From: Treponema sp. J25 | GTDB taxonomy: Bacteria > Spirochaetota > Spirochaetia > Treponematales > Breznakiellaceae | Assembly (NCBI RefSeq): GCF_004343725.1 | Contig: NZ_PTQW01000034.1 | Span: 1-62,976 of the forward strand | DNA: 62,976 nt | Direction: 5' to 3' | In this document: one piece after another, positions 1 to 62,976 of the stretch | How the letters are laid out: each line of letters starts with the position of its first letter | Position numbering within the stretch: position 1 is the first letter of the stretch | Notes under the pieces: generated by a model | Seen by the model: the letters and a program-made list of their open reading frames with translations, nothing else | Database searches by the model: none | What the model was told of the DNA's origin: nothing | Position numbers and translations under genes: made by a program

Positions 1-422
1 AAGGCAAGGCTGGGAGGGGAATTTGGGTGCAGCGCTGAGGGGGCCCAAAAACCTGGCGCTATTGCGGGGTGACCCGGAAAGGGGCCAAAAGACGCCCGCT
101 GTGGCCTGGAGGGAGCGTCCCCCATCGGCAAAAACCTCCCGGCGGAGCTTAGAGATCGCCAGAATCGGGTAAGATTGGCTAAAGGGGCCCTTCTCAGGGC
201 CCCGCCGTGGGTGAGCCCGGAGTGGGGGGAGCGCCTGATCGCCTGAGCCGTGGGGCTAGATGTGTGGGCCGGGCTGGAAGCCCGGCCGGGGAGGGGCTGT
301 AGAAGCGGCGAAGGAAGCAGGCGCGAGGGGGGAGCCGCGGCGGCTGAGGCGACGGTATGCGGGCTAAGCTGAGAGGGGGCGGTGCGGTGCTCCCCTCCTG
401 GATGGTGGCAGTGTACGGGGCC
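1..422. other. GC-rich leading stretch without a recognised gene
   Basis: No recognisable gene lies here. One plus-strand frame is open from base 2 to a TAA at 170-172. It could be the C-terminal tail of a gene that starts outside the window, but its Arg/Pro/Ala-rich translation resembles no family I know. A strong hairpin follows at 184-203 (GGGGCCC, six-base loop, GGGCCCC) without a T run. The rest is GC-rich and featureless up to the efflux-operon promoter. Confidence 0.3.
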
Positions 423-451
423 TTGCAATGTAAGAAGGGGCGCGATATAGT
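423..451 (+). promoter_or_regulatory. Sigma70-type promoter of the efflux operon
   Basis: TTGCAA at 423-428 and TATAGT at 446-451 are separated by exactly 17 bases. The predicted start, near 458, falls inside the palindrome at 453-478, so a bound repressor would block initiation. The leader to the first ATG is about 105 nt. Confidence 0.6.
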
Positions 452-452
452 A

Positions 453-478
453 AATGTTAACGACCGGTCGGTAACATT
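453..478. promoter_or_regulatory. Palindromic TetR-type operator
   Basis: A 26-bp inverted repeat centred on ACCGGT. The left arm is AATGTTAACGACC and the right arm GGTCGGTAACATT, with a single mismatched pair. It overlaps the predicted start site and lies upstream of a TetR-family gene, which is the usual arrangement for an autorepressed efflux operon. That the tandem TetR binds here is inferred. Confidence 0.6.
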
Positions 479-564
479 GGGGCGCTTTGGGTGTTTTAGA
501 GTAAGTACAGGGGATTCTCAAATCGACTGGCGGTAGCCCCGACCAACGTGAGGGTAGCAGGTAG

Positions 565-1827
565 ATGCTTTGCAAAGAAAGGATAATCGAGACTGCCTTT
601 AAGGTGTGGGGAGAAGAATGTTACAGAACTCGCAGTTTGACCACGGTGGCAAAGGCCCTCGGGGTATCCAAGGCGGCGCTGTACCGGCATTTTAAGGACA
701 AGGATGAACTGATTGAGGCCCTCTATCGGGATTTCTATAGTCGTTTTATTCCTCTGATGGAAGAACTGCGGTTGAGATTTCAGGCCTGTTCTTCGCCGAA
801 GGAACGGTTTGTTACGTTTGGATTGCACCTGGCCCGGTATTTCATTCGGCAGGGGGCAGATTTTGGGTTTCTGTTGTTTGTGGTGATGAATGGGCAGAAA
901 CCGGAGTGGGCTATCCCCGAACAATTACGGCAGCGGGGCATTACGTTTGAAGACTTTTTTCCCCTCCCGGAATCTGAAAAGGAAGAGCTTATCTATCGTT
1001 TTACCCTTATTTTTTCTACCGTTAGTTTTTATTGTGGCCTGTACTATCTTAAACAGTGGTATACCCTCGAAGAGGGGGAAGGGCTTTTTCTGGAATTTAT
1101 AGAAGGGGTCCTGCGGCGGGGTCTTGGGTTGGATGCGAGGGAGATGGAAGCGGCGCTGGTTTCTTCCGGTGAAACGGAGGGGCGAACCGAAAGTTCCGCC
1201 TCTGGATTTAAAGCGGGACAGGGATTTGAAGCGACACAGGGGGCGCAGCAGTCTTTAATTGCCGCTATTGCTGCCGCCGTGGCCGAGCGAGGCCCCTGGG
1301 AAGCGTCCATGAGCTATGTGGCCGAGCGTTCGGGGCTTTCAAAAAGCGGTCTCTATGCCCATTTCGCAAGCAAAGAAGCGATGCTTGAGGCCCTTTTTAA
1401 AAACGAGTATGAGGCGCTATTGGATTTTTTGGCGAAATACCTAAAGCAAAGAGAAAGGGTCCCCTTCCCGGGGGAAGGGGGCCTCTCGTTGGGTCTGCGG
1501 TTGTGGCAGGTTATCGATGCCCTGTATAGCTACCTCTCTGCCCATCGGGACCTGCTGGTTATTCTGGACTGGGTGCGGATTCAACGGATTGATATTGGAA
1601 AGCTTCCCGAAAAAGGAAGGGCCCTCTGGGACCTGATGGGGCCCTTCCCGCGGCTTACGGAAAAGCTTCCCCTGGGGCCTTACAATACCCACCGATGGAT
1701 TCTCTTTTCCCTGATTAGTCTGCTTATGATGCAGTTTCGGCAGCCCGGTGGGGGGCCGGAACGGAAGAGCATACAGAAATTACTTTTTACCTACCTCGCC
1801 GCTGGGGTGGAAGGATGGTGTGCATGA
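565..1827 (+). CDS. Tandem TetR-family regulator (two TetR units fused)
   Basis: A 420-residue DNA-binding protein, about twice the usual TetR length. It carries two TetR N-terminal helix-turn-helix units. The first is at about residues 20-50 (core LGVSKAALYRHFKDKDELI) and the second at about 246-277 (core SGLSKSGLYAHFASKEAML). Each is followed by a helical ligand/dimer region, and a Glu/Ser/Gly-rich linker joins them near 190-235. TetR proteins normally dimerise on a palindrome, so one fused chain could act as a covalent pseudo-dimer. It heads the efflux operon, and its stop codon overlaps the TolC start (ATGA). The most likely role is repression of the operon, relieved by a pump substrate. 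The effector is unknown. Confidence 0.85.
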   Translation: MLCKERIIETAFKVWGEECYRTRSLTTVAKALGVSKAALYRHFKDKDELIEALYRDFYSRFIPLMEELRLRFQACSSPKERFVTFGLHLARYFIRQGADFGFLLFVVMNGQKPEWAIPEQLRQRGITFEDFFPLPESEKEELIYRFTLIFSTVSFYCGLYYLKQWYTLEEGEGLFLEFIEGVLRRGLGLDAREMEAALVSSGETEGRTESSASGFKAGQGFEATQGAQQSLIAAIAAAVAERGPWEASMSYVAERSGLSKSGLYAHFASKEAMLEALFKNEYEALLDFLAKYLKQRERVPFPGEGGLSLGLRLWQVIDALYSYLSAHRDLLVILDWVRIQRIDIGKLPEKGRALWDLMGPFPRLTEKLPLGPYNTHRWILFSLISLLMMQFRQPGGGPERKSIQKLLFTYLAAGVEGWCA

Positions 1828-3476
1828 AACAGGATGAATGCGGTTTAGTTATGATGTCTGGTGCCTCGCAGGTAGGACAGCCCCTGCTAATGGGGCTAGT
1901 GGGGCACCCCTGCAGGAAAAGTCCGCCGGCAGGGACTGGGACGGGGATTGCGGCCGCGGTAACACATCGGCGTTTTCCCCTTGCGCCCGGGTCTCTTATG
2001 GGAGGGCTGCTCCTGGGGGCTTTTCTGATGGGCCTGTCCGACGGGCGAGGCCTCTGGGCCCAGGACAGGGGGCCCCAGGGGAACATAGAGCCAAAGACCG
2101 CCATCAGTGCCAGCAAGGGTGGTTCTGAAGGAGAGAAGGCACCGGTCGGGGCTGAGAGCAGACCCCAGGTGCTTACCATGGACGATGCGGTAGCCCTGGC
2201 GCTGGAGCACAATTTGGGCTTTCGTTCCAGTGGGATTGATCTGGGCGTAAAGGAGCGGAAGGCCAGTACCGCCTGGAATGTCTTTGTCCCGACGATAGAT
2301 GTGGCCGGAAGTCTGTACCGCCTGAACAAGGAACAGAGTGGTACAACCCTTATTCCGGTGGGGCCCTTAACAGGGGGATATTACGGCGTTATTCCCTATA
2401 GTTACACCGCTCCCCAGTGGGGCATGGCAGGAAGCCTTTCTTTTTCGCTCAACCTGAATGTGGCGCTTCTTGAAGGGATCCGCAATGTGCAGCTTGATTA
2501 CCAGTCAGGAAAGCTCAGTTACGAAAAGGCCCGGGCCCAGCTAGAGCGGGATGTGCGGAAAGCCTATTTACAACTGTTGCTCCTGCAAAAGAATCTGGCC
2601 CTGCTCCAGGAGAACCTGGCCGCCGCCCAGCGGCGCTACGAACAGGCCCGGGCCAATTACCGCGCTGGCCTCGTGCCGGAGCTTACCATGCTTCAGGCTC
2701 AGGTGGCCCTGGAAAACCTGAAACCCACCCTGACGGAGATGGAGAACGGTATCAAAACCTATCGGGCCAATTTTGCCTTTTTGCTGGGGCTCCCGGGGGA
2801 CGCGGCCTTTAGTCTTGAACCGGTAGATCTCCCTGCGCCGGTTCCCCTGGATGAGGAGGCTATCGTTCGGCAGGCCGTGGCAAATAAACCGGAACTGCAG
2901 GAACTGCGGAATTCCATCCTGGTCCTTGAAAGCACCAAAAAAGCAACCTGGTATAACCTGTACACCCCGACCCTCTCCTTAAGCTGGAATTTTGATCCCA
3001 CCTTTGCGGGGGACCCCTGGAAGGATTCCTGGTTTGATGGGGATAAGTGGAATCAACGGTCGGGCATGTTTCGGGCTTCCCTGGCCTGGCGCTTGAATGG
3101 GCTTTTCCCTTTTTCTAAGGAAGCCCAGAGCCTGAAGGACCTGGAGGATAACCTTTCGAAGCTCCAGGTCTCCTTAGCCCAGGCGGTGCGGGGGGTGGAA
3201 CTTGAAGTCTATTCGGCGGTGCTGAAACTTAAAAAAAGTGAACAAACCATTGCAAGTTTGAATCTGAATGCGACCCTGGCGGAAAAGGCCTATCGTTTAA
3301 CCGAGGAGGCTTATCGGGCGGGTAGTAAGGAACTTCTGGAAGTTCAGAATGCGGAATTGGAGATGCAAAAGGCCCGGCTGGAGATCATAAAAGAGCAGTT
3401 TAATTATCTTACCGCCTGTATCGATCTAGAATATGCCATGGGGGTCCCCTATGGAAGTCTTACAAGGAGTAAGTAA
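1824..3476 (+). CDS. TolC-like outer-membrane efflux protein
   Basis: An outer-membrane channel of the OEP/TolC family, predicted to form the exit duct of the pump encoded downstream. The mature part has the two long heptad-rich OEP repeats (for example LQENLAAAQRRYEQARANY and LEMQKARLEIIKEQFNYL). I chose ATG 1824 because it overlaps the tetR stop as ATGA and has AAGGA eight bases upstream; ATG 1815 is also possible. The hydrophobic secretion signal (GGLLLGAFLMGLSDG, then GLWAQ) begins only about 55-60 residues in. The N-region is therefore unusually long, and a later start near 1999 cannot be excluded, although it lacks a clear ribosome site. About 550 residues. Confidence 0.85.
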   Translation: MKQDECGLVMMSGASQVGQPLLMGLVGHPCRKSPPAGTGTGIAAAVTHRRFPLAPGSLMGGLLLGAFLMGLSDGRGLWAQDRGPQGNIEPKTAISASKGGSEGEKAPVGAESRPQVLTMDDAVALALEHNLGFRSSGIDLGVKERKASTAWNVFVPTIDVAGSLYRLNKEQSGTTLIPVGPLTGGYYGVIPYSYTAPQWGMAGSLSFSLNLNVALLEGIRNVQLDYQSGKLSYEKARAQLERDVRKAYLQLLLLQKNLALLQENLAAAQRRYEQARANYRAGLVPELTMLQAQVALENLKPTLTEMENGIKTYRANFAFLLGLPGDAAFSLEPVDLPAPVPLDEEAIVRQAVANKPELQELRNSILVLESTKKATWYNLYTPTLSLSWNFDPTFAGDPWKDSWFDGDKWNQRSGMFRASLAWRLNGLFPFSKEAQSLKDLEDNLSKLQVSLAQAVRGVELEVYSAVLKLKKSEQTIASLNLNATLAEKAYRLTEEAYRAGSKELLEVQNAELEMQKARLEIIKEQFNYLTACIDLEYAMGVPYGSLTRSK

Positions 3477-3478
3477 GG

Positions 3479-4471
3479 ATGAAAAGGATTCATATGTCAT
3501 CGCAAACGAGGTTTTTTAGAAGTGAAGGGTGGGCAGGTCCCCTGCTGATAGGGCTTGGAATATTCGTTGTGGGGGGGAGTTTGTTTTCCTGTTCCCGCCT
3601 TGGCGGAGCTGATACGAGGGCCTCGGCGGGGCAACAGGAGCGGCCCGTGTATGCGGTAAGCACGACCCGGGCAGTTAAAGGTCAAATCCGGGACTATCTT
3701 GCCCTATCTGGTGACATTGTGGCTGGATCCACCGTGGATGTGTACCCTGATGTGGCTGGGAAGGTAACGAAATTGATGGTGCGCTTGGGTGAACGGGTGG
3801 AAAAGGACCAGGGGCTCCTTGAGGTAGATCCTTCCCGGCCAGGAATGAACTATGTGTCCAGCCTGGTAAAGTCCCCTATTGCAGGGGTGGTCATTGCCGT
3901 ACCTGCCCAGGTAGGGATGACGGTAGCCCAATCGGTGCCGGTGGTGCGGCTTTCTGCCTCGGGAGCCCTGGAAATTAAAACCTATGTAGCCGAACGGTTC
4001 ATATCGAAAATACGGGTGGGTCTTCCTGCAATGGTTACCCTTGAGGCATATCCGGGGGAGATCTTCTATGGTACGGTACGAGAAGTAAGTCCCGTGGTGG
4101 ATCCCCTGTCTCGAACCATGGAAGTTCGGATTAATGTGCAGAATCAAGGAAATAAGCTTAAAACTGGTATGTTTGCTAAGGTACGCATAATAACCCAGGA
4201 AAAGCAGAATGTGGTTAAAATCCCCTCTGCGGCGGTGGTCTCTCGGTACGGTGAACAGTGGGTCTTTGTGGTAGAGCCTGATCCAACAGACCCGGCCTTT
4301 ACCATTGTGCGGAAGCGCCCTATCAAGGGAGGGATTCTTATCGATAACCAACTTGAAGTTCTGGAAGGTCTTGCTGCGGATGAGGAAATCGTTGTCCGGG
4401 GCCAGACCCTGCTGGATGATGGAGCCCGGGTAAACGTGGTAGAACGACAACCCGGTGTGGGTTCCCGCTAA
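3479..4471 (+). CDS. RND efflux periplasmic adaptor (membrane fusion protein)
   Basis: A HlyD/AcrA-type adaptor of 330 residues that should link the inner-membrane pump to the TolC channel. The N-terminus has a hydrophobic stretch ending in a lipobox-like GSLFSC, so it is probably a lipoprotein. The biotinyl-lipoyl-like part is at about residues 75-150 (DVYPDVAGKVTKL and SPIAGVVIAV). The hairpin is short and is followed by beta-barrel and membrane-proximal domains. An AAGGAG lies nine bases before the ATG, two bases after the tolC stop. The tight spacing supports co-transcription. Confidence 0.88.
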   Translation: MKRIHMSSQTRFFRSEGWAGPLLIGLGIFVVGGSLFSCSRLGGADTRASAGQQERPVYAVSTTRAVKGQIRDYLALSGDIVAGSTVDVYPDVAGKVTKLMVRLGERVEKDQGLLEVDPSRPGMNYVSSLVKSPIAGVVIAVPAQVGMTVAQSVPVVRLSASGALEIKTYVAERFISKIRVGLPAMVTLEAYPGEIFYGTVREVSPVVDPLSRTMEVRINVQNQGNKLKTGMFAKVRIITQEKQNVVKIPSAAVVSRYGEQWVFVVEPDPTDPAFTIVRKRPIKGGILIDNQLEVLEGLAADEEIVVRGQTLLDDGARVNVVERQPGVGSR

Positions 4472-4485
4472 CGGAGGATATGCCG

Positions 4486-7400
4486 ATGAGTCTTTCGTCA
4501 ACCGCCGTGTCCCGGCCAACCACCGTTTTTATCGCCTTTGTGCTTCTTATTGGGCTGGGCGTTTTTGCAACCCTGAACCTTCCCATCGATCTGTATCCTG
4601 AAATCGAACCCCCTATCCTGGTGGTCTATACCAGTTATTCAGGGGCTGGCCCTGAGGAAATCGAAAAGACCGTAACCCGACCACTGGAAGGGACCCTGTC
4701 AAACGTTTCGAACCTGGAAAAACTTACCTCCACCTCGTCCAAGGGTTCCAGCATGGTGATGCTCACCTTTACCTATGGGACCAACATGGCCGATGCGGCC
4801 AATTCGGTGCGGGACAACCTGGAACTGGTAAAGCGTTTTCTTCCAGACGGGGCCGATACGCCGCTTATCTTTAAGTTTAACCCCTCTATGATTCCCATCA
4901 TGGGACTCATGGTAACGGGGAACCGGAGCCCTGAGGAACTGCGGGAAATCGCGGAGAATGCCATTGTTCCCCGGATCGAACAGGTCCCTGGTGTCGCCAT
5001 GGCCAGTGTTTCCGGGGGAAGGCAGAAAATTATCCGGGTGGAGATTCCTCAGAATCGCCTTGCCGCCTATGGGCTTACCATTACCCAGATCCGTTCAATA
5101 TTGGCAAGTCAGAACGTGGCGGTCTCGGCGGGATCCATTATGGATGAGGGCCTTTCGTACCTGTTAACCACCGCAGGAGAGTATCAGAGTATAGATGAAC
5201 TGGGTGCGACGGTGATCGCCTACAAGGGTGGTGGGGTGGTCGGCGGTCAGGCTGAAAGTCCCCGGCTTGTGTATCTGCGGGACATTGCGGATATTTACGA
5301 AGGGTATCGAAGCGAAGATAGCCTGGTGTACGTGAATGGCATCCCGGCGGTACAGATTTCGGTGCAAAAACAGAGCGGCAAAAACTCGGTGCAGACCGCC
5401 CGGGAACTCCGTAAGCGGCTTGAGCGAATTGCCAAAGAGGTCCCGCCGGGGGTGCAGATTACCGAAATTTTTAACACCACCGATATTATCGAAAATTCAA
5501 TTAACCAGGTATCATCCAGCGCTCTCCAGGGGGCGCTCCTGGCGATTCTGATTTTGTTTTTTTTCCTTCGTTCTATAAAACCCACTATTATCATTGGTAT
5601 TACGATACCGGTCTCCCTGCTCTTGACCCTTATGATCATGTACTTCTGGGGACTTACCCTGAATGTCATGACCCTGGCGGGTCTTGCTCTGGGGGTGGGG
5701 ATGCTGGTAGATAACTCCATCGTTATTCTCGAAAACATTTACCGGTACCGGGAAAAGGGGGCCAAACTCAGACCCGCCGCAATCTTAGGAAGTCAGGAGA
5801 TGATGACCGCCATTACCGCATCAACCCTGACAACTATTTGTGTTTTTGCCCCCCTGGTGATGTTCCGGGGGATGCTGGAGATTGTGGGTGAACTTTTTAG
5901 CGGTCTTGCCTTTACGGTGGTTATCTCTCTGAGTACCTCCCTGGTGGTAGCGGTAGTCCTTATCCCGGTGCTGGCAAGCCACTACCTTCCCCTGACGACG
6001 AGGAAACAAAAACCTTTACAGGGCCTTTTGGCGGTGATTGACCGACCCTTTGCGGCCTTTTTTGATGGTCTGGATGCGGCCTATCGTCGAGCGGTGGATT
6101 GGGTGCTCCGCCATAAAACAATTACGGTGCTTTTCATTGGGGCCCTCTTTGTGGGAAGCCTGCTGCTGATACCGGTGATTGGCTATATCTTTATGCCCGA
6201 ACAGGAGGCCGATTCCATTACGGTGAATGCCACCCTGCCGGTGGGAACGCCCTTAAAAGAAACCGATACGGTGTTGCGGAGCCTGGAGGCGCTGATTCAG
6301 CAGGAGGTGCAGGGGTATAAGCGGATTATCGTTAATGTGGGGCAACAGGGCTTTTTTGGGCTCGGGAGTTCCTCCGTTAACCGGGGCTCTATCCAGATTA
6401 CCCTGCCGCCGTATAAAGAGCGGATCGATTCGGCGGAAAGCATCAAGCAAAAGGTGCGTTCCCATTTTACCCAGTTCCCGGGGGTCAGTTTTAGTTTTTC
6501 CAGTTCTACCCAGGGGATGCGTATTGGCAGCGCCAGTCCCATCGATATTCTGGTGAAAACCGATGACCTTGTAAAAGGCAAGGCTATCGCCGAAAAAATT
6601 ATGAACCTCATTAAGGAGCGGGTTCCTCAGGCCACAGAACCTTCTATCGATCTTCGGGATGGGCTGCCCCAGATCGAAGTTCAGTTTGATCGGGAGCGGA
6701 TGTATGCCCTGGGCCTTAATGTATACACCGTGGGGAACGAACTTAAGGCGGCCGTGGATGGTCTTACCGCCACAAAGCTTCGCCAGGGGGGGAACGAGTA
6801 CGATGTGGTGCTGATTCTCCCTGAATCTGATCGGGATGAATTGCCCGACCTGGATCAATTATTTGTGAATAGTCCCACGGGGCAGCGTATTGCCTTTTCT
6901 AGCTTTGCCCGCTATGTAAAGAGCACCGGCCCTATCACTATCCGGCGGGAGAACCAGAGCCGGGTGATCCATGTAACGGCCGGCACCCTGCCGGGCGTAC
7001 CCCTCAATGTGGTGGAAAACCAGATCCGGGCCCTCATCAGCCAGGAAATCCCCGCGGAAGAGGATGTGATCATCGAATATTCGGGGGACTTCCAGCAACT
7101 GCAGGAATATTTTGTCAAATTTATATTGATCATGGTGGTGGCGGTCTTCCTTGTTTTTGGGGTGATGGCGAGCCAATTTGAATCCCTGCGGGACCCCTTC
7201 ATCATCATCTTTACCATCCCCATGTCGGTGATTGGGATCGTGGCCATCTACGGCCTTACCGGCGAAATCTTTAATATCCTTACGGCGGTGGGGCTGTTGG
7301 TGCTTGTGGGGGTCATCGTAAACAATGGGATTGTACTGGTGGATTACACGAATCTTCTTCGAAAGCGGGGGCTGTCCCTCCATGAAGCCTGTGTGGAGGC

Positions 7401-7656
7401 GGCGGGTAACCGCCTGAGACCTATCTTGATGACCACCCTGACGACGGTGCTGGGGCTTGTCCCTATGGCCTTTTTCCCCGGGGAAGGATCGGAACTGGTG
7501 GCTCCCATCGGTAAGACCGTTCTTGGGGGCTTAAGTTTTGGTACCCTCATGACCCTGTTCTTGATGCCGGTGATTTACTATGTGTTTAATCGACATAGTG
7601 ACGAACGGCAGGCCCGGCAGGAAGCCCGGATAGAACGCATCGCAGAAGGCAGGTAG
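4486..7656 (+). CDS. RND-family efflux transporter, AcrB/HAE type
   Basis: The proton-driven inner-membrane pump of the tripartite system, 1056 residues. It has the usual RND duplication: TM1 at the N-terminus (FIAFVLLIGLGVFATLNLPI), a large periplasmic loop, a helix bundle carrying GMLVDNSIVILENIYR near residue 400, a second periplasmic loop, and a C-terminal bundle with GVIVNNGIVLVDYTN near 945. The TM4 motif reads D-N rather than the AcrB D-D pair, as in many non-proteobacterial RND pumps. ATG 4486 is preferred because GGAGG lies eight bases upstream, against only two for ATG 4480. The substrate cannot be told from sequence. Confidence 0.92.
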   Translation: MSLSSTAVSRPTTVFIAFVLLIGLGVFATLNLPIDLYPEIEPPILVVYTSYSGAGPEEIEKTVTRPLEGTLSNVSNLEKLTSTSSKGSSMVMLTFTYGTNMADAANSVRDNLELVKRFLPDGADTPLIFKFNPSMIPIMGLMVTGNRSPEELREIAENAIVPRIEQVPGVAMASVSGGRQKIIRVEIPQNRLAAYGLTITQIRSILASQNVAVSAGSIMDEGLSYLLTTAGEYQSIDELGATVIAYKGGGVVGGQAESPRLVYLRDIADIYEGYRSEDSLVYVNGIPAVQISVQKQSGKNSVQTARELRKRLERIAKEVPPGVQITEIFNTTDIIENSINQVSSSALQGALLAILILFFFLRSIKPTIIIGITIPVSLLLTLMIMYFWGLTLNVMTLAGLALGVGMLVDNSIVILENIYRYREKGAKLRPAAILGSQEMMTAITASTLTTICVFAPLVMFRGMLEIVGELFSGLAFTVVISLSTSLVVAVVLIPVLASHYLPLTTRKQKPLQGLLAVIDRPFAAFFDGLDAAYRRAVDWVLRHKTITVLFIGALFVGSLLLIPVIGYIFMPEQEADSITVNATLPVGTPLKETDTVLRSLEALIQQEVQGYKRIIVNVGQQGFFGLGSSSVNRGSIQITLPPYKERIDSAESIKQKVRSHFTQFPGVSFSFSSSTQGMRIGSASPIDILVKTDDLVKGKAIAEKIMNLIKERVPQATEPSIDLRDGLPQIEVQFDRERMYALGLNVYTVGNELKAAVDGLTATKLRQGGNEYDVVLILPESDRDELPDLDQLFVNSPTGQRIAFSSFARYVKSTGPITIRRENQSRVIHVTAGTLPGVPLNVVENQIRALISQEIPAEEDVIIEYSGDFQQLQEYFVKFILIMVVAVFLVFGVMASQFESLRDPFIIIFTIPMSVIGIVAIYGLTGEIFNILTAVGLLVLVGVIVNNGIVLVDYTNLLRKRGLSLHEACVEAAGNRLRPILMTTLTTVLGLVPMAFFPGEGSELVAPIGKTVLGGLSFGTLMTLFLMPVIYYVFNRHSDERQARQEARIERIAEGR

Positions 7657-7659
7657 GCC

Positions 7660-7935
7660 ATGGTACGGATAGAAATATTTGCGAATCGGTCGGTGGAAGA
7701 GGATCTCCTGGAGGCCTTTAAAAAGGCCCAGGTAGCCCAATACTACACCAAAATCCCCGTAGTCCATGGGGTGGGTTCTTCGGGCCCCCGGATGGGAGAC
7801 GCCATCTGGCCGGAAGAAAATTTTTCCCTGGTGATCTGGTGTGATGAATCAGAGGCCCATACGATTGCCCGAATCGTGGAAGAGGTAAAACTCCGTTTTC
7901 CCCATGAGGGAATAAAGCTCTTTGGGCTTGAGTAA
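7660..7935 (+). CDS. PII-like, transporter-associated protein (PG0541-like)
   Basis: A 91-residue soluble protein starting three bases after the RND pump stop, at the end of the operon. Its size, ferredoxin-like alternation and segments (VRIEIFANRSVEEDLLEAFK, then GDAIWPEENFSLVIW) resemble the small PII-like proteins found beside RND pumps in Bacteroidetes and spirochaetes, known as the PG0541 type. Such proteins are thought to sense or tune transporters. No biochemical role is known to me, and the assignment rests on recall of the family plus position. Confidence 0.6.
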   Translation: MVRIEIFANRSVEEDLLEAFKKAQVAQYYTKIPVVHGVGSSGPRMGDAIWPEENFSLVIWCDESEAHTIARIVEEVKLRFPHEGIKLFGLE

Positions 7936-8236
7936 GCCTGGTATGTGAAAGGGCTGGGATTGCCCTACAGGAAACTAGCCCCTCAGGAAGTCCTGGAGGG
8001 GGTCAGCCTCTTCGGCGCTTCTGAGAGGGGCGAACAGGGAAGCCTTCTTAAAGACGCGTTGGAGGGAGCCTGAAAAATGGGCTCCCCCTCGTCATTGGGG
8101 GGGCCCGAAGAGGTGTTCCTCCCTCGTTTTCCCCAGCCACACACACCTCCCCCATACCCGTAGAAGGTTCCCCGATAGCGATAGAGGGGCCCTCACTTTT
8201 GGAATGACAAAAAATAATGCCCCCCTGTTTTTGGAT
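7936..8236. other. Intergenic region after the efflux operon
   Basis: No gene recognised. It contains a 7-bp hairpin at 8064-8086 (GGGAGCC, nine-base loop, GGCTCCC) without a following T run. This may be a weak terminator of the efflux operon. A short reading frame on the minus strand has no family resemblance. Confidence 0.35.
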
Positions 8237-8266
8237 TTGCATTTTCTTTTGCCCCTCTTTTATACT
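8237..8266 (+). promoter_or_regulatory. Putative promoter of the sensor-kinase gene
   Basis: TTGCAT at 8237-8242 and TATACT at 8261-8266, 18 bases apart. The leader to ATG 8369 would be about 95 nt. I saw no known riboswitch motif in it. Confidence 0.45.
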
Positions 8267-8368
8267 TTTAAGAGGTAATAGATATAGATCCGTAGCTCTA
8301 GGTATTGAAAAAATCTGGGGCTATAACTAAGGGAATGGGCCTTTCGGTCTTGCGAGTATATAGGGGCA

Positions 8369-9742
8369 ATGAAAGAAAAAGAGAGTTCTCTCTCGTTACT
8401 GGTTGTTATTTCCCGTTCTTTGGTTCGAACCTTTGCAGTAACCATGGCAATTATCTTGCTCCTCTGGTCTTTCTTTGCGGTGTTTTATACTTTAGAAACC
8501 GTCAAAAAAGACTCCCTTGCTGTGCAAGGAGTTGTTCATACTACTCTAACCGATGCTATCTGGGAAATGGATAATGAACGGCTTACCGAACAGGCGGAGG
8601 CCCTCTTTTATAATTGGAATCTTTCTTTTCTGAGAATTGAAAACGAAGAAGGATATCCTTTGTTTGAAAAACAGCGGAATGGGAGTATAACAGCTTCCCC
8701 TAAAAATGTAACAGTTATTCCCCTTTCCCGTCAGGGCTATCCCCTGGGAACCGTATCCTATAGTGTTGATCACTCTTTTGTGTGTGCCTCTGTATTCAAG
8801 GGGATACTGTTTTTTGGTTTAGGGGGTGTTTTGGTGCTCCTGATTACCCTGTATACCCTGCGAAAACGGCTTTTCATAGAATTACAAAAACCCCTGGATG
8901 AATTAAAGGCCTTGATAGCCACCTATGCTCATTTACTTTCAGAAGATAGGGCAAGTCCTCAAGAGCGGAATAAACATATCATGCTCTATAATCAGGTTCC
9001 CGCGCCACTGTATAAAGAATTTGAAGAACTATATACATTGTTGGCCAATCTAAAGAACACCATCCTTACACAACTTCGACAACTGGAAGAGGCCCACCAG
9101 GAACGGGAACTGCTTCTGAGAGAAATAAATCATCGGGTTTTTAACAATTTGCAACTGCTCGGTGCCATCTTGAATCAGCAGGCGGAGGTCCAGCGGGTTC
9201 GCTGTGCTGAAGAGTATCGGGTCTTTGATAAGGTGATCCAGCGCATCGAGGTGCTTGCGGAGGCCTATAATCAATTGTGGGAATCCAAGCATGTGAATGG
9301 GGTAGAAATGGCCCAATATCTGGAACGAATCGTAAGTTTTGTCCAGCAGGTTGGTGATTCCCCCGACATTCAAATCCATACGGCTCTTTCCGCGATGATT
9401 TTCCCTTTGGATGTGGCCCTTGCCTGTGGTCTTATCTGTTATGAGCTTCTCTCCAACGCCCTTTCCCATGCCTATGAGAAACAGAAGGGGGCCGTCTGGC
9501 TTTCTTTGAAAATGGAAGGTCCCCTTGTTTCTTTCTCTGTCCGGGACGAAGGGAAGGGATGTCTGTATTCCTTTGATATGCCCCCTGAGGGAACGCTGGG
9601 GTTCCGCTTTGTTCGAGTGCTAGCCGATCAGATACGGGCTACGCTGGTTCAACGGAAGGATACCGTTGGTTGTCATGTGGAACTTACCTTTCCTCGGGAT
9701 GTGGTGGAAAACTCTTTTAAGGAACCTTTGTATTCAATATGA
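8369..9742 (+). CDS. Membrane sensor histidine kinase, HisKA_2 type
   Basis: A 457-residue two-component kinase. TM1 lies at about residues 17-38 and TM2 at about 137-160, enclosing a roughly 100-residue extracytoplasmic sensor. A linker leads to the phosphoacceptor LLREINHRVFNNLQLLGAIL (His near residue 255), whose spacing is that of the HisKA_2/HWE class. The ATPase domain has the N box in CYELLSNALSHAYE and the G boxes in RDEGKGC and GTLGFRFVRVL. AGGGG lies just before the ATG. The ATGA overlap with the next gene, a solute-binding protein, suggests the pair detects a small solute. No response regulator lies nearby. Confidence 0.88.
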   Translation: MKEKESSLSLLVVISRSLVRTFAVTMAIILLLWSFFAVFYTLETVKKDSLAVQGVVHTTLTDAIWEMDNERLTEQAEALFYNWNLSFLRIENEEGYPLFEKQRNGSITASPKNVTVIPLSRQGYPLGTVSYSVDHSFVCASVFKGILFFGLGGVLVLLITLYTLRKRLFIELQKPLDELKALIATYAHLLSEDRASPQERNKHIMLYNQVPAPLYKEFEELYTLLANLKNTILTQLRQLEEAHQERELLLREINHRVFNNLQLLGAILNQQAEVQRVRCAEEYRVFDKVIQRIEVLAEAYNQLWESKHVNGVEMAQYLERIVSFVQQVGDSPDIQIHTALSAMIFPLDVALACGLICYELLSNALSHAYEKQKGAVWLSLKMEGPLVSFSVRDEGKGCLYSFDMPPEGTLGFRFVRVLADQIRATLVQRKDTVGCHVELTFPRDVVENSFKEPLYSI

Positions 9743-10692
9743 ATATAAAAAATGAAGGTCGAGAGATACTATTCCCTTTTGAGGATACGCCCGTTAGGGC
9801 TAGAAGGGTTTTTAAGGAAAGGCCCCCCCCTTTTTTCTCATTCCAGAATATCGTAGCCAAAAGAAAAACTTTTTTAGAAAGGAAAAAGAGATTTTATCAA
9901 TGGCTGCTCCTGGGGGGGACCTTCCTGACTATGTTTGGTTTGCTTCTGGGGGGAAGCCCCTTTACCAGGCAAGATGGAACGGCATTTGTAGGCAGGATAG
10001 GAGAAAAGGATAGCTCCCGTACTATCCCGCTGGTGATTGGAGAGTGGGCCCCCTATACGGGAAAAAATCTTTCTGAATATGGTGCGGCAAGCCAGATTGT
10101 TTCGGCAGCTTTTCGGGCCGTTGATCTAGTTTCCGTGTATACATTTTTACCCTGGGATCGCTGCGAGTACCTCGTAAAAAAGGGAGAATACTTTGCCTCT
10201 TTCCCATACCTCCTGATCCCTGAACGGGAAAAGGACTTTTGGTTTTCGGCCCCCTTATTTGTCTCTTCGGTGAAGATCCTGCGATATATCCCAAACCTGC
10301 GAACCAATTCCTTTGTGTATGACGGGAATCCTGCTTCGTTAAAGGCTTTCAGGGTGGGGACCACCGAAGGGACCAATGCGGTGATCTTCCCGTTAAAGGC
10401 GGCGGGGGTGGTGGTGGAACCCTCCCGTACCCTTGACCTGGCGATAAAAAAACTTGCCGCAGGACGGCTTGATCTGGTAATCGAAGAAGAAGCGACTATC
10501 CTGGATGCGGTCCGTCGCATTTTCCCCGGGAAGGAAGCTCTTTTTGAGTTTCTTCCCGAGCCCTTTTTGGCCCAGCGGGAGTACCGGTTGATGGTTTCCA
10601 AACGGTATCCCCGAGCTCAGGCTATTCTCGAGCGTTTTAATGAGGGCCTACGGCGGATTAAAGAACAACGTTCCCACGATCTGGGCCGCTGA
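9739..10692 (+). CDS. Extracellular solute-binding protein, family 3-like
   Basis: A 317-residue protein with a roughly 50-residue cytoplasmic N-terminus, one membrane segment (LLLGGTFLTMFGLLLGG, about residues 55-71) and an external domain. The external domain resembles amino-acid-type binding proteins (GEWAPYTGKNLSEYGAASQI near 100, later VGTTEGTN, and LDLVIEEEATILDAV). It is anchored rather than freely periplasmic and is translationally coupled to the kinase before it (ATGA), with no ABC permease nearby. I infer a sensory co-receptor rather than an uptake component. Confidence 0.7.
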   Translation: MNIKNEGREILFPFEDTPVRARRVFKERPPPFFSFQNIVAKRKTFLERKKRFYQWLLLGGTFLTMFGLLLGGSPFTRQDGTAFVGRIGEKDSSRTIPLVIGEWAPYTGKNLSEYGAASQIVSAAFRAVDLVSVYTFLPWDRCEYLVKKGEYFASFPYLLIPEREKDFWFSAPLFVSSVKILRYIPNLRTNSFVYDGNPASLKAFRVGTTEGTNAVIFPLKAAGVVVEPSRTLDLAIKKLAAGRLDLVIEEEATILDAVRRIFPGKEALFEFLPEPFLAQREYRLMVSKRYPRAQAILERFNEGLRRIKEQRSHDLGR

Positions 10693-10697
10693 GGTAG

Positions 10698-10724
10698 GGG
10701 AGATGGCGGTAGGGCTCCCTTTTT
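10698..10724 (+). terminator. Rho-independent terminator
   Basis: A GGGAG/CTCCC stem (10698-10702 with 10715-10719) is followed by five T's, directly after the binding-protein stop codon. Confidence 0.5.
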
Positions 10725-10779
10725 GTATAAAAGATAGGATGACGAAGTGCATGCTGTGCAAGTTAAGGGAGAGGGGTCT

Positions 10780-11718
10780 CTAGTGGCATTCCACCGGTGG
10801 AAAAAGCAATTTTTCTAGTATTCCATCTTTTAGCAGATGTAAATTGAACAGGTACCCACCCTGTAGGTAATATTCTTTTAGAAAACGTTTGGCAAAATCC
10901 CATCCCTTCCCGTCGGTAATCCAGATAAAGTCAATGGTATCACAATTTTTCCTAATGTCATTTAATCTTTCTTTGTATTCCCGGGCAGTAGCATTTAACT
11001 TCGATCCACCACCGGTGTAATAATTTACTTCCATCAAAAAAAGTTTGTCTTTTGAGCGTACTGCAAAGTCATAAGTTCTATCAGGTATCTCTATATTCAC
11101 AGAAAAAGTCCTTTCAATTTTATCATTGTTAGCCTGTTTACAATAGCAAAAATCATCATGATATTTCTTCTTCAAAGATTCAAAATATTTTCCAACGATT
11201 TTTTCCATTAAGATTCCACTTCGATTTTTTCTTGCATTGGAATCAAGACCAACTTCGATACCATACATATAATCAACAAAATTCTTAATTTTGTTTTCAA
11301 GTATTAATGCATTAAGGCCTGATTTCAGAAAGAAATCGGCAATTTTCTGAATCTCCTCTTTCGGATATTTTTGTTTAGACCTAAAATCATACTTAATAGA
11401 CTCAGGTATTGAAAGCTCGGATCCTGAATTTTCATCTAAAATATTGAAAACCCTCTCGCGAGATGCAATTAAAAATGGAATTATTGGTACTATTCCTGGA
11501 TCTTTTGAAATAACTTCTATTAAGGCCTTTTGAGGATCGGTTTTACCAATGATATAGTTCAGTACGTTTAAGTGATACTCAATGTCATTAATTTTGCTAT
11601 AAATTTTCTCCCAGTCCACAAACCAATCAAAAATGGTCCTATTTTCGAATGTTTTGAGTATGTATTCAAAAGCTTCATCGTCTGTTTTGTATCCAAGCAA
11701 TTCGGTAATTCTGTTCAT
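10780..11718 (-). CDS. DpnII-family type II restriction endonuclease
   Basis: A 312-residue nuclease that resembles the DpnII family. It has a helical N-terminal half, then GILMEKIVGKYFE (about 168-180), TYDFAV with Asp217, and LFLMEVNYYTGGGSK with Glu230 and the family Gly-Ser-Lys signature at 236-240. In this family the catalytic site is a PD-(D/E)xK variant in which E-x-N follows the Asp. The gene is AT-rich compared with the efflux operon, a sign of transfer. It overlaps the methyltransferase stop by ATGA, so the two are co-expressed. GATC specificity is the family precedent, not something seen in the sequence. Confidence 0.8.
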   Translation of the reverse strand: MNRITELLGYKTDDEAFEYILKTFENRTIFDWFVDWEKIYSKINDIEYHLNVLNYIIGKTDPQKALIEVISKDPGIVPIIPFLIASRERVFNILDENSGSELSIPESIKYDFRSKQKYPKEEIQKIADFFLKSGLNALILENKIKNFVDYMYGIEVGLDSNARKNRSGILMEKIVGKYFESLKKKYHDDFCYCKQANNDKIERTFSVNIEIPDRTYDFAVRSKDKLFLMEVNYYTGGGSKLNATAREYKERLNDIRKNCDTIDFIWITDGKGWDFAKRFLKEYYLQGGYLFNLHLLKDGILEKLLFPPVECH

Positions 11719-12626
11719 TGGTAATTCTCAAATTGTAAAAGAGACAGATTTGTTTTTATGCTATCCTCAAGCCGTTCTTTTGTAATAGCACAATAGGCAG
11801 GGTCTATTTCTATTCCTATATAGTATCGCTTGCCGATCAATATGGTAGCCACACCCGTAGTGCCTCCTCCATTAAAAGGATCTAAAATAATATCTCCTGG
11901 TTTTGTAGAAGCTTCTATAATTCTTTTTAATAAAGCTACCGGTTTTTGTGTAGGATGTTTTCCAAACTTTTTTTCTTCTTGTTTCGGAGTCGGAATAGAC
12001 CAAACCGAACGCATTTGGGTGTTTTCTTTTTTTAAGAAATCTTCTGGATATTTCCCGTTTTTTACTTTTAAATAATTAAATGTATGTTTAGCTTTTTTAT
12101 CCTTTTTTGCCCAAAGAAGGGTTTCGTGAGAAGCAGTAAAATATCGACAACTTAAATTAGGAGATGCATTCGGTTTAAACCAGGCGATATCATTTAAAAT
12201 ATGAAAATTAAGTTTTTGTAATATATACCCACACTGATAGATACTATGGTACGTACCGCTTATCCAAATGGTTCCTTCTGGTTTTAAAACCCTTCTACAA
12301 GCAGCAATCCATGTTTCGTGAAAAAGTGTATCGTTCTCAAACCCTTTGCTTTTGTCCCATTTACCTTTATTGACACTTACCATTCGCCCATTCTGACATG
12401 TAATACCATTGTTAGAAAGCATATAGGGAGGATCTGCGAAGATCATGTCTATCGATTCATCAGGAAGTTTCTCTAATACCTCTAAGCAATCGGCATTGAA
12501 TAAGGCTGTTTTATCTGTTTTATAGAACAATGAGGGAGCCATATTTATTTTACTTACTAGTTCTTCAAAGCGCTTGCCAGGATGGAGAATTTCGTTTACC
12601 TGTTCTATGTGTTGGGCTTCAGTCAT
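11715..12626 (-). CDS. DNA adenine methyltransferase, DpnA/M2.DpnII-like
   Basis: A 303-residue N6-adenine methyltransferase of the beta arrangement, with catalytic DPPY first (residues 65-68) and the SAM-binding DPFNGGGTTG at 249-258. Between them lie VSVNKGKWD, WISGTYHSIY and NLSCRYFTASHETLLWA, the pattern of the second methyltransferase of DpnII systems (DpnA) and its HinfI-like relatives. It protects host DNA from the adjoining nuclease. DpnII itself has two methyltransferases; here I see only this one. It comes first in the operon, so modification precedes cutting. AT-rich, probably horizontally acquired. Confidence 0.85.
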   Translation of the reverse strand: MTEAQHIEQVNEILHPGKRFEELVSKINMAPSLFYKTDKTALFNADCLEVLEKLPDESIDMIFADPPYMLSNNGITCQNGRMVSVNKGKWDKSKGFENDTLFHETWIAACRRVLKPEGTIWISGTYHSIYQCGYILQKLNFHILNDIAWFKPNASPNLSCRYFTASHETLLWAKKDKKAKHTFNYLKVKNGKYPEDFLKKENTQMRSVWSIPTPKQEEKKFGKHPTQKPVALLKRIIEASTKPGDIILDPFNGGGTTGVATILIGKRYYIGIEIDPAYCAITKERLEDSIKTNLSLLQFENYQ

Positions 12627-12685
12627 GAGAATATTCTAACTCATTTTTGGAAAATAATAAACTCCCATCCTGGTTATTGTTTCAT

Positions 12686-14062
12686 TTAGTTTTCTTCCAT
12701 ATACCGTTGGGCGCGTTCTGCAAGGGTAGCAAAAATAGCCTGCCGTTTCCTATCGTCCTGTTCGAGGAGGGTAAAGCGAAAGCCTTGGAACTCAGTCGCA
12801 AAACCCGAGAGGGGAACCACACAGATCCCTGTACTTGCCAGAAGCCAATACGCAAAACGTTTGTCCGGAGCGGATGGATGAGTTGCGTGTTCTATGATGC
12901 TTTCTATGTAAGAGGCTAAGGATGCTGTTTCTATAGAGAAGGGCCTTTTTTTTGACCTTTCCTCTGCTAAGAAATCCGTATCAAACAGAACCGTGGCATA
13001 AAAGGCCCCTTCGGGCATGATAAATGTAAGGCCTTCTTTCCCTCGAAAAGCTTCACGGGCTTCCTGGGCTCGCTGGGCAAATTGGGCTTTCCGTTTTTCC
13101 AGATGGGCAGAATATTGGGGATTACCCATAATGGCGGGAATGCAGAGTTGGGGAAGGCTAGTGGCACAGACTTCAAGCCGTTTTGCCGCAGCGATGCCTT
13201 CGATATAGAGGGCAAATTCTCTGTTCGTTGCTTTGTTGTATACTTCAATCCAGCCACAGCGAGCGCCGGGCCAGGGAATTTCTTTAGAAATTGAACGGAG
13301 GGCGATACCAGGAACGTCTCCAATCACCTGGGCAAGGGATGCGGTAGGAGAGGGCCCAAAATGGATGTTAAGATAGGTTTCATCAGCAATGATAAACAAA
13401 CCGTGGCGCCGAACAATTTCTACAATATGTGAAATAGTTTCTGGTGTATATACCGTTCCCGTAGGATTCCCCGGATTGATGTATACAATTCCGACGATAT
13501 CAGGGTTCATTTCCACAAGCTGTTCTAGTTGATTGAGGTCGGGCTCCCAGTTCCGTAAAGGATCCAGTGGATAGGTAATGGGAGGCTTCCCTGAATGGAA
13601 GGTCTCTGCGCCAGCATGGGCAGGATAACAAGGAGAAGGGATAAGGATGCGAGAAGCGGGGTCTAATAGCTGGTATAATTTTCCAATTGCGTCCCCAAGA
13701 CCATTAAAAAAGATGATATCCTCCTGTTCGAGGTGGGAGCAGGGAGCCCCAGGCAAGGTGTTACCGTTAGTTCCTTGTACGACTTGGTTCCTTCGTTGAT
13801 TTACCTGGGCCGCAATAAATTCCCGGCTTTCTCCGATACCTTCGGTTTCAGAATAGGCATAGGAACAGTTTTCTCTGGTTTTTTCTGCCACTATGGAGCG
13901 AATCCATTCAGGAACGCTTTCCCCCTTTTTTACGGGGTCCCCGATGTTCTCCCAGATGATGGGAATATGCCAGCGGCTTTCGATGGTTTTTGCTACGGCG
14001 ACGATATCCCGGATTTCATAATGGATTTTCCCCGCATGGGGATGCACAATGCTTCTGCGCAT
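12686..14062 (-). CDS. PLP-dependent aminotransferase, alanine/aspartate class
   Basis: A fold-type I class I/II aminotransferase. It has FFNGLGDAIGKLYQLL (cofactor-phosphate region), YINPGNPTGTVY, FIIADETYLNIHFG (Asp and Tyr that hold PLP), and the PLP lysine in SISKEIPWPGARCGW. The segment LYIEGIAAAKRLEVCA resembles the AlaA-type alanine aminotransferases (pyruvate + glutamate to alanine). I prefer ATG 14062 (458 residues) over the in-frame ATG 14110. AGGAGG lies five bases before 14062, and the longer start would sit at the foot of the terminator at 14111-14147. The leader peptide upstream carries four consecutive Ala codons, which fits an alanine link. Exact substrate specificity is inferred. 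Confidence 0.85.
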   Translation of the reverse strand: MRRSIVHPHAGKIHYEIRDIVAVAKTIESRWHIPIIWENIGDPVKKGESVPEWIRSIVAEKTRENCSYAYSETEGIGESREFIAAQVNQRRNQVVQGTNGNTLPGAPCSHLEQEDIIFFNGLGDAIGKLYQLLDPASRILIPSPCYPAHAGAETFHSGKPPITYPLDPLRNWEPDLNQLEQLVEMNPDIVGIVYINPGNPTGTVYTPETISHIVEIVRRHGLFIIADETYLNIHFGPSPTASLAQVIGDVPGIALRSISKEIPWPGARCGWIEVYNKATNREFALYIEGIAAAKRLEVCATSLPQLCIPAIMGNPQYSAHLEKRKAQFAQRAQEAREAFRGKEGLTFIMPEGAFYATVLFDTDFLAEERSKKRPFSIETASLASYIESIIEHATHPSAPDKRFAYWLLASTGICVVPLSGFATEFQGFRFTLLEQDDRKRQAIFATLAERAQRYMEEN

Positions 14063-14110
14063 AGGGCCCTCCTGCCGCTCCTCGGGGTTGGGCCCCTGTC
14101 CAACGGACAT

Positions 14111-14147
14111 AAAAAAAGCCGCAATCCCCGCATGGTGGATCGCGGCC
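14111..14147 (-). terminator. Attenuator terminator before the aminotransferase
   Basis: On the minus strand GCCGCGATCC (within 14137-14147) pairs with GGATTGCGGC (14118-14127) over ten base pairs, and seven T's follow (14117-14111). It lies about 50 nt upstream of the aminotransferase start, so it must be conditionally read through. See the attenuator entry. Confidence 0.7.
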
Positions 14148-14192
14148 TTGTGATATATAAACAGCTAGCCGCGACCCGGTGGATCTGCGGCT
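14111..14192 (-). promoter_or_regulatory. Transcription attenuator (1:2, 2:3, 3:4 pairing)
   Basis: Four complementary segments on the minus strand. Segment 1 is AGCCGCAGATCC (14192-14181) and segment 2 is GGGTCGCGGCT (14177-14167). Segment 3 is GGCCGCGATCC (14147-14137) and segment 4 is GGATTGCGGC (14127-14118), followed by T7. Pairs 1:2 and 3:4 give an anti-antiterminator plus terminator. Alternatively GGGTCGCGGC of segment 2 pairs with GCCGCGATCC of segment 3 over ten pairs, one of them G-U, which prevents the terminator. This is the classic layout of an amino-acid biosynthetic attenuator. No T-box motif was seen, so control by the leader peptide is the likely mechanism. Confidence 0.65.
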
Positions 14193-14239
14193 GCTGCGAC
14201 GAAACAAAAAAGGATTGAAAAACAGGATTGGTAAACCAT
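14165..14239 (-). CDS. Putative attenuator leader peptide (24 codons)
   Basis: ATG at 14239-14237 opens a 24-codon frame. It contains FSILFCF and then four Ala codons in a row (GCA GCA GCC GCA), and ends ADPPGRG at a TAG (14167-14165) that coincides with the end of segment 2. A ribosome stalled on the Ala run or the Phe codons would cover segment 1 and favour the 2:3 antiterminator. The ATG sits at the predicted transcription start, so translation may be leaderless. A longer overlapping frame starting a few bases upstream (MMKTWF) has no stop here and is less convincing. Confidence 0.45.
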   Translation of the reverse strand: MVYQSCFSILFCFVAAAADPPGRG

Positions 14240-14245
14240 GTCTTC

Positions 14246-14274
14246 ATCATTGGCGAGAAGAAGCAAAATGTCAA
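14246..14274 (-). promoter_or_regulatory. Promoter of the leader/aminotransferase transcript
   Basis: On the minus strand a consensus TTGACA (14274-14269) and AATGAT (14251-14246) are 17 bases apart. The expected start site, 6-7 bases further on, coincides with the leader ATG at 14239. Confidence 0.5.
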
Positions 14275-14439
14275 GGGGCGGGAGGGGTGGGGGAGTAGCA
14301 TACAGCGGAGAGAATCTTGCGAATAGTTAGAAAAAATCGAGTTGCCGGGAGGGGAAAAGAGGGTAATAATTGCTTATAGTATTTAAAGAAAAAGAATGTT
14401 TTTATTTAAAGACATAGGGTAAAAGGAGGGGATAGTATT

Positions 14440-15105
14440 ATGAAAGCTTTTATTAGTTATTGTGCACATAACTACTACCAGCATGCTCAAAAAGCAAAAG
14501 AATTTTTAGAGGCAATAGAAATTAAATCGTTTCTAGCAGATGACGATTTAAGAACTGCATCTGATTGGAAAAATACAATTGTTAAAGAAATTAATACATC
14601 AGAAATATTTATACCTTTACTTTCTAAGGAATTTAAAGCCTCTGATTGGTGTTCTCAAGAGCTAGGGATTGCTTATTCGCAGGCGAAAAAGATAATTCCG
14701 ATTAGCCTTGATGGTACAAAACCGTATGGATTTATCAATCATCTGCAAACAAGATCCTATGAGAATTATGGGTTACAGTTACTCATAGCAGAAGGTCTAC
14801 TGGAAAATCATATTATGAATGGGGGCTTAGGTTTTGCTAAACTTGTAAAAGAGGCTGGATGTTTTCGATATTCAGAAATAGTTTTTAAAATACTGTACCC
14901 CTTTTTCGATGTTTTAGATAAAGAGACCTTAAATCAGATAATTGTATCCGCTATAAAAAATGGCCAAGTATGGTTAGCCAATGAATGTGCAGAAAAGTAT
15001 ATACCTGAATTGCTAAAAAAACGAAAAAACGATATAGATCCTGAACTATATAGAAAATTAGAATATCAAATCAGAGAAGGAAGATGGTATTCTGATAATG
15101 TATAA
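14440..15105 (+). CDS. TIR-domain protein, first gene of the defence operon
   Basis: A 221-residue protein with an N-terminal TIR domain (about residues 1-120): MKAFISYCAHN at strand A, then SEIFIPLLSKEF and ASDWCSQELGIAY. The Glu in the last motif matches the catalytic glutamate of NAD-cleaving TIR enzymes. The C-terminal 100 residues are helical and unrecognised, possibly a sensor or adaptor part. TIR domains in bacterial immunity usually degrade NAD or make cyclic-ADP-ribose-type signals. AAGGAGGGG lies eight bases before the ATG. AT-rich. It is 50 bp from the DUF499 gene and in the same direction, so probably the effector of this operon. Confidence 0.75.
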   Translation: MKAFISYCAHNYYQHAQKAKEFLEAIEIKSFLADDDLRTASDWKNTIVKEINTSEIFIPLLSKEFKASDWCSQELGIAYSQAKKIIPISLDGTKPYGFINHLQTRSYENYGLQLLIAEGLLENHIMNGGLGFAKLVKEAGCFRYSEIVFKILYPFFDVLDKETLNQIIVSAIKNGQVWLANECAEKYIPELLKKRKNDIDPELYRKLEYQIREGRWYSDNV

Positions 15106-15155
15106 TTCAAAGAAAATCTCTTGCTCATATTTTAAAAGAGGGTAATACTATAGCC

Positions 15156-18100
15156 ATGCCAACACTAGCTGAAACCTGTATCCCCCGGAAGTCCGTTTTT
15201 GACCGGGCCCGACGCGACACGGTACTTAACTTAAGTGATCTCTTACAGAATAGGCTTGATATCGATTATGCCCGTCAATTCTTTGAGGAAAATTATATTA
15301 CCGCCGGCATGAAGGTCCTTATCCAAAAAAGTTTTGATCGGCTTTCTGGTAAACAGGATCAACCCTCTGCGTACCTTTTATCCCAGGCTATGGGTGGCGG
15401 TAAAACCCATAGCATGATTGCTCTGGGGCTCTTAGCCCGCTATCCTGAAATCCGTCATCGATTAGGGACGGATTTTCAATTAGGGAATGAGGTCTATACT
15501 GTTATCGGTTTCGATGGTCGGGAATCGGATTACCCCTTTGGTCTATGGGGTGCCCTGGCGGATCAGTTAGGGCAGAAAGACCTCTTTGCATCCCTGTATA
15601 CTCCTTTGCAGGCCCCAGGGGTAACATCCTGGGTGCATCTATTAAAAAACAAATCTGTCATTATTCTATTAGATGAATTGCCTCCCTATTTTAATAATGC
15701 CCGGTCTATCCAAATTGGTTCTTCCAATCTAGCAGAAGTAACAGCTACAGCCCTCTCAAATTTGCTTGTTGCTGCAAACCGAGAAGAACTTTCGCGGGTA
15801 GTCATTGTAATCTCTGATCTTTCTTCCACTGCGTATACTGATGGTTCGCTGCTCATTAACCAAGCTTTGGAAAATTTCAGACAAGAAACACAACGGAATG
15901 TTGTTCCTATCGAACCAGTGGCAACCCAGGGGGATGAAATCTTTCATATTCTCCGGACTCGCCTTTTTGAAACCCTGCCAGATAACGCTGTTCGTGATGC
16001 TATTGCAGTGGCCTATGCAAAGTCGGTGGAACAGGCAAGGCAGATGGATCTGACGGCAGAAACACCCGCTTCCTTTGCAAGTCAGATTCGGGAATCCTAT
16101 CCCTTTCATTATGCTCTACGAGATCTTTATGGTCGCTTTAAAGCCAACCCAGGATTCCAGCAGACCAGGGGATTACTCCGACTTATGAGGGCTGTTACTG
16201 CAAATCTTTGGGAATCGGGGAAAGCCCAACGGCTTGAACTTATCCATCCTTACGATATTGATTTAAATGTTCAGGAAATCTTTAATGAATTTTCTACAAT
16301 AAATCCAACCCTTACCGAAGCAATACGGGTAGACATTGCCAACTTTGGTGCATCCCATGCCGAACAGCTTGATGCCAAATTAGGTGGTGAAAGTCAAGCT
16401 CAGGATGCGGCAAAGCTTTTGTATGTCGCTTCTTTGTCTACTGCACAAAATCCAGAACTGGGGCTTCATGACGGTGAACTTATCGCATGGCTATGCAGAC
16501 CCGGCAGAGATGTGTCCCGTATGAAAACAGATGTGCTGGAACAGCTTCCGGCCAGTGCTTGGTACCTCCACGTGTCTAATGATGGAAGGCTTTATTTTAA
16601 GAATGTACGAAACCTCGCGGCAACCCTTCATAGCTATGTAGAATCGTACAATAGGGAAACAAAAATAAAAGAATTGCGGGAATATTTAGTAAGCCTGTTT
16701 AAACCCATCCGAGGAGATGTATACCAGGAATGCCTGGTGTTACCGAATTGGGAGGAAGCTCAACCAGGAATAGAAAAAACAGTGTTAATTGTTACCGATC
16801 CCTTCTCTGTAACGGGCACTTCACAGCAAATACCTTTGCACCAGGAATGGATCCATTTTTATGAGAACCTGGAATACAAAAATAGGGTGCTTTTTCTTAC
16901 CGGTGATCGGGATACAATGGAAGAGGTATTAAAAAATGCCGCACTCCTTAAAGCTATCCGTACTATCCTGGCGGAACAGGAAAGTGAACATCTTTCTGAA
17001 CGGGATCCTCAAAGGATAGAAGCTAACCGGAGCAGAGATCGTATTTTGTTGAGTCTCAGGAGCGCCATACAGCAAACCTTTAGTATGGTTCTCTATCCGG
17101 GACGGTCAGGTTTACGGAAAGAAGAAATTAAGTTTGTTTTTGATGCCAATTCCTTTAATGGTGAAGATCAGATCCGTGAAGCCCTGAAGCAGTGCCAGAA
17201 ATTTAGCGATGGGAGTGGAAATATTGAAAGCTGGATTAGCAAAATAGAAGACCGTTTGTTCGATAATCAAAATCCAGTTCGATGGCGGGATATTAAAGCC
17301 CGGGCAGCCACTAAGCCGGATTGGCCCTTACATCTGCCCCGATTCCTTGATGATGTAAAAAATCAGGCTCTTCGCCTGGGTAAATGGCGCGAAGAGGGGG
17401 ATCTTATTCGAAAGGGACCGTTCCCGAAAGAACCTAGTACTGTTTCTATTATTGTAAAAAACAGGGATGAGACCACAGGTGTTACGGTATTGGATATTCG
17501 TCCTGTAGGTGGAACCAAAGTCGTTTATGAAATTGGAGATGGGGAGCCTACCACAACGAGTGAAGTTGTTCCAAACTATTCGGCCTTTGAAACAAAGGAT
17601 TTACGGCTGACATTTAAGTGTATCGATGAAAATGATCCAGGCCGGAAGAGTAAAATTGTCCGATGGACCAATAAGATTACTCTGCAAAGTCGGGTTTTTG
17701 AGCAGGCAGGAGAACGATATATAGAACTCCTGGCGATACCTCCTGTTCCTATTTATTATACAACCGATGGCACCGATCCAAGAATTCATGGAGTGTCCTA
17801 CGAGGGCCCTTTTCCAATTCCTTCTGGTTGCAGGGTCATTCAGGCCATAGGGAAAAAAGATGATATCGAAAGCGATCTGCTTACTCGGGATATTCAGCAA
17901 ATAACAAATAGAAGCGTGGACCCCGCCCGTTCATTAATCTGGAAAACAAAGCGTTTTATAAACCTTACTACAAATGATGCGTGGGAACTTATTAGTCGTA
18001 TGGAAGAATTTAATGCTATAGGAGAAGGTATAACTCTCTATCTGGAATTCCCTGAGACTGGCGGTGAAGAATTTAATTATACCGCTCCCCCGGGAATTAA

Positions 18101-18272
18101 AAAAAGCGGTGTAGAACTCCGAAAAATCCTAGAAATGATAGGATCCTATGGGGACACTCCAAATATCACGTTGAGCCTTCACCAATTGCATTTTGAACGG
18201 GGGCAAGGTTTTCTTGATTGGGTTAATAAATATAGAATTGCCTACGATTTTGATCGAGAGGTACATCAGTGA
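15156..18272 (+). CDS. DUF499 anti-phage-associated ATPase
   Basis: A 1038-residue protein with a P-loop ATPase of the DUF499 family. The family N-terminus is recognisable (CIPRKSVFDRARRDTVLNL). Walker A is AMGGGKTHS at about residues 78-86 and Walker B is SVIILLDELPPYF near 169-181. The middle part is long and helical. Near residues 865-905 the segment IYYTTDGTDPRIHGVSYEG looks like a small beta-sandwich of the chitobiase C-terminal type, probably a surface-binding module. DUF499 proteins recur with DUF1156 methyltransferases, DUF3780 and PLD-type helicases in DISARM-related defence loci. The next gene overlaps its stop by four bases. Confidence 0.82.
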   Translation: MPTLAETCIPRKSVFDRARRDTVLNLSDLLQNRLDIDYARQFFEENYITAGMKVLIQKSFDRLSGKQDQPSAYLLSQAMGGGKTHSMIALGLLARYPEIRHRLGTDFQLGNEVYTVIGFDGRESDYPFGLWGALADQLGQKDLFASLYTPLQAPGVTSWVHLLKNKSVIILLDELPPYFNNARSIQIGSSNLAEVTATALSNLLVAANREELSRVVIVISDLSSTAYTDGSLLINQALENFRQETQRNVVPIEPVATQGDEIFHILRTRLFETLPDNAVRDAIAVAYAKSVEQARQMDLTAETPASFASQIRESYPFHYALRDLYGRFKANPGFQQTRGLLRLMRAVTANLWESGKAQRLELIHPYDIDLNVQEIFNEFSTINPTLTEAIRVDIANFGASHAEQLDAKLGGESQAQDAAKLLYVASLSTAQNPELGLHDGELIAWLCRPGRDVSRMKTDVLEQLPASAWYLHVSNDGRLYFKNVRNLAATLHSYVESYNRETKIKELREYLVSLFKPIRGDVYQECLVLPNWEEAQPGIEKTVLIVTDPFSVTGTSQQIPLHQEWIHFYENLEYKNRVLFLTGDRDTMEEVLKNAALLKAIRTILAEQESEHLSERDPQRIEANRSRDRILLSLRSAIQQTFSMVLYPGRSGLRKEEIKFVFDANSFNGEDQIREALKQCQKFSDGSGNIESWISKIEDRLFDNQNPVRWRDIKARAATKPDWPLHLPRFLDDVKNQALRLGKWREEGDLIRKGPFPKEPSTVSIIVKNRDETTGVTVLDIRPVGGTKVVYEIGDGEPTTTSEVVPNYSAFETKDLRLTFKCIDENDPGRKSKIVRWTNKITLQSRVFEQAGERYIELLAIPPVPIYYTTDGTDPRIHGVSYEGPFPIPSGCRVIQAIGKKDDIESDLLTRDIQQITNRSVDPARSLIWKTKRFINLTTNDAWELISRMEEFNAIGEGITLYLEFPETGGEEFNYTAPPGIKKSGVELRKILEMIGSYGDTPNITLSLHQLHFERGQGFLDWVNKYRIAYDFDREVHQ

Positions 18273-18859
18273 CCGGTAAGTTTGCTGGTTTTGGCTTTGA
18301 TCCCTTGAAGTATAACCATTTTTTTAGTTTGTTATTGCCTGTAGCAAAGGGTAGTCCAGAAAAAGCTGTCGTTAAAATTGTTGAACATTTTGAATGGAAG
18401 GACAGTATCCCTGATATAGCTGCCGTTCCCTATGACAGCAGGGAACTAAAAGCTCTTATTTCTCTCTCACTTTTTAAAGAAATAACTGAGCCCGTAAAGG
18501 CAGAATTTAATCGCCGCCTTACCGCAAAGGGGCTGCCAACCGGTAAGTGGCCTGCAAAAGGTGGTACTGCCTTGCTAAGCCCCGCATTTGGCAAAGAGCT
18601 TTTGGTTCTTCTCTGGGCTATAGAGGATGCGGATCCAACCCTGGTTCAGAATGCGGTCCGTAACTGGCTCGGGCTTTCTCCTGAGGAACGTTGGTGGCTC
18701 TATACCATGACCAATGCCGCCACAGGCCAGGCCTTTGCGGGCCGTAACCGGGGCTGGCGCAAGGCGCTTCGCTTTGCCCTTTGCGAAAATCCTATTACCG
18801 ATATGGCAATTATCAGGAAAAAGCCGGTTTTAGAACTGGAGCTGTTTGAGGACGAATAG
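18269..18859 (+). CDS. DUF3780-like anti-phage-associated protein
   Basis: A 196-residue protein without a catalytic motif that I can name. GFGFDPLKYNHFFSLLLP at the start and ERWWLYTMTNAATGQA with NRGWRKALRFALCENP near the end match my memory of DUF3780, which accompanies DUF499 and DUF1156 proteins in defence loci. GTG at 18269 overlaps the DUF499 stop (GTGA). The invariant Trp/Arg-rich C-terminal segment suggests nucleic-acid or partner binding. Its role is unknown. Confidence 0.65.
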   Translation: MTGKFAGFGFDPLKYNHFFSLLLPVAKGSPEKAVVKIVEHFEWKDSIPDIAAVPYDSRELKALISLSLFKEITEPVKAEFNRRLTAKGLPTGKWPAKGGTALLSPAFGKELLVLLWAIEDADPTLVQNAVRNWLGLSPEERWWLYTMTNAATGQAFAGRNRGWRKALRFALCENPITDMAIIRKKPVLELELFEDE

Positions 18860-18860
18860 G

Positions 18861-20525
18861 ATGCTTACGAAACTTGAAATCCATAATTTTAAAAATTTTG
18901 AAACCATCTCGATTGATGTAGCTCAGGTTACTGTCCTGGTGGGGCCTAACAATTCCGGAAAAACCACCATATTACAGGCTTTAACACTCTGGGATATAGC
19001 ACTGCGAAAATGGATTGCTAAGAAAACGAGCAGCAAAGCAAAAGAACGGACCGGCGTAACCATCAATAGGCAGGATTTGTTTGCTATCCCCGTACCGGAA
19101 GCAAAGCTCCTCTGGCACGATCTGCATGTCCGATCCGGAGTTGGCGAAAACAGCGCTGTTTTTTTAACGATTGTTTTAGAAGGTATAACAGACCAAAAAA
19201 AATGGAAAGCGGGTTTGCAGTTTTATTATGCTAACCCTGAATCGTTATACGTAAAGCCCATGGAAGGGCTGGATAATCCTGAAAATCTTGAACTAGCTCA
19301 AAAAGAAACAGTAGCATATTTGCCGCCCATGTCCGGCCTTTCAGCCGTAGAAGAACGCCTGGAAGAAGGCAGTATCCGCAGGCGTATCGGAGAAGGTCGT
19401 ACCGCCGAGGTGCTTCGGAACCTGCTTTGGAAAATCTATGATACCGATAAAAGTGCTTGGAATGAACTTTGCCAGGTTGTAAATAAAGAATTTGTTACCG
19501 AACTATTGCCGCCCCACTATCATAGTGCAACGAGCCTTATCACCTGCAGAATAAAGGAAAAGAATCATCCTGAAATGGATATTACCGCCAGCGGAAGGGG
19601 ATTCCAACAGTTCGTTTTGCTATATAGTTATTTGTATTATCAAAAACACACCATATTGCTTCTGGACGAGCCCGATGCTCATCTGGAAATAATTCGTCAG
19701 AAATCTCTCTTTAACGCCCTTGCGGATTATTGTAAAAAAAATAATAACCAGCTCATCATTGCCACCCATTCGGAAGCTATTCTGGATACCGCTGCGGAAA
19801 ATGGGGATCTCATTCTTGCCTTTGTAGGAACCCCTCACCGGGTTCAAAAACTGGAACACTTAAAAAAATCCCTCTCTGATATTCCCGCATCGGATTATAT
19901 GCTGGCCCTGGAAAAGCAACGCATTCTGTATGTAGAGGGCACGACAGATCTAGCCATGCTCAAGGCCTTTGCAAAGGTATTACAGCATCCTGTGCAAGAA
20001 AAATTGCAACAGACCTTTGTGGTCTACATGAATACCAATGACCTTTCATTTTGCAGAAAGCATTTCTTAGGCCTTAAAGAGGCTGTCCCTGAGCTACAAG
20101 CAGTACTTCTTACCGACCATCTAACGACAAAACCAGAGATGCCGCCGGGTCTTCTTCATCTTGAATGGAAACGGAACGAAATAGAATGCTATCTTCCCCT
20201 TCCAACTGTTCTATACCGTTATTTTTCAGATAATACAGAACAAAGAAGCGAGCTGTTTACCTCCGAGACTCAAGCTCTATTGCAGGAAATAATTACCCAG
20301 GAAACAGCTCCGGCAGCCCTCGTCGATCCAAACCATGAGTTCTGGAAAAATGAAAAGCTATCCGACAAATGGCTAAGCCCTATATTGCGAAAATATTACG
20401 AAGCTATCAGGTACCCCATGGAATTGCGGAAAAGCGATTTTTATCTCCTCGCGGAGCTGGCGCGGCCAGAGGAACTCGACCCGGAAATAAAAGAGAAACT
20501 TGATACGCTTGAACGTATGTTATAA
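18861..20525 (+). CDS. OLD-family ATPase/TOPRIM nuclease-like protein
   Basis: An ABC/SMC-like ATPase of 554 residues. Its N-terminal KLEIHNFKNFETISI and Walker A GPNNSGKTT (residues 29-37) are typical of RecF/OLD ATPases. An ABC-like signature (ITASGRGFQQFVLL) precedes Walker B TILLLDEPDAHLE. The C-terminal half starts with ILYVEGTTDLAMLKAFAK, the Glu-Gly-x-x-Asp core of an OLD-type TOPRIM domain, which in relatives cuts DNA. The start is ATG 18861, one base after the previous stop; the longer frame would overlap it. OLD proteins act in phage exclusion. Here it is inserted between the standard members of the set. Confidence 0.78.
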   Translation: MLTKLEIHNFKNFETISIDVAQVTVLVGPNNSGKTTILQALTLWDIALRKWIAKKTSSKAKERTGVTINRQDLFAIPVPEAKLLWHDLHVRSGVGENSAVFLTIVLEGITDQKKWKAGLQFYYANPESLYVKPMEGLDNPENLELAQKETVAYLPPMSGLSAVEERLEEGSIRRRIGEGRTAEVLRNLLWKIYDTDKSAWNELCQVVNKEFVTELLPPHYHSATSLITCRIKEKNHPEMDITASGRGFQQFVLLYSYLYYQKHTILLLDEPDAHLEIIRQKSLFNALADYCKKNNNQLIIATHSEAILDTAAENGDLILAFVGTPHRVQKLEHLKKSLSDIPASDYMLALEKQRILYVEGTTDLAMLKAFAKVLQHPVQEKLQQTFVVYMNTNDLSFCRKHFLGLKEAVPELQAVLLTDHLTTKPEMPPGLLHLEWKRNEIECYLPLPTVLYRYFSDNTEQRSELFTSETQALLQEIITQETAPAALVDPNHEFWKNEKLSDKWLSPILRKYYEAIRYPMELRKSDFYLLAELARPEELDPEIKEKLDTLERML

Positions 20526-20546
20526 CCCACCTAAGGAGTGTGCACC

Positions 20547-23462
20547 ATGTCTTATAAGCCCTTTATCGAAGTACAGTTCCCCCTGGCCCGGCTTTCGGCG
20601 GAAAGTTATAAGGAACGGAAAGCCGGTTCGGGTCAAACCTTGACTGGCTTAGGTAAGTGGTGGGGAAGAAAGCCCCTTATCCTGGTACGGGCTGCACTCC
20701 TTGGACTCCTTATGCCTGCTTCGGAGGACCCCCAAAAGGACCGGGAAATTTTTTATAAGATCCTTACGATGGATGAAGATGGGCTCTGGCGGCGCAAAAC
20801 CAAAACCATGAGCGCCGCGGATATAGCGGAGCATCTTAGCCCCAAAGAATATGAAGGCTTCATAGAAACATCGGGTGGAAAGCCAGCCTGGGTTCGAGGT
20901 ATGAGCAAAGAGGAAAAAACGAGGCTAGAACAACTTGCCTTTACCCGGCTCCCCTATGAAGAAAAACTCGCTTACTGCTGCCGACCCGAAGAGATAGATG
21001 GCCCAGGTCCGGAAGCATGGGAAGCTATCAATGCCCACCTGGGAACCCGGTCCCACAATCTCCAGGAGCTTTTTACTGAACTTTCGGAGAAGGCCTTTGG
21101 GCGCCGGGCCAGGGTGGGGGACTGTTTCTGCGGCGGCGGCTCCGTTCCCTTTGAGGCGGCCCGGCTTGGTCTAGAGACCTATGGAAGCGACCTTAACCCC
21201 GTCGCGGCCCTCTTAACCTGGGGAGCCATACACCTTGTGGGGGGCGGCAAGGAGTTACAGGAAGAAATCCGCCGGGCCCAGGAAGAGGTCTGGCAGAAGG
21301 TTGATGCCCAAATTACCGCCTGGGGCATTGAACACGATGGACAGGGCAACCGGGCCGATGCGTACCTCTATTGTGTGGAAGTACAATGCCCCGCCACGGG
21401 GCTTTGGGTGCCCCTAGCCCCAAGCTGGGTTATCAGCGAAAAATACCGGGTGGTGGCAAAGCTCAGGCGCAACGACCGGCGCGGGGGCTACGACATCGAT
21501 ATTGTTACCGGCGCAAGCGACAAGGAGCTAGCGGAAGCCCGGAAGGGGACCGTGCAGGACTCGGAACTGGTAGACCCGGAAGACCCTAGCCGGCGCTACT
21601 CCATTGCAAGCCTCCGGGGGGACCGGCGGGGAGAAAATGGAGAAACCATCTATGGCCTGAGGCTCTGGGAAAACGATGACCTTGTTCCCCGGCCGGGCGA
21701 TGTGTTCCAGGAACGGCTCTACTGTGTGCGCTGGGTAAGCCCAACGGGCGAGCGCATCTACAAAAGCGTTACGCCAGAAGACCTGGAGCGGGAAGCGAAG
21801 GTGCTTGCCCTCCTTAAAGAGCGCTTCCACGCCTGGCAGAAAGCGGGCTATATCCCGTCGAAGAAAATTACCCCAGGTTACAATACCGAACAGCCTATCC
21901 GCGAGCGCGGCTGGACATATTGGCATCACCTCTTTAACCCGCGGCAGTTGTTGGTGCATGGGTTGTTGATGGAAAATATCCTTGAGAAGTATAAACAGAG
22001 TGTTATTAAAGCTACATTACTTTCAATGGGCAGGTTAGTTAACTGGGATTCAAAGCTCATTCAATGGTTAAGTTTAAGACCTGGAGAAGGTTCATCGCAA
22101 ACATTTTCTAATCAAGCATTAAATACCTTTTATAATTATCCAATAAGAGGTTATATTACAATTAAGTCAATATTAGATACAAATATCAATAATGACAATT
22201 TAATTTTTAATTACTTATCAACCATCCTCCCCCTCGACGCCCGGGATGTGAGCTATACCGCCGACCTCTGGATTACCGACCCGCCCTACGCCGATGCGGT
22301 GAACTACCATGAGCTCGCGGACTTTTTCCTGGCTTGGTACGAAAAACATCTACCTAAGCTCTTCCCCGACTGGTATGCCGACAGCCGCGCCGCCCTGGCT
22401 GTCCGGGGCGCCGACGAGGACTTTAAAAAGAGCATGGTGGACATCTACTCCAACCTGGCCCGCCACATGAGCGACAATGGCCTCCAGCTTGTCATGTTCA
22501 CCCATCAAGACGCAGGGGTCTGGGCAGACCTGGGCATGATCCTCTGGGCTGCGGGGCTCCGGGTTACCGCCGCCTGGACAATCGGTACTGAGACTTCAAG
22601 CGGCCTTAAAAAGGGTAACTATGTCCAGGGGACGGTGCTCCTCGTGCTCCGCAAGCGCACCGACACCCGCCGGGTCTGGCTCGATGAACTGTATCCTGAG
22701 GTGGAAGACGAGGTGCGCCGCCAGCTCGATACGATGCAAGGTATCGACGATACCTTGGCTCCCCAGTTTGGTGACACGGATTATCAGCTTGCAGCCTATG
22801 CGGCGGCCCTCCGGGTGCTGACCGCCTATTCCCAGATAGAAGACATGAATATAGAGCATGAGCTCTTCCGGCTCAGGGGGAAAAACGAAGAGAGCCAGTT
22901 CGAAAAGATAATTGACCGGGCAGTCCGCATCGCCACAAACTACCGTATTCCCCGGGGTATTACTAATTACACCTGGCGCAATCTGGAAGCCATCGAGCGG
23001 CTCTATCTATCTGGTCTAGAACTGGAGCGGCACGGCGAATGCCGGCAGGGAGCCTACCAGGAACTGGCCCGGGGCTTTGGGGTAAACGAATACCGCTTCT
23101 TGCTCGGCGACACAGATGCCAATATGGCCCGCTTTAAGACCGCCTCGGAATTCAAGCGGACCATCCTCTCGGTGCAGACAGGCAGCCGTGACTCTGACCA
23201 GGCCGCCTTTGCAAAAAGCCTTACCCGGCAAATCCTCTTTGCCCTCTCCGAAACGGTCAAAACCGAAAACCCCCGGGAGGGCTTTAATTACCTTAAGACG
23301 GAGCTTCCCGACTACTGGGGCCGGCGGGATGATATCATCAATCTGCTTGAATACTTTGGAGCAGCAAAGGCTATATCTGGTTTTTCCCACTGGCATAAGG
23401 ATGCGGAGGCCGCAGCTCTCCTTGCGGGCCTTATCCGTAACGACTATGTAGGATCCCGATGA
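20547..23462 (+). CDS. DUF1156 DNA methyltransferase, anti-phage-associated
   Basis: A 971-residue putative N6-adenine methyltransferase. The DUF1156 N-terminus is clear (FIEVQFPLARLSAESYKERK, then LTGLGKWWGRKPLILVRA). The SAM-binding motif is VGDCFCGGGSVPFEAARLG near residue 190 and the catalytic motif is WITDPPYADAVNYHEL with DPPY near 578. The gap between them is where alpha-order enzymes hold the target-recognition domain. ATG 20547 is chosen because AAGGAG lies eight bases upstream. It presumably marks self DNA for the locus. Bases 21975-22215 are strikingly AT-rich within a GC-rich gene. The next gene overlaps its stop by four bases. Confidence 0.85.
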   Translation: MSYKPFIEVQFPLARLSAESYKERKAGSGQTLTGLGKWWGRKPLILVRAALLGLLMPASEDPQKDREIFYKILTMDEDGLWRRKTKTMSAADIAEHLSPKEYEGFIETSGGKPAWVRGMSKEEKTRLEQLAFTRLPYEEKLAYCCRPEEIDGPGPEAWEAINAHLGTRSHNLQELFTELSEKAFGRRARVGDCFCGGGSVPFEAARLGLETYGSDLNPVAALLTWGAIHLVGGGKELQEEIRRAQEEVWQKVDAQITAWGIEHDGQGNRADAYLYCVEVQCPATGLWVPLAPSWVISEKYRVVAKLRRNDRRGGYDIDIVTGASDKELAEARKGTVQDSELVDPEDPSRRYSIASLRGDRRGENGETIYGLRLWENDDLVPRPGDVFQERLYCVRWVSPTGERIYKSVTPEDLEREAKVLALLKERFHAWQKAGYIPSKKITPGYNTEQPIRERGWTYWHHLFNPRQLLVHGLLMENILEKYKQSVIKATLLSMGRLVNWDSKLIQWLSLRPGEGSSQTFSNQALNTFYNYPIRGYITIKSILDTNINNDNLIFNYLSTILPLDARDVSYTADLWITDPPYADAVNYHELADFFLAWYEKHLPKLFPDWYADSRAALAVRGADEDFKKSMVDIYSNLARHMSDNGLQLVMFTHQDAGVWADLGMILWAAGLRVTAAWTIGTETSSGLKKGNYVQGTVLLVLRKRTDTRRVWLDELYPEVEDEVRRQLDTMQGIDDTLAPQFGDTDYQLAAYAAALRVLTAYSQIEDMNIEHELFRLRGKNEESQFEKIIDRAVRIATNYRIPRGITNYTWRNLEAIERLYLSGLELERHGECRQGAYQELARGFGVNEYRFLLGDTDANMARFKTASEFKRTILSVQTGSRDSDQAAFAKSLTRQILFALSETVKTENPREGFNYLKTELPDYWGRRDDIINLLEYFGAAKAISGFSHWHKDAEAAALLAGLIRNDYVGSR
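21975..22215 (+). other. AT-rich patch in the DUF1156 methyltransferase gene
   Basis: About 240 bases of low GC with long A/T runs sit between GC-rich flanks, and the reading frame is maintained. They encode about residues 477-556, rich in Ile, Asn, Lys and Ser, just before DPPY. The borders are abrupt (before GAGAAGTATAAACAG and after TTACTTATCAACC). Recombinational replacement of a recognition module would look like this. Confidence 0.6.
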
Positions 23463-24910
23463 CGAGCGAACGGCTTGCGCGGCTTTTGGCTTCCCGAGAA
23501 AAAGAGACCCTGGAGTTCAAAAAGGCGGAGCACCAGATCCCCGATTCACTCTACGAGACCATCTGTGCCTTTCTTAACCACCGGGGTGGCGATATCCTCT
23601 TGGGGGTTGATGATACGGGACAGGTTGCGGGTATCGAAAAGGAAACAGCTGAGCTGTATTGTGTTGATATCGCCAATGCCACCAACAATAGCACACTGCT
23701 CTCTCCTCCCTTTTTGTTGTACCCCGAATTAGTTCAGTATCAGGATCGTTGGATTGTGGTGATCCAGGTCCCTGAGAGTTCCCAGGTCCATAAACTCAGG
23801 GGGACCATATACGATCGCAGTGCCGATGGGGATTACCGGCTTACAGATCCGGCTGCAATTGCGCGTATTGTAAATAAAAAACGCACCTATTATTCCGAAG
23901 CGAAGGTTTATCCTTTTATCTCAGTGAAGGATTTAAGCTCTGAAACCCTAAAAAAGGCCCGTACCCGGCTGAGTACGGTTCGTCCCAACCATCCCTGGCT
24001 GGCATTGGACGATACCGCATTTTTAAAAAAAGCGGGCCTCATAAGCCGGGATATGGAAACCGGTCAGGAAGGCATTACCTTGGCGGGAATTTTGCTCTTT
24101 GGACTAGAAGAAACCATTCTTAATATCCTTCCCTTTTATAAGATTGATGCCCTTCTAAAACGCCTTAATGTGGATCGCTACGATGACCGTTGTTATGTAC
24201 AAACTAACCTTATTGAAGCCTATAGCACCCTCATGGATTTTATAGAACGATCCTTGCCGGACCCCTTCTATATGGAACAGGATATACGGGTAAGCCTGAG
24301 GAACAAGATTTTTCGGGAGCTAGTAGCTAACCTCCTCGTGCACCGGGAGTACACCAAGGCAGATGTGGCCCGTATTGTTATCTATCAGGATCGGGTAGAG
24401 TGTACCAATCCCTGTACTCCCCATTGGCAGGGAAGACTGGACCCCAAATCCCTCGTACCTTACCAGAGAAACCCCCTTATTTCCAAATTTTTCTTACAAC
24501 TTGGATGGGTAGAAGAAATAGGATCGGGCCTCTTGAATGTGCAAAAATATCTACCCCATTATGCGCCCCAGGGGCGGCTAGAAATTTACGAGGAAGAACT
24601 ATTCAAGGTTGTCGTCCGTTTGGAAGCTACCCCGCAAGCTACCCCGCAAGCTACCCCGCAAGCTACCCCGCAAGCTACCCCGCAAGCTACCCCGCAAGCT
24701 ACCGACGACCGGATTGAGCGACTCCTTAACTACTGTGTCATACCCCGATCCAGAGAAGAAATCCAGTCCTTTTTAGGTTTAAAGGACCGAGAGTATGTCA
24801 GGAAAGAAATACTCGATCCTCTTATTACTTCAGGTAAGCTTGAGCTCACCATACCGGATAAACCTCATAGCCCAAAACAAAAATATCGAGCCCGGGGTGT
24901 ACCATCATGA
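23459..24910 (+). CDS. AlbA_2/Schlafen-like ATP-binding protein
   Basis: A 483-residue protein of the divergent-AAA/AlbA_2 group. The N-terminal AlbA_2 domain spans about residues 10-130 (ETLEFKKAEHQIPDSLYETI, FLNHRGGDILLGVDD). A GHKL-like C-terminal part follows (LLVHREYTKADVARIVIY, GWVEEIGSGLLNVQKYLP), then a six-unit TPQA repeat near 390-415 and a winged-helix-like tail. Proteins of this build occur as accessory regulators or Schlafen-like nucleases in defence islands, and TPQ-type repeats are common in them. It overlaps the genes on both sides by four bases, so it is an integral operon member. Confidence 0.75.
   Translation: MTSERLARLLASREKETLEFKKAEHQIPDSLYETICAFLNHRGGDILLGVDDTGQVAGIEKETAELYCVDIANATNNSTLLSPPFLLYPELVQYQDRWIVVIQVPESSQVHKLRGTIYDRSADGDYRLTDPAAIARIVNKKRTYYSEAKVYPFISVKDLSSETLKKARTRLSTVRPNHPWLALDDTAFLKKAGLISRDMETGQEGITLAGILLFGLEETILNILPFYKIDALLKRLNVDRYDDRCYVQTNLIEAYSTLMDFIERSLPDPFYMEQDIRVSLRNKIFRELVANLLVHREYTKADVARIVIYQDRVECTNPCTPHWQGRLDPKSLVPYQRNPLISKFFLQLGWVEEIGSGLLNVQKYLPHYAPQGRLEIYEEELFKVVVRLEATPQATPQATPQATPQATPQATPQATDDRIERLLNYCVIPRSREEIQSFLGLKDREYVRKEILDPLITSGKLELTIPDKPHSPKQKYRARGVPS
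24626..24703 (+). repeat. 12-bp in-frame tandem repeat (6.5 units)
   Basis: Six perfect copies of GCTACCCCGCAA (24626-24697) and a half copy to 24703, encoding Ala-Thr-Pro-Gln repeats between the ATP-binding part and the C-terminal winged-helix part. Perfect identity suggests recent slippage. Copy-number change would alter linker length without breaking the frame. Confidence 0.9.
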
Positions 24911-27636
24911 TCTATCGCCATGTATTTCAGCGATCCCGTTCCATGCCAGGGAAGCAGTTCCTGGTAGACCGGCTGAAAGGAGCGGTTGGCTATGACCGTA
25001 TCGCCGGATATTTTGATAGTTCCCTCTTTGAATTGGCCGGAGAAGCCCTTGAATCGGTTCAGGGGCTTATACGAATCGTCTGTAATTCGGATATACAAGC
25101 GAAGGATGTGGAAGCTGCCTCAGCGGCGGTCCGTGAACAGGCCCAGCGGCAATCCTTTTTTAAGCAGGATCCTGAGATTTTGTCCCTGTCTGGAAGTGAC
25201 CGATTTTCCCGGCTCGCTCGTCTCCTTAAAGGATCGGGCACAGCCCGCTTAGAAGTCCGGGTGCTCCCGGATGACGCCTTTGGTCTTGTGCATGGGAAGG
25301 CCGGTCTTATTACCTATGCTGATGGACGCCGTATAAGCTTTCTGGGGAGTACCAATGAAACCTTTGCAGGCTGGGCTTTGAATTACGAACTCCTCTGGGA
25401 AGATGATAGCCCTGAGGCCTGCGACTGGGTTGCTGCTGAATTTGAGCGGCTCTGGAATCATCCCCTCGCTATGCCCCTGTCCCAGGCAGTAGTAAAAGAG
25501 GTGGATCGTCTTTCGAGGCGTTTTGAAATACCCGTAGGAGAGTGGCAAAACAAACCAGAGCCAGCGAGCCTTGCTGTAGAATCTCCTGTCTATCGAGAGC
25601 AATTTGGTCTCTGGCCTCATCAGAAATACTTTGTGAGTCTCGCCTGGAGGGCCCATCAGGTTCATGGCGCACGGTTTGTTCTGGCAGACCAGGTCGGTCT
25701 CGGTAAGACGGTGCAGCTTGGTATGGTTGCCCAGCTTATTGCTCTGACATCCGATAAGCCTGTGTTGGTCCTACTCCCTAAAACACTTATGGAACAGTGG
25801 CAGATAGAGCTTTGGGATCTCTTACAGGTTCCCAGTGCCCGCTGGACCGGAACCGCCTGGATAGATGAATTGGGTTTTGAATATGTGCCTTCTAGCAAGG
25901 AGCCGCTTCTTGCATGCCCCCGTAAAATTGGACTTGTTTCTCAGGGTTTGGTTATTCGTAACCCTGAGCGTCTTCAGAATCTTTTGGAGCGGGAGTGGTC
26001 CTGTGTCATTGTGGACGAAGCCCATCGAGCCCGACGGAAAAAAATACCCCCACAGGATGAACGAGGGCCAGGAATTCGTAACCCTGAAACCGAATGCAAT
26101 CGACTGTATTCGTTTTTGTACAAGCTGGCAGGGAAGACCCGTTCCTTGCTCCTTGCGACCGCTACTCCTGTACAGCTCCATCCCATAGAAGCCTGGGATT
26201 TGCTTTTTTTGTTATCCCAAGGAAACTCCCACGTACTTGGCGAAGCGGGCAGTTATTGGTTCAATCCGGAAAAAGCACTACCCTTGGCTCTTGGAGAAAT
26301 CTCATTCCCTGAAGAAGATGATGAAGCCTGGCCCTGGGTTAAAAATCCCTTTCCTCCCTCATGGGAAAGACCGGAAATAAAAACTTTGCGGCAGCAGAAT
26401 AATCTTGATGATACACGGGCTACCTTTCCTTTGTCATTTCAGGAATTGAGACCCGCTGATAAAACCAGGGCCAAAACGATTATCTCTAATTATGTAAATA
26501 GCCATACTCCCTTTTTAAGGTCCATAGTGCGTCGTACCAGGGGATATCTGGAACAAACTATAAACCCTGATACCAAGGAACCCTATCTTAGTCCCATTGG
26601 AGTTGAATTATTTGGCGAAAATGATCCGGTTCCCCTCGATGGTTATTTTGCTGAAGCCTACAAAGCGGCGGAGGATTTTTCACGACTCCTTGCACAACGT
26701 ATACATGCATCGGGTTTTCTTAAAACACTTTTACTCCGAAGACTCGGAAGTTCTATAGAAGCAGGAAAAAAGACAATAGAAGCTATGCTGTCTCATAACC
26801 CACAGGAAGACTCAGAAGATGATACTGATGAAATAGAAAACGAAACAACGATTTCTGAGGATACGCTTTCCGAGTTATATCCTCTCACTGCTGAGGAAAC
26901 AGAATTGTTGCACAAATGCTATAAGCTGCTTTGTGCTGCAGAACGGGAAGATCCAAAATGGCAGGTTATCGAGCAGTATATAAAAAATTGGAAAGCCGAA
27001 GGTTGTATACTCTTTTCCCAGTATTTTGATACCGCATACTGGGCTGCACAAAAACTGACCCAATTATTTCCCAATGAACCAATAGGTTTATATGCTGGTT
27101 CCAGGAAGTCATTGCTTTTGCTCGGGACAAGACAACTTAAAAAGGATCGGGAAGAGCTTAAGCGCATGGTAAAACAGGGAGAACTACAAATATTAGTAGG
27201 TACCGATGCCGCTAGCGAAGGACTTAATCTACAGACCTTAGGAACCCTCATCAATATAGACCTTCCCTGGAACCCGACAAAGCTGGAACAGCGGAAAGGA
27301 CGGATACAACGCATAGGTCAGCGGCGGGCTTCTGTAAAAATACTTAACCTAAGGTACGAAGGTTCAGTAGAGGACCGGGTGCATGAAGTGCTTTCAGACC
27401 GGCTACAAGAAATATTTAAGCTCTTTGGCCAGATTCCCGATATAGTCGAAGATATTTGGATAGATATTGCGCTGGGAGACACAGAAAAGGCAAAACAAGA
27501 ATTAGATCGAATTCCTAAGACTAATCCCTTTGACGATCGCTACAGTAAAATAGATAGGGTGCCCGATTGGGAGTCTTGCGAAACGGTAGTCAATAAGCTT
27601 GAAAAGATTGAGTTACTCAAAAAAGGTTGGAGTTAA
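24907..27636 (+). CDS. PLD-like/SNF2 helicase, anti-phage-associated
   Basis: A 909-residue protein. Residues 1-170 form a phospholipase-D-like domain (VGYDRIAGYFDSSLFELAG; LVHGKAGLI with His129 and Lys131; FLGSTNET). From about 235 there is an SF2/SNF2 helicase: GLGKT (264-268), DEAH (370-373), LLLATATPVQL, and GTDAASEGLNLQTLG followed by LEQRKGRIQRIGQ. A charged Asp/Glu-rich insert near 635-655 separates the lobes. Helicases with an N-terminal PLD unit are the signature motor of DUF499/DUF1156 defence loci. It overlaps the previous stop by four bases and is the last operon gene. Confidence 0.85.
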   Translation: MIYRHVFQRSRSMPGKQFLVDRLKGAVGYDRIAGYFDSSLFELAGEALESVQGLIRIVCNSDIQAKDVEAASAAVREQAQRQSFFKQDPEILSLSGSDRFSRLARLLKGSGTARLEVRVLPDDAFGLVHGKAGLITYADGRRISFLGSTNETFAGWALNYELLWEDDSPEACDWVAAEFERLWNHPLAMPLSQAVVKEVDRLSRRFEIPVGEWQNKPEPASLAVESPVYREQFGLWPHQKYFVSLAWRAHQVHGARFVLADQVGLGKTVQLGMVAQLIALTSDKPVLVLLPKTLMEQWQIELWDLLQVPSARWTGTAWIDELGFEYVPSSKEPLLACPRKIGLVSQGLVIRNPERLQNLLEREWSCVIVDEAHRARRKKIPPQDERGPGIRNPETECNRLYSFLYKLAGKTRSLLLATATPVQLHPIEAWDLLFLLSQGNSHVLGEAGSYWFNPEKALPLALGEISFPEEDDEAWPWVKNPFPPSWERPEIKTLRQQNNLDDTRATFPLSFQELRPADKTRAKTIISNYVNSHTPFLRSIVRRTRGYLEQTINPDTKEPYLSPIGVELFGENDPVPLDGYFAEAYKAAEDFSRLLAQRIHASGFLKTLLLRRLGSSIEAGKKTIEAMLSHNPQEDSEDDTDEIENETTISEDTLSELYPLTAEETELLHKCYKLLCAAEREDPKWQVIEQYIKNWKAEGCILFSQYFDTAYWAAQKLTQLFPNEPIGLYAGSRKSLLLLGTRQLKKDREELKRMVKQGELQILVGTDAASEGLNLQTLGTLINIDLPWNPTKLEQRKGRIQRIGQRRASVKILNLRYEGSVEDRVHEVLSDRLQEIFKLFGQIPDIVEDIWIDIALGDTEKAKQELDRIPKTNPFDDRYSKIDRVPDWESCETVVNKLEKIELLKKGWS

Positions 27637-27696
27637 ATTGTCCCCTTTCCCCTTGAGAGTGGTCGTCCCCTTTTCTCCTTAGGCGTGGAGCTCTTC

Positions 27697-27724
27697 GGGC
27701 CCCACCCTCTTTAAACCGGGGCCC
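27697..27724. terminator. Possible terminator between convergent genes
   Basis: GGGCCCC (27697-27703) pairs with GGGGCCC (27718-27724) across a 14-base loop, between the helicase stop and the convergent reductase stop. There is no good T run on either strand, so it may instead be a factor-assisted or bidirectional stop. Confidence 0.35.
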
Positions 27725-27739
27725 TCAGACCCATACTTT

Positions 27740-28744
27740 TTAGTTGTGCGGCCCTTCTTTCAGCACCCGGTCTATCTCTGCTAACTCTTCCGGGCTAAAG
27801 TCAAGCTTTCGGGTGGCCGCCACGTTTTCCTGGATTTGCTCCGGCCGGGATGCGCCGATGAGGGCGCTGGTAACCCGCGTATCCCGCAGGGTCCAGGCCA
27901 GGGCCATCTGGGCCAGGGTCTGCCCCCGTCGCTGGGCAATGGCGTTGAGGGCCCGAATTTTTTCAAGCACCTCGGGGGTAATCTGTTCTGGCCTGAGGAA
28001 GGGGCTTGAAGAAGCGGCCCGGGAGTCTTCGGGGATTCCCTTCAGGTATCGATCCGTAAGGAGCCCCTGAGCCAGGGGCATAAAGGCGATGACCCCCACC
28101 CCGTGTTCTTCACAGGTTGAAAGCAATTCCGCTTCTATCCAGCGGTCCAGCATGTGGTACCGGGGCTGGTGAATCAGAAGGGGAATCCCCTCACTGCGGA
28201 GGATGGCCGCCGCCTGGCGGGTAAGGTCCGCCGGATAGTTGGATACCCCCACATACAGGGCCTTGCCCTGCCGTACCGCCTGAACAAGGGCCCCCATGCT
28301 TTCTTCCAGGGGGGTCTCCGGATCGGGTCGATGGTGATAAAAGATATCCACATATTCAAGCCCAAGCCGTTTAAGACTATCGTTCAAACTCGAAAGGAGA
28401 TACTTTCGGGAACCAAAATCCCCGTAGGGCCCGGGCCACATGCCATAGCCTGCCTTGGTAGAAATAACAAGCTCATTGCGATAGGGGGCAATGTCCCGTT
28501 TCAGAATTTTCCCCAGGGTTTCTTCAGCCGCCCCCGGCGGAGGTCCATAGTTGTTGGCAAGATCAAAATGGGTAATCCCGAGATCAAAGGCGGTAAGCGC
28601 CATGGCCCGGGCCCGTTCATAGGGGGTTCCTTCCCCAAAATTATGCCAGAAACCGAGGGAAATAACGGGCAGTTTAAGGCCCGATTTTCCACAGCGACGG
28701 TAGGGCAGGGTCGCATATCGTTGTTCATTGGCAGTGTATGGCAT
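27740..28744 (-). CDS. Aldo/keto reductase, YghZ/Gpr-like
   Basis: A 334-residue NADPH-dependent oxidoreductase with a TIM-barrel. The catalytic tetrad is visible: Asp in ITHFDLANNYG, Tyr in the same motif, Lys in ISTKAGYGMW, and His in FYHHRPDPETP. The N-terminal MPYTANEQRYATLPYRRCG and GTPYERARAMALTAFDLG match the L-glyceraldehyde-3-phosphate reductase/YghZ group, which detoxifies aldehydes such as methylglyoxal. GAGGAGG lies six bases before the ATG. It stands alone, convergent with the defence operon. Confidence 0.88.
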   Translation of the reverse strand: MPYTANEQRYATLPYRRCGKSGLKLPVISLGFWHNFGEGTPYERARAMALTAFDLGITHFDLANNYGPPPGAAEETLGKILKRDIAPYRNELVISTKAGYGMWPGPYGDFGSRKYLLSSLNDSLKRLGLEYVDIFYHHRPDPETPLEESMGALVQAVRQGKALYVGVSNYPADLTRQAAAILRSEGIPLLIHQPRYHMLDRWIEAELLSTCEEHGVGVIAFMPLAQGLLTDRYLKGIPEDSRAASSSPFLRPEQITPEVLEKIRALNAIAQRRGQTLAQMALAWTLRDTRVTSALIGASRPEQIQENVAATRKLDFSPEELAEIDRVLKEGPHN

Positions 28745-28857
28745 GGTGAACCTCCTCTTCCTCGGATGTATCTCTCAAACCTGTTGACAGACTCAGCAGG
28801 ATAATCGAGTAAACTAATTACTTACTATATCCTCTTATTTACTTTAAAGGGAGAGGG

Positions 28858-28902
28858 GGTGGGAACCCCCTTGTTCAATTCCTAAAAAATTCCCACCTTT
28901 TT
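28858..28902 (+). terminator. Orphan rho-independent terminator/attenuator
   Basis: GGTGGGAA (28858-28865) pairs with TTCCCACC (28890-28897) and is followed by five T's. It points towards the DUF2892 gene, and no plus-strand gene lies just upstream. It would end a short transcript started in the gap, or act as an attenuator. An upstream TTGACA (28784-28789) has no well-spaced -10. Confidence 0.45.
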
Positions 28903-28914
28903 CCAAAATATTAT

Positions 28915-28929
28915 TATATTAGTAATATA
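28915..28929. promoter_or_regulatory. 7-1-7 inverted repeat, PerR/Fur-box-like
   Basis: TATATTA-G-TAATATA, a perfect 7-1-7 palindrome in an AT-rich stretch 85 bases before the DUF2892-msrB pair. The 7-1-7 geometry is that of Fur-family boxes, for example the PerR box TTATAATnATTATAA. Placement before a methionine-sulfoxide repair gene fits peroxide control. Binding is inferred only. Confidence 0.35.
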
Positions 28930-29013
28930 TATTGTTCTTTATATATACCGGCGTTGCCGGTGAAGAAAAACAATACCGTCTCAGCCTTTGGTTGAAGGAA
29001 AGAGGAGTTTGAT

Positions 29014-29220
29014 ATGAAACAGAATATGGGATTAGTGGATCGCCTCGTGCGGGTAGTTCTAGCTCTTGTGGTAGGGGTGCTGGTCTTTACGGGACAGCTC
29101 ACCGGTGTGGCCGCGGTGATTCTGGGAATTTTTGCGGTGGTATTTCTCCTGACTAGTGCGGTCGGCTTTTGTCCCCTCTATGTACCGCTGGGGATTTCTA
29201 CGAAAAAGAAAAGTTCCTGA
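29014..29220 (+). CDS. DUF2892 (YgaP-type) membrane protein
   Basis: A 68-residue protein with two membrane helices (VLALVVGVLVFTGQLTGVA and VILGIFAVVFLLTSAVG) and the family ending GFCPLYVPLGIST. DUF2892 units occur alone or fused to rhodanese domains, as in YgaP, and are often near redox or sulfur-repair genes. GAGG lies eight bases before the ATG. It is followed 69 bases later by msrB and is probably co-transcribed with it. Confidence 0.8.
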   Translation: MKQNMGLVDRLVRVVLALVVGVLVFTGQLTGVAAVILGIFAVVFLLTSAVGFCPLYVPLGISTKKKSS

Positions 29221-29288
29221 GAATAGGGAGCCAGGATGGGCCCTGCAAGAGAAAAAAGACCCAGGGGGTACCAGCAGGAGGGCAACAT

Positions 29289-29750
29289 ATGGAAAACAAG
29301 GATACCCTTTGTTTTATAGAACCGACAGAGGAACTGCGACAACGTTTAAGTGAAGAAGAATATGCGGTTATCGTCCAGGCCGCTACGGAGCCACCCTTCC
29401 GTAACGCCTACTGGAACAATCATGCAGAGGGTATCTACGTGGATAAAGTCGATGGGACCCCCCTGTTTGCGTCGGTCCATAAGTTTGACTCTGGTACGGG
29501 GTGGCCTAGTTTTTTCAAACCCCTTTCGCCGGAAGTTCTCGCATTCAGGGAAGACCATTCCTTTAATATGATTCGTACCGAAGTGCGCGCCGCAAAAAGC
29601 GGGGCCCACTTAGGCCATGTGTTCCCCGATGGGCCGCCACCCACGGGCCTTCGTTATTGTATCAATTCGGCGGCCCTCCGGTTTATCCCCCGGGAGAAGA
29701 TGGAAGAAGCGGGGTATACGGAATGGTTGTACCTTTTTGATGAAAACTGA
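29289..29750 (+). CDS. msrB: Peptide-methionine (R)-S-oxide reductase MsrB
   Basis: A 153-residue enzyme that reduces methionine-R-sulfoxide in proteins. Family motifs are present: PPFRNAYWNNHAEGIYVD, KFDSGTGWPSFFKPL, RTEVRAAKSGAHLGHVF, and the catalytic cysteine in LRYCINSAALRFIP. The two CxxC zinc motifs of the zinc-binding form are absent, so this is the zinc-free form. ATG 29289 is chosen because AGGAGG lies seven bases upstream; the open frame runs further back without another start site of that quality. Confidence 0.92.
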   Translation: MENKDTLCFIEPTEELRQRLSEEEYAVIVQAATEPPFRNAYWNNHAEGIYVDKVDGTPLFASVHKFDSGTGWPSFFKPLSPEVLAFREDHSFNMIRTEVRAAKSGAHLGHVFPDGPPPTGLRYCINSAALRFIPREKMEEAGYTEWLYLFDEN

Positions 29751-29901
29751 AGGGCCGGTATCCCCTAACTCTGAGTTGCCCTTTGTTCTGGCCCCCTGAG
29801 GAGGGAAGCCCCTGCCAAATACTCCTGCTAATATAAAGAAAACCCGGAGGGCCCTTTCATCCTGATTCTGTTCCCTGAGGAAGCACCTTTTAGCCTCCCC
29901 C

Positions 29902-29930
29902 TTGAAGATGCGACGGGAATTGTGTTATCT
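29902..29930 (+). promoter_or_regulatory. Putative znuA promoter
   Basis: TTGAAG (29902-29907) and TTATCT (29925-29930) are 17 bases apart. The expected start near 29937 lies just before the palindrome at 29944-29958, so a repressor there would interfere with initiation. Confidence 0.4.
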
Positions 29931-29943
29931 TTTTTATGAAAAA

Positions 29944-29958
29944 TGCAAGTCATTTGCA
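29944..29958. promoter_or_regulatory. Putative Zur box (7-1-7)
   Basis: TGCAAGT-C-ATTTGCA is an inverted repeat of 7-1-7 geometry with one mismatched pair. It lies 29 bases before znuA and downstream of its likely promoter. The Fur-family gene that closes this cluster is the obvious candidate regulator. Confidence 0.45.
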
Positions 29959-29987
29959 AATTTAACAACTCAAGGAGGACCAGGTGT

Positions 29988-30938
29988 ATGCGGTACCAGA
30001 AAAGGGGTCTTTTGTTTCTTACCGTGGTGGTTGGGATGATGCTGAGTGCCTGTGGCGGCAAGCAGACCCAAGGTGATAAACCCGTGGTGGTCGTGAGCAT
30101 CCTACCCCATCGATATTTTCTTGAGCGAATTGGGGGAGATACCATCCAGAGCCTCGTCCTGGTAGGTCCGGGGCAGAGTCCCCATAGCTATGAACCTACT
30201 CCCCAGCAAATGGAACAATTAGGGCGGGCCCGGGCGTGGATCTATTCAAATACGGATTTTGAAATTACCCTGCTCCCCCGGATTAAAAAACTATATCCCC
30301 AGCTCAAACTGGTGGATGGTACGGCGGGTATGAAATTCCGCTCCCTTGAAGCCCATGAACATGAAGAAGACCATGCTGGCCACGAAGAAGGCACCCATCA
30401 AGAACACGATGGGATAACCCCTGGAGCGGAAGGAATGGAAGTGGATCGACATACCTGGTTGGGGAAAGAGGGCGCCCTGGTGTTCTCCCGGCATGTGGTG
30501 GAAACCCTTTCAGAGCTCTTCCCTTCCCATCGTTCTCAGTACGAAGAACGGTACCATGCCCTCACTCAGGAAATTGAGCAGGTCTTTGCCGAGTTGCGGC
30601 AGCAGCTAGAACCCCTGGCGGGAAGCAAGGTGTACGTGTTTCACCCTGCCTTTGGGTATTTCCTTGACGAATTTAAGTTACACCAGGTGGCGGTGGAGAC
30701 CGGAGGAAAAGAACCCTCGCCCCAGGCCCTGGCGGCCCTTATCAAACAGGCCCAGCAGGATACACCGCGGGTTATCTTTGTGCAGGCCCAATTCCCCACC
30801 GCTTCCGCCGAAGCCCTTGCCAAAAGCATCGGCGCCGTGGTACTCCCCCTCGACCCCCTTGCTCCTGATTGGCTTCTTAATATCAAGAAGATGGGGGCTG
30901 CCCTGTCGGAAAGCCTGAAAAGAGAAAACCTTAAATAA
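29988..30938 (+). CDS. znuA: Zinc ABC transporter substrate-binding lipoprotein
   Basis: A cluster A-I metal-binding protein of 316 residues that captures zinc outside the membrane. The signal ends in a lipobox (MMLSACGGK). VVSILPHRYFLERIGGD gives the first ligand His, and GPGQSPHSYEPTPQQM the next. A His/Glu-rich loop (HEHEEDHAGHEEGTHQEHDG, about residues 122-141) is typical of ZnuA rather than the manganese-binding relatives. VFHPAFGYFLDEF carries another ligand. ATG 29988 is chosen over the upstream frame because AAGGAGG lies nine bases before it and the lipoprotein signal follows directly. Confidence 0.92.
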   Translation: MRYQKRGLLFLTVVVGMMLSACGGKQTQGDKPVVVVSILPHRYFLERIGGDTIQSLVLVGPGQSPHSYEPTPQQMEQLGRARAWIYSNTDFEITLLPRIKKLYPQLKLVDGTAGMKFRSLEAHEHEEDHAGHEEGTHQEHDGITPGAEGMEVDRHTWLGKEGALVFSRHVVETLSELFPSHRSQYEERYHALTQEIEQVFAELRQQLEPLAGSKVYVFHPAFGYFLDEFKLHQVAVETGGKEPSPQALAALIKQAQQDTPRVIFVQAQFPTASAEALAKSIGAVVLPLDPLAPDWLLNIKKMGAALSESLKRENLK

Positions 30939-31067
30939 TCGAGACCTTGGACGAGATAGCCTTTGTGCCCTTAGCGGACTTCTTCGCCACCGCGCTCACT
31001 GCCGATTTCCGTGGGACGGAATGGGCTCCGGGCTCTTAGCGGTCTTGAACTTCCTATGAGGCCCGAT

Positions 31068-31119
31068 GGGCAGACCTTTGGGCAAACCCTCGGGGCCTGC
31101 CCTTTTTATTCTTTTTTCT
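31068..31119 (+). terminator. Terminator or attenuator between znuA and znuC
   Basis: GGGCAG (31068-31073) pairs with CTGCCC (31097-31102), and TTTTTATTCTTTTTT follows. It would stop part of the transcription after znuA, so the binding protein would be made in excess over ZnuCB. Alternative GGCCC/GGGCC pairings overlap it. The 209-base gap holds no gene. Confidence 0.6.
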
Positions 31120-31147
31120 CTGTGCTACTGTTTGGTGAGGGGTGACG

Positions 31148-31933
31148 ATGAAAGACGTGGTGGTTAATTGTGAGGACCTGGCCTTTTCCTATGAGGATGT
31201 TCCCGTGTTAGAAAAGGTCAATTTTCATCTGCACCGGGGGGAGTTTATTGCCCTGGTGGGTCCCAACGGGGCAGGCAAATCCACCCTGCTAAAGTTACTG
31301 CTGGGCCTGTTAAAACCCCAGCAGGGGCGCCTGACTATTTTAGGGAAACCCGTGGGAGAGCAGCAACGACTCATCGGGTACGTGCCCCAGCAGTCGGAAT
31401 ATGACCGGAGTTTCCCCATCCGGGTGCGGGAAGTAATCGCCATGGGGCGCCATTGGGGCCTCTCCCGGACATGGACGGCCCATGACGACGAAGCGGTCCA
31501 GTGGGCGGTGGACCAGGTTGATGTGCGGGAACTCCTGGACCGTCACTATGCAGCCCTTTCGGGGGGCCAGCGCCGGCGGGTGCTGGTGGCCCGGGCCCTG
31601 GCTTCCCGTCCAGAACTCTTAGTCCTTGATGAACCTACCGCGAACATGGATGGAGAAAGTGAAAAGCGGCTCTTTACTACCCTGGGGAACTTAAAGGGGA
31701 CTACCACCATTCTTATTGTGACCCACGATTCGGAATTTGTCTCTTCCCTTACGGACCGGGTGCTCTGTGTGGGGGAGCGAAACGAGACAAGCGGGGCCTG
31801 TCGGGTGGTGGAACACAGGACCCGCGAAACTCCCCACGCACCCCCCGACCGCTTTGGAGGAAAGGCCCTGGAAGTGCTCCACGACGAAACCCTGCCTGAA
31901 AAAAGCTGTTGCACCAATGAGGAGACCCCCTGA
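31148..31933 (+). CDS. znuC: Zinc ABC transporter ATP-binding protein
   Basis: A 261-residue ABC ATPase that powers zinc import. Walker A is GPNGAGKST (near residue 38), the Q loop is in IGYVPQQSEYD, the signature is LSGGQRRRVL, Walker B is LLVLDEPTANMD, and the switch His is in IVTHDSEF. A Cys-containing tail (ETSGACRVVEHRT... ending KSCCTNEETP) is longer than usual and might bind metal. ATG 31148 is preferred over GTG 31142. It overlaps znuB at TGATG. Confidence 0.9.
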   Translation: MKDVVVNCEDLAFSYEDVPVLEKVNFHLHRGEFIALVGPNGAGKSTLLKLLLGLLKPQQGRLTILGKPVGEQQRLIGYVPQQSEYDRSFPIRVREVIAMGRHWGLSRTWTAHDDEAVQWAVDQVDVRELLDRHYAALSGGQRRRVLVARALASRPELLVLDEPTANMDGESEKRLFTTLGNLKGTTTILIVTHDSEFVSSLTDRVLCVGERNETSGACRVVEHRTRETPHAPPDRFGGKALEVLHDETLPEKSCCTNEETP

Positions 31934-32775
31934 TGGTTCAGAGTTTTATTGCTACCCTTTTTGACCCCTCCATCCCCTTTCTTAGAAATGCCCTGCTGGC
32001 GGGCGTTCTGGCGGCGATTCTTTTTGGGGTGTTGGGCACTATCGTTACGGTAAAACGAATCGCGGGCCTGGCGGGGGCTATTTCTCACGCCGTTCTGGGG
32101 GGCATCGGCCTTGCGCTGTACCTTTCTGCCACGGGCCTGGTGCCTCATTTTTCTCCCCTTATGGGGGCCCTCCTCTTTGCGGTGCTCTCCGCGGTGGTGA
32201 TAGGCCTGGTGTCTCTGACCATGAAACAGCGGGAGGACACCATTATCAACGCCATATGGGCCATCGGCATGAGCCTGGGGGTCCTCTTTATGGCAAAAAC
32301 GCCGGGATATCGGGACCCCGCAAGTTACCTGTTCGGGAATATCCTTTTCATCACCTCCCAGGATTTAGTATTGTTGGCCCTTCTCGACGGCCTGGTGATT
32401 TTTCTGGTATGGCGCTATTACCCCCAACTGGTGGCCACCGCCTTTGATGAAGAATTTGCCCGGGTCCGGGGCATCCCCGTACAGGCCATCTTTCTGATCA
32501 TTCTGAGCATCACCGCCATAGCGGTGGTACTGCTCCAGACCTTTGTGGGGGTGGTGATGGTGATTGCTATGCTCACCCTGCCGGCGGGTACGGCAAGCTA
32601 CTTTAGCAAAAGCCTGGCGGGGATGATGGTGGGGAGTGTGCTCTACGCCCTCGTGTTTTCGGTGATGGGACTTTTCCTGGGCTGGGTCTTTGACCTTCCC
32701 GGCGGAGCCATGGTGGTAGTGCTCGCCGGAGTGGGATATATCATGGCGGGACTCATAAAACATTTTAGAAAATGA
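31933..32775 (+). CDS. znuB: Zinc ABC transporter permease
   Basis: A 280-residue membrane protein of the ABC-3 family with about eight helices. It has GLAGAISHAVLGGIGLALYL, the cytoplasmic-loop region VWRYYPQLVATAFDEEFARVRGIP, and TFVGVVMVIAMLTLPAGTASYF. It forms the channel driven by ZnuC. The start codon overlaps the znuC stop. Confidence 0.92.
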   Translation: MVQSFIATLFDPSIPFLRNALLAGVLAAILFGVLGTIVTVKRIAGLAGAISHAVLGGIGLALYLSATGLVPHFSPLMGALLFAVLSAVVIGLVSLTMKQREDTIINAIWAIGMSLGVLFMAKTPGYRDPASYLFGNILFITSQDLVLLALLDGLVIFLVWRYYPQLVATAFDEEFARVRGIPVQAIFLIILSITAIAVVLLQTFVGVVMVIAMLTLPAGTASYFSKSLAGMMVGSVLYALVFSVMGLFLGWVFDLPGGAMVVVLAGVGYIMAGLIKHFRK

Positions 32776-32785
32776 GAGAACAGGC

Positions 32786-33211
32786 ATGACCAGAATTCGA
32801 AAACGCATCCTCCAGGTGTTACAGGGCGCCAGCGAACCCCTTTCTGCTTCTCAGGTGGCTCAGAGGGTAGGTCCCCCCTGTGACCCGGCGACGGTATACC
32901 GGGGCCTGCATTACCTTGAGGAACAGGGGCTTGCCGAGTCTTTTGTGCTATCCTGTCAGGAGCACGGCACTGAACGATACTATACGGCCTGCGAAACCCC
33001 TCAACCCTCTGCCGCCGCTTCATCCGGCGAAAGGGTGTTCCTCCCGCCCCACCGGCATTGGTTCCACTGTGAAGGGTGTCATCGGTTTATCCCCCTGGGG
33101 GTGTGTTTGCTGGACCCGGTGGTTCACCAGTTTGAACAGGAACAGCAGTGCACCGTCCGTCAACATACCCTTTATTTTACCGGCCTCTGTCGGGACTGCC
33201 GCGGGAAATAG
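32786..33211 (+). CDS. zur: Fur-family regulator, probably Zur
   Basis: A 141-residue Fur-type repressor with a winged helix (ASQVAQRVGPPCDPATVYRGLHYLEEQGL) and a metal/dimer domain. PPHRHWFHCEGCHRF contains the His ligands and the first CxxC; CRDC at the C-terminus completes the structural Cys4 zinc site. It lies ten bases after znuB at the end of the cluster. Location argues for zinc sensing and control of the box at 29944-29958. Other Fur-family metals cannot be excluded from sequence alone. Confidence 0.8.
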   Translation: MTRIRKRILQVLQGASEPLSASQVAQRVGPPCDPATVYRGLHYLEEQGLAESFVLSCQEHGTERYYTACETPQPSAAASSGERVFLPPHRHWFHCEGCHRFIPLGVCLLDPVVHQFEQEQQCTVRQHTLYFTGLCRDCRGK

Positions 33212-33283
33212 GCCCCCTCTTTTCTTAAGGGTGCACCCAGGGCTTTATTCAAACAGCGATCCAGTGGTTTCCAAACTCTAGCA
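33212..33283. other. Short gap between zur and the GC-rich repeat
   Basis: No gene and no convincing terminator were seen here. With the repeat at 33284-33611 and the operator-like region before the Fic gene, this makes up the roughly 520-base gene-free interval before 33735. Confidence 0.5.
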
Positions 33284-33611
33284 GGGGGAAGTCTCCCCCT
33301 CGCTCCGGCCGCCGCAGCCACTTCCCCAGCGGCTCCGGCTGCCAGCGGGGAAACATCGCCGGCCACTGGGGCCCCGTAATTCGCCGCGGCGCCTCACCGT
33401 GGTTATCAGCCGCTCCCTCAGCGGCCCTAGCCGCGTAACACGCCCTCTGGCGGCCTCCGCTACCCCCTCTGCGGGGGACACCCCCGCAACGCCCCCGTCC
33501 AGGGCCGGCCCTTGCACAGCCCCCTCGCCATGGTGGGGCGGCCACAACGCCGCCGATCAAACCAGCGCTGACCGTATTATTCTGCCCCGCGGTTTTGCGA
33601 TGCACACCCTC
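33284..33611. repeat. GC-rich intergenic repeat, copy 1 (left of fic)
   Basis: It begins with the palindrome GGGGGAAGTCTCCCCC (33284-33299) and ends with TTTTGCGATGCACACCCTC. From CCTCTGGCGGCCTCCGCT onward it is nearly identical to copy 2 at 34875-35092. This copy also holds about 110 extra bases internally. Minus-strand frames through both copies translate to the same Gly/Arg/Pro-rich peptide, which I take as non-coding. Confidence 0.8.
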
Positions 33612-33651
33612 AGAATCCACGTAATTTTCGCTGCGGTCTCCCTCAAACACC

Positions 33652-33716
33652 AAAGTAAAAAAAGAATTCACTTATTTTACTTTTAGCGTGCAAAGTAAAT
33701 TAAATGAGTGTATACT
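33652..33716 (+). promoter_or_regulatory. Operator-like repeats and -10 before the Fic gene
   Basis: AAAGTAAAA (33652-33660) and TTTTACTTT (33675-33683) form a perfect inverted repeat, and a third AAAGTAAA lies at 33692-33699. A good -10 (TATACT, 33711-33716) follows, about 18 bases before the ATG. The AT-rich block contrasts with the GC-rich repeat next to it and may serve autoregulation by the C-terminal DNA-binding part of Fic. Confidence 0.4.
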
Positions 33717-33734
33717 ATACGCTAGTAGGTGTGT

Positions 33735-34874
33735 ATGGATATCAAAGATTTTAAGGCCGGATCCTACAGGAATGGGTATCAGTACCGGTATTTTTTGCCT
33801 GAAAAAATCAATCATCCTTTCTACTGGACCGACCCGACCATCAACGAACTTCTGGAAAAGGCTTCTGTGCGGCTGGGTGAGTTAAATTCGTTTTCTCGCT
33901 TTGTTCCCGATACGGATATGTTTATCATCATGCATATTTTTAAAGAGGCGGTCCTTTCCAGCCGCATCGAAGGAACCCGGACAAACATCGAAGAAGCTTT
34001 TATAGACGAATCGGACATAAATCCCGAACAACGCGATGATTGGCAGGAAGTCCACAATTATGTTAACGCTATGAACGCGGCCATCGAAGAACTGGAAACC
34101 CTGCCCCTTTCCACACGACTGATCCGGAATACCCATCGCATCTTGCTTTCCAGCGGCAGGGGACAGCATAAAGCCCCGGGGGAATTCAGAACTTCCCAGA
34201 ACTGGATCGGCGGGGCTACACTATCCGATGCGGTTTTTATCCCGCCGGCTCATACAGAGCTTTCGGACCTGCTTACGGACTTTGAGTTTTTTTTAAACAA
34301 CCAGGACCTTAAAATCCCTCACCTCGTTAAAATAGCCATCGCCCATTATCAATTTGAAACCATACACCCATTCCTGGACGGCAATGGAAGAATGGGCAGG
34401 CTTCTCATCACACTGTATCTGGTATCCAGCGGGTTACTCGAAAAGCCGCTCTTATACCTGTCTGAGTTCTTCGAAAAAAACAGAAGCCTTTATTACGACA
34501 ACTTAACCCTGGTACGCACCAGAAACGATTTAGCCCAATGGATCAAGTTTTTTCTGGTCGGTGTGATTACCACCGCAGAGAAAGCCACGGAAACGCTCCG
34601 CAACATCATGAACCTTAAAGCTCGTATAGAGCAGGAGCACATTCTCGCCATGGGAAAACGCTCCCGCCAGGCCATGGACCTTTTGCGCTACCTGTTTAAA
34701 AAGCCGGTCATCACCGTGAAGGAGGCTCAAACTTCCACAGGACTTTCTCTTAAAGCGGCCAATGACCTGGTTCGAGTGTTTACTGAAAGCGGAATTCTTA
34801 AAGAGATTACCGGATACCAGCGTAACCGTATTTTTGTGTTTGATGCCTACATGAAGCTCTTTAGCGAACAATAA
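33735..34874 (+). CDS. Fic-domain AMP-transferase with C-terminal HTH
   Basis: A 379-residue Fic/DOC protein. The catalytic loop HPFLDGNGRMGR (near residue 213) is intact. The N-terminal SSRIEGT (near 75) is the inhibitory helix motif SxxxEG of class II Fic proteins, whose Glu blocks ATP positioning. The C-terminal 70 residues look like a winged helix (TVKEAQTSTGLSLKAANDLV). Such proteins transfer AMP to target proteins; class II members resemble the Shewanella SoFic. The start is ATG 33735. The gene and its promoter are bracketed by direct copies of a GC-rich repeat, the second beginning right after its stop codon. Confidence 0.88.
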   Translation: MDIKDFKAGSYRNGYQYRYFLPEKINHPFYWTDPTINELLEKASVRLGELNSFSRFVPDTDMFIIMHIFKEAVLSSRIEGTRTNIEEAFIDESDINPEQRDDWQEVHNYVNAMNAAIEELETLPLSTRLIRNTHRILLSSGRGQHKAPGEFRTSQNWIGGATLSDAVFIPPAHTELSDLLTDFEFFLNNQDLKIPHLVKIAIAHYQFETIHPFLDGNGRMGRLLITLYLVSSGLLEKPLLYLSEFFEKNRSLYYDNLTLVRTRNDLAQWIKFFLVGVITTAEKATETLRNIMNLKARIEQEHILAMGKRSRQAMDLLRYLFKKPVITVKEAQTSTGLSLKAANDLVRVFTESGILKEITGYQRNRIFVFDAYMKLFSEQ

Positions 34875-35092
34875 GGGGGGAAGTCTCCCCCCCTCGCTCC
34901 GGCCGCCGCAGCCGCATCACGCGGCCTCTGGCGGCCTCCGCTACCCCCTCTGCGGGGGACACCCCCGCAACGCCCCCGTCCAGGGCCGGCCCTTGCACAG
35001 CCCCCTCGCCATGGTGGGGCGGCCACAACGCCGCCGATCAAACCAGCGCTGACCGTATTATTCTGCCCCGCAATTTTGCGATGCACACCCTC
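34875..35092. repeat. GC-rich intergenic repeat, copy 2 (right of fic)
   Basis: A 218-bp direct copy of the element at 33284-33611 without its extra internal segment. It starts with the palindromic G/C run immediately after the fic TAA (34872-34874) and ends TTTTGCGATGCACACCCTC. The identical stretch includes ATGGTGGGGCGGCCACAACG and TGACCGTATTATTCTGCCCC. Confidence 0.85.
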
Positions 35093-35130
35093 CTGCTGCT
35101 CCGGAGCCGTTAGCCCAGTTGCCCCCTTGA

Positions 35131-35159
35131 TTGTCTAAAGAGACCGCTTGTTTTATACT
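35131..35159 (+). promoter_or_regulatory. Promoter with start site at the ATG (leaderless?)
   Basis: TTGTCT (35131-35136) and TATACT (35154-35159) are 17 bases apart. The ATG at 35167 begins seven bases after the -10, just where transcription should start, and no ribosome-binding site precedes it. Confidence 0.5.
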
Positions 35160-35166
35160 TTCCGGT

Positions 35167-36717
35167 ATGAGCGCCAAAAAACTCCCTATCGGACTTCAAA
35201 CCTTATCAAAAATTCTCTCTGATAATTACTACTATGTTGATAAAACCCGCTTTGTAGAAATGGTGGCTCGCCGTGGGGGATTCTATTTCCTCTCCCGGCC
35301 CCGGCGCTTTGGGAAGAGCCTCTTCCTCGACACCCTGGCGGAAGCCCTCTCAGGAAACAAGGAGCTCTTTAAGGGCCTCTATCTCTACGACAAATACGAC
35401 TTTACTCCCTATCCCGTCATCCGCCTGAGCTTTGGGAGCGGGGACTACAAAAACCTTTCGGCGGTCAGCAAAGAATTGGCATATACGTTTAAAGAAAATT
35501 ACGAAACCCTGGGGCTTGTTCCAGAGTACGCCTATGATGATTATCGAGACTGTTTTAAGCATCTTATAAAAGCCGCCTCCGAGCGCTACGAGGCCCCGGT
35601 GGCAGTCCTTATCGATGAATACGACAAGCCCATCCTGGATAACCTCTCCCGCCCCGAGGTCGCCCGGGAAGCCCGGGACATTCTTAAAAACCTCTACTCG
35701 GTCCTTAAGGACAGCGACCGGTACCTACGGCTTGCCTTCATTACCGGGGTGAGCAAGTTCAGTAAGCTCTCCCTCTTTAGCGGCCTGAACAACCTGGAAG
35801 ACATTACGCTCAACCCCGCCTTTGGAGAAATCTGCGGCTACACCCAGCATGACCTGGAGACGGTCTTTGCGGACGCCATGGAAGGCTCAGACATGCATCT
35901 TGTCCAACTCTGGTACAACGGCTATTGGTATTTTGGAGAAAAACTCTACAACCCCTTTGATATCCTCCTCTTTTTGTCCAACGGTAAGATTTTCAGCAAC
36001 TACTGGTGGCAGACCGGGAGCCCGAGCTTTTTAATCGAAGTTCTTAAGCAGGAGCGGTACTTTCTTCCGGAACTGGAAAACTGCCAGGCCAGCGAAGAGC
36101 TTTTAAACGCCTTTGATGTGGACTACATCGATATTCGGGCCCTCCTCTGGCAGACGGGGTATCTTACGATTAAGGACGTAGAGGCTGATGATCTTGGCGG
36201 CCGCCTGTTTCGACTCGGCGTACCCAATGCCGAAGTCCTGCGGTCCTTAAATGAACTGTTGCTGCGCCAACTGGGGAACCGCATCGATTTTTCTGTCCAG
36301 TATCGCAGACCACTGATTCAGGCCCTGGAACAGGCGAACCTCTCGGCCCTGGTGGATGAGCTCAAGCGGCTGTGCGCGGGGATTCCCTACAACAACTACG
36401 TGAAAAACGACATCGCCACTGCAGAGGGCTACTGGGCAAGCCTCGTGTACGTGTTCCTTGCGGCCATCGGGTACCGGGTCTCCTGCGAGGACGCCACGAA
36501 CCAGGGCAGAATCGATATGACCATCGAAACCTTCCGGGACATGTACATCATCGAGTTTAAGGTAGATAGCAGCGAGCCCGCCATCAAACAGATAGAAGAA
36601 CGGCGCTATTGGGAAAAGTACCAGGGCCAGGGGAAGCGGATACACCTCCTCGGCATCAATTTTTCAAGCGAAGAACGAAATATCACAGACTGGGAAGGGC
36701 GGAGCCTGGAGGGGTAA
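35167..36717 (+). CDS. AAA-ATPase-like/PD-(D/E)XK nuclease family protein
   Basis: A 516-residue protein of the AAA_ATPase_like plus PDDEXK_9 family. It has KLPIGLQTLSKILSDNYYYVDKT at the start, a modified P-loop SRPRRFGKSLFLDTLAEAL (near residue 45), and VAVLIDEYDKPILDNL as Walker B (near 145). The C-terminal nuclease-like part has YRVSCEDATNQGRIDMTIE and MYIIEFKVDSSEPA (Asp...Glu-x-Lys), followed by a Gln-containing helix. The family is often multi-copy in Bacteroidetes, Treponema and clostridia; its function is not established. ATG 35167 is preferred over TTG 35131 because the promoter occupies 35131-35159. Confidence 0.85.
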   Translation: MSAKKLPIGLQTLSKILSDNYYYVDKTRFVEMVARRGGFYFLSRPRRFGKSLFLDTLAEALSGNKELFKGLYLYDKYDFTPYPVIRLSFGSGDYKNLSAVSKELAYTFKENYETLGLVPEYAYDDYRDCFKHLIKAASERYEAPVAVLIDEYDKPILDNLSRPEVAREARDILKNLYSVLKDSDRYLRLAFITGVSKFSKLSLFSGLNNLEDITLNPAFGEICGYTQHDLETVFADAMEGSDMHLVQLWYNGYWYFGEKLYNPFDILLFLSNGKIFSNYWWQTGSPSFLIEVLKQERYFLPELENCQASEELLNAFDVDYIDIRALLWQTGYLTIKDVEADDLGGRLFRLGVPNAEVLRSLNELLLRQLGNRIDFSVQYRRPLIQALEQANLSALVDELKRLCAGIPYNNYVKNDIATAEGYWASLVYVFLAAIGYRVSCEDATNQGRIDMTIETFRDMYIIEFKVDSSEPAIKQIEERRYWEKYQGQGKRIHLLGINFSSEERNITDWEGRSLEG

Positions 36718-36873
36718 GAGGAAACCTTGCAGCACGGGCCTGCGGCTTGTAACCACGCTACCGCTAACGAGAAACTCGCCTCTGAGCGGACCACACGGTT
36801 TCCTACTAAGACCAGTCATCCTTAGTCAGGAATCCCATTGCAAGAACCTGTTTTTTTTGGTAAGAAATAAAAA

Positions 36874-37959
36874 ATGAAAAACCCATCCTACGCATATTTT
36901 TGTTCTTCAAAAAAGAAACTATCTTCTTTCTTTCTACAACTTAAAAAGCGACTCCTGGTGGGCTGGGCGGTGGTGTTAGGTGTTTTCGTTTCCTGTGCCG
37001 CTCCCTCTTCCCCACAGACTGAATTCGTCCTTGGAACCGTTTGTTCCATCAACCTGTTTGAGTATGGCAGACCTGAACGGTACCGGGCTCTGTTTGCGCG
37101 ACTTCGGGAAATCGAAGACCGGATGAGTGTCAATAAAACAGGTACCGAACTTGATGCGGTTAATGAAGCGGCCGGCCGCGCTCCGGTACCGGTGCATCCT
37201 GACACGTACTACGTGGTTGAAAAGGCCCTCGAATATGCCCGCGTGTCCGGTGGGGCCTTCGACCCTACTGTGGGTCCCCTGGTAAAACTATGGGGCATCG
37301 GTACAGAGGATGCCCATGTTCCTAATCCCTCAGAAATTGAAGGGGCCTTAAAGAAAATCGATTACCAGAAGGTTCTCTTAGATTCGGAGCACCACACTAT
37401 CTATCTTACAGAAGAGGGGATGGCCCTTGACCTTGGAGCGATCGCTAAGGGTTTTGCGGCGGATGAACTGGCGGCCATGTTGCGGCAATGGCGGATTCGC
37501 CGGGCCCTGATAGACCTGGGGGGGAATATCCTTGTGGTGGGAGAAAAACAGGATGGCAGTCCCTGGCGAATTGGGGTCCAGGATCCCCGCTCGGGGCGGG
37601 GCGAGTACATTGGGATTGTTCAGATAAAAAGAGATAAAACGACGGTAACCAGCGGTGTATACGAGCGATACTTTGAACAAAATGGTAAACGCTATCATCA
37701 TATCCTTTCTACTCGAGACGGGTACCCCGTACAGAACGGTCTTCTTTCGGTCACCATTGTGGCGGACCGTTCGATAGATGCGGATGCCCTTTCCACTACC
37801 GTGTTTGCCCTGGGATACGAAAAGGGGCTTTCTCTCCTTGAACCCCTTGATGTAGGGGGAATTTTTATTTTTGAAAATCAAGAGGTGGCGGTAACACGAA
37901 ATCTTTCTTCCCAATTTCAATTGACCAATACGGCCTATAGGTTAAGCCCCCCGAGGTAA
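36874..37959 (+). CDS. apbE: FAD:protein FMN transferase ApbE
   Basis: A 361-residue ApbE-family lipoprotein that attaches FMN to threonine residues of flavoproteins such as Rnf/Nqr subunits. The N-terminal membrane signal ends in a lipobox (VFVSC). Motifs are EDRMSVNKTGTELDAVNEAA, GGAFDPTVGPLVKLWGIG, GMALDLGAIAKGFAADEL and RALIDLGGNILVVG. The C-terminal region has DADALSTTVFALG. The cytoplasmic N-region (about 30 residues) is long for a lipoprotein, so a later start is possible. It stands alone; no Rnf/Nqr genes are in the window. Confidence 0.92.
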   Translation: MKNPSYAYFCSSKKKLSSFFLQLKKRLLVGWAVVLGVFVSCAAPSSPQTEFVLGTVCSINLFEYGRPERYRALFARLREIEDRMSVNKTGTELDAVNEAAGRAPVPVHPDTYYVVEKALEYARVSGGAFDPTVGPLVKLWGIGTEDAHVPNPSEIEGALKKIDYQKVLLDSEHHTIYLTEEGMALDLGAIAKGFAADELAAMLRQWRIRRALIDLGGNILVVGEKQDGSPWRIGVQDPRSGRGEYIGIVQIKRDKTTVTSGVYERYFEQNGKRYHHILSTRDGYPVQNGLLSVTIVADRSIDADALSTTVFALGYEKGLSLLEPLDVGGIFIFENQEVAVTRNLSSQFQLTNTAYRLSPPR

Positions 37960-38126
37960 GATGAAGATTCTTTTAAAAGGCCTTTTAGTGATGTTCGAAG
38001 GATGGAAAAATACCATTAGAGAGATCCAGGGTCCTGTTTGCGGAATCTACGTGCGCCCTGTTTTTCTAGGGCAGGGTGCTCAGGGAAAACCGCCTTTTAC
38101 CATATCCTGATAAAAAGGACCTTCTC

Positions 38127-38155
38127 TTGACAATGGTTGCCCATAACGGTATAAG
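38127..38155 (+). promoter_or_regulatory. tRNA promoter
   Basis: TTGACA (38127-38132) and TATAAG (38150-38155) with 17-base spacing, eleven bases before the mature tRNA 5' end. This is the best promoter match in the window. Confidence 0.7.
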
Positions 38156-38165
38156 TATCGGAGCC

Positions 38166-38239
38166 GGGCCTTTAGCTCAGTCGGTTAGAGCTGCGGACTC
38201 ATAATCCGTAGGTCGCTGGTTCAAGTCCAGCAGGGCCCA
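38166..38239 (+). tRNA. tRNA with CAT anticodon (tRNA-Ile2 or elongator tRNA-Met)
   Basis: A complete 74-nt cloverleaf. The acceptor GGGCCTT pairs with AGGGCCC (38232-38238) and A is the discriminator. The D arm is GCTC/GAGC. The anticodon stem GCGGA/TCCGT holds loop CTCATAA with CAT, and the T arm is GCTGG-TTCAAGT-CCAGC. CCA is not encoded. The T arm and flanking bases resemble from memory the E. coli tRNA-Ile2 (ileX), whose C34 is changed to lysidine to read AUA. The Met alternative remains open. Confidence 0.9.
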
Positions 38240-38685
38240 AAGTGAAGCCGCCGGGAGGCGGCGTTTTTTTTTGTGCTGGACTTGAAGCGGAGCTGCCGCC
38301 GACCAGGAGGGAGGGAGAGGGGCCAGGAGGGCCCCGGCAGGCAGCGGAGCCGGCCTGGAAGGGCTGAGCAGGAAGCGAAGCCCTGGAAGGCAAGTCCAGC
38401 AGGGCCCAAAGTGAAGCCGCCGGGAGGCGGCGTTTTTTTTGTGCTGGACTTGAAGCGGAGCTGCCGCCGACCAGGTGGGAGGGAGAGGGGCCAGGAGGGC
38501 CCCGGCAGGCAGCGGAGCCGGCCTGGAAGGGCTGAGCAGGAGGCGAAGCCCTGGAAGGCAAGTCCAGCAGGGCCCAAAGTGAAGCCGCCGGAAGGCGGCG
38601 TTTTTTTTGTGCTGGACTTGAAGCGGAGCTGCCGCCGACCAAGTGGGAGGGAGAGGGGCCAGGAGGGCCCCGACAGGCAGCGGAG
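38222..38685 (+). repeat. Tandem repeat derived from the tRNA 3' end (169 bp, 2.75 copies)
   Basis: Units start at 38222, 38391 and 38559; the third breaks off at 38685. Each begins with the last 18 bases of the tRNA gene (CAAGTCCAGCAGGGCCCA), then a terminator hairpin with T8-T9, then GTGCTGGACTTGAAG. The last is the reverse complement of the tRNA T-arm segment. A purine-rich GC tract follows. Units differ by a few bases and by one T in the T run. The array fills the space between the tRNA and purK. Confidence 0.92.
38247..38272 (+). terminator. tRNA terminator, repeated in each tandem unit
   Basis: GCCGCC-GGGA-GGCGGC followed by nine T's after one G. Near-identical copies recur near 38415-38440 and 38583-38608, in the third unit as GCCGCC-GGAA-GGCGGC. 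Confidence 0.85.
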
Positions 38686-38752
38686 TTTGACTTTATTTTT
38701 ATGGGACTATTTGCTATAAACTACGGTAATTCTACCGGAGTAAGGAGTCCCA

Positions 38753-39907
38753 ATGGAGCAGTATTGGAGTTCCTCTTTTAAACTGGGGATTATTGCAGGC
38801 GGGCAATTAGCTAAAATGTTGATTCAAGTGGCAAACCAATGGGACATAGCCACCTGGGTCCTCGATCCGGATCCCGCGTGCCCCGCAAGCCGAACCTGTA
38901 CCCATCTTGTACGGGGAGATCGCCACAATCCCCAGGAGGTACTTGCCTTTGGGCGGCAGGTAGATCTTCTTACCTTTGAAATAGAAAGTATAGAAATCAC
39001 CGCCCTGGAAAGTCTTTCCCGGGAAGGGCGGCCAATCCTTCCTGACCCCGCTATCTTGCGTATCATCCAGGATAAGGGACTGCAGAAACAATTCTATGTT
39101 TCCCGTGGATTCCCCACGGGGAAGTTCCAATTGGTGGAAAATGCCAACCAGGTCCGGGCCCTGGTTGAACAGGGAAAGGTGCACCTCCCCTTTGTGCAAA
39201 AGCTCAGAACCGGTGGTTACGATGGGCGGGGGGTACTGGTGATCCGTCGTCCAGAAGACCTGCAGCAGCTTTTCGATGCTCCGTCGGTGGTAGAAGAGTA
39301 CATCCCCATAGCGAAGGAACTGGCGGTTATTGCCGCTCGAAACACCAGCGGACAGGTCCGCCCCTTCCCGGCGGTGGAAATGGAATTTCACCCCGAAGCA
39401 AACCTGGTGGAACACATCCTGTGCCCCGCCGACATAGACCCCCGTATCGAAAAGGAAGCGGAACAAATTGCCTGTGATCTTGCCGCCGCATGTAACCTGG
39501 TAGGACTCCTGGCGGTGGAATTCTTTCTTGATACCCAGGGGCGCCTGTGGATTAACGAGGTAGCGCCCCGGCCACATAATAGTGGCCACCTCACCATAGA
39601 AGCCTGTGCCACAAGCCAGTATGAACAGCACCTGCGGGCTATTCTGGGGCTCCCCCTTATGACAACCCGGTTAATCCAGTCTGCGGCCATGATTAACCTG
39701 ATTGGCGCCGAAGGTTTTGCCGGCCCCGTTCGCTATCGGGGGCTGGAAAAGGCCCTGGCCATTGAGGGCGTGAAGGTTCACATTTACGGGAAACAGGAAA
39801 CGCGACCCTGTCGAAAAATGGGGCATATCACTATAGTAGGAAGCACCAGGGAAGAAGTTATAGCAAAAAGCCGCATGGTGCAGAACCTTGTGAGGGTAGA
39901 GGCATGA
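38753..39907 (+). CDS. purK: N5-carboxyaminoimidazole ribonucleotide synthase PurK
   Basis: A 384-residue ATP-grasp enzyme that carboxylates AIR with bicarbonate and ATP in purine synthesis. It has [20 protein letters not shown] at the N-terminus, [35 protein letters not shown] in the ATP-grasp fold, and [19 protein letters not shown] with the metal-binding Glu/Asn and substrate contacts. The first glycine motif is followed directly by PurK-specific residues. TAAGGAG lies eight bases before the ATG. The stop overlaps purE as ATGA. Its -10-like TATAAA is at 38715-38720, just past the tandem repeat. Confidence 0.93.
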
Positions 39908-40488
39908 TACACAGTGATACAGAGAGAGGATCTCCGCAAAAAATATCCCCGGAGGCTGGTCCGGGGGGAACTGAAAATCCCGCCGCCCCCCCGGCGCCGG
40001 TGGTGAGCGTTATCATGGGGTCCGATTCGGACCTTGCTGTAATGGAGCAGGCCGCAGAGGTTCTTAAAGAATTTGGGGTCCCCTATGAGCTTACCATCGT
40101 TTCGGCCCATCGGACCCCAGAACGGATGGTGGAGTTTGCAAAAAACGCCCATCGACGGGGCATTAAGGTTATCATTGCCGGCGCCGGGGGGGCGGCCCAC
40201 CTGCCCGGCATGGTGGCATCCCTCACGCCCCTTCCTGTCATTGGGGTGCCTGTAAAATCATCCAACTCCCTCGATGGCTGGGACAGCCTCCTTTCGATTG
40301 TACAGATGCCTGCCGGTGTGCCCGTCGCCACCGTGGCGGTAAATGGCGCAAAGAATGCGGGACTCCTGGCGGTCCAGATCCTTGCCACTGCCGATGCCCC
40401 CCTGCAACAGGCCATGATTCGCTATAAGGAGAATTTGCGCGACGGGGTGCTTGCCAAAATTGATGGGCAGCGTTTTGCGAAGATATAG
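39904..40488 (+). CDS. purE: N5-CAIR mutase PurE
   Basis: A 194-residue enzyme that converts N5-CAIR to CAIR. It has [22 protein letters not shown] (phosphate loop), [13 protein letters not shown] with the catalytic-site His, [19 protein letters not shown], and [18 protein letters not shown]. The partner purK upstream indicates the class I, PurK-dependent route. There is an unusual Pro/Gly-rich N-terminal extension of about 35 residues before the fold. ATG 39904 overlaps the purK stop; later starts without the extension lack a clear ribosome site. Confidence 0.93.
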
Positions 40489-40528
40489 GGCCCCTTTAGA
40501 GAAACAAACGAAATATCCCCTCTATGAG

Positions 40529-40558
40529 TCCGGGGCCGGGCTGTGTCCCGGACCCGGA
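40529..40558. terminator. Hairpin between purE and the convergent MFS gene
   Basis: TCCGGG-G-CCGGG pairs with CCCGG-A-CCCGGA, an 11-bp stem with one internal mismatch. No T run follows on either strand, but its place between two convergent genes suggests a shared stop. Confidence 0.4.
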
Positions 40559-40620
40559 AAAAGAGGGTAGCCGCCAGAAGAGAAGGCCGTCGCCACTGAG
40601 ATAACTTACCGTGGGACAAC

Positions 40621-41811
40621 TTACCTTCGGGTGCGCCTTTCAAACCAGCTGTTAAGAAGAAAGAGTAAGATAGCCCACAGTACCAGCATCCAGGGAATAG
40701 TGTGGAGCCCCGCATAGCGGCCCAGAATCCCCATGAAGCCCGGGAGGACCCCCACGCCGAGACCTGCCATGGCCATCTGCATCCCAATGGTGTTCCCCGC
40801 GTGTTCCCGTCCTACCCGCCGGGAAGTGGTAGAAATGAGAGACGGGAAGATGGGGGCAATGACAAAACCTAAAAGAAGGATCCCCATAATCTTAAGGACA
40901 GTGAACGGAATGGCTGCTAAAAAGAGGGTTACTCCCATCACGGTTACAAGACTTATCTTAAGGATGCTAGCGGGGCGTATCTTCTGGGTAGCAAAGCCCC
41001 CAAGGATGCGGCCTATAGTGAAGGTGGCCCAATACCCGGCGGTCCAGATTCCCGCGAAGGAACTGCTCAGGGCAAGTTCTGCGGTAAGCCAGGTGTACGC
41101 CCAGTGCCCCATACCAAGTTCAATTCCCGAGTAAATAAAAAAGAGGAGAGCGCTGAGCCACGCGGGTCCGTACCGGAGGGTGTGACGAAAGGGCCGCAGC
41201 TCCATGCCGTCGGTCATTTCAGCCTCATAGTGGGCCGCCTTCGGCGCCTGGTCCCATCGGCGGGCCTGGGTAAAAAAGAACAACCCTAAGAGCAACTGGG
41301 CTCCCGCGACGATCCAGTAGCCCGGTCGCCATGAGCCAGTACCCGCAAGGCCCGCCGTCATAATAAGGGGGCCCGTGGTAATTCCAATGCCGAAACTTGC
41401 ATGGAGCCACTGCATGACCCGATGACTCAGGTGGGCTTCTACCCAGTTGTTTAAACTGGCATCGATACCCCCTGCACCAAGGCCCGCACAAAAGCCAAGG
41501 GCCACAAAGACTGGCCAGGAAGGACTTAGGGTATACCCTAACAGAGAAAGGCCCGTCAGCGTTGTGCTCGCAGCCAGGAGTTTCCCTACTCCCAGGCGCT
41601 TCATAAGGTAGCCATTACTGAAACTAGAAAGCAGGTACCCCAGGACGGTGCTCAAAAGAAGTGTCCCCAGGGCGTCCAGGGGAAGCTTGAACTGTTGTCG
41701 AAGGCTGGGCCAGGCTACTCCTAAAAGCCCATCGGGCATGCCCAGGGCAATAAAAGCGATAAAGCTTAAAATAGTAAGAAGAGGGAAGGTTTTTTTCTGT
41801 TGATTATTCAT
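40621..41811 (-). CDS. MFS transporter
   Basis: A 396-residue major-facilitator protein with twelve predicted helices. The start ILSFIAFIALGMPDGLLGVAWPSLR and NGYLMKRLGVGKLL (a motif-A-like loop) are typical of the FucP/YfkF-like branch that carries sugars or small organic molecules. A cytoplasmic loop near residues 190-215 separates the halves. No neighbouring catabolic gene points to a substrate, so I leave it unspecified. It is convergent with purE, with its own start just upstream at 41811. Confidence 0.82.
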   Translation of the reverse strand: MNNQQKKTFPLLTILSFIAFIALGMPDGLLGVAWPSLRQQFKLPLDALGTLLLSTVLGYLLSSFSNGYLMKRLGVGKLLAASTTLTGLSLLGYTLSPSWPVFVALGFCAGLGAGGIDASLNNWVEAHLSHRVMQWLHASFGIGITTGPLIMTAGLAGTGSWRPGYWIVAGAQLLLGLFFFTQARRWDQAPKAAHYEAEMTDGMELRPFRHTLRYGPAWLSALLFFIYSGIELGMGHWAYTWLTAELALSSSFAGIWTAGYWATFTIGRILGGFATQKIRPASILKISLVTVMGVTLFLAAIPFTVLKIMGILLLGFVIAPIFPSLISTTSRRVGREHAGNTIGMQMAMAGLGVGVLPGFMGILGRYAGLHTIPWMLVLWAILLFLLNSWFERRTRR

Positions 41812-41857
41812 GAAAGCAATAGTAGCGTGAAGTTACATCAAATTGCTAGGGGCATCG

Positions 41858-42979
41858 TCAGTGCTCCGTGTCCGGTTGGTTTTTATAGTGTTGCCGATAA
41901 ATTTTGTATACCTCTGCTTTTTTTCCTATAAAAATATCCACCAGTTCGGGGTTAAAATGGCTTCCCTTTTGTTCACAGAGCATTTGTAGGGATGTCTCAA
42001 AAGGGAAGGCCTCTTTGTAAGGACGTTTGGTGCTCAGGGCATCAAACACATCGGCAATGGCGACGATTTGGCCTTCTATCGAAATTTCTCTTTCTTTTTT
42101 CCGCTGGGGATACCCTGAACCATCCCACCATTCATGGTGATCCACAATAAGGTTGTAGGCCGTGTGGAGAAGTCCATAGCCCAGTTCATCGATAAGTTGT
42201 TGGTTTGCTACCCGAATTAATTTTCCCCCAATCCACGGGTGTTGTCGCATGATCTGCCATTCTTCCTCGGTAAGTTTTCCCGGTTTTTGCAGAATGTGAT
42301 CCGGAATACCGATTTTTCCGATATCGTGAAGGGGCGCATAGTTGGTAATTTCCCGGGCCTTCTGGGGGGTAATGAGACCCTGTTCGCTGAGCACCGAAGC
42401 AATTACCTCTGAATAGAGGGAGACCCGACGGGTGTGGTCCGCCGTTTCATCATCCTTAAATTCTACAAGATTGACAATGCCATCCCCAAAGATGGAAAGG
42501 GTTTTTTGAATCGCGTAGGAATAGAAAAATCGGGTTTTTACCAGGTTAGAAATAAGGAGGGCCAGCCGTCCTTCATCAGCGGTGTAGGCAAAGGTTTTGC
42601 TATGAGCAAAAAAGAGAAAACCGAAAATTCGCTGATTTATAAGAATAGGAATCGTGAGATTTGAATGAATTCCTTCTAAAATAAGGAGTTCTGCGGAAGG
42701 AGAAGCATGTTCGGTAAGATCGTGGATAATTCTGAAAGGAAGCCCCTTGTCGATGATTTTTTTAAGAGAAGTTTCGGAAAGACGCTGGGAAAATCCTTTT
42801 TGAAGAAGAACCGGTGTGTTGTAACGGGTGTACGCATGGTACGCTATGAGAAGATCCTCCCGGCTGTCATATACCGCTAAAGAAAAACGGTCGCAGGGAA
42901 GTAAATTTTGATAGGTTTCTCCACAGACAATGGCCCCAAACTGGTCGATAAAAGCTTCAAGGGAGAAGCTGTGATCCAT
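41858..42979 (-). CDS. GAF plus HD-GYP protein: 3' part of a split gene
   Basis: The frame encodes a GAF-like domain (about residues 1-150) and an HD-GYP phosphodiesterase domain. HDIGKIGIPD and VDHHEWWDGSGYP are intact metal and substrate motifs, with ADHTRRVSLYSEV before them and AIADVFDALSTKRPYKEAF after. HD-GYP enzymes hydrolyse cyclic-di-GMP. ATG 42979 has no ribosome-binding site and cuts into the GAF fold. The same frame stays open upstream to the G8/C8 run at 43065-43072, where it joins the ORF at 43059-43601. I regard the two as one 580-residue membrane sensor split by one base. Confidence 0.8.
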   Translation of the reverse strand: MDHSFSLEAFIDQFGAIVCGETYQNLLPCDRFSLAVYDSREDLLIAYHAYTRYNTPVLLQKGFSQRLSETSLKKIIDKGLPFRIIHDLTEHASPSAELLILEGIHSNLTIPILINQRIFGFLFFAHSKTFAYTADEGRLALLISNLVKTRFFYSYAIQKTLSIFGDGIVNLVEFKDDETADHTRRVSLYSEVIASVLSEQGLITPQKAREITNYAPLHDIGKIGIPDHILQKPGKLTEEEWQIMRQHPWIGGKLIRVANQQLIDELGYGLLHTAYNLIVDHHEWWDGSGYPQRKKEREISIEGQIVAIADVFDALSTKRPYKEAFPFETSLQMLCEQKGSHFNPELVDIFIGKKAEVYKIYRQHYKNQPDTEH

Positions 42980-43058
42980 AGAAAGAAAGTCCCGTACAAA
43001 GCGAAGTGCCTCTTGATTCTGAGCAAAAAGGGAGGTAAATGCTTCCAGTTCTTTGTAG

Positions 43059-43601
43059 TCAACTGGGGGGGGTAAGTGAAGTAAAAGAACGAGTTGTATC
43101 CTCCCTTTCCGCAGGGATGAAGTTCAGGAAAAAGGTTGTCGCATAATGGTGGGCTATATCCGTTGCTTGCCGGAAGATATGCCGTAAAGAGATCCCTGAT
43201 ACTATGATGAAAAAAATCAAAAGAGAAAAAAGGGGAAAAATTATCCCCATAATAAGGCGGAATTGTACAATAAGTGTTTCGAGGCGCTGGTTGCGGAGAT
43301 CCTGAATTTCCCTGGCAAGCCGTCGGGCTTCTTCTTGAGTTTTTGATATATCCCCTGTTTGAACGAGCATGGGAAGGGGGCTCGCCGGGAAATATTTCTG
43401 TACTAAAGTGAGCGTTTCTTGTTCGATAGGCCGACTGGTAAAGAGCCGATTCAAGTTACTAAATAATAATCCTGTCTCCTGAATACAGCGGGCATAACTT
43501 CGAAGCTGGAAATCGAGTAGGAAAAACAACGAAAAGAGAGCAAAACTTAATATGAGAGAAATAAACAATTGAATGCGAAAATGTTTTGTAATGGATTTCA
43601 T
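43059..43601 (-). CDS. Membrane sensor: 5' part of the split HD-GYP gene
   Basis: From ATG 43601 (AAAGGG upstream) it encodes TM1 (LFISLILSFALFSLFFLL), a roughly 90-residue extracytoplasmic sensor and TM2 (IMGIIFPLFSLLIFFIIV). A short juxtamembrane segment ends at TGA 43059-43061, just after the C8 run. With seven C's instead of eight the frame passes into VDYKELEAFTSLFAQN and on to the GAF/HD-GYP part. Alone it would be a sensor without an output domain. Confidence 0.7.
   Translation of the reverse strand: MKSITKHFRIQLFISLILSFALFSLFFLLDFQLRSYARCIQETGLLFSNLNRLFTSRPIEQETLTLVQKYFPASPLPMLVQTGDISKTQEEARRLAREIQDLRNQRLETLIVQFRLIMGIIFPLFSLLIFFIIVSGISLRHIFRQATDIAHHYATTFFLNFIPAEREDTTRSFTSLTPPS
43065..43072 (-). 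other. C8 homopolymer where the HD-GYP gene changes frame
   Basis: Eight C's on the minus strand. ACC CCC CCC AGT TGA stops the upstream frame, whereas ACC CCC CCA GTT GAC (one C fewer) continues into the downstream one. Such tracts are prone to slippage in replication and to sequencing error. Confidence 0.85.
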
Positions 43602-43846
43602 AATCCCTTTATAGTTTACTATAAAGAACATCTATTTGCTAGTAGAAAAAGGGGCAAGCAGGAAAGTGGAACCCTCTCGCTCTATCGAAAAAAGAAACTG
43701 TCATTAATGGGGGCCCACCACGTTTTAGGGACTGGTTCTTAACCGCTAGTAGGCTTGACCTGCGGGGCTCCTTTTCTGTTTCTCTTGCTAAAAACTCGGA
43801 ATCATTATATTTTTGTAAGGAAACCTATCTTCGGGGGTACACAGTC

Positions 43847-46000
43847 ATGAATCTTTCTATCCGGACCCGGCTCTTTATTCTTTTTCTGGTTCCGCTCGGT
43901 TTCTTTCTTGTCCGAGAAGGAATGAATATCCAGAGACACTTAAAAGAATATGCTACCTATCTTAGTCAGCAAAAAAATATAACCGTCATGGGTATCACGG
44001 CGGACCTTGTGACAGCCCTCCAGCGAGAACGGGGAGTTTCCGGTATTTTTGCAAGCAGTGGAAAAAATGCAGAACAAATGGTACAAGAACGAACAAAAGT
44101 CGATGAAGTATTGGGGATGTGGCTTAAAGAGATCGCGGGCCTTTCCTATGTAAAAAAGGAAGAAGGGGCAGAAATCTCTGCAACCCTTACCCAGGTTCGC
44201 CAAATGGTTGATAGTTGGAATGGGGGCGATTTTTATCAGGTCCTCGATGGGTATACCCGTATTATCCGTCAGTTGCTTGCCCTTTCTAATAAGGCGGTAA
44301 ATCAGCCCACCATTGGTGGTATTGGTAAGGTGATGTCCTCTATGGCGCTGATGATGGAAGCCCAGGAGTCGGTAGCCATTGTCCGGTCAACCCTCGGGAG
44401 CGTTCTAGCCGGTGATTATCGAATTGCTGAGCGGAACCGACTGTTAGACCTTATTGAACAGTTTGAAGGTTTGGAGATCAATTTAAAAAGTCCGGCCATT
44501 ATTTATTCAACCCAGACCAAAGAGACCATCGACAAACTTTTGAGTAGTCGAGGGTATCAAGTTCTGGAAGAAACTCTTTATGAGGTAGTGATAAGAAATT
44601 TTCAGGAGACTCAAAACGGTGTTTATAACATAACCTACGAAGAACTGTGGCAGGAAGATACAGGGCTTGTGGGTTCTATAAACGAAGCGGTTCGGGCTGA
44701 ATTAGAGAATCTTGTTGATCGTTCTAAGAAGATTGCCTATTCGTATCTTGTGGATTTTCTTATCACATCTCTCGTGGTAGGTTCACTTATTGTGGGGCTT
44801 TTGATCACCGGTTTTGCCTTTTCCCGGGCTATTCGAAAGCCCATTGTGCAGGTCATGCATACCTTTGATTCTATCGCTCAGGGGCAGGGAGATCTTTCGG
44901 TAGAATTGGAAGTGCCCGATCAATCTGAACTTGGGCTTATGGCCCGGTATTTTAATCAATTTACCGGTCATCTCAGCACTATTATCAAAACGATCCGGCA
45001 AGAAACAGAGGAATTGAGAAAGCTTGGGGAGTCCCTTTCCAGCGAAATGGAACAAAGTGCGGCCGCCACCGAGGAAATCGGCGCCACTCTGAAGTCGATT
45101 CATCAAAATGTGCTTCATCAGTCGGCCAGTGTAAGCGAAAGTGCCGCCACGATAGAACAGTTTTTATCAAACATTTCGGAACTCAAGGAACATATCGAAA
45201 CCCAATCGGCGGCGGTTACCGAGTCCAGTGCTTCGATTCGGCAAATGCTGGAATCCATTAAACGGGTGCAGGATTCCCTTGAGGCAGGGAATTCTAAGAT
45301 TGAAGCCCTGGTGAAGGCCAGTGAAGTAGGTCGTAACACCCTGGATCCGCTTATTGTGCAGATTGGTCAGATCACCGAGCAATCCCGGGCCTTGCAGGAA
45401 GCAAACAGCCTTATCTCGGGTATCGCTGCCCGGACTAACCTCTTGGCCATGAATGCGGCTATAGAAGCGGCCCATGCAGGCGAGCATGGGCGGGGCTTTG
45501 CGGTAGTGGCCGACGAAATTCGCAAGCTTGCGGAAAATGCGGCGAGTCACTCTAAGAGCATTGCCGCTAACCTCAAGGCCATTCAAGAAGTAATCAATCG
45601 AGTAGTGGAGAGTTCTAAACAAGTTCAGGAGAGTTTTAATACCATTAGTACGGGAGTCCTGGAGGTAAACCAGAACCGAGAGCAGATCCGCTATGCCATG
45701 ATGGAACAAAAAGCCGCTTCTAAGGAGGTTTCTACTGCCCTGGATGAAATTACGGCTATTACGGGGAAGGTCCAGGATTTTGCGGGCGAAACGGAGAGCG
45801 GAAGTAAACAGATTAAAACCGAGATGGCGAATTTGTTGCAAGTTACGGAAGAGATTAAACAGGCGGTAAGCGATGCAAGCCGGGCCCTTGATGAAATTGC
45901 CGCAGCCAACAACCATGTTCGTACGCTAACCTTAGAAAATCGGGATGCAATTCAAAAAATCTATGAGGGCTTTAAAAACTTTAAGTTGAAAGGTGATTGA
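43847..46000 (+). CDS. Methyl-accepting chemotaxis protein with NIT sensor
   Basis: A 717-residue chemoreceptor. TM1 is at about residues 7-24. The periplasmic part contains the nitrate/nitrite-sensing NIT signature ([20 protein letters not shown]), and TM2 is at about 302-327. A HAMP domain follows ([20 protein letters not shown]), and then the coiled-coil signalling domain with the hairpin core [16 protein letters not shown] and [21 protein letters not shown] domains bind nitrate or nitrite in known cases; here the ligand is inferred. No methylation-enzyme genes are nearby. The C-terminus lacks a CheR-docking pentapeptide. Confidence 0.9.
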
Positions 46001-46052
46001 GGGAGTTACGATTAAGGACGTACAAGTAAAACAGTCCGCTCTTAAAAAAGAG

Positions 46053-46120
46053 GAGCCCCTTTCCTGAGAAGATGATCGCCTTGTAGGTCCATTTCGTCTC
46101 AAGGAAGAAGGAAAGGGCTC
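46053..46120 (+). ncRNA. Structured RNA segment before the purine permease
   Basis: GAGCCCCTTTCC (46053-46064) pairs with GGAAAGGGCTC (46110-46120) with one bulged C. Immediately inside, TGAGA (46065-46069) pairs with TCTCA (46097-46101), leaving a 27-base loop and an AAGGAAGA internal loop. A short CTCTT/AAGAG hairpin precedes it. It may end the chemoreceptor transcript or control the permease. It does not show the conserved core of the purine riboswitch. Confidence 0.35.
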
Positions 46121-46201
46121 TATAGTTGGTATTTTTCTGTTGCGGGACGAGGAAAATTACGATATCCTAAGTGTACCCATTCATGTTGAAGGAGGAATAC
46201 G

Positions 46202-47491
46202 GTGGAACAGTTATTTAAGTTGAAACAGCACGGGACTACTGTGCGGACCGAACTGGTGGCTGGTCTTACTACCTTTATGACCATGGCCTATATCCTGGCG
46301 GTGAATCCTAATATCCTGAGTAATGCGGGAATGCCTGCCGGTGGGGTGTTTACCGCCACCGCCCTGGCTTCGGCAATTGCGACTATCTGCATGGCCCTCC
46401 TGGCAAATCTTCCCATAGCTCTGGCGCCAGGTATGGGACTCAATGCCTTTTTTGCCTTTACTGTGGTACTCGGTATGGGCTATAGCTGGCAGCTTGCCCT
46501 GACGGCAGTGTTTCTGGAAGGACTTCTTTTCCTCCTTCTTTCCCTTTTTAATGTCCGGGAAGCGATTATTAAATCTATCCCCACCAATATTAAAAAGGCT
46601 GTTTCGGTAGGAATCGGTCTTTTTATTGCCTTTATTGGACTCCAGAATGCGGGAATTGTTGTAAAAAGTGAGGCAACCCTTGTGGCCCTGGGAAGTCTGG
46701 ATAAGGGACCGGTGCTCGTAGCCCTGATTGGTCTTGTGTTAACCGGTGTTTTGCTAGCCTTTAAGGTGAAAGGGGCCCTCCTCTTTGGTATCCTGGGAGC
46801 GACGATAGTGGGGATCCCCTTTGGGGTGACGAACATCCCCAAGAATTGGAATCCCGTTGGAAGTCCTGCGGCTCCTCTTCTGTTTCAGTTCCAGTTTGAT
46901 AAAATCTTAAGCCTTGATTTCTTTGTGGTCTTCTTTACCTTCCTCTTTGTGGATATCTTTGATACGGTGGGGACCCTGGTGGGAATTACTACCCAGGCCG
47001 GGATGATCGATAAGGAGGGAAACGTACCCCGAGTTAAGCAGGCCCTGCTGTCTGACGCTGTGGGAACGGTGGTAGGGGCTTGTCTCGGTACTTCTACGGT
47101 AACCAGCTATATCGAAAGTGCTGCTGGTGTAGCCGATGGTGGTCGGACCGGGCTTACCGCCTTTACCACGGGGATTCTCTTTTTACTTGCCCTGTTTCTT
47201 TCTCCCTTATTCCTTTTAATTCCTTCGGCGGCCACCGCTCCAGCCCTTATCCTGGTGGGGCTCTTCATGATGGAACCCATTAAGGATGTGGAACTCTATG
47301 ATTTTACCGAAGCAATCCCTGCTTTTCTTACCATCATTATGATGCCCTTGACCTACAGCATCGCCGATGGGCTTGTGTTCGGGATTCTCTCGTATATTTT
47401 CATCAAGCTCTTTACCGGTAAAGTTAAGGATATTTCGGCTGTTACCTGGATTGTGGGGATTCTCTTTATCATCAAACTTATTATGAAGTAA
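46202..47491 (+). CDS. Purine permease, AzgA/PbuG type
   Basis: A 429-residue AzgA-like member of the nucleobase permeases, probably importing guanine, hypoxanthine or adenine. The family start TELVAGLTTFMTMAYILAVN is present, as are NLPIALAPGMGLNAFFAFT, FVDIFDTVGTLVGITTQAG and GACLGTSTVTSYIESAAGV. About 12-14 membrane helices. The start is GTG 46202 with GGAGG seven bases before it. It stands alone after a structured leader. Confidence 0.9.
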   Translation: MEQLFKLKQHGTTVRTELVAGLTTFMTMAYILAVNPNILSNAGMPAGGVFTATALASAIATICMALLANLPIALAPGMGLNAFFAFTVVLGMGYSWQLALTAVFLEGLLFLLLSLFNVREAIIKSIPTNIKKAVSVGIGLFIAFIGLQNAGIVVKSEATLVALGSLDKGPVLVALIGLVLTGVLLAFKVKGALLFGILGATIVGIPFGVTNIPKNWNPVGSPAAPLLFQFQFDKILSLDFFVVFFTFLFVDIFDTVGTLVGITTQAGMIDKEGNVPRVKQALLSDAVGTVVGACLGTSTVTSYIESAAGVADGGRTGLTAFTTGILFLLALFLSPLFLLIPSAATAPALILVGLFMMEPIKDVELYDFTEAIPAFLTIIMMPLTYSIADGLVFGILSYIFIKLFTGKVKDISAVTWIVGILFIIKLIMK

Positions 47492-47818
47492 TTGATACAA
47501 AGATCTGCGGTATGAAAAGGGGGCCCTGCGGGGCTCCCCTATCGCCTGCATCAATGAGAAACGGCAGGGCTTACCGGAGGCGTACCCACTGCCATCGGCC
47601 CGTTGGGGGAAATGAATAGGAACCGGGGAAAAGGGCGTACGACTTGTGTGGGTGTGGTAAGCCTTTTAGTGTGATTTAATGATGAACGTTTCAATATTTC
47701 CCTTTTTCGTGAAGCAAGTGTCTCCTCATTTTTTATAAAAAACTAACCCAACCCTTTCTGAAAAATAATTCGTATCCTCAATGATACTTATAAAGTTTGA
47801 TATAAGGAGGAGAGCGTT
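47492..47818. other. Intergenic region after the permease
   Basis: No gene. A GC-rich imperfect hairpin (GGGG...CCCC) lies near 47520-47540 and may end the permease transcript. Near 47700-47790 the sequence turns AT-rich. AAGGAGG before the phosphoesterase ATG is the last feature. Confidence 0.4.
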
Positions 47819-48814
47819 ATGAAGACGGTACTGAAAGGGGTATGGTTGTCCTTTTGTTTTGCCTTTTTCTCTTGGTCGCTTATTGCTGAGCCATCTCGGG
47901 TGGTTCGCTTCGGCGTGATAAGCGATGTCCATGTTTGTGACAAGCCTGATCAATCTCAAGTAATATCAGTCAATGCTTCTCCCCGCTATTTTACTGGCGG
48001 GCTGGCAAAACTAGAGGCCTTCGCTGAAGCGATGAACAAAGCAAATGCCGCTTTTGTTGTGGAACTTGGGGATTTTACGGACAATCCGGTGGACATGAGC
48101 CTTCCTTATGAAAAACGTAAAGCGGCGGCCTTCGGCTTCCTTGAGGCGGCAGAAGCCAAATTGGCGTTATTTAAAGGCCCTCGGTATCATGTGATGGGGA
48201 ATCATGATACGGATCAATTGTCAAAAGAGGATGTAAGCACGAAAATTGTCAACGGGGGAACGGGTGAGATTATTCCAAAAGGAAAAACCTACTATTCATT
48301 TGATAAAGGGGGAATTCACTTCGTTGTTCTTGATGCGTGCTATAAGGCTGATGGCAATCCCTATTCAGGGGTCCCTGGTGGTCCAGGCTCCGGGTACTCC
48401 TGGTCCGACGCAAATATCCCCGCAGTTGAGGTAGAGTGGCTAAAAAATGATCTTGCATCCACAAGACTCCCCACCATTGTTTTTTCTCATCAATTACTGT
48501 GTCCCCTTGAACAGGTTGACGCCGCCTACGATCCAGCCCATTCTGTTAAGAATGCGGCGGAAATTCGTTCTATTCTTGAAAAGAGTGGGGTAGTGGTCGC
48601 TGCTTTTGCTGGTCATTATCATGACGGCGGTTATATGAAGGTCAATGGAATACATTATGTATGTTTACAGGCCAATGCGGCGTATGGTAATGATGTTTCA
48701 TACCACAACCAATATGTGCTTGTGGACGTTTACAAAGATGGAAAAGATATCCAGATCGCCATTGCTGGAAATGGAAACCAAAAAAGTTATGTGTTGGCAA
48801 GCACTCTAAAATAA
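47819..48814 (+). CDS. Secreted calcineurin-like metallophosphoesterase
   Basis: A 331-residue protein with an N-terminal signal peptide (VWLSFCFAFFSWSLIAEP). The dimetal phosphoesterase motifs occur in order: GVISDVHV, VVELGDFTD, HVMGNHDTD, FSHQLLCPL and FAGHYHDGGY. The family hydrolyses phosphodiesters or monoesters, such as cyclic nucleotides or phospho-sugars; the substrate is unknown. AAGGAGGAG lies eight bases before the ATG. It is followed by a strong bidirectional terminator. Confidence 0.88.
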   Translation: MKTVLKGVWLSFCFAFFSWSLIAEPSRVVRFGVISDVHVCDKPDQSQVISVNASPRYFTGGLAKLEAFAEAMNKANAAFVVELGDFTDNPVDMSLPYEKRKAAAFGFLEAAEAKLALFKGPRYHVMGNHDTDQLSKEDVSTKIVNGGTGEIIPKGKTYYSFDKGGIHFVVLDACYKADGNPYSGVPGGPGSGYSWSDANIPAVEVEWLKNDLASTRLPTIVFSHQLLCPLEQVDAAYDPAHSVKNAAEIRSILEKSGVVVAAFAGHYHDGGYMKVNGIHYVCLQANAAYGNDVSYHNQYVLVDVYKDGKDIQIAIAGNGNQKSYVLASTLK

Positions 48815-48832
48815 CAACGACTAAAAACGAAT

Positions 48833-48859
48833 AAAGTGGCGGCTTCAACCCGCCACTTT
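48833..48859. terminator. Bidirectional rho-independent terminator
   Basis: AAAGTGGCGG pairs with CCGCCACTTT and continues into T's; the A's before it serve as a T run for the other strand. It lies between the phosphoesterase stop and the convergent chemoreceptor stop. Confidence 0.85.
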
Positions 48860-50092
48860 TTACACCTCCTGGTCTAACACCTCTTTCATCGAAAGAACCG
48901 CCTCTTTGCCTTCTTTGCTTACCGTTGCAAGGTGTTGAATCATCGAAAGGATCTCTTCGTTTTCCCTGGTAATGGAATGGATATCTTCTTTAAGAGATTC
49001 GGAAATACGTTGAAGTTCCCCTATCCGACTTCGTAACCGTTCCCCTTCTCCTTGTTCTTTTTGGGCTTCGCTACGTATTCCCTCGGCGGTTTCTGAGAGC
49101 ACCGAGAGGTTTTGGCGCAGTTGATCTGCCGCTATTTTCTGTGAACTCAGGGCCCGGTAGATTGCTTCTATGCTTGTCAGGGTTTTCTGAGCTCCCAGGG
49201 TTACCACATCTAGGGAATTCACCATGTTCTTATTTAAAACAACCCCCTGCTCTATTCGTCGTGTGATTTCCTGAATAGCATCCCGGATTTTTCCTACCTG
49301 TTCAGCGGAAAGGGTGGCGAGCTTTTTGATTTCGTTGGCAATAACCGCAAAACCTCTCCCCGAACTTCCCGCATGGGCCGCTTCGATAGCCGCATTCATC
49401 GCCAAAAGATTTGTCTGCTCCGCAAACTCTTCTACCGCTTGCACAATGCTTACGATTACGTCTGAAGTATGTCGAATTCGTTCTATTGCCTCAGATAGTT
49501 CATCCGAGGCAATGCGACCCGCTTCTGCCGATTTCTGTAGTTCCCGGGCTGACTGGGCGGTTTGTTCCGTATGGGTGGTAACCTCCGCGATTGCCTGGGC
49601 CACCATTGAAACCGATTCCACCGAGGTTCGTATTTCCTGGGCCTGCCGATCGACGTCCAGGTAGACTTTCCCGACCGATGCCGCAAATTGGTCCACCGCT
49701 CCACTTGCGTCTTGCGCGGCCCTTGTTTGCTGGCTAGCCCCTTCCTGGATATGCGCGACTCCCCGGGATAGCTTTTCTGCCGATTCGGCGGCCCGTTGGG
49801 CTTCCCTATCAATGCTCACCGATATGGATGAGATAGTCCGGGCGCTCTCTTCGAGCCCCCGGATAAAGTGGGTGAGCTGGCTGGTTTTCTGTTGAATTTC
49901 GGCAGAGTAAATCTCCAGTTCTTTGTATAGCCGGGAAGATCGGAAGGTAAGGGAAACAAAGAGGGAAAGATTCAAACAGAAGAACCCCGTTCCCTGAAGC
50001 CAGACCAGGGGATGCTGCCCCATCGCTGAATAGATAACATCGTGGGTTCCAAAGGCTACGCCACCGATAACCCCAAAAAGGAGGGGCAGCAC
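48860..50092 (-). CDS. Chemotaxis signalling domain: 3' part of a split 7TMR-MCP gene
   Basis: A 410-codon frame with the last one or two membrane helices of a 7TM unit ([13 protein letters not shown], then [20 protein letters not shown]). A long coiled coil follows, with the chemoreceptor hairpin [18 protein letters not shown] and [15 protein letters not shown]. The first Met (50092) is not a real start: no ribosome site precedes it. The frame is open upstream for over 200 bases through [16 protein letters not shown] and [18 protein letters not shown], which are further membrane helices. It joins the ORF at 50254-51087 at the U UUU UUA site, giving one protein of about 742 residues. Confidence 0.8.
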
Positions 50093-50253
50093 CTCTTGTT
50101 TTCCCTTTCTTACCGAAACAATCGTAATAATCGTAACACTGAGGATAGTCGCCTGGACAAAAAGGAGGGAATAATTAAAGACCTTACCTATGGCGTTGAG
50201 GTCCTGGTAAGAGAACAGATAAAAACCGGTTATTACCGTAGCGATGACGCCGA

Positions 50254-51087
50254 TTAGCCAGGAAATCCATCGGGGAGTTGGAATTTCACAAAAGGAAATA
50301 AAAAATTAAATTGAATAAGACTTGCCATAGAAATGACAAGGGCCGCTTTGGAAACAGCCCGCTGCAGGTTATACGGGATGAGGGCAAAGTTAGCCCCAAT
50401 TTCCATAAAGTATATGCCAATCGCAAGAGAAGCCAGGGCGTACCAGAAATAGGGTTTTTCCTGTCTTCGGCCGAGCCAGAGGGCAAAGAAGTACATCCCA
50501 ATAAAAATGGAAAGGGTCCCGAGCATCAAATTGAGGGTACTATTCAGAAAAGAAACCACCTGTTCTTGAAACAGGGCCCCCGAAAGATTGGTGATATGAA
50601 GGGGCCGCAAAGATACAGTGGAGCCCTGACTGTACATCCTCAGACTTATCACGTTATTACCGTTTTGCAGCAGTTCCGATGGAAGCGCCCAATAGGAAAC
50701 CTGATTGGCAGGCACGACGAATTTCTGTGCCGACGATGGGATGCTCCCTCGAAAGCCGATATAGCTTCCATTCAAAAATACCTCACAGGCGATATCGGAG
50801 CGGTCAAACACAAGGTAGTAGGGGCCCGCGAAGGAAACATCTTGAAGGTTGAAGGCCCCCCGGGCCCAGGCAAAACCATTAGTGAGAGAGATGGATGCAG
50901 GAAGTTCTTGCTCGGTCCAATCACCGGAGTCACCGTCTCTTTGTGCCCATGTGGGGTTATCTCCGCTTTGGATAAACCAGCGGGCAAGGGTGTAGCTTGG
51001 TTGGTCTCTATTCTGGGTAAGGACCGCATGGTTCACCAGGAGAATCAGCATAGTAACCCAGCAAAATTTCGAGTAAAGGCGCATCAT
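50254..51087 (-). CDS. 7TMR-DISM-like sensor: 5' part of the split gene
   Basis: It encodes a signal peptide ([14 protein letters not shown]), a beta-sandwich, galactose-binding-like extracellular domain (about 40-165; [36 protein letters not shown]) and the first helices of a 7TM region ([20 protein letters not shown] and onward). It ends at TAA 50254-50256. AAGGAA lies five bases before ATG 51087. About 45 bases before the stop is T TTT TTA, the frameshift point. The layout is that of 7TMR-DISM carbohydrate or ligand receptors of spirochaetes. Confidence 0.78.
50299..50305 (-). other. U UUU UUA slippery heptamer at the frame change
   Basis: In the upstream frame the codons are AAT TTT TTA, so the heptamer is in the right phase for a -1 shift. 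After the shift the reading continues ATT TCC TTT TGT GAA into the open downstream frame. Possible stems follow: GAAATTCC with GGATTTC starting 11 bases on, and CCGAT with ATCGG. A one-T deletion in the run would look the same. Confidence 0.6.
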
Positions 51088-51264
51088 AGAAGTTCCTTAT
51101 AACAGTCAGAGGTCTCTCGAAAAGGCACCATTAAGCATATCCGATTTTGTAAGAATATCAATACGGTCTTGTTAAGATTTTAAGAAAGGTTCTCTGTTTT
51201 TTGATGTTCGAGGTTAGTTTTCTCCTCATTGCATAATCTTGAGGAGAGGAATAACAATATACCC

Positions 51265-52035
51265 ATGAACTCCTGCAGAGAAGATGTATACCAAAAGGTA
51301 GCTGCGTTGCTTCAGAATATTAAAAATAAAAGGGGAGCCTCCCTTGCGCTTACGGGGGCGGGAATTTCCACCGAAAGCGGCATCCCCGACTTTCGTAGCC
51401 CCGGTTCGGGACTCTGGGAACAGATGGATCCCATGGAAACCCTCTCGGCCCAGGTCTTGAGAGAGCGGCCCGAGGAATTCTATATCCGGGGGTTTCGTCT
51501 TCTTACGAGCATGAAGGATGCCACCCCTAATCTGGCCCATCAAATCCTGGCTAAATTGGAAGAGGCAGGATATATCCAGGGAGTCATCACCCAAAACATT
51601 GACAACCTTCATCACCTAGCGGGGAGTAGACGGGTCTGGGAAGTGCATGGCAATACCCGGGAAGCCTATTGTCTTTCGTGCAGGTGGCGGGGGGCCTTGT
51701 CTGAGCTTGAACAGCAGGTGGCACAGGGCTCTATCCCGCCCCGCTGTCCTCTCTGTGGTGGAAATGCGCGCCCGGCGGTGGTGCTTTTTGGGGACCCCAT
51801 GCCGGTGGCCTTTAACGAGGCCTTGGAGGCGGTAAAGAAGGCGGACCTTCTTCTTGTGGTGGGTTCGTCCCTTTCGGTGTATCCCGTGGCCTATCTTCCC
51901 GAACTGGTGCGGCATCTGGTTATTATCAATCTTACCCCCACCCCCCAGGATTACCGAGCAGAGGTGGTGCTGCACGAAAAGGCAAGCCAGGCCCTGGCGA
52001 AGATATATGACCGCCTGGAGGGAAAGGGGCTTTAA
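51265..52035 (+). CDS. Sir2-family NAD-dependent protein deacylase
   Basis: A 256-residue sirtuin that removes acyl groups from lysines using NAD. It has ALTGAGISTESGIPDFRS (NAD loop), GVITQNIDNLHHLAGS, catalytic His in WEVHGNTREAYC, a zinc site CLSCRW...CPLCGG, VLFGDPMP and LLVVGSSLSVYPVAYLP. ATG 51265 is chosen. GAGGAGAGG lies a rather long 14 bases upstream, and an in-frame TTG at 51229 is an alternative. The gene is divergent from the 7TMR chemoreceptor, with 177 bases between them. Confidence 0.9.
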   Translation: MNSCREDVYQKVAALLQNIKNKRGASLALTGAGISTESGIPDFRSPGSGLWEQMDPMETLSAQVLRERPEEFYIRGFRLLTSMKDATPNLAHQILAKLEEAGYIQGVITQNIDNLHHLAGSRRVWEVHGNTREAYCLSCRWRGALSELEQQVAQGSIPPRCPLCGGNARPAVVLFGDPMPVAFNEALEAVKKADLLLVVGSSLSVYPVAYLPELVRHLVIINLTPTPQDYRAEVVLHEKASQALAKIYDRLEGKGL

Positions 52036-52080
52036 GTCGCAGGGTGAGGCAGGGCATGGCCGAAAAAATATAGAAGTAGA

Positions 52081-52371
52081 CCCTCTCATTAAAAGAAAGC
52101 TTTTAGGGGCCCTCTCCTTAAAAGAAAGCTTCCTTTCTTCGGGTATGGCCTCCATCGGTAGGGGCCTTCCCCCTTCTGGCAGATAACCGGTAGCCCTTCC
52201 TTTTGACAGACAATCGGGGTGCCCTCTGTATCCGAAAAGCCCCCTTGCGGTGAATAGATGCGGCCCCCTCGCGTCCCGGTTCCTCGAGCCCGGTGCCTAC
52301 TCGGTATCCAAAAAGGCCCTTTGTGGTAAATAGCCGCGACCCCCGTGAGTCCTGGCCTCTCGAGTTCGGGG
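52081..52371. repeat. Two degenerate direct-repeat pairs in the sir2-malic enzyme gap
   Basis: Pair one is CCCTCTCnTTAAAAGAAAGC at 52081 and again at 52110 (29-bp period, one mismatch over 22 bases). Pair two is a roughly 66-base segment starting TATCCnAAAA at 52229 and 52305 (76-bp period), sharing GGTnAATAG, CCCCC and CTCGAG. No gene was found in 52036-52399. Confidence 0.6.
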
Positions 52372-52399
52372 CCCGCCCATTCGCTGTGTTGGCTTGCCC

Positions 52400-53851
52400 T
52401 TATTGGACCGCCGCAATCGCCTTTTGCAGAGCCTCTTCTAGCAGTTCCTGAGGGGGCGCCTGGATATGCCCCTGCTGGTGCATGTCCTGCACCAGCGTGC
52501 GAGCAGCGGTAATGTCGGCCATTGCTTTCTGGTACACCTCATCCCAGGAAAGGGTGCAGCGGGCTACCCCTTCTTTGATAGCCTGCATGGCCACATCGGC
52601 CGCTTCCACCGCGAAGACCTCTGTTTCTTCCATGGTGGCGATGATGTTGTCAGGATGGATGCCCCGCCGCTCTGCAAAGTCGGCAATGGAATGGGCGCAG
52701 CGGATGGCCATCCCATCGGTAATCTTGCGGGCCCGAACCAGGAGGGCCCCCTTTAAGATGCCAGGGAAGCACACCGAGTTGTTTACCTGGTTGGGAAAAT
52801 CCCCCCGGCCGGTAGCCACAATGTGGGCCCCCGCTTCCTTTGCCGCATAGGGCCAAATTTCTGGTACCGGATTGGCGCAGGCAAACACAATGGCTTTCTC
52901 GGCCATGGAGCGGACCCACTCTTGTTTCACCGTATCCGGTCCGGGGGTCGACAGGGCAATGAGAACATCGGCCCCCTTCATGGCGGTGGCCATATCATCA
53001 ATCCCCTGAGGATTGGTTTGCTGGCAGAGTTCCCATTTCCGGTAATTCCGCGGGTCCGTCTCAATGTCTTTTCGTTTCCTGTGCAACGCTCCCCGGGAAT
53101 CGAACATGATGATACGGTCGGGGTCCGCCCCATCGGCCATGAGGAGCCGCGCAATGGTGGTGTTTGATGCCCCCGCCCCTAAGAGCACAATCCGTACATC
53201 AGAAAGTTTTTTGTTCACCAGTTTTAAGGCGTTGATAAGCCCCGCCAGGGTTACGCAGGCCGTTCCCTGGGCATCGTCGTGCCAGACGGGAATATCGCAG
53301 GCTTCCCGCAGTTCATCCAGCACCTTAAAACAGTTGGGCTGACTGATATCTTCAAGATTAATCGCCCCGAAGGAGGGCTGCGCCATTTTCACAAACTCGA
53401 TAATTCTATCGGGGTCTGGTTTTCCTTCCCTGTTCCGGGAATCGATACAGAGGGCCACCGCATCAACACCACCGAGGTACTTCATGAGCAGGGCCTTCCC
53501 TTCCATGACGCCAAGCCCGCCGGGAGGGGTACAGTCCCCATCGCCGAGGACCCGGGTAGAATCAGAAACCACGGCTACCAGATTCCCCCGGTTAGAAAGG
53601 GCAAAGGACGCATCGTTGTTGTCCCGAATGGTGGTGGAAATTTGCGATACCCCCGGGGTATACCACACGTTGAACCAGTTAAATCCAAAAAGACCGCACT
53701 TGGGGACGGTCTGCATCTTTCCGCCATACCATCGGTGGGCCTCGAGGGAAAGATTTTTTAAAAAGAGCGTCTTGGCTCGGGCTTTCTGTTCCTCAGTAAA
53801 AGTAGAGGGAAAGAGACTGTCCAGATTACGGAGGCTTGTATCAATGTTCAT
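52400..53851 (-). CDS. Malic enzyme (oxidative decarboxylating)
   Basis: A 483-residue enzyme converting malate to pyruvate and CO2 with NAD or NADP. It has VWYTPGVSQISTTI, NLVAVVSDSTRVLGDGD, MEGKALLMKYLGGVDAVAL (catalytic Lys), INLEDISQPNCFKVLDEL (metal ligands), PVWHDDAQGTACVTLAG, IVLLGAGASNTTIARLL (Rossmann) and FACANPVPEIWP. The cofactor cannot be fixed from the motif. GAGG lies five bases before the ATG. In a fermenting spirochaete it would link C4 acids with pyruvate. Confidence 0.92.
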   Translation of the reverse strand: MNIDTSLRNLDSLFPSTFTEEQKARAKTLFLKNLSLEAHRWYGGKMQTVPKCGLFGFNWFNVWYTPGVSQISTTIRDNNDASFALSNRGNLVAVVSDSTRVLGDGDCTPPGGLGVMEGKALLMKYLGGVDAVALCIDSRNREGKPDPDRIIEFVKMAQPSFGAINLEDISQPNCFKVLDELREACDIPVWHDDAQGTACVTLAGLINALKLVNKKLSDVRIVLLGAGASNTTIARLLMADGADPDRIIMFDSRGALHRKRKDIETDPRNYRKWELCQQTNPQGIDDMATAMKGADVLIALSTPGPDTVKQEWVRSMAEKAIVFACANPVPEIWPYAAKEAGAHIVATGRGDFPNQVNNSVCFPGILKGALLVRARKITDGMAIRCAHSIADFAERRGIHPDNIIATMEETEVFAVEAADVAMQAIKEGVARCTLSWDEVYQKAMADITAARTLVQDMHQQGHIQAPPQELLEEALQKAIAAVQ

Positions 53852-54064
53852 AGGTTCCTCAACATGGTTAGAATGACGAATGAGCGCATTATAGCAGTAA
53901 CCAAAAAGAAAAAGAAGGGGAAGGGCTGATTTTCAGAGACTGCAAAAACGGGGCCGATAGTCCGTATTCCGGAAAACGCTATAAAACAGCCGGGAGCGTT
54001 TTAGGGCGAGGGCCGGCAAAAATCCCTCAATTTCGGTACTGACCCAGCCTGCCCAGCGGGAAAA

Positions 54065-54766
54065 TCATCCCACTAAAGAAACAAGGCTAAAGGCAAGCTC
54101 GGACCACCGTTCAAAGGACCAGGTCGCAGGGGCCCCACTCTTTTCTAGAGAGGAAGGTTTCTCCTGTCGGTTTGTAGAAAGGTGATGGTGTATGCCTGTC
54201 GCTTCGAGCCATTCGTAGGAGCCTATCTCTTCCCCTCCGGGAATTTCTTCCGTATCAAGCGCAAGGAGGTATACCAATCCTACATGGACGAGGCCTACGG
54301 CGCTTTCTTCTTCCTGGATAAGCCCTACACAGGTGTATGCCTCGGAGGGGAAAAAAAGACCAATCTCTTCTTCCACCTCCCGTCGCAGGGCCCGATGAAT
54401 AGTATCTCTCAGAGAGGTGGTGTCTCCAAAAGTTCCCTTGTTATAGCTAAGACTATCTGCAGGGTTGATATGTCCCCCAATCCCCAGGGAGCGCAGACCG
54501 TGGAGGCGCTGCTCCGTGCCTTGCCTCTCGTAACAAAGGTATTGTCCTTTGCTGTTTTTAACCAAACAGTAGGGAATCAGTTGCTTGTACCCCTTGTCCT
54601 GTTCCGCCAGTGGTCGGGGGATAAAAGTAGGATTACAGGACGAAAGCTGTTCAAAAATGGTTGTTTCTGACAGGGCATAGGTCTGCCGCTTCCCATCCCA
54701 GTGCTTTTTAAACAAGTCGGTACTGACGCAGAGAACTCGCTCCGATGTCCGATTACTTTCTCCCAT
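54065..54766 (-). CDS. Nudix-family hydrolase with long insert
   Basis: A 233-residue protein. The Nudix box appears as GIGGHINPADS, then an insert of about 17 residues, then TIHRALRREVEEEIGL, which holds the REVEEEIG metal-binding core. An N-terminal region (residues 1-70) is unrecognised. Nudix enzymes cleave nucleoside diphosphates linked to other groups. It lies six bases after a small Cys-containing gene with which it is probably co-transcribed. The insert between the halves of the box matches the phosphoesterase group that acts on modified substrates. The substrate is unknown. Confidence 0.75.
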   Translation of the reverse strand: MGESNRTSERVLCVSTDLFKKHWDGKRQTYALSETTIFEQLSSCNPTFIPRPLAEQDKGYKQLIPYCLVKNSKGQYLCYERQGTEQRLHGLRSLGIGGHINPADSLSYNKGTFGDTTSLRDTIHRALRREVEEEIGLFFPSEAYTCVGLIQEEESAVGLVHVGLVYLLALDTEEIPGGEEIGSYEWLEATGIHHHLSTNRQEKPSSLEKSGAPATWSFERWSELAFSLVSLVG

Positions 54767-54772
54767 GCCCCA

Positions 54773-54991
54773 TTACCCCTGGGCAATGATGGCATAGGCC
54801 TTATCTTTTTCGGTGGGAAGCACATCGAGAGGAAATTTCTCTGCCCCCAGACTTGATGCAATCATATACAAAGCACAATGGAGGTTGTTGGTCTTGCAGT
54901 AATTGTTCTTTAGTTCCTCCGCATTGGCTGGCATGGGACTCGTTTTGTTATTAAAAAACGGACAGGTTCCCATAAATTCGCATTCACCCAT
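54773..54991 (-). CDS. Small four-cysteine conserved protein
   Basis: A 72-residue protein with GECEFMGTCPFFNNK and NNYCKTNNLHCALYMIA. The spacings Cys-x5-Cys-Pro-Phe-Phe and Cys-x6-Cys look like a metal or Fe-S site, and I recall similar short proteins in anaerobes but no function. ATG 54991 is preferred over GTG 55000 because AAGGTGG lies five bases upstream. Leads into the Nudix gene. Confidence 0.6.
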   Translation of the reverse strand: MGECEFMGTCPFFNNKTSPMPANAEELKNNYCKTNNLHCALYMIASSLGAEKFPLDVLPTEKDKAYAIIAQG

Positions 54992-55198
54992 GGTTTCCAC
55001 CTTCTGTAGTATTTTATGTTTGAACTAGTATATCACTAAAGGGGCCATTCATGCCATAGGGGCGTAAGACACAATCAAATAATGGGCGGTCCTGGCGTTC
55101 TTGCGATTTTTTATGAAGGCCCTCCCTAAGGGACTCATCTGCCCCCGTATTCATCCCTTGACCCCCACCGCCGCTCTGTGGTACCACAATAACCACCC

Positions 55199-56431
55199 AT
55201 GAACTACACGGATCCCACACGGCTGGGCATTATTGCCTGCCCCGGCGGAGAACATTTTGCCAACGAAGTGATAGGTCATCTGCGACGCCTGTACCGCCGG
55301 CGTTTCGAAAATAAGACCCAGGTTCTTTCTAAACGGTATTCCCTGGATACGGAACAGGTTATTCGAAAAATCAACTTTGCCAGTGATATTGCGGTTTCCA
55401 CCACCAACACCCCCCGGGATGTGCTTACCTACCGCATCCCCCATTTTAAGATCCCTGCCCGGTTTACCTATTTCCCCAACGGGGAACTAAAAACGGAGAT
55501 CCTTGAATCGATTCGAGGTAAAGACGTCTACGTTTTTCAGGATGTGGAAAACCATTATCCGCTGCCGTTTAATGAGGGAAAGAATCTTAAGGTCCTTTCG
55601 GTGAATGACCATATCATGAACCTCTTTGTCACGGTGGATGCGGTAAAGCAGGCGGGAGCCGAGCGGGTAACCCTGGTATTGCCGGTATACCCCTATTCCC
55701 GGCAGCACAAGAAGAAAGGGCGGGAAGGCCTTACGGCAAGCCGTATCGGAAAGATGCTTGAGGCCATGGGGGTGGACCGCATCATTACCCTGGATATCCA
55801 TTCCCGGGAAATTGAAAACGCCTTTAACTTCCTGCGGCTCGAAAATCTCCACGCCAGCTACCAGATTATCCGGAAGCTTTCCCAGATTACGGATATTCAC
55901 AGTGAAAATTTTGTGGTGGTCTCGCCGGATACGGGGGCGGTGGATCGAAACAAATTTTACGCCACCAGTTTGAAAAAACCCCTGGCCCTTCTGTACAAGG
56001 AGCGGGATTATAGCCGGGTTACCCAGAATGCCCTGGACAACAACATCGCAGAAATTAAGCTGCTCGGAAACGTGAAAGATAAAACCGTCTTTATGGCCGA
56101 TGACATGCTGGGAACGGGGGGTACCCTTCTTAAGGCGATGAAATTCCTTAAAGAGCAGGGAGCCCGGGAAGTCATAGCAGCAATCAGTCTTCCCTTCTTT
56201 TCAGGGGATGCGATCCAGCATTTTGACGAAGCCTACCGACAGGGCTGGTTCTATCGGGTGATCGGCACCAACGCGGTGTACCACGAGGAACTCCTGAAAC
56301 ACGAGTGGTACGTCAGCGTGAATATTTCCAGCCTTTTTGCCCAGACCATTTCCCGTCTGCATCACGGTCGATCCTTAAGTTCTATCCTTGATAACCGGGA
56401 GATAATAGAAAAACTTATCAGCCAGGGATAG
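55199..56431 (+). CDS. prs: Ribose-phosphate pyrophosphokinase (PRPP synthetase)
   Basis: A 410-residue enzyme that makes PRPP from ribose 5-phosphate and ATP for purine, pyrimidine, His and Trp synthesis. It has RFTYFPNGELKTEILESIRG, VTLVLPVYPYSRQHKKKGRE (flexible loop with Arg/His), RIITLDIHSREIENAFNF, VVSPDTGAVDRNKFYAT and VFMADDMLGTGGTLLKAM (PRPP loop). It is nearly 100 residues longer than the classical enzyme, like other spirochaete versions known to me. No ribosome-binding site is evident before the ATG. It begins a four-gene run. Confidence 0.9.
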   Translation: MNYTDPTRLGIIACPGGEHFANEVIGHLRRLYRRRFENKTQVLSKRYSLDTEQVIRKINFASDIAVSTTNTPRDVLTYRIPHFKIPARFTYFPNGELKTEILESIRGKDVYVFQDVENHYPLPFNEGKNLKVLSVNDHIMNLFVTVDAVKQAGAERVTLVLPVYPYSRQHKKKGREGLTASRIGKMLEAMGVDRIITLDIHSREIENAFNFLRLENLHASYQIIRKLSQITDIHSENFVVVSPDTGAVDRNKFYATSLKKPLALLYKERDYSRVTQNALDNNIAEIKLLGNVKDKTVFMADDMLGTGGTLLKAMKFLKEQGAREVIAAISLPFFSGDAIQHFDEAYRQGWFYRVIGTNAVYHEELLKHEWYVSVNISSLFAQTISRLHHGRSLSSILDNREIIEKLISQG

Positions 56432-56434
56432 CCT

Positions 56435-58009
56435 ATGCAGGGCCAGGGTGCGTTTCTCTGCGTCGATATTGGCACGTCAAGCCTTAAAGCGGCCTATATA
56501 GGCACGGATGGAACGGTGCTGGCCTTTTCCCGTCAACGCTACCCTTCCCATCGCGTGATGGAGGGGACGGTCCTGGCTTCTGATTGGGAAGATGCCTTTG
56601 TTCGGGCCTGTCACGAACTGGCCGAACAAATATCTTTTCTTCCCACAGTCCGGGGAATTGCCATTTCCGGCAATGGGCCTACCCTTGTCCCTATCACCCC
56701 AGAAGGCCGGGCCCTGGCCCCCCTCCATTGGCATCAAGGGAAGAAAAAAGAGGAAAAGTGCCCCGCCCCCGGTACCCCTATTTCGGCCGTCAAGGGCAAG
56801 AGGGTAAGGGCTTCCGCTGCTGAAAATACGGGCGCTGAAAATACGAGCCCTTCCGCCCCTCCCCGGTCGTCGGCCCCAACGGAAAGTGGGGGAACCTCAC
56901 GTATGGAGCGGGACTCCTCTTACAAAGCCATGTCGGTGCTCCCAGCGGAAAGTGGGGGACCTTCCCTGTTCTTGCCCTCGGTGCTCCGGTTTTCCCGGGA
57001 ACGACCTGAGGATTTTGCGTCGCTGGCCTTTTTCCTTTCGCCCCAGGAGTATCTCCTGTGGCGCCTGGGGGCTGACCCGGTTACGGCCATCCCCAACGAA
57101 CGGTATATCCCCTATTACTGGGATGGTCCCCAATTAGAAGGGGCTGGCCTTCCTGCCCGCCTTTTTCCGCCCTTTGTCATCATGGGAACCATTGTGGGCC
57201 ACCTTTCTGAAAAAGCCGCGGGCCCCTGTCTTCTTCCGGCAGGAATTCCCCTTATTGTCGGCGGGCCTGACTTTATCATGGCCCTCCTTGGTGTGGGGGT
57301 GCTCGAGGAAGGCATGGTCTGTGATCGGTCCGGCACCTCGGAAGGGATCAACCTCTGCACTGCCCGCCCCATCCACAGTAGTTCCCTCCGCCTGCTTCCC
57401 CATGTAAGGGGCGACAAATGGAACCTGGCGGCCCTGCTTCCCTCTACGGGACGCCTTTTTGAGTGGTTCCGGGAAATTACGGGACAGCACGAACGGGACT
57501 ACCAGGAGATGATGCGGGAAATTCTGGAAACACCGGCACCGAAAAGCTTCTTTTTCCCCGAGATCCACGGAGAGGGCTCCCTCTGTCTTCCCAGTGCTAT
57601 CATTTCCACCGCGGGACTAACGAGCCGGGCCGAACTGGGCTATGCGGTGCTGGAGGCGATTGGCTTTATGGTTCGCCGGGGTATCGAACTTTTGGAGGTC
57701 CAGCACCTTCGCCTTGAATCGATGCGGCTTTCCGGGGGGCAGGCAAAGAATCCCCTCTGGAACCAGATGAAGGCCAACATCACTGGCCGCTACCTGGTGG
57801 TTCCCGCCATAGAAGATGGGGAACTCGCGGGAAACGCCTGTCTTGCCCTCCTGGCAAGCGGGGAAGCGGCAAGCCTGGAAGAGGCGGTAGAACGGATGGT
57901 ACAGATCCGCCGGGTATATGAACCGGTCCAATCCGAATATGCCCGTTTTTCAGAACGATATGAAACATACCGTCATTTGCAGTCTAAAATGGAGCAGTTT
58001 TTTCAATGA
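56435..58009 (+). CDS. FGGY-family carbohydrate kinase, xylulokinase-like
   Basis: A 524-residue sugar kinase. The first ATP motif is FLCVDIGTSSLKAAYIG, and IAISGNGPTLVPIT follows. The C-terminal half has LPAGIPLIVGGPDFIMALLG (catalytic Asp), CDRSGTSEGINL, and MRLSGGQAKNPLWNQMKANI. Residues about 120-180 form a Ser/Pro/Glu/Gly-rich insert with a 15-bp tandem duplication (56819-56848) and a repeated CGGAAAGTGGGGGA (56880 and 56946), not expected in the family. It follows prs by three bases and overlaps the HAD gene by four. The sugar is unspecified. Confidence 0.85.
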   Translation: MQGQGAFLCVDIGTSSLKAAYIGTDGTVLAFSRQRYPSHRVMEGTVLASDWEDAFVRACHELAEQISFLPTVRGIAISGNGPTLVPITPEGRALAPLHWHQGKKKEEKCPAPGTPISAVKGKRVRASAAENTGAENTSPSAPPRSSAPTESGGTSRMERDSSYKAMSVLPAESGGPSLFLPSVLRFSRERPEDFASLAFFLSPQEYLLWRLGADPVTAIPNERYIPYYWDGPQLEGAGLPARLFPPFVIMGTIVGHLSEKAAGPCLLPAGIPLIVGGPDFIMALLGVGVLEEGMVCDRSGTSEGINLCTARPIHSSSLRLLPHVRGDKWNLAALLPSTGRLFEWFREITGQHERDYQEMMREILETPAPKSFFFPEIHGEGSLCLPSAIISTAGLTSRAELGYAVLEAIGFMVRRGIELLEVQHLRLESMRLSGGQAKNPLWNQMKANITGRYLVVPAIEDGELAGNACLALLASGEAASLEEAVERMVQIRRVYEPVQSEYARFSERYETYRHLQSKMEQFFQ

Positions 58010-58677
58010 CCCCCTATCGCTTTCCCCGGCCTTCAATTCGGGCCCTTATCTTTGATATGGATAACACCCTGTATACCCACAGGGCCTACGAACAGCACCA
58101 GATCGAGGTGCAAATCGAAGAAGCCGCCCGGTATCTGGGAAAATCCCTCGAGGTTTTTAGAAAGGAACTTCAGCGCTTTCAAGCTGACTGGTCGGCCCAA
58201 CATGGGGGCAAAAAAATAAGCCTTGCCAACAGTCTCCAGGCTCTCGGGGTTCCTTTCTCTCAAATTATTCGGTTCAGGGCAGAATGTATCCAGCCAGAGG
58301 CGTTTTTGCAGGAAGATCCTGAGCTTAGGGCAACCTTTGCCCGCTTAGCCCCTTCGTATAAGCTTGCGGTGGTTACCAACAACCCGGAAACCATTGCCCG
58401 CCGGACCCTTTCAATCTTAGGGGTGGCCCCCTATGTGGTTTCCATTGTAGGGATCGATCGGGCGGGAGTCTCCAAACCCCACGAACGGCCCCTGCACCTT
58501 GTGCTGGAAGATATACGGGTCCAGCCCCAGGACTGTGTGGCGGTGGGGGACCGCTTCGATATCGATATTGCCCTGCCCCTCGAGATGGGTATGGGGGGTA
58601 TCCTGGTGCAGGGGGTAGAGGATGTGTACCAACTGCCTTCTTTTTTTCTTCCCCTGGACAATTTTACCATTTCGTAG
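58006..58677 (+). CDS. HAD-superfamily hydrolase
   Basis: A 223-residue phosphatase-like protein with a helical cap. Motif I is LIFDMDNTLYTHRAYEQHQ, motif II VVTNNPETIAR, motif III VSKPHERPLHLVL, and motif IV VAVGDRFDIDIALPLEMG. It overlaps the sugar-kinase stop (ATGA), so it may dephosphorylate a related sugar phosphate, for example as a repair or overflow enzyme. The substrate is not evident. Confidence 0.85.
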   Translation: MTPYRFPRPSIRALIFDMDNTLYTHRAYEQHQIEVQIEEAARYLGKSLEVFRKELQRFQADWSAQHGGKKISLANSLQALGVPFSQIIRFRAECIQPEAFLQEDPELRATFARLAPSYKLAVVTNNPETIARRTLSILGVAPYVVSIVGIDRAGVSKPHERPLHLVLEDIRVQPQDCVAVGDRFDIDIALPLEMGMGGILVQGVEDVYQLPSFFLPLDNFTIS

Positions 58678-58689
58678 GATTCTTGGAAT

Positions 58690-59877
58690 ATGAAAGACCC
58701 TTTGCATGAATTTGCCGCCGATCTTGCCTATGTTTGCACCCGTCTCCCCCTGTTCCCGGAGCGTCCTCTATACTGGACGGTTATTGCCAACCCCAAGGCC
58801 GGGGGCTTTACCATTGGTTCCCGCTGGCGGGAGCACCAGCGGGCATTAAAAGAATATTGCAAGGAACTGACTTCCTGGCCAGTCCGGCCAGTCCCCGCGG
58901 GCCCTTCCCGTACCGCCCAGGAAGCCGATACCGGTGATGGCTCCCTCGGCGCCCTGGGCCTGGTCCCCACCACCGAGGCAAAACACGCCTGTCGAATAGT
59001 GAACGCCCTTCTGGACGAAGCGGCCGCCGTCATTGCCGCGTCCCAGGACCGGCAGGAAACGCCGCCCTTCTTTTTGATTCTTACCGCCGGCGGAGACGGA
59101 ACAAGTCTTGAAGCCCTTACCTCCCTGTTTTATGGACCGCCCCAGGTGGTTCAACACATGGCCATTGTACGGCTCCCCATGGGCACCGGCAACGATGGGG
59201 CCGAAGCACCGACCATGGCCGCCACCCTGGCCCACCTCGTAAATGCCCGAGAACGGGTCTTTGAGCGGGCTGTAACGATGTACCTTTCTTCGTCAAAGGG
59301 GCCCTTTGTGGCCTTTAATATCCTTTCGGTGGGCCTTGACGCCTTTGTTACCCACATGACCAATAAGATGAAGGGGCACCTCCCGGGGGATTCATATAAA
59401 TTCTGGGTTGATGTGGCGACCCTCTTTTATGAATGCTGGTATCCGGTTCGTCCTATGAGGATCGAAGTGTTGCCCGACCGGATCGGGGTTCCCCCGCAAG
59501 GAAGCGCTGCCGCGAAGGGGCTCTCCGCTGATGGCGAGGTTCCCACAGTGCTGGAAGGGCTCTTTTTTCTTGCGGCCCTCGGGGTAAGTGGAGGGCGCAC
59601 CTATGGGGGTGGCATTCCAATCCTGCCGGATGAACGGAATTTCCTTGCCATCGAACAGATGGGGCTTTTAAAAAAGCTCAAGCTGAAGGGGCTCTTTACC
59701 ACCGGTCAGCACGGGAATCGGCCGGAGGCCCACTTCTTTACCACCGAAGGGGTGCGCATTTATTACAACGCCCCTATCCTTGCCCAGATGGATGGGGAAT
59801 CGGTGCTCCTCGAGCCGGGGGACTTCCCCATCACCCTGGAACTCAGCCCGCCCCGTATCCCGGTGCTTACAGCCTAG
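58690..59877 (+). CDS. Diacylglycerol/lipid kinase-like protein
   Basis: A 395-residue protein of the DAGK catalytic superfamily. It has YWTVIANPKAGGFTIGSRWR near the start, FFLILTAGGDGTSLEALTSL (GGDGT nucleotide loop), VRLPMGTGNDGAEAP, and FVAFNILSVGLDAFVTHMTN. A Pro/Ala-rich insert of about 30 residues lies near 70-100. Relatives phosphorylate diacylglycerol, sphingoid bases or polyprenyl lipids. It is 12 bases after the HAD gene and ends the run starting at prs. Confidence 0.82.
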   Translation: MKDPLHEFAADLAYVCTRLPLFPERPLYWTVIANPKAGGFTIGSRWREHQRALKEYCKELTSWPVRPVPAGPSRTAQEADTGDGSLGALGLVPTTEAKHACRIVNALLDEAAAVIAASQDRQETPPFFLILTAGGDGTSLEALTSLFYGPPQVVQHMAIVRLPMGTGNDGAEAPTMAATLAHLVNARERVFERAVTMYLSSSKGPFVAFNILSVGLDAFVTHMTNKMKGHLPGDSYKFWVDVATLFYECWYPVRPMRIEVLPDRIGVPPQGSAAAKGLSADGEVPTVLEGLFFLAALGVSGGRTYGGGIPILPDERNFLAIEQMGLLKKLKLKGLFTTGQHGNRPEAHFFTTEGVRIYYNAPILAQMDGESVLLEPGDFPITLELSPPRIPVLTA

Positions 59878-59985
59878 GGCGGTTGGGATGTCGGACCGTG
59901 GTCCCCCGTTCCCTTAAGAGCGGCCCCCTTGTCGCCGACCTCCAGCCATTTCCTTTTTGACCGCCGGGTCCGCAGAGAGAAAATC

Positions 59986-60675
59986 TCAATATTTTTCTTT
60001 TATTTCGATCCGCTCAAGTTCATCGAGGGTCTTAAGGGTCCGGGACAGTTTTTGAATTTCCACGGAGCTGGGAAGACTTACGAGAAGTCGAAGCCGGGAT
60101 CCACCCCCTTTTATGAGATTCTGTTCTATGTCGATCGATTGGACATGCACCCCGTGGTCGGCCAGGGTCTTTATAATAAAGGTGATGTCGGGGTTCTGGT
60201 CCTTGAATTCCAGCTCAAGAATTTTGATGCGTTCCGTAGGGAAAAAGCGTCGCTCAAGACGATCCAGGATAACCAGCGTGAAGAGGGAAATAGCAAGGGT
60301 AAGCCCCGCCGCAAGATAGAAGCCCGCCCCCAGGGCAAGCCCCACCGCGGCAATCAGCCAAAGACTTGCGGCGGTGGTAAGGCCCTTCACGTTGTTTCCG
60401 AGCCGCATGATGGCCCCGGCTCCTAAAAAGCCAATCCCTGAGACCACCTGGGCCGCGATTCGGCCAGGGTCGCCGCTTTTAAGGCCCAGGAATTGTTCGG
60501 GGATCCAGAGGGATAGGAGCATGAGCAGGGTCGAACCCACACAGATAAGGATGTGGGTTCGTAGGCCCGCCACCTGGTGGCGGCTCGTTCGCTCAAACCC
60601 GACGATGCCCCCTGCGATAAAACTTAGAGCCAGGCGCAGGGTTATATCAAGCTCGGTGAGCGCCGGACCGTTCAT
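59986..60675 (-). CDS. MgtC/SapB-family membrane protein
   Basis: A 229-residue protein with four to five N-terminal membrane helices (LRLALSFIAGGIVGFER, HILICVGSTLLMLLSLWI, VVSGIGFLGAGAIMRLG, GLTTAASLWLIAAVGLALG) and a cytoplasmic ACT-like domain. The FLGAGAI and GLTTAASLW motifs define the family. MgtC proteins are linked to magnesium-limited growth and membrane ATPase control. The start overlaps the aspS stop (ATGA), so translation is coupled. Confidence 0.9.
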   Translation of the reverse strand: MNGPALTELDITLRLALSFIAGGIVGFERTSRHQVAGLRTHILICVGSTLLMLLSLWIPEQFLGLKSGDPGRIAAQVVSGIGFLGAGAIMRLGNNVKGLTTAASLWLIAAVGLALGAGFYLAAGLTLAISLFTLVILDRLERRFFPTERIKILELEFKDQNPDITFIIKTLADHGVHVQSIDIEQNLIKGGGSRLRLLVSLPSSVEIQKLSRTLKTLDELERIEIKEKY

Positions 60676-62567
60676 AGGACTTCTCCCGAAGGGGCGTCTC
60701 CTTTTTTGGGATAGTTGATGATGAGGTGCAGTTCCTCAAGCTGTCGGGGCTCTACCTCGCTGGGAGAGTCGTCCATGGGGCTGACCGCAAAGGAATTCTT
60801 GGGGAAGGCGATTACTTCTTTTATGCTGGTTTCCCCCGCCATGAGCATCACGAGCCGGTCGAGGCCGGGGGCAATACCGCCGTGGGGCGGGGCCCCATAC
60901 TTAAAGGCCTGGGTTAAAAAGCCGAATTTCTTTTCCGCCGCTTCCGGTCCAAGGCCCACGATGGAAAATACCCGCTTCTGGAGTTCCGGGTCATGGATAC
61001 GGATAGAACCGCTGGCAAGTTCAAAACCATTGAGCACTAGGTCGTACAGGTCCCCCTTTACCGAACCCGGATCGGTTTCCATGATGGCGTGGTACTGCTC
61101 CTGAGGCCAAGTAAAGAGGTGGTGGGCCGCTTCCCAGCGATTTTCTTCTTCGTTGAATTCGAACATGGGAAAATCGATGATCCAGGCAAACTCAAAACGC
61201 CGGGGATCGCAGAGTCCCAGGTCCCGGCCGAGCTTGGAGCGGACCGCCCCCAGGGCCACGTTGGCGATCTGGCGTTTGCTGTCGGCCACCAGGAGGATAA
61301 GGTCTCCTACCTGGGCGCCGAGGCCGCGGATAATCCTTCCCGCCAGGTCGGCGGGGGCGCCACTCCCATCGGGGGCGGGCACAAAGAACTTGCTGATGCC
61401 CCCTTCCAGGGTGGGCGACCCGTCGGCCGCCCGGACTACCTTCATCCAGGCAAGGCCCCGGGCCTTGTAGATCTTTGCCTGGGCTTCCAGTTCTTCGATC
61501 TGTTTGCGGGAATAGTCGGCCTTGCCGGGAACCACCAGGGCCTTGACGCCCCCGCCTGGAATACGGACCCCCCGGGCTGCCGCGGCCTGCCGTTCCGCTT
61601 CGCCAGTGGCAAGGGCCTCTTTAAAGGCCTGAAAGGTGGATTCCGCCACATAGAGGTCAAAGTTCTGCAGGGGCAGTTCATACCGCAGATCCGGTTTGTC
61701 GGAGCCGTAGGTTTCCATCGCTTCATCGTAGGGAATCCGGCGGAACCGGGCAGGGAGGGTTACCTGCAGGGTCTTCTGAAACACGTACCCCATGAGTCCT
61801 TCCACCAGGGTAAGCACGTCCTCCCGGCTTACGAAGGACATCTCGATATCGATCTGGGTAAACTCGGGTTGTCGGTCCCCCCGGGCGTCTTCGTCCCGAT
61901 AGCAGCGGGCAATCTGGAAGTATTTATCGAAACCCGCCACCATGAGGAGCTGTTTGTACAGCTGGGGCGATTGGGGCAGGGCGTAGAATTTCCCCGGATA
62001 CAGCCGGCTTGGCACGAGGTAATCCCGGGCCCCTTCGGGGGTGGACCGGATAAAGGTGGGGGTCTCTATCTCATAGAACCCCTGGGCGGTAAGGTACTCC
62101 CGTACCGCAAAGGCTACCTCGTGGCGCAGCTTAATCCGCCGCTGCATCCCCCCCGAACGGAGATCCAGGTACCGATACTTAAGGCGCAGATCCTCCTTGG
62201 CGTCCGTTTCTTCTTCAATTTGAAAGGGAAGGACCTCGCAGCGATTCAATATGACGATCCGGGATGCGACTACTTCGATTTCGCCGGTGGCCATCTCGGG
62301 GTTTACCATGGACGCGGGGCGTCGCCGGACGGTGCCTTCCACGGCGATGCAGTATTCGTTCCGGAGTTCTTCCACCACCTCTTTTAAGGCCTCTGGGGCA
62401 TCCGCATCCACCACCACCTGGGTGATGCCGTAGCGATCCCGCAGATTGATAAAACTAATGCCGCCGTGGTCCCGTTTCCGGTGGACCCAGCCGTTTAAAA
62501 TAACCTGCTTACCCGCATCAGCACCCCGCAGGGCGCCGCAGGTTACGGTCCGTTTCATCTGTTCCAT
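60672..62567 (-). CDS. aspS: Aspartyl-tRNA synthetase
   Basis: A class II synthetase of 631 residues, bacterial type. The OB-fold anticodon domain is GKQVILNGWVHRKRDHGGISF. FIRSTPEGARDYLVPSR and LPQSPQLYKQLLMVAGFDKY follow, then motif 2 in ARCYRDEDARGDRQPEFTQI, the GAD insert near residues 300-430, and motif 3 GIAPGLDRLVMLMAG. ATG 62567 is chosen. The open frame extends 53 codons upstream, but a promoter (62575-62603) overlaps that region, and the family N-terminus begins here (MKRTVTCGALR). ATG 62558 is also possible. No good ribosome site precedes either. Confidence 0.93.
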   Translation of the reverse strand: MEQMKRTVTCGALRGADAGKQVILNGWVHRKRDHGGISFINLRDRYGITQVVVDADAPEALKEVVEELRNEYCIAVEGTVRRRPASMVNPEMATGEIEVVASRIVILNRCEVLPFQIEEETDAKEDLRLKYRYLDLRSGGMQRRIKLRHEVAFAVREYLTAQGFYEIETPTFIRSTPEGARDYLVPSRLYPGKFYALPQSPQLYKQLLMVAGFDKYFQIARCYRDEDARGDRQPEFTQIDIEMSFVSREDVLTLVEGLMGYVFQKTLQVTLPARFRRIPYDEAMETYGSDKPDLRYELPLQNFDLYVAESTFQAFKEALATGEAERQAAAARGVRIPGGGVKALVVPGKADYSRKQIEELEAQAKIYKARGLAWMKVVRAADGSPTLEGGISKFFVPAPDGSGAPADLAGRIIRGLGAQVGDLILLVADSKRQIANVALGAVRSKLGRDLGLCDPRRFEFAWIIDFPMFEFNEEENRWEAAHHLFTWPQEQYHAIMETDPGSVKGDLYDLVLNGFELASGSIRIHDPELQKRVFSIVGLGPEAAEKKFGFLTQAFKYGAPPHGGIAPGLDRLVMLMAGETSIKEVIAFPKNSFAVSPMDDSPSEVEPRQLEELHLIINYPKKGDAPSGEVL

Positions 62568-62574
62568 AGAAGGG

Positions 62575-62603
62575 ATACTAGCAGGATAGGAAAGGGCGCG
62601 CAA
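62575..62603 (-). promoter_or_regulatory. aspS promoter with start site at the ATG (leaderless?)
   Basis: On the minus strand TTGCGC (62603-62598) and TAGTAT (62580-62575) are 17 bases apart. ATG 62567 starts seven bases after the -10, so the message may lack a 5' leader. Confidence 0.4.
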
Positions 62604-62726
62604 GGGCCCGCTCATCCTTATACTAGAGGAGAGTAGCGACGAAGGATGATTGGCCGCCTCCCACCTGTTAAAAAAGGACGCCTCCGAAAGGCCTGTGGGA
62701 GGGCCCTTCAGGGCCTGGCCGCACAT

Positions 62727-62976
62727 AAAAAGTCATCCGGTGATGTTCTTTGTGACAAAACATCTCGTTTTTGTCGAAATAGTTTTTGCAATGAGAGGAA
62801 TATTTTTGCGTTTGTTAACATATTTTACTGTCTGTAAGCATACGGTGCGGTTTTAAATGATTGTCGGATAATGAATTATCCAGAAAAATGGTTATTTAAC
62901 AGACATGGTACCCCCCTGGACATTAGGCAGCCCATTGAGCAAGTTCAGTTTTATACTGAACCAGTAGATTGTCAAG
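62727..62976. other. AT-rich intergenic end of the window
   Basis: No gene recognised. Two small palindromes: GGATAA-TGAA-TTATCC (62866-62881) and GTTCAGT-TTTAT-ACTGAAC (62943-62961). They could be operators or the end of a mobile element outside the window; the sequence stops too soon to say. Confidence 0.4.

Follow-up and report, generated by a model that had tools for sequence, protein, structure and literature searches.

The stretch analysed here, termed the window, consists of positions 1-62,976 (62,976 nt) of contig NZ_PTQW01000034.1 of Treponema sp. J25. Its minus strand carries a gene for a PLP-dependent class I/II aminotransferase and, upstream of it, a leader element that extends from a promoter to a T7 tract (14274-14111). 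The individual features are listed in Table 1. The aminotransferase was assigned to its family with a score of 538.7 bits (cutoff 443). Its start codon was placed at 14062, 48 nt beyond the end of the T7 tract; a start at 14110 was rejected on the basis of the homology start and the Shine-Dalgarno sequence. The closest solved structures by sequence are Escherichia coli glutamate-pyruvate aminotransferase AlaA (3e-31) and a Pyrococcus furiosus transaminase (1xi9). An initial sequence-only reading of the locus had named the product an alanine-type aminotransferase, a reasonable description of which similarity, with E. coli AlaA as the nearest solved structure, is the sole basis; judged in this way, the enzyme probably makes alanine.

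The gene upstream of the leader is divergent. The plus strand beside the aminotransferase (14440-20525) carries defence-like genes, namely those for a TIR-domain protein, a DUF499 anti-phage-associated protein, a DUF3780 protein and an OLD/AAA ATPase-like protein. Genes for a DpnII-type restriction enzyme and methyltransferase (10780-12626, minus strand) follow immediately 3' of the aminotransferase gene on the same strand. Since the gap is about 60 nt and no terminator is evident in it, read-through from the attenuated transcript into these genes is possible.

Table 1. Features of the leader and the regulated gene (window coordinates).
Feature	Positions	Strand	Remarks
-35 hexamer TTGACA	14269..14274	-	TTGAC(N) kept in relatives
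-10 hexamer AATGAT	14246..14251	-	Spacer 17; 6 nt (GAAGAC) to ATG
Leader peptide ORF, 24 codons + TAG, MVYQSCFSILFCFVAAAADPPGRG, predicted leaderless	14165..14239	-	ATG at 14239
Four Ala control codons, GCA GCA GCC GCA	14186..14197	-	Ala runs of 4-8 in relatives
Segment 1, overlapping the Ala codons	14181..14197	-	From fold
Segment 2, spanning the leader stop	14161..14177	-	Portion pairing with segment 3 is 14177-14167
Segment 3, partner of segment 2 (antiterminator) or segment 4 (terminator)	14137..14147	-	
Segment 4, 3' arm of terminator	14118..14129	-	From fold
T7 tract of intrinsic terminator	14111..14117	-	Read in sequence
Shine-Dalgarno AGGAGGG of aminotransferase	14067..14073	-	Read in sequence
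PLP-dependent class I/II aminotransferase, NCBIfam NF005334 (PRK06855), regulated gene	12686..14062	-	Family profile match

The leader RNA folds with a z-score of -5.7, and none of 200 dinucleotide shuffles was equally stable. Hairpin 1:2 joins 14197-14181 to 14177-14161. The alternative 2:3 pairing (14177-14167 with 14147-14137) consists of 11 unbroken pairs and has an energy of -23.2; the shuffles averaged -11.3, and 0 of 200 reached the energy of the true sequence. Terminator 3:4 (14147-14117, -22.3 kcal/mol) is followed by the T7 tract at 14117-14111; the simple rule of the terminator scanner missed this hairpin. The promoter, the 24-codon leader frame and the pairing segments of the sequence-only reading were thus all found where it had placed them on the minus strand, and its description was correct except that it had counted ten pairs in 2:3. 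The predicted promoter scores 10 of 12. It is convincing through the cross-genome comparison described below and not through the promoter scan of the region, which by itself was not significant (3 found versus 0.9 expected).

Distribution of the leader

Orthologues of the aminotransferase were gathered from named genomes and from the family, class and phylum of the window, and their upstream regions were read. A short ORF that contains 4-8 Ala codons in a row and is followed by an intrinsic terminator lies 85-184 nt before the aminotransferase gene at orthologous PRK06855 loci, which come from at least 11 families of the class. Examples of the leader peptide are MNVEFVSMTETILAAAAAIREDRV in Breznakiella homolactica (L050), MNIRNEIHNIAAAAAILTAVR in L136, MENKDFKKIIFTKAAAALSYCGY in the AT-rich L094, MKHTNLSSQHLHLAAAAAAAATMVGPL in L132 and MSGITCSCTLFSTAAAAAARRGAAV in L184. 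By our own count, the Ala-run leader and terminator are present at 42 of 62 distinct Spirochaetia loci. They are absent from the other 20 (about one third), 12 of which belong to the window's own family (L002, L003, L158-L161, L163, L164, L167-L169 and L172); these 12 absences suggest that the control region has been lost or replaced more than once. The Ala-run leader was seen at none of 21 loci from the other classes of the phylum.

A covariance model was built from 14 leaders and run on 200 genomes of the window's family. 14 strong matches were obtained (E below 1e-15), each immediately 5' of a PRK06855 gene, the next best match being at 6e-4; the 14 include the training sequences, and the informative part of the result is that no strong locations were found elsewhere. 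Within the genome of strain J25 no second copy of the element was detected, only short chance matches, and being single copy it is not a dispersed repeat. A scan of the same genome for leaderless poly-Ala ORFs gave one plausible pattern, the leader of the window (one match in the reversed-pattern control).

The one Desulfobacterota locus in the set, from a Geobacter sp. (L117), was extended to its family and order. In the 42 Geobacterales leaders analysed, an Ala-rich, apparently leaderless short ORF and a terminator lie 5' of the same aminotransferase family, with peptides such as MIIPVIAIAARAISAAASFAA; other members of the order have leader forms such as MYTNSVTSRGSVHAAAAARPF. The distance from TTGAC to ATG is steady at 36-39 nt in all 42. 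An antiterminator exceeding shuffles at the 5% level was found in only 7 of the 42. We regard the apparent sharing of the spirochaete architecture by these leaders as a strong lead. Conserved GCACGAGCTA and GCAGCGGCG blocks were also observed at the Geobacterales loci (L117, L235-L244, L247-L257 and L307-L336).

Alanine codons and start of the leader ORF

Because the initial scans had searched for Ala runs, the choice of leader ORFs was repeated blind to alanine, accepting any ATG located 5-8 nt past a good sigma-70 -10 element with a -35 element and opening a frame of 10-45 codons. An ORF was found by this rule at 37 of 62 Spirochaetia loci, and 35 of the 37 contain a run of at least four Ala codons; the other two have 3 or 4 scattered Ala codons each. 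At control loci the rule found two ORFs in 91 loci, neither with an Ala run. The background in the same loci is 13 short ATG ORFs with four or more consecutive Ala codons per 790 kb-strand.

All four Ala codons are used over the leaders (GCA 71, GCC 71, GCG 49, GCT 25) and no Ala-type runs occur in their other two frames, which argues for selection on the codons and not for a GC-rich stem. Apart from alanine the peptide is free to vary. Phe codons, which the sequence-only reading had offered as an alternative trigger for stalling, number 0-3 per leader and are not conserved; phenylalanine was dropped as a candidate control residue. Two AT-rich leaders, those of L133 (MNTYKALQLNNSAKASVINSLW) and L188 (MFIYIAKTNTISASAKALHLLW), have 3-4 non-consecutive Ala codons and still keep the promoter, leaderless-type ORF, antiterminator and terminator.

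At sigma-70 promoters, transcription usually starts 5-9 nt past the -10 element. In 37 curated leaders the distance from the -10 element to the leader ATG is 6 nt (20 leaders), 7 nt (10), 8 nt (2) or 5 nt (1), and is larger or was not found in four, so that 33 of the 37 have a gap of 5-8 nt between the -10 element and the ATG. A strict promoter rule is satisfied by 32 of 37 leaders and by 0.9% of 11,195 background ATGs. Together with the usual start distance, the 5-8 nt spacing predicts that the transcript begins at the AUG or is displaced from it by one or two bases at most. The coincidence of the leader ATG with the predicted +1, pointed out for the window from its sequence, is therefore kept in relatives as a predicted spacing, and leaderless translation of the leader ORF looks conserved by this measure.

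Alternative pairings

The leader stop lies at the end of segment 2 in the window, as the first reading had it, and in most relatives; in 24 leaders the ends of segment 2 and of the leader ORF are offset by -6 to +4 nt. When a ribosome was simulated at the first Ala codon, at least 7 bp of 2:3 could form before segment 4 was made in 35 of 36 spirochaete leaders; with the ribosome at the stop codon, the terminator was left in 34 of the 36. In this ribosome model the full-length stalled RNA of the window still favours terminator 3:4. The switch must therefore be kinetic and be decided during transcription, in which the window leader resembles other attenuators.

Partner bases co-vary between families at several positions; for example, L188, L133 and L094 have T-A where the window's family has C-G. 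The table of between-family pairs was drawn from predicted duplexes and is biased toward showing pairs. In the alignment of the window's family (14 sequences), about 96% of cells are paired in 2:3, 1:2 and 3:4, with double changes at two pairs in 3:4 and at none in 2:3. The refutation check proposed with the initial reading came out in favour of that reading: relatives keep the segments, with paired changes between families, although strict compensatory changes within the window's family are few. The within-family covariation is consistent with the switch, weakly so.

The antiterminator is absent, ambiguous or located elsewhere in L132, L134, L136, L181, L185, L189, L196 and L197, and a terminator was not found in L180. 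In L136, L185, L196 and L197, among others, the pairing partner lies 3' of the leader ORF and not at its end. L136, L196 and L197 also have a hairpin with a T-run 11-60 nt before the gene, and this hairpin is distinct from the pairing close to the stop codon of the leader. These three leaders perhaps have a different or double termination arrangement; the automatic choice of terminator in them may be wrong, another hairpin being closer to the leader.

Proposed mechanism and related systems

The element is best explained as a ribosome-mediated, alanine-responsive transcription attenuator with a leaderless leader peptide, which would sense charged tRNA-Ala and control the aminotransferase gene (estimated probability of about 0.87). 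Transcription would begin exactly at the leader AUG or no more than one or two bases away, and the leader peptide would be made from a leaderless message. With ample alanyl-tRNA, the ribosome would reach the stop codon and cover segment 2, so that terminator 3:4 could form and transcription would halt about 50 nt before the gene. With scarce alanyl-tRNA, a ribosome stalled on the Ala codons would cover segment 1; 2:3 would pair, the terminator would be blocked and the gene would be transcribed. If the leader were not translated, 1:2 and 3:4 would both form and the gene would be off.

The main rival, which we consider improbable, is a general translation-stress attenuator, set off by a slow or drug-stalled ribosome (as in whiB7 or erm) or by a self-stalling nascent poly-Ala peptide and not by uncharged tRNA-Ala. 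The geometry of the leader would react to any stall 5' of segment 2, and ribosomes that stall on the upstream ORF (uORF) of mycobacterial whiB7 induce that gene (PMC10727445). Such a sensor needs no particular residue, however, whereas it is the Ala run that recurs, in 35 of 37 leaders chosen without regard to it, in otherwise free peptides; moreover, the regulated gene resembles those of alanine aminotransferases.

Direct sensing of alanine or another metabolite by a ligand-binding riboswitch or a protein-binding leader would equally place a conserved alternative pairing 5' of a metabolic gene. It is unlikely, and less probable than a general stall sensor, given that conservation tracks the codons with their third bases free, and that, the pairing segments and the ORF aside, no conserved aptamer-like core is seen. 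No Rfam covariance model matched the window or 12 related loci, on which grounds a T-box, a riboswitch and a known leader family were rejected. Least probable of all is a bare terminator insulating the gene from upstream transcription, with an ORF arisen by chance: the 3:4 hairpin and T7 tract do make a good terminator and the upstream neighbour is divergent, but the same set of promoter, promoter-to-ATG distance, Ala codons and a leader stop where segment 2 ends is found again amid unrelated upstream sequence, and the covariance model locates the element solely before the PRK06855 gene.

The alanine-responsive attenuator proposed here resembles the trp, his, leu, thr, phe and ilv leaders of Proteobacteria in its control-codon ORF, its stop at segment 2, its 1:2, 2:3 and 3:4 pairings, its terminator and the biosynthetic gene that follows. 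It differs from these classical attenuators in using alanine, in lying in Spirochaetota, in being predicted leaderless and in having no Rfam leader match. Attenuators for other amino acids have been described (PMC1262725, PMC2965389, PMC8632094); according to a 2010 survey, no leader peptide system outside Proteobacteria and Actinobacteria had been demonstrated until the Firmicutes case that it presented itself (PMC2965389). The Actinobacteria leader peptides of trp, cys, ilv and leuS were predicted by the same comparative-genomics logic, and an alanine case is absent from that study (0 mentions), which also found no conserved terminator hairpins for the mycobacterial cys leaders in its 2005 comparison (PMC1262725).

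The closest known counterpart is the uORF-based attenuator of mycobacterial whiB7, which has been linked to alanine starvation (PMID 38266648, as related in PMC13236596 and PMC10727445). As far as these accounts describe it, it likewise has a uORF, an antiterminator and a terminator, and is tied through WhiB7 to alanine starvation and an alanine biosynthesis gene; in contrast to the J25 leader, which would control an aminotransferase in cis, it controls a transcription factor and answers many stalls. The trpL leader ORF of Sinorhizobium meliloti likewise lies at the 5' end of its transcript, in another phylum and for another amino acid (PMC7298713), and the mycobacterial polycysteine sORFs (PMID 32181921, as cited in PMC13236596) are leaderless too, again with a different amino acid and phylum. 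The suggestion that alanine attenuation in a spirochaete is undescribed agrees with the open-licence literature, in which we found no biosynthetic gene under an alanine leader attenuator and no leader attenuator in spirochaetes; a report outside that literature may exist.

On balance, and with moderate confidence, we lean toward a wider reading in which the alanine-specific leaderless attenuator is the widespread standard control of PRK06855 genes, an aminotransferase family so far unassigned, in Spirochaetota and in Geobacterales of the Desulfobacterota. The start at the first base would then itself belong to the mechanism by letting the first ribosome load onto the RNA immediately on its emergence, and the distribution of the element would assign the family to alanine synthesis. 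If the alanine attenuator is real, one amino acid and one phylum would be added to the textbook leader-peptide attenuators, leaderless initiation would become a conserved attenuator feature beyond Actinobacteria and rhizobia, and the PRK06855 aminotransferases would gain a first functional clue, namely alanine synthesis.
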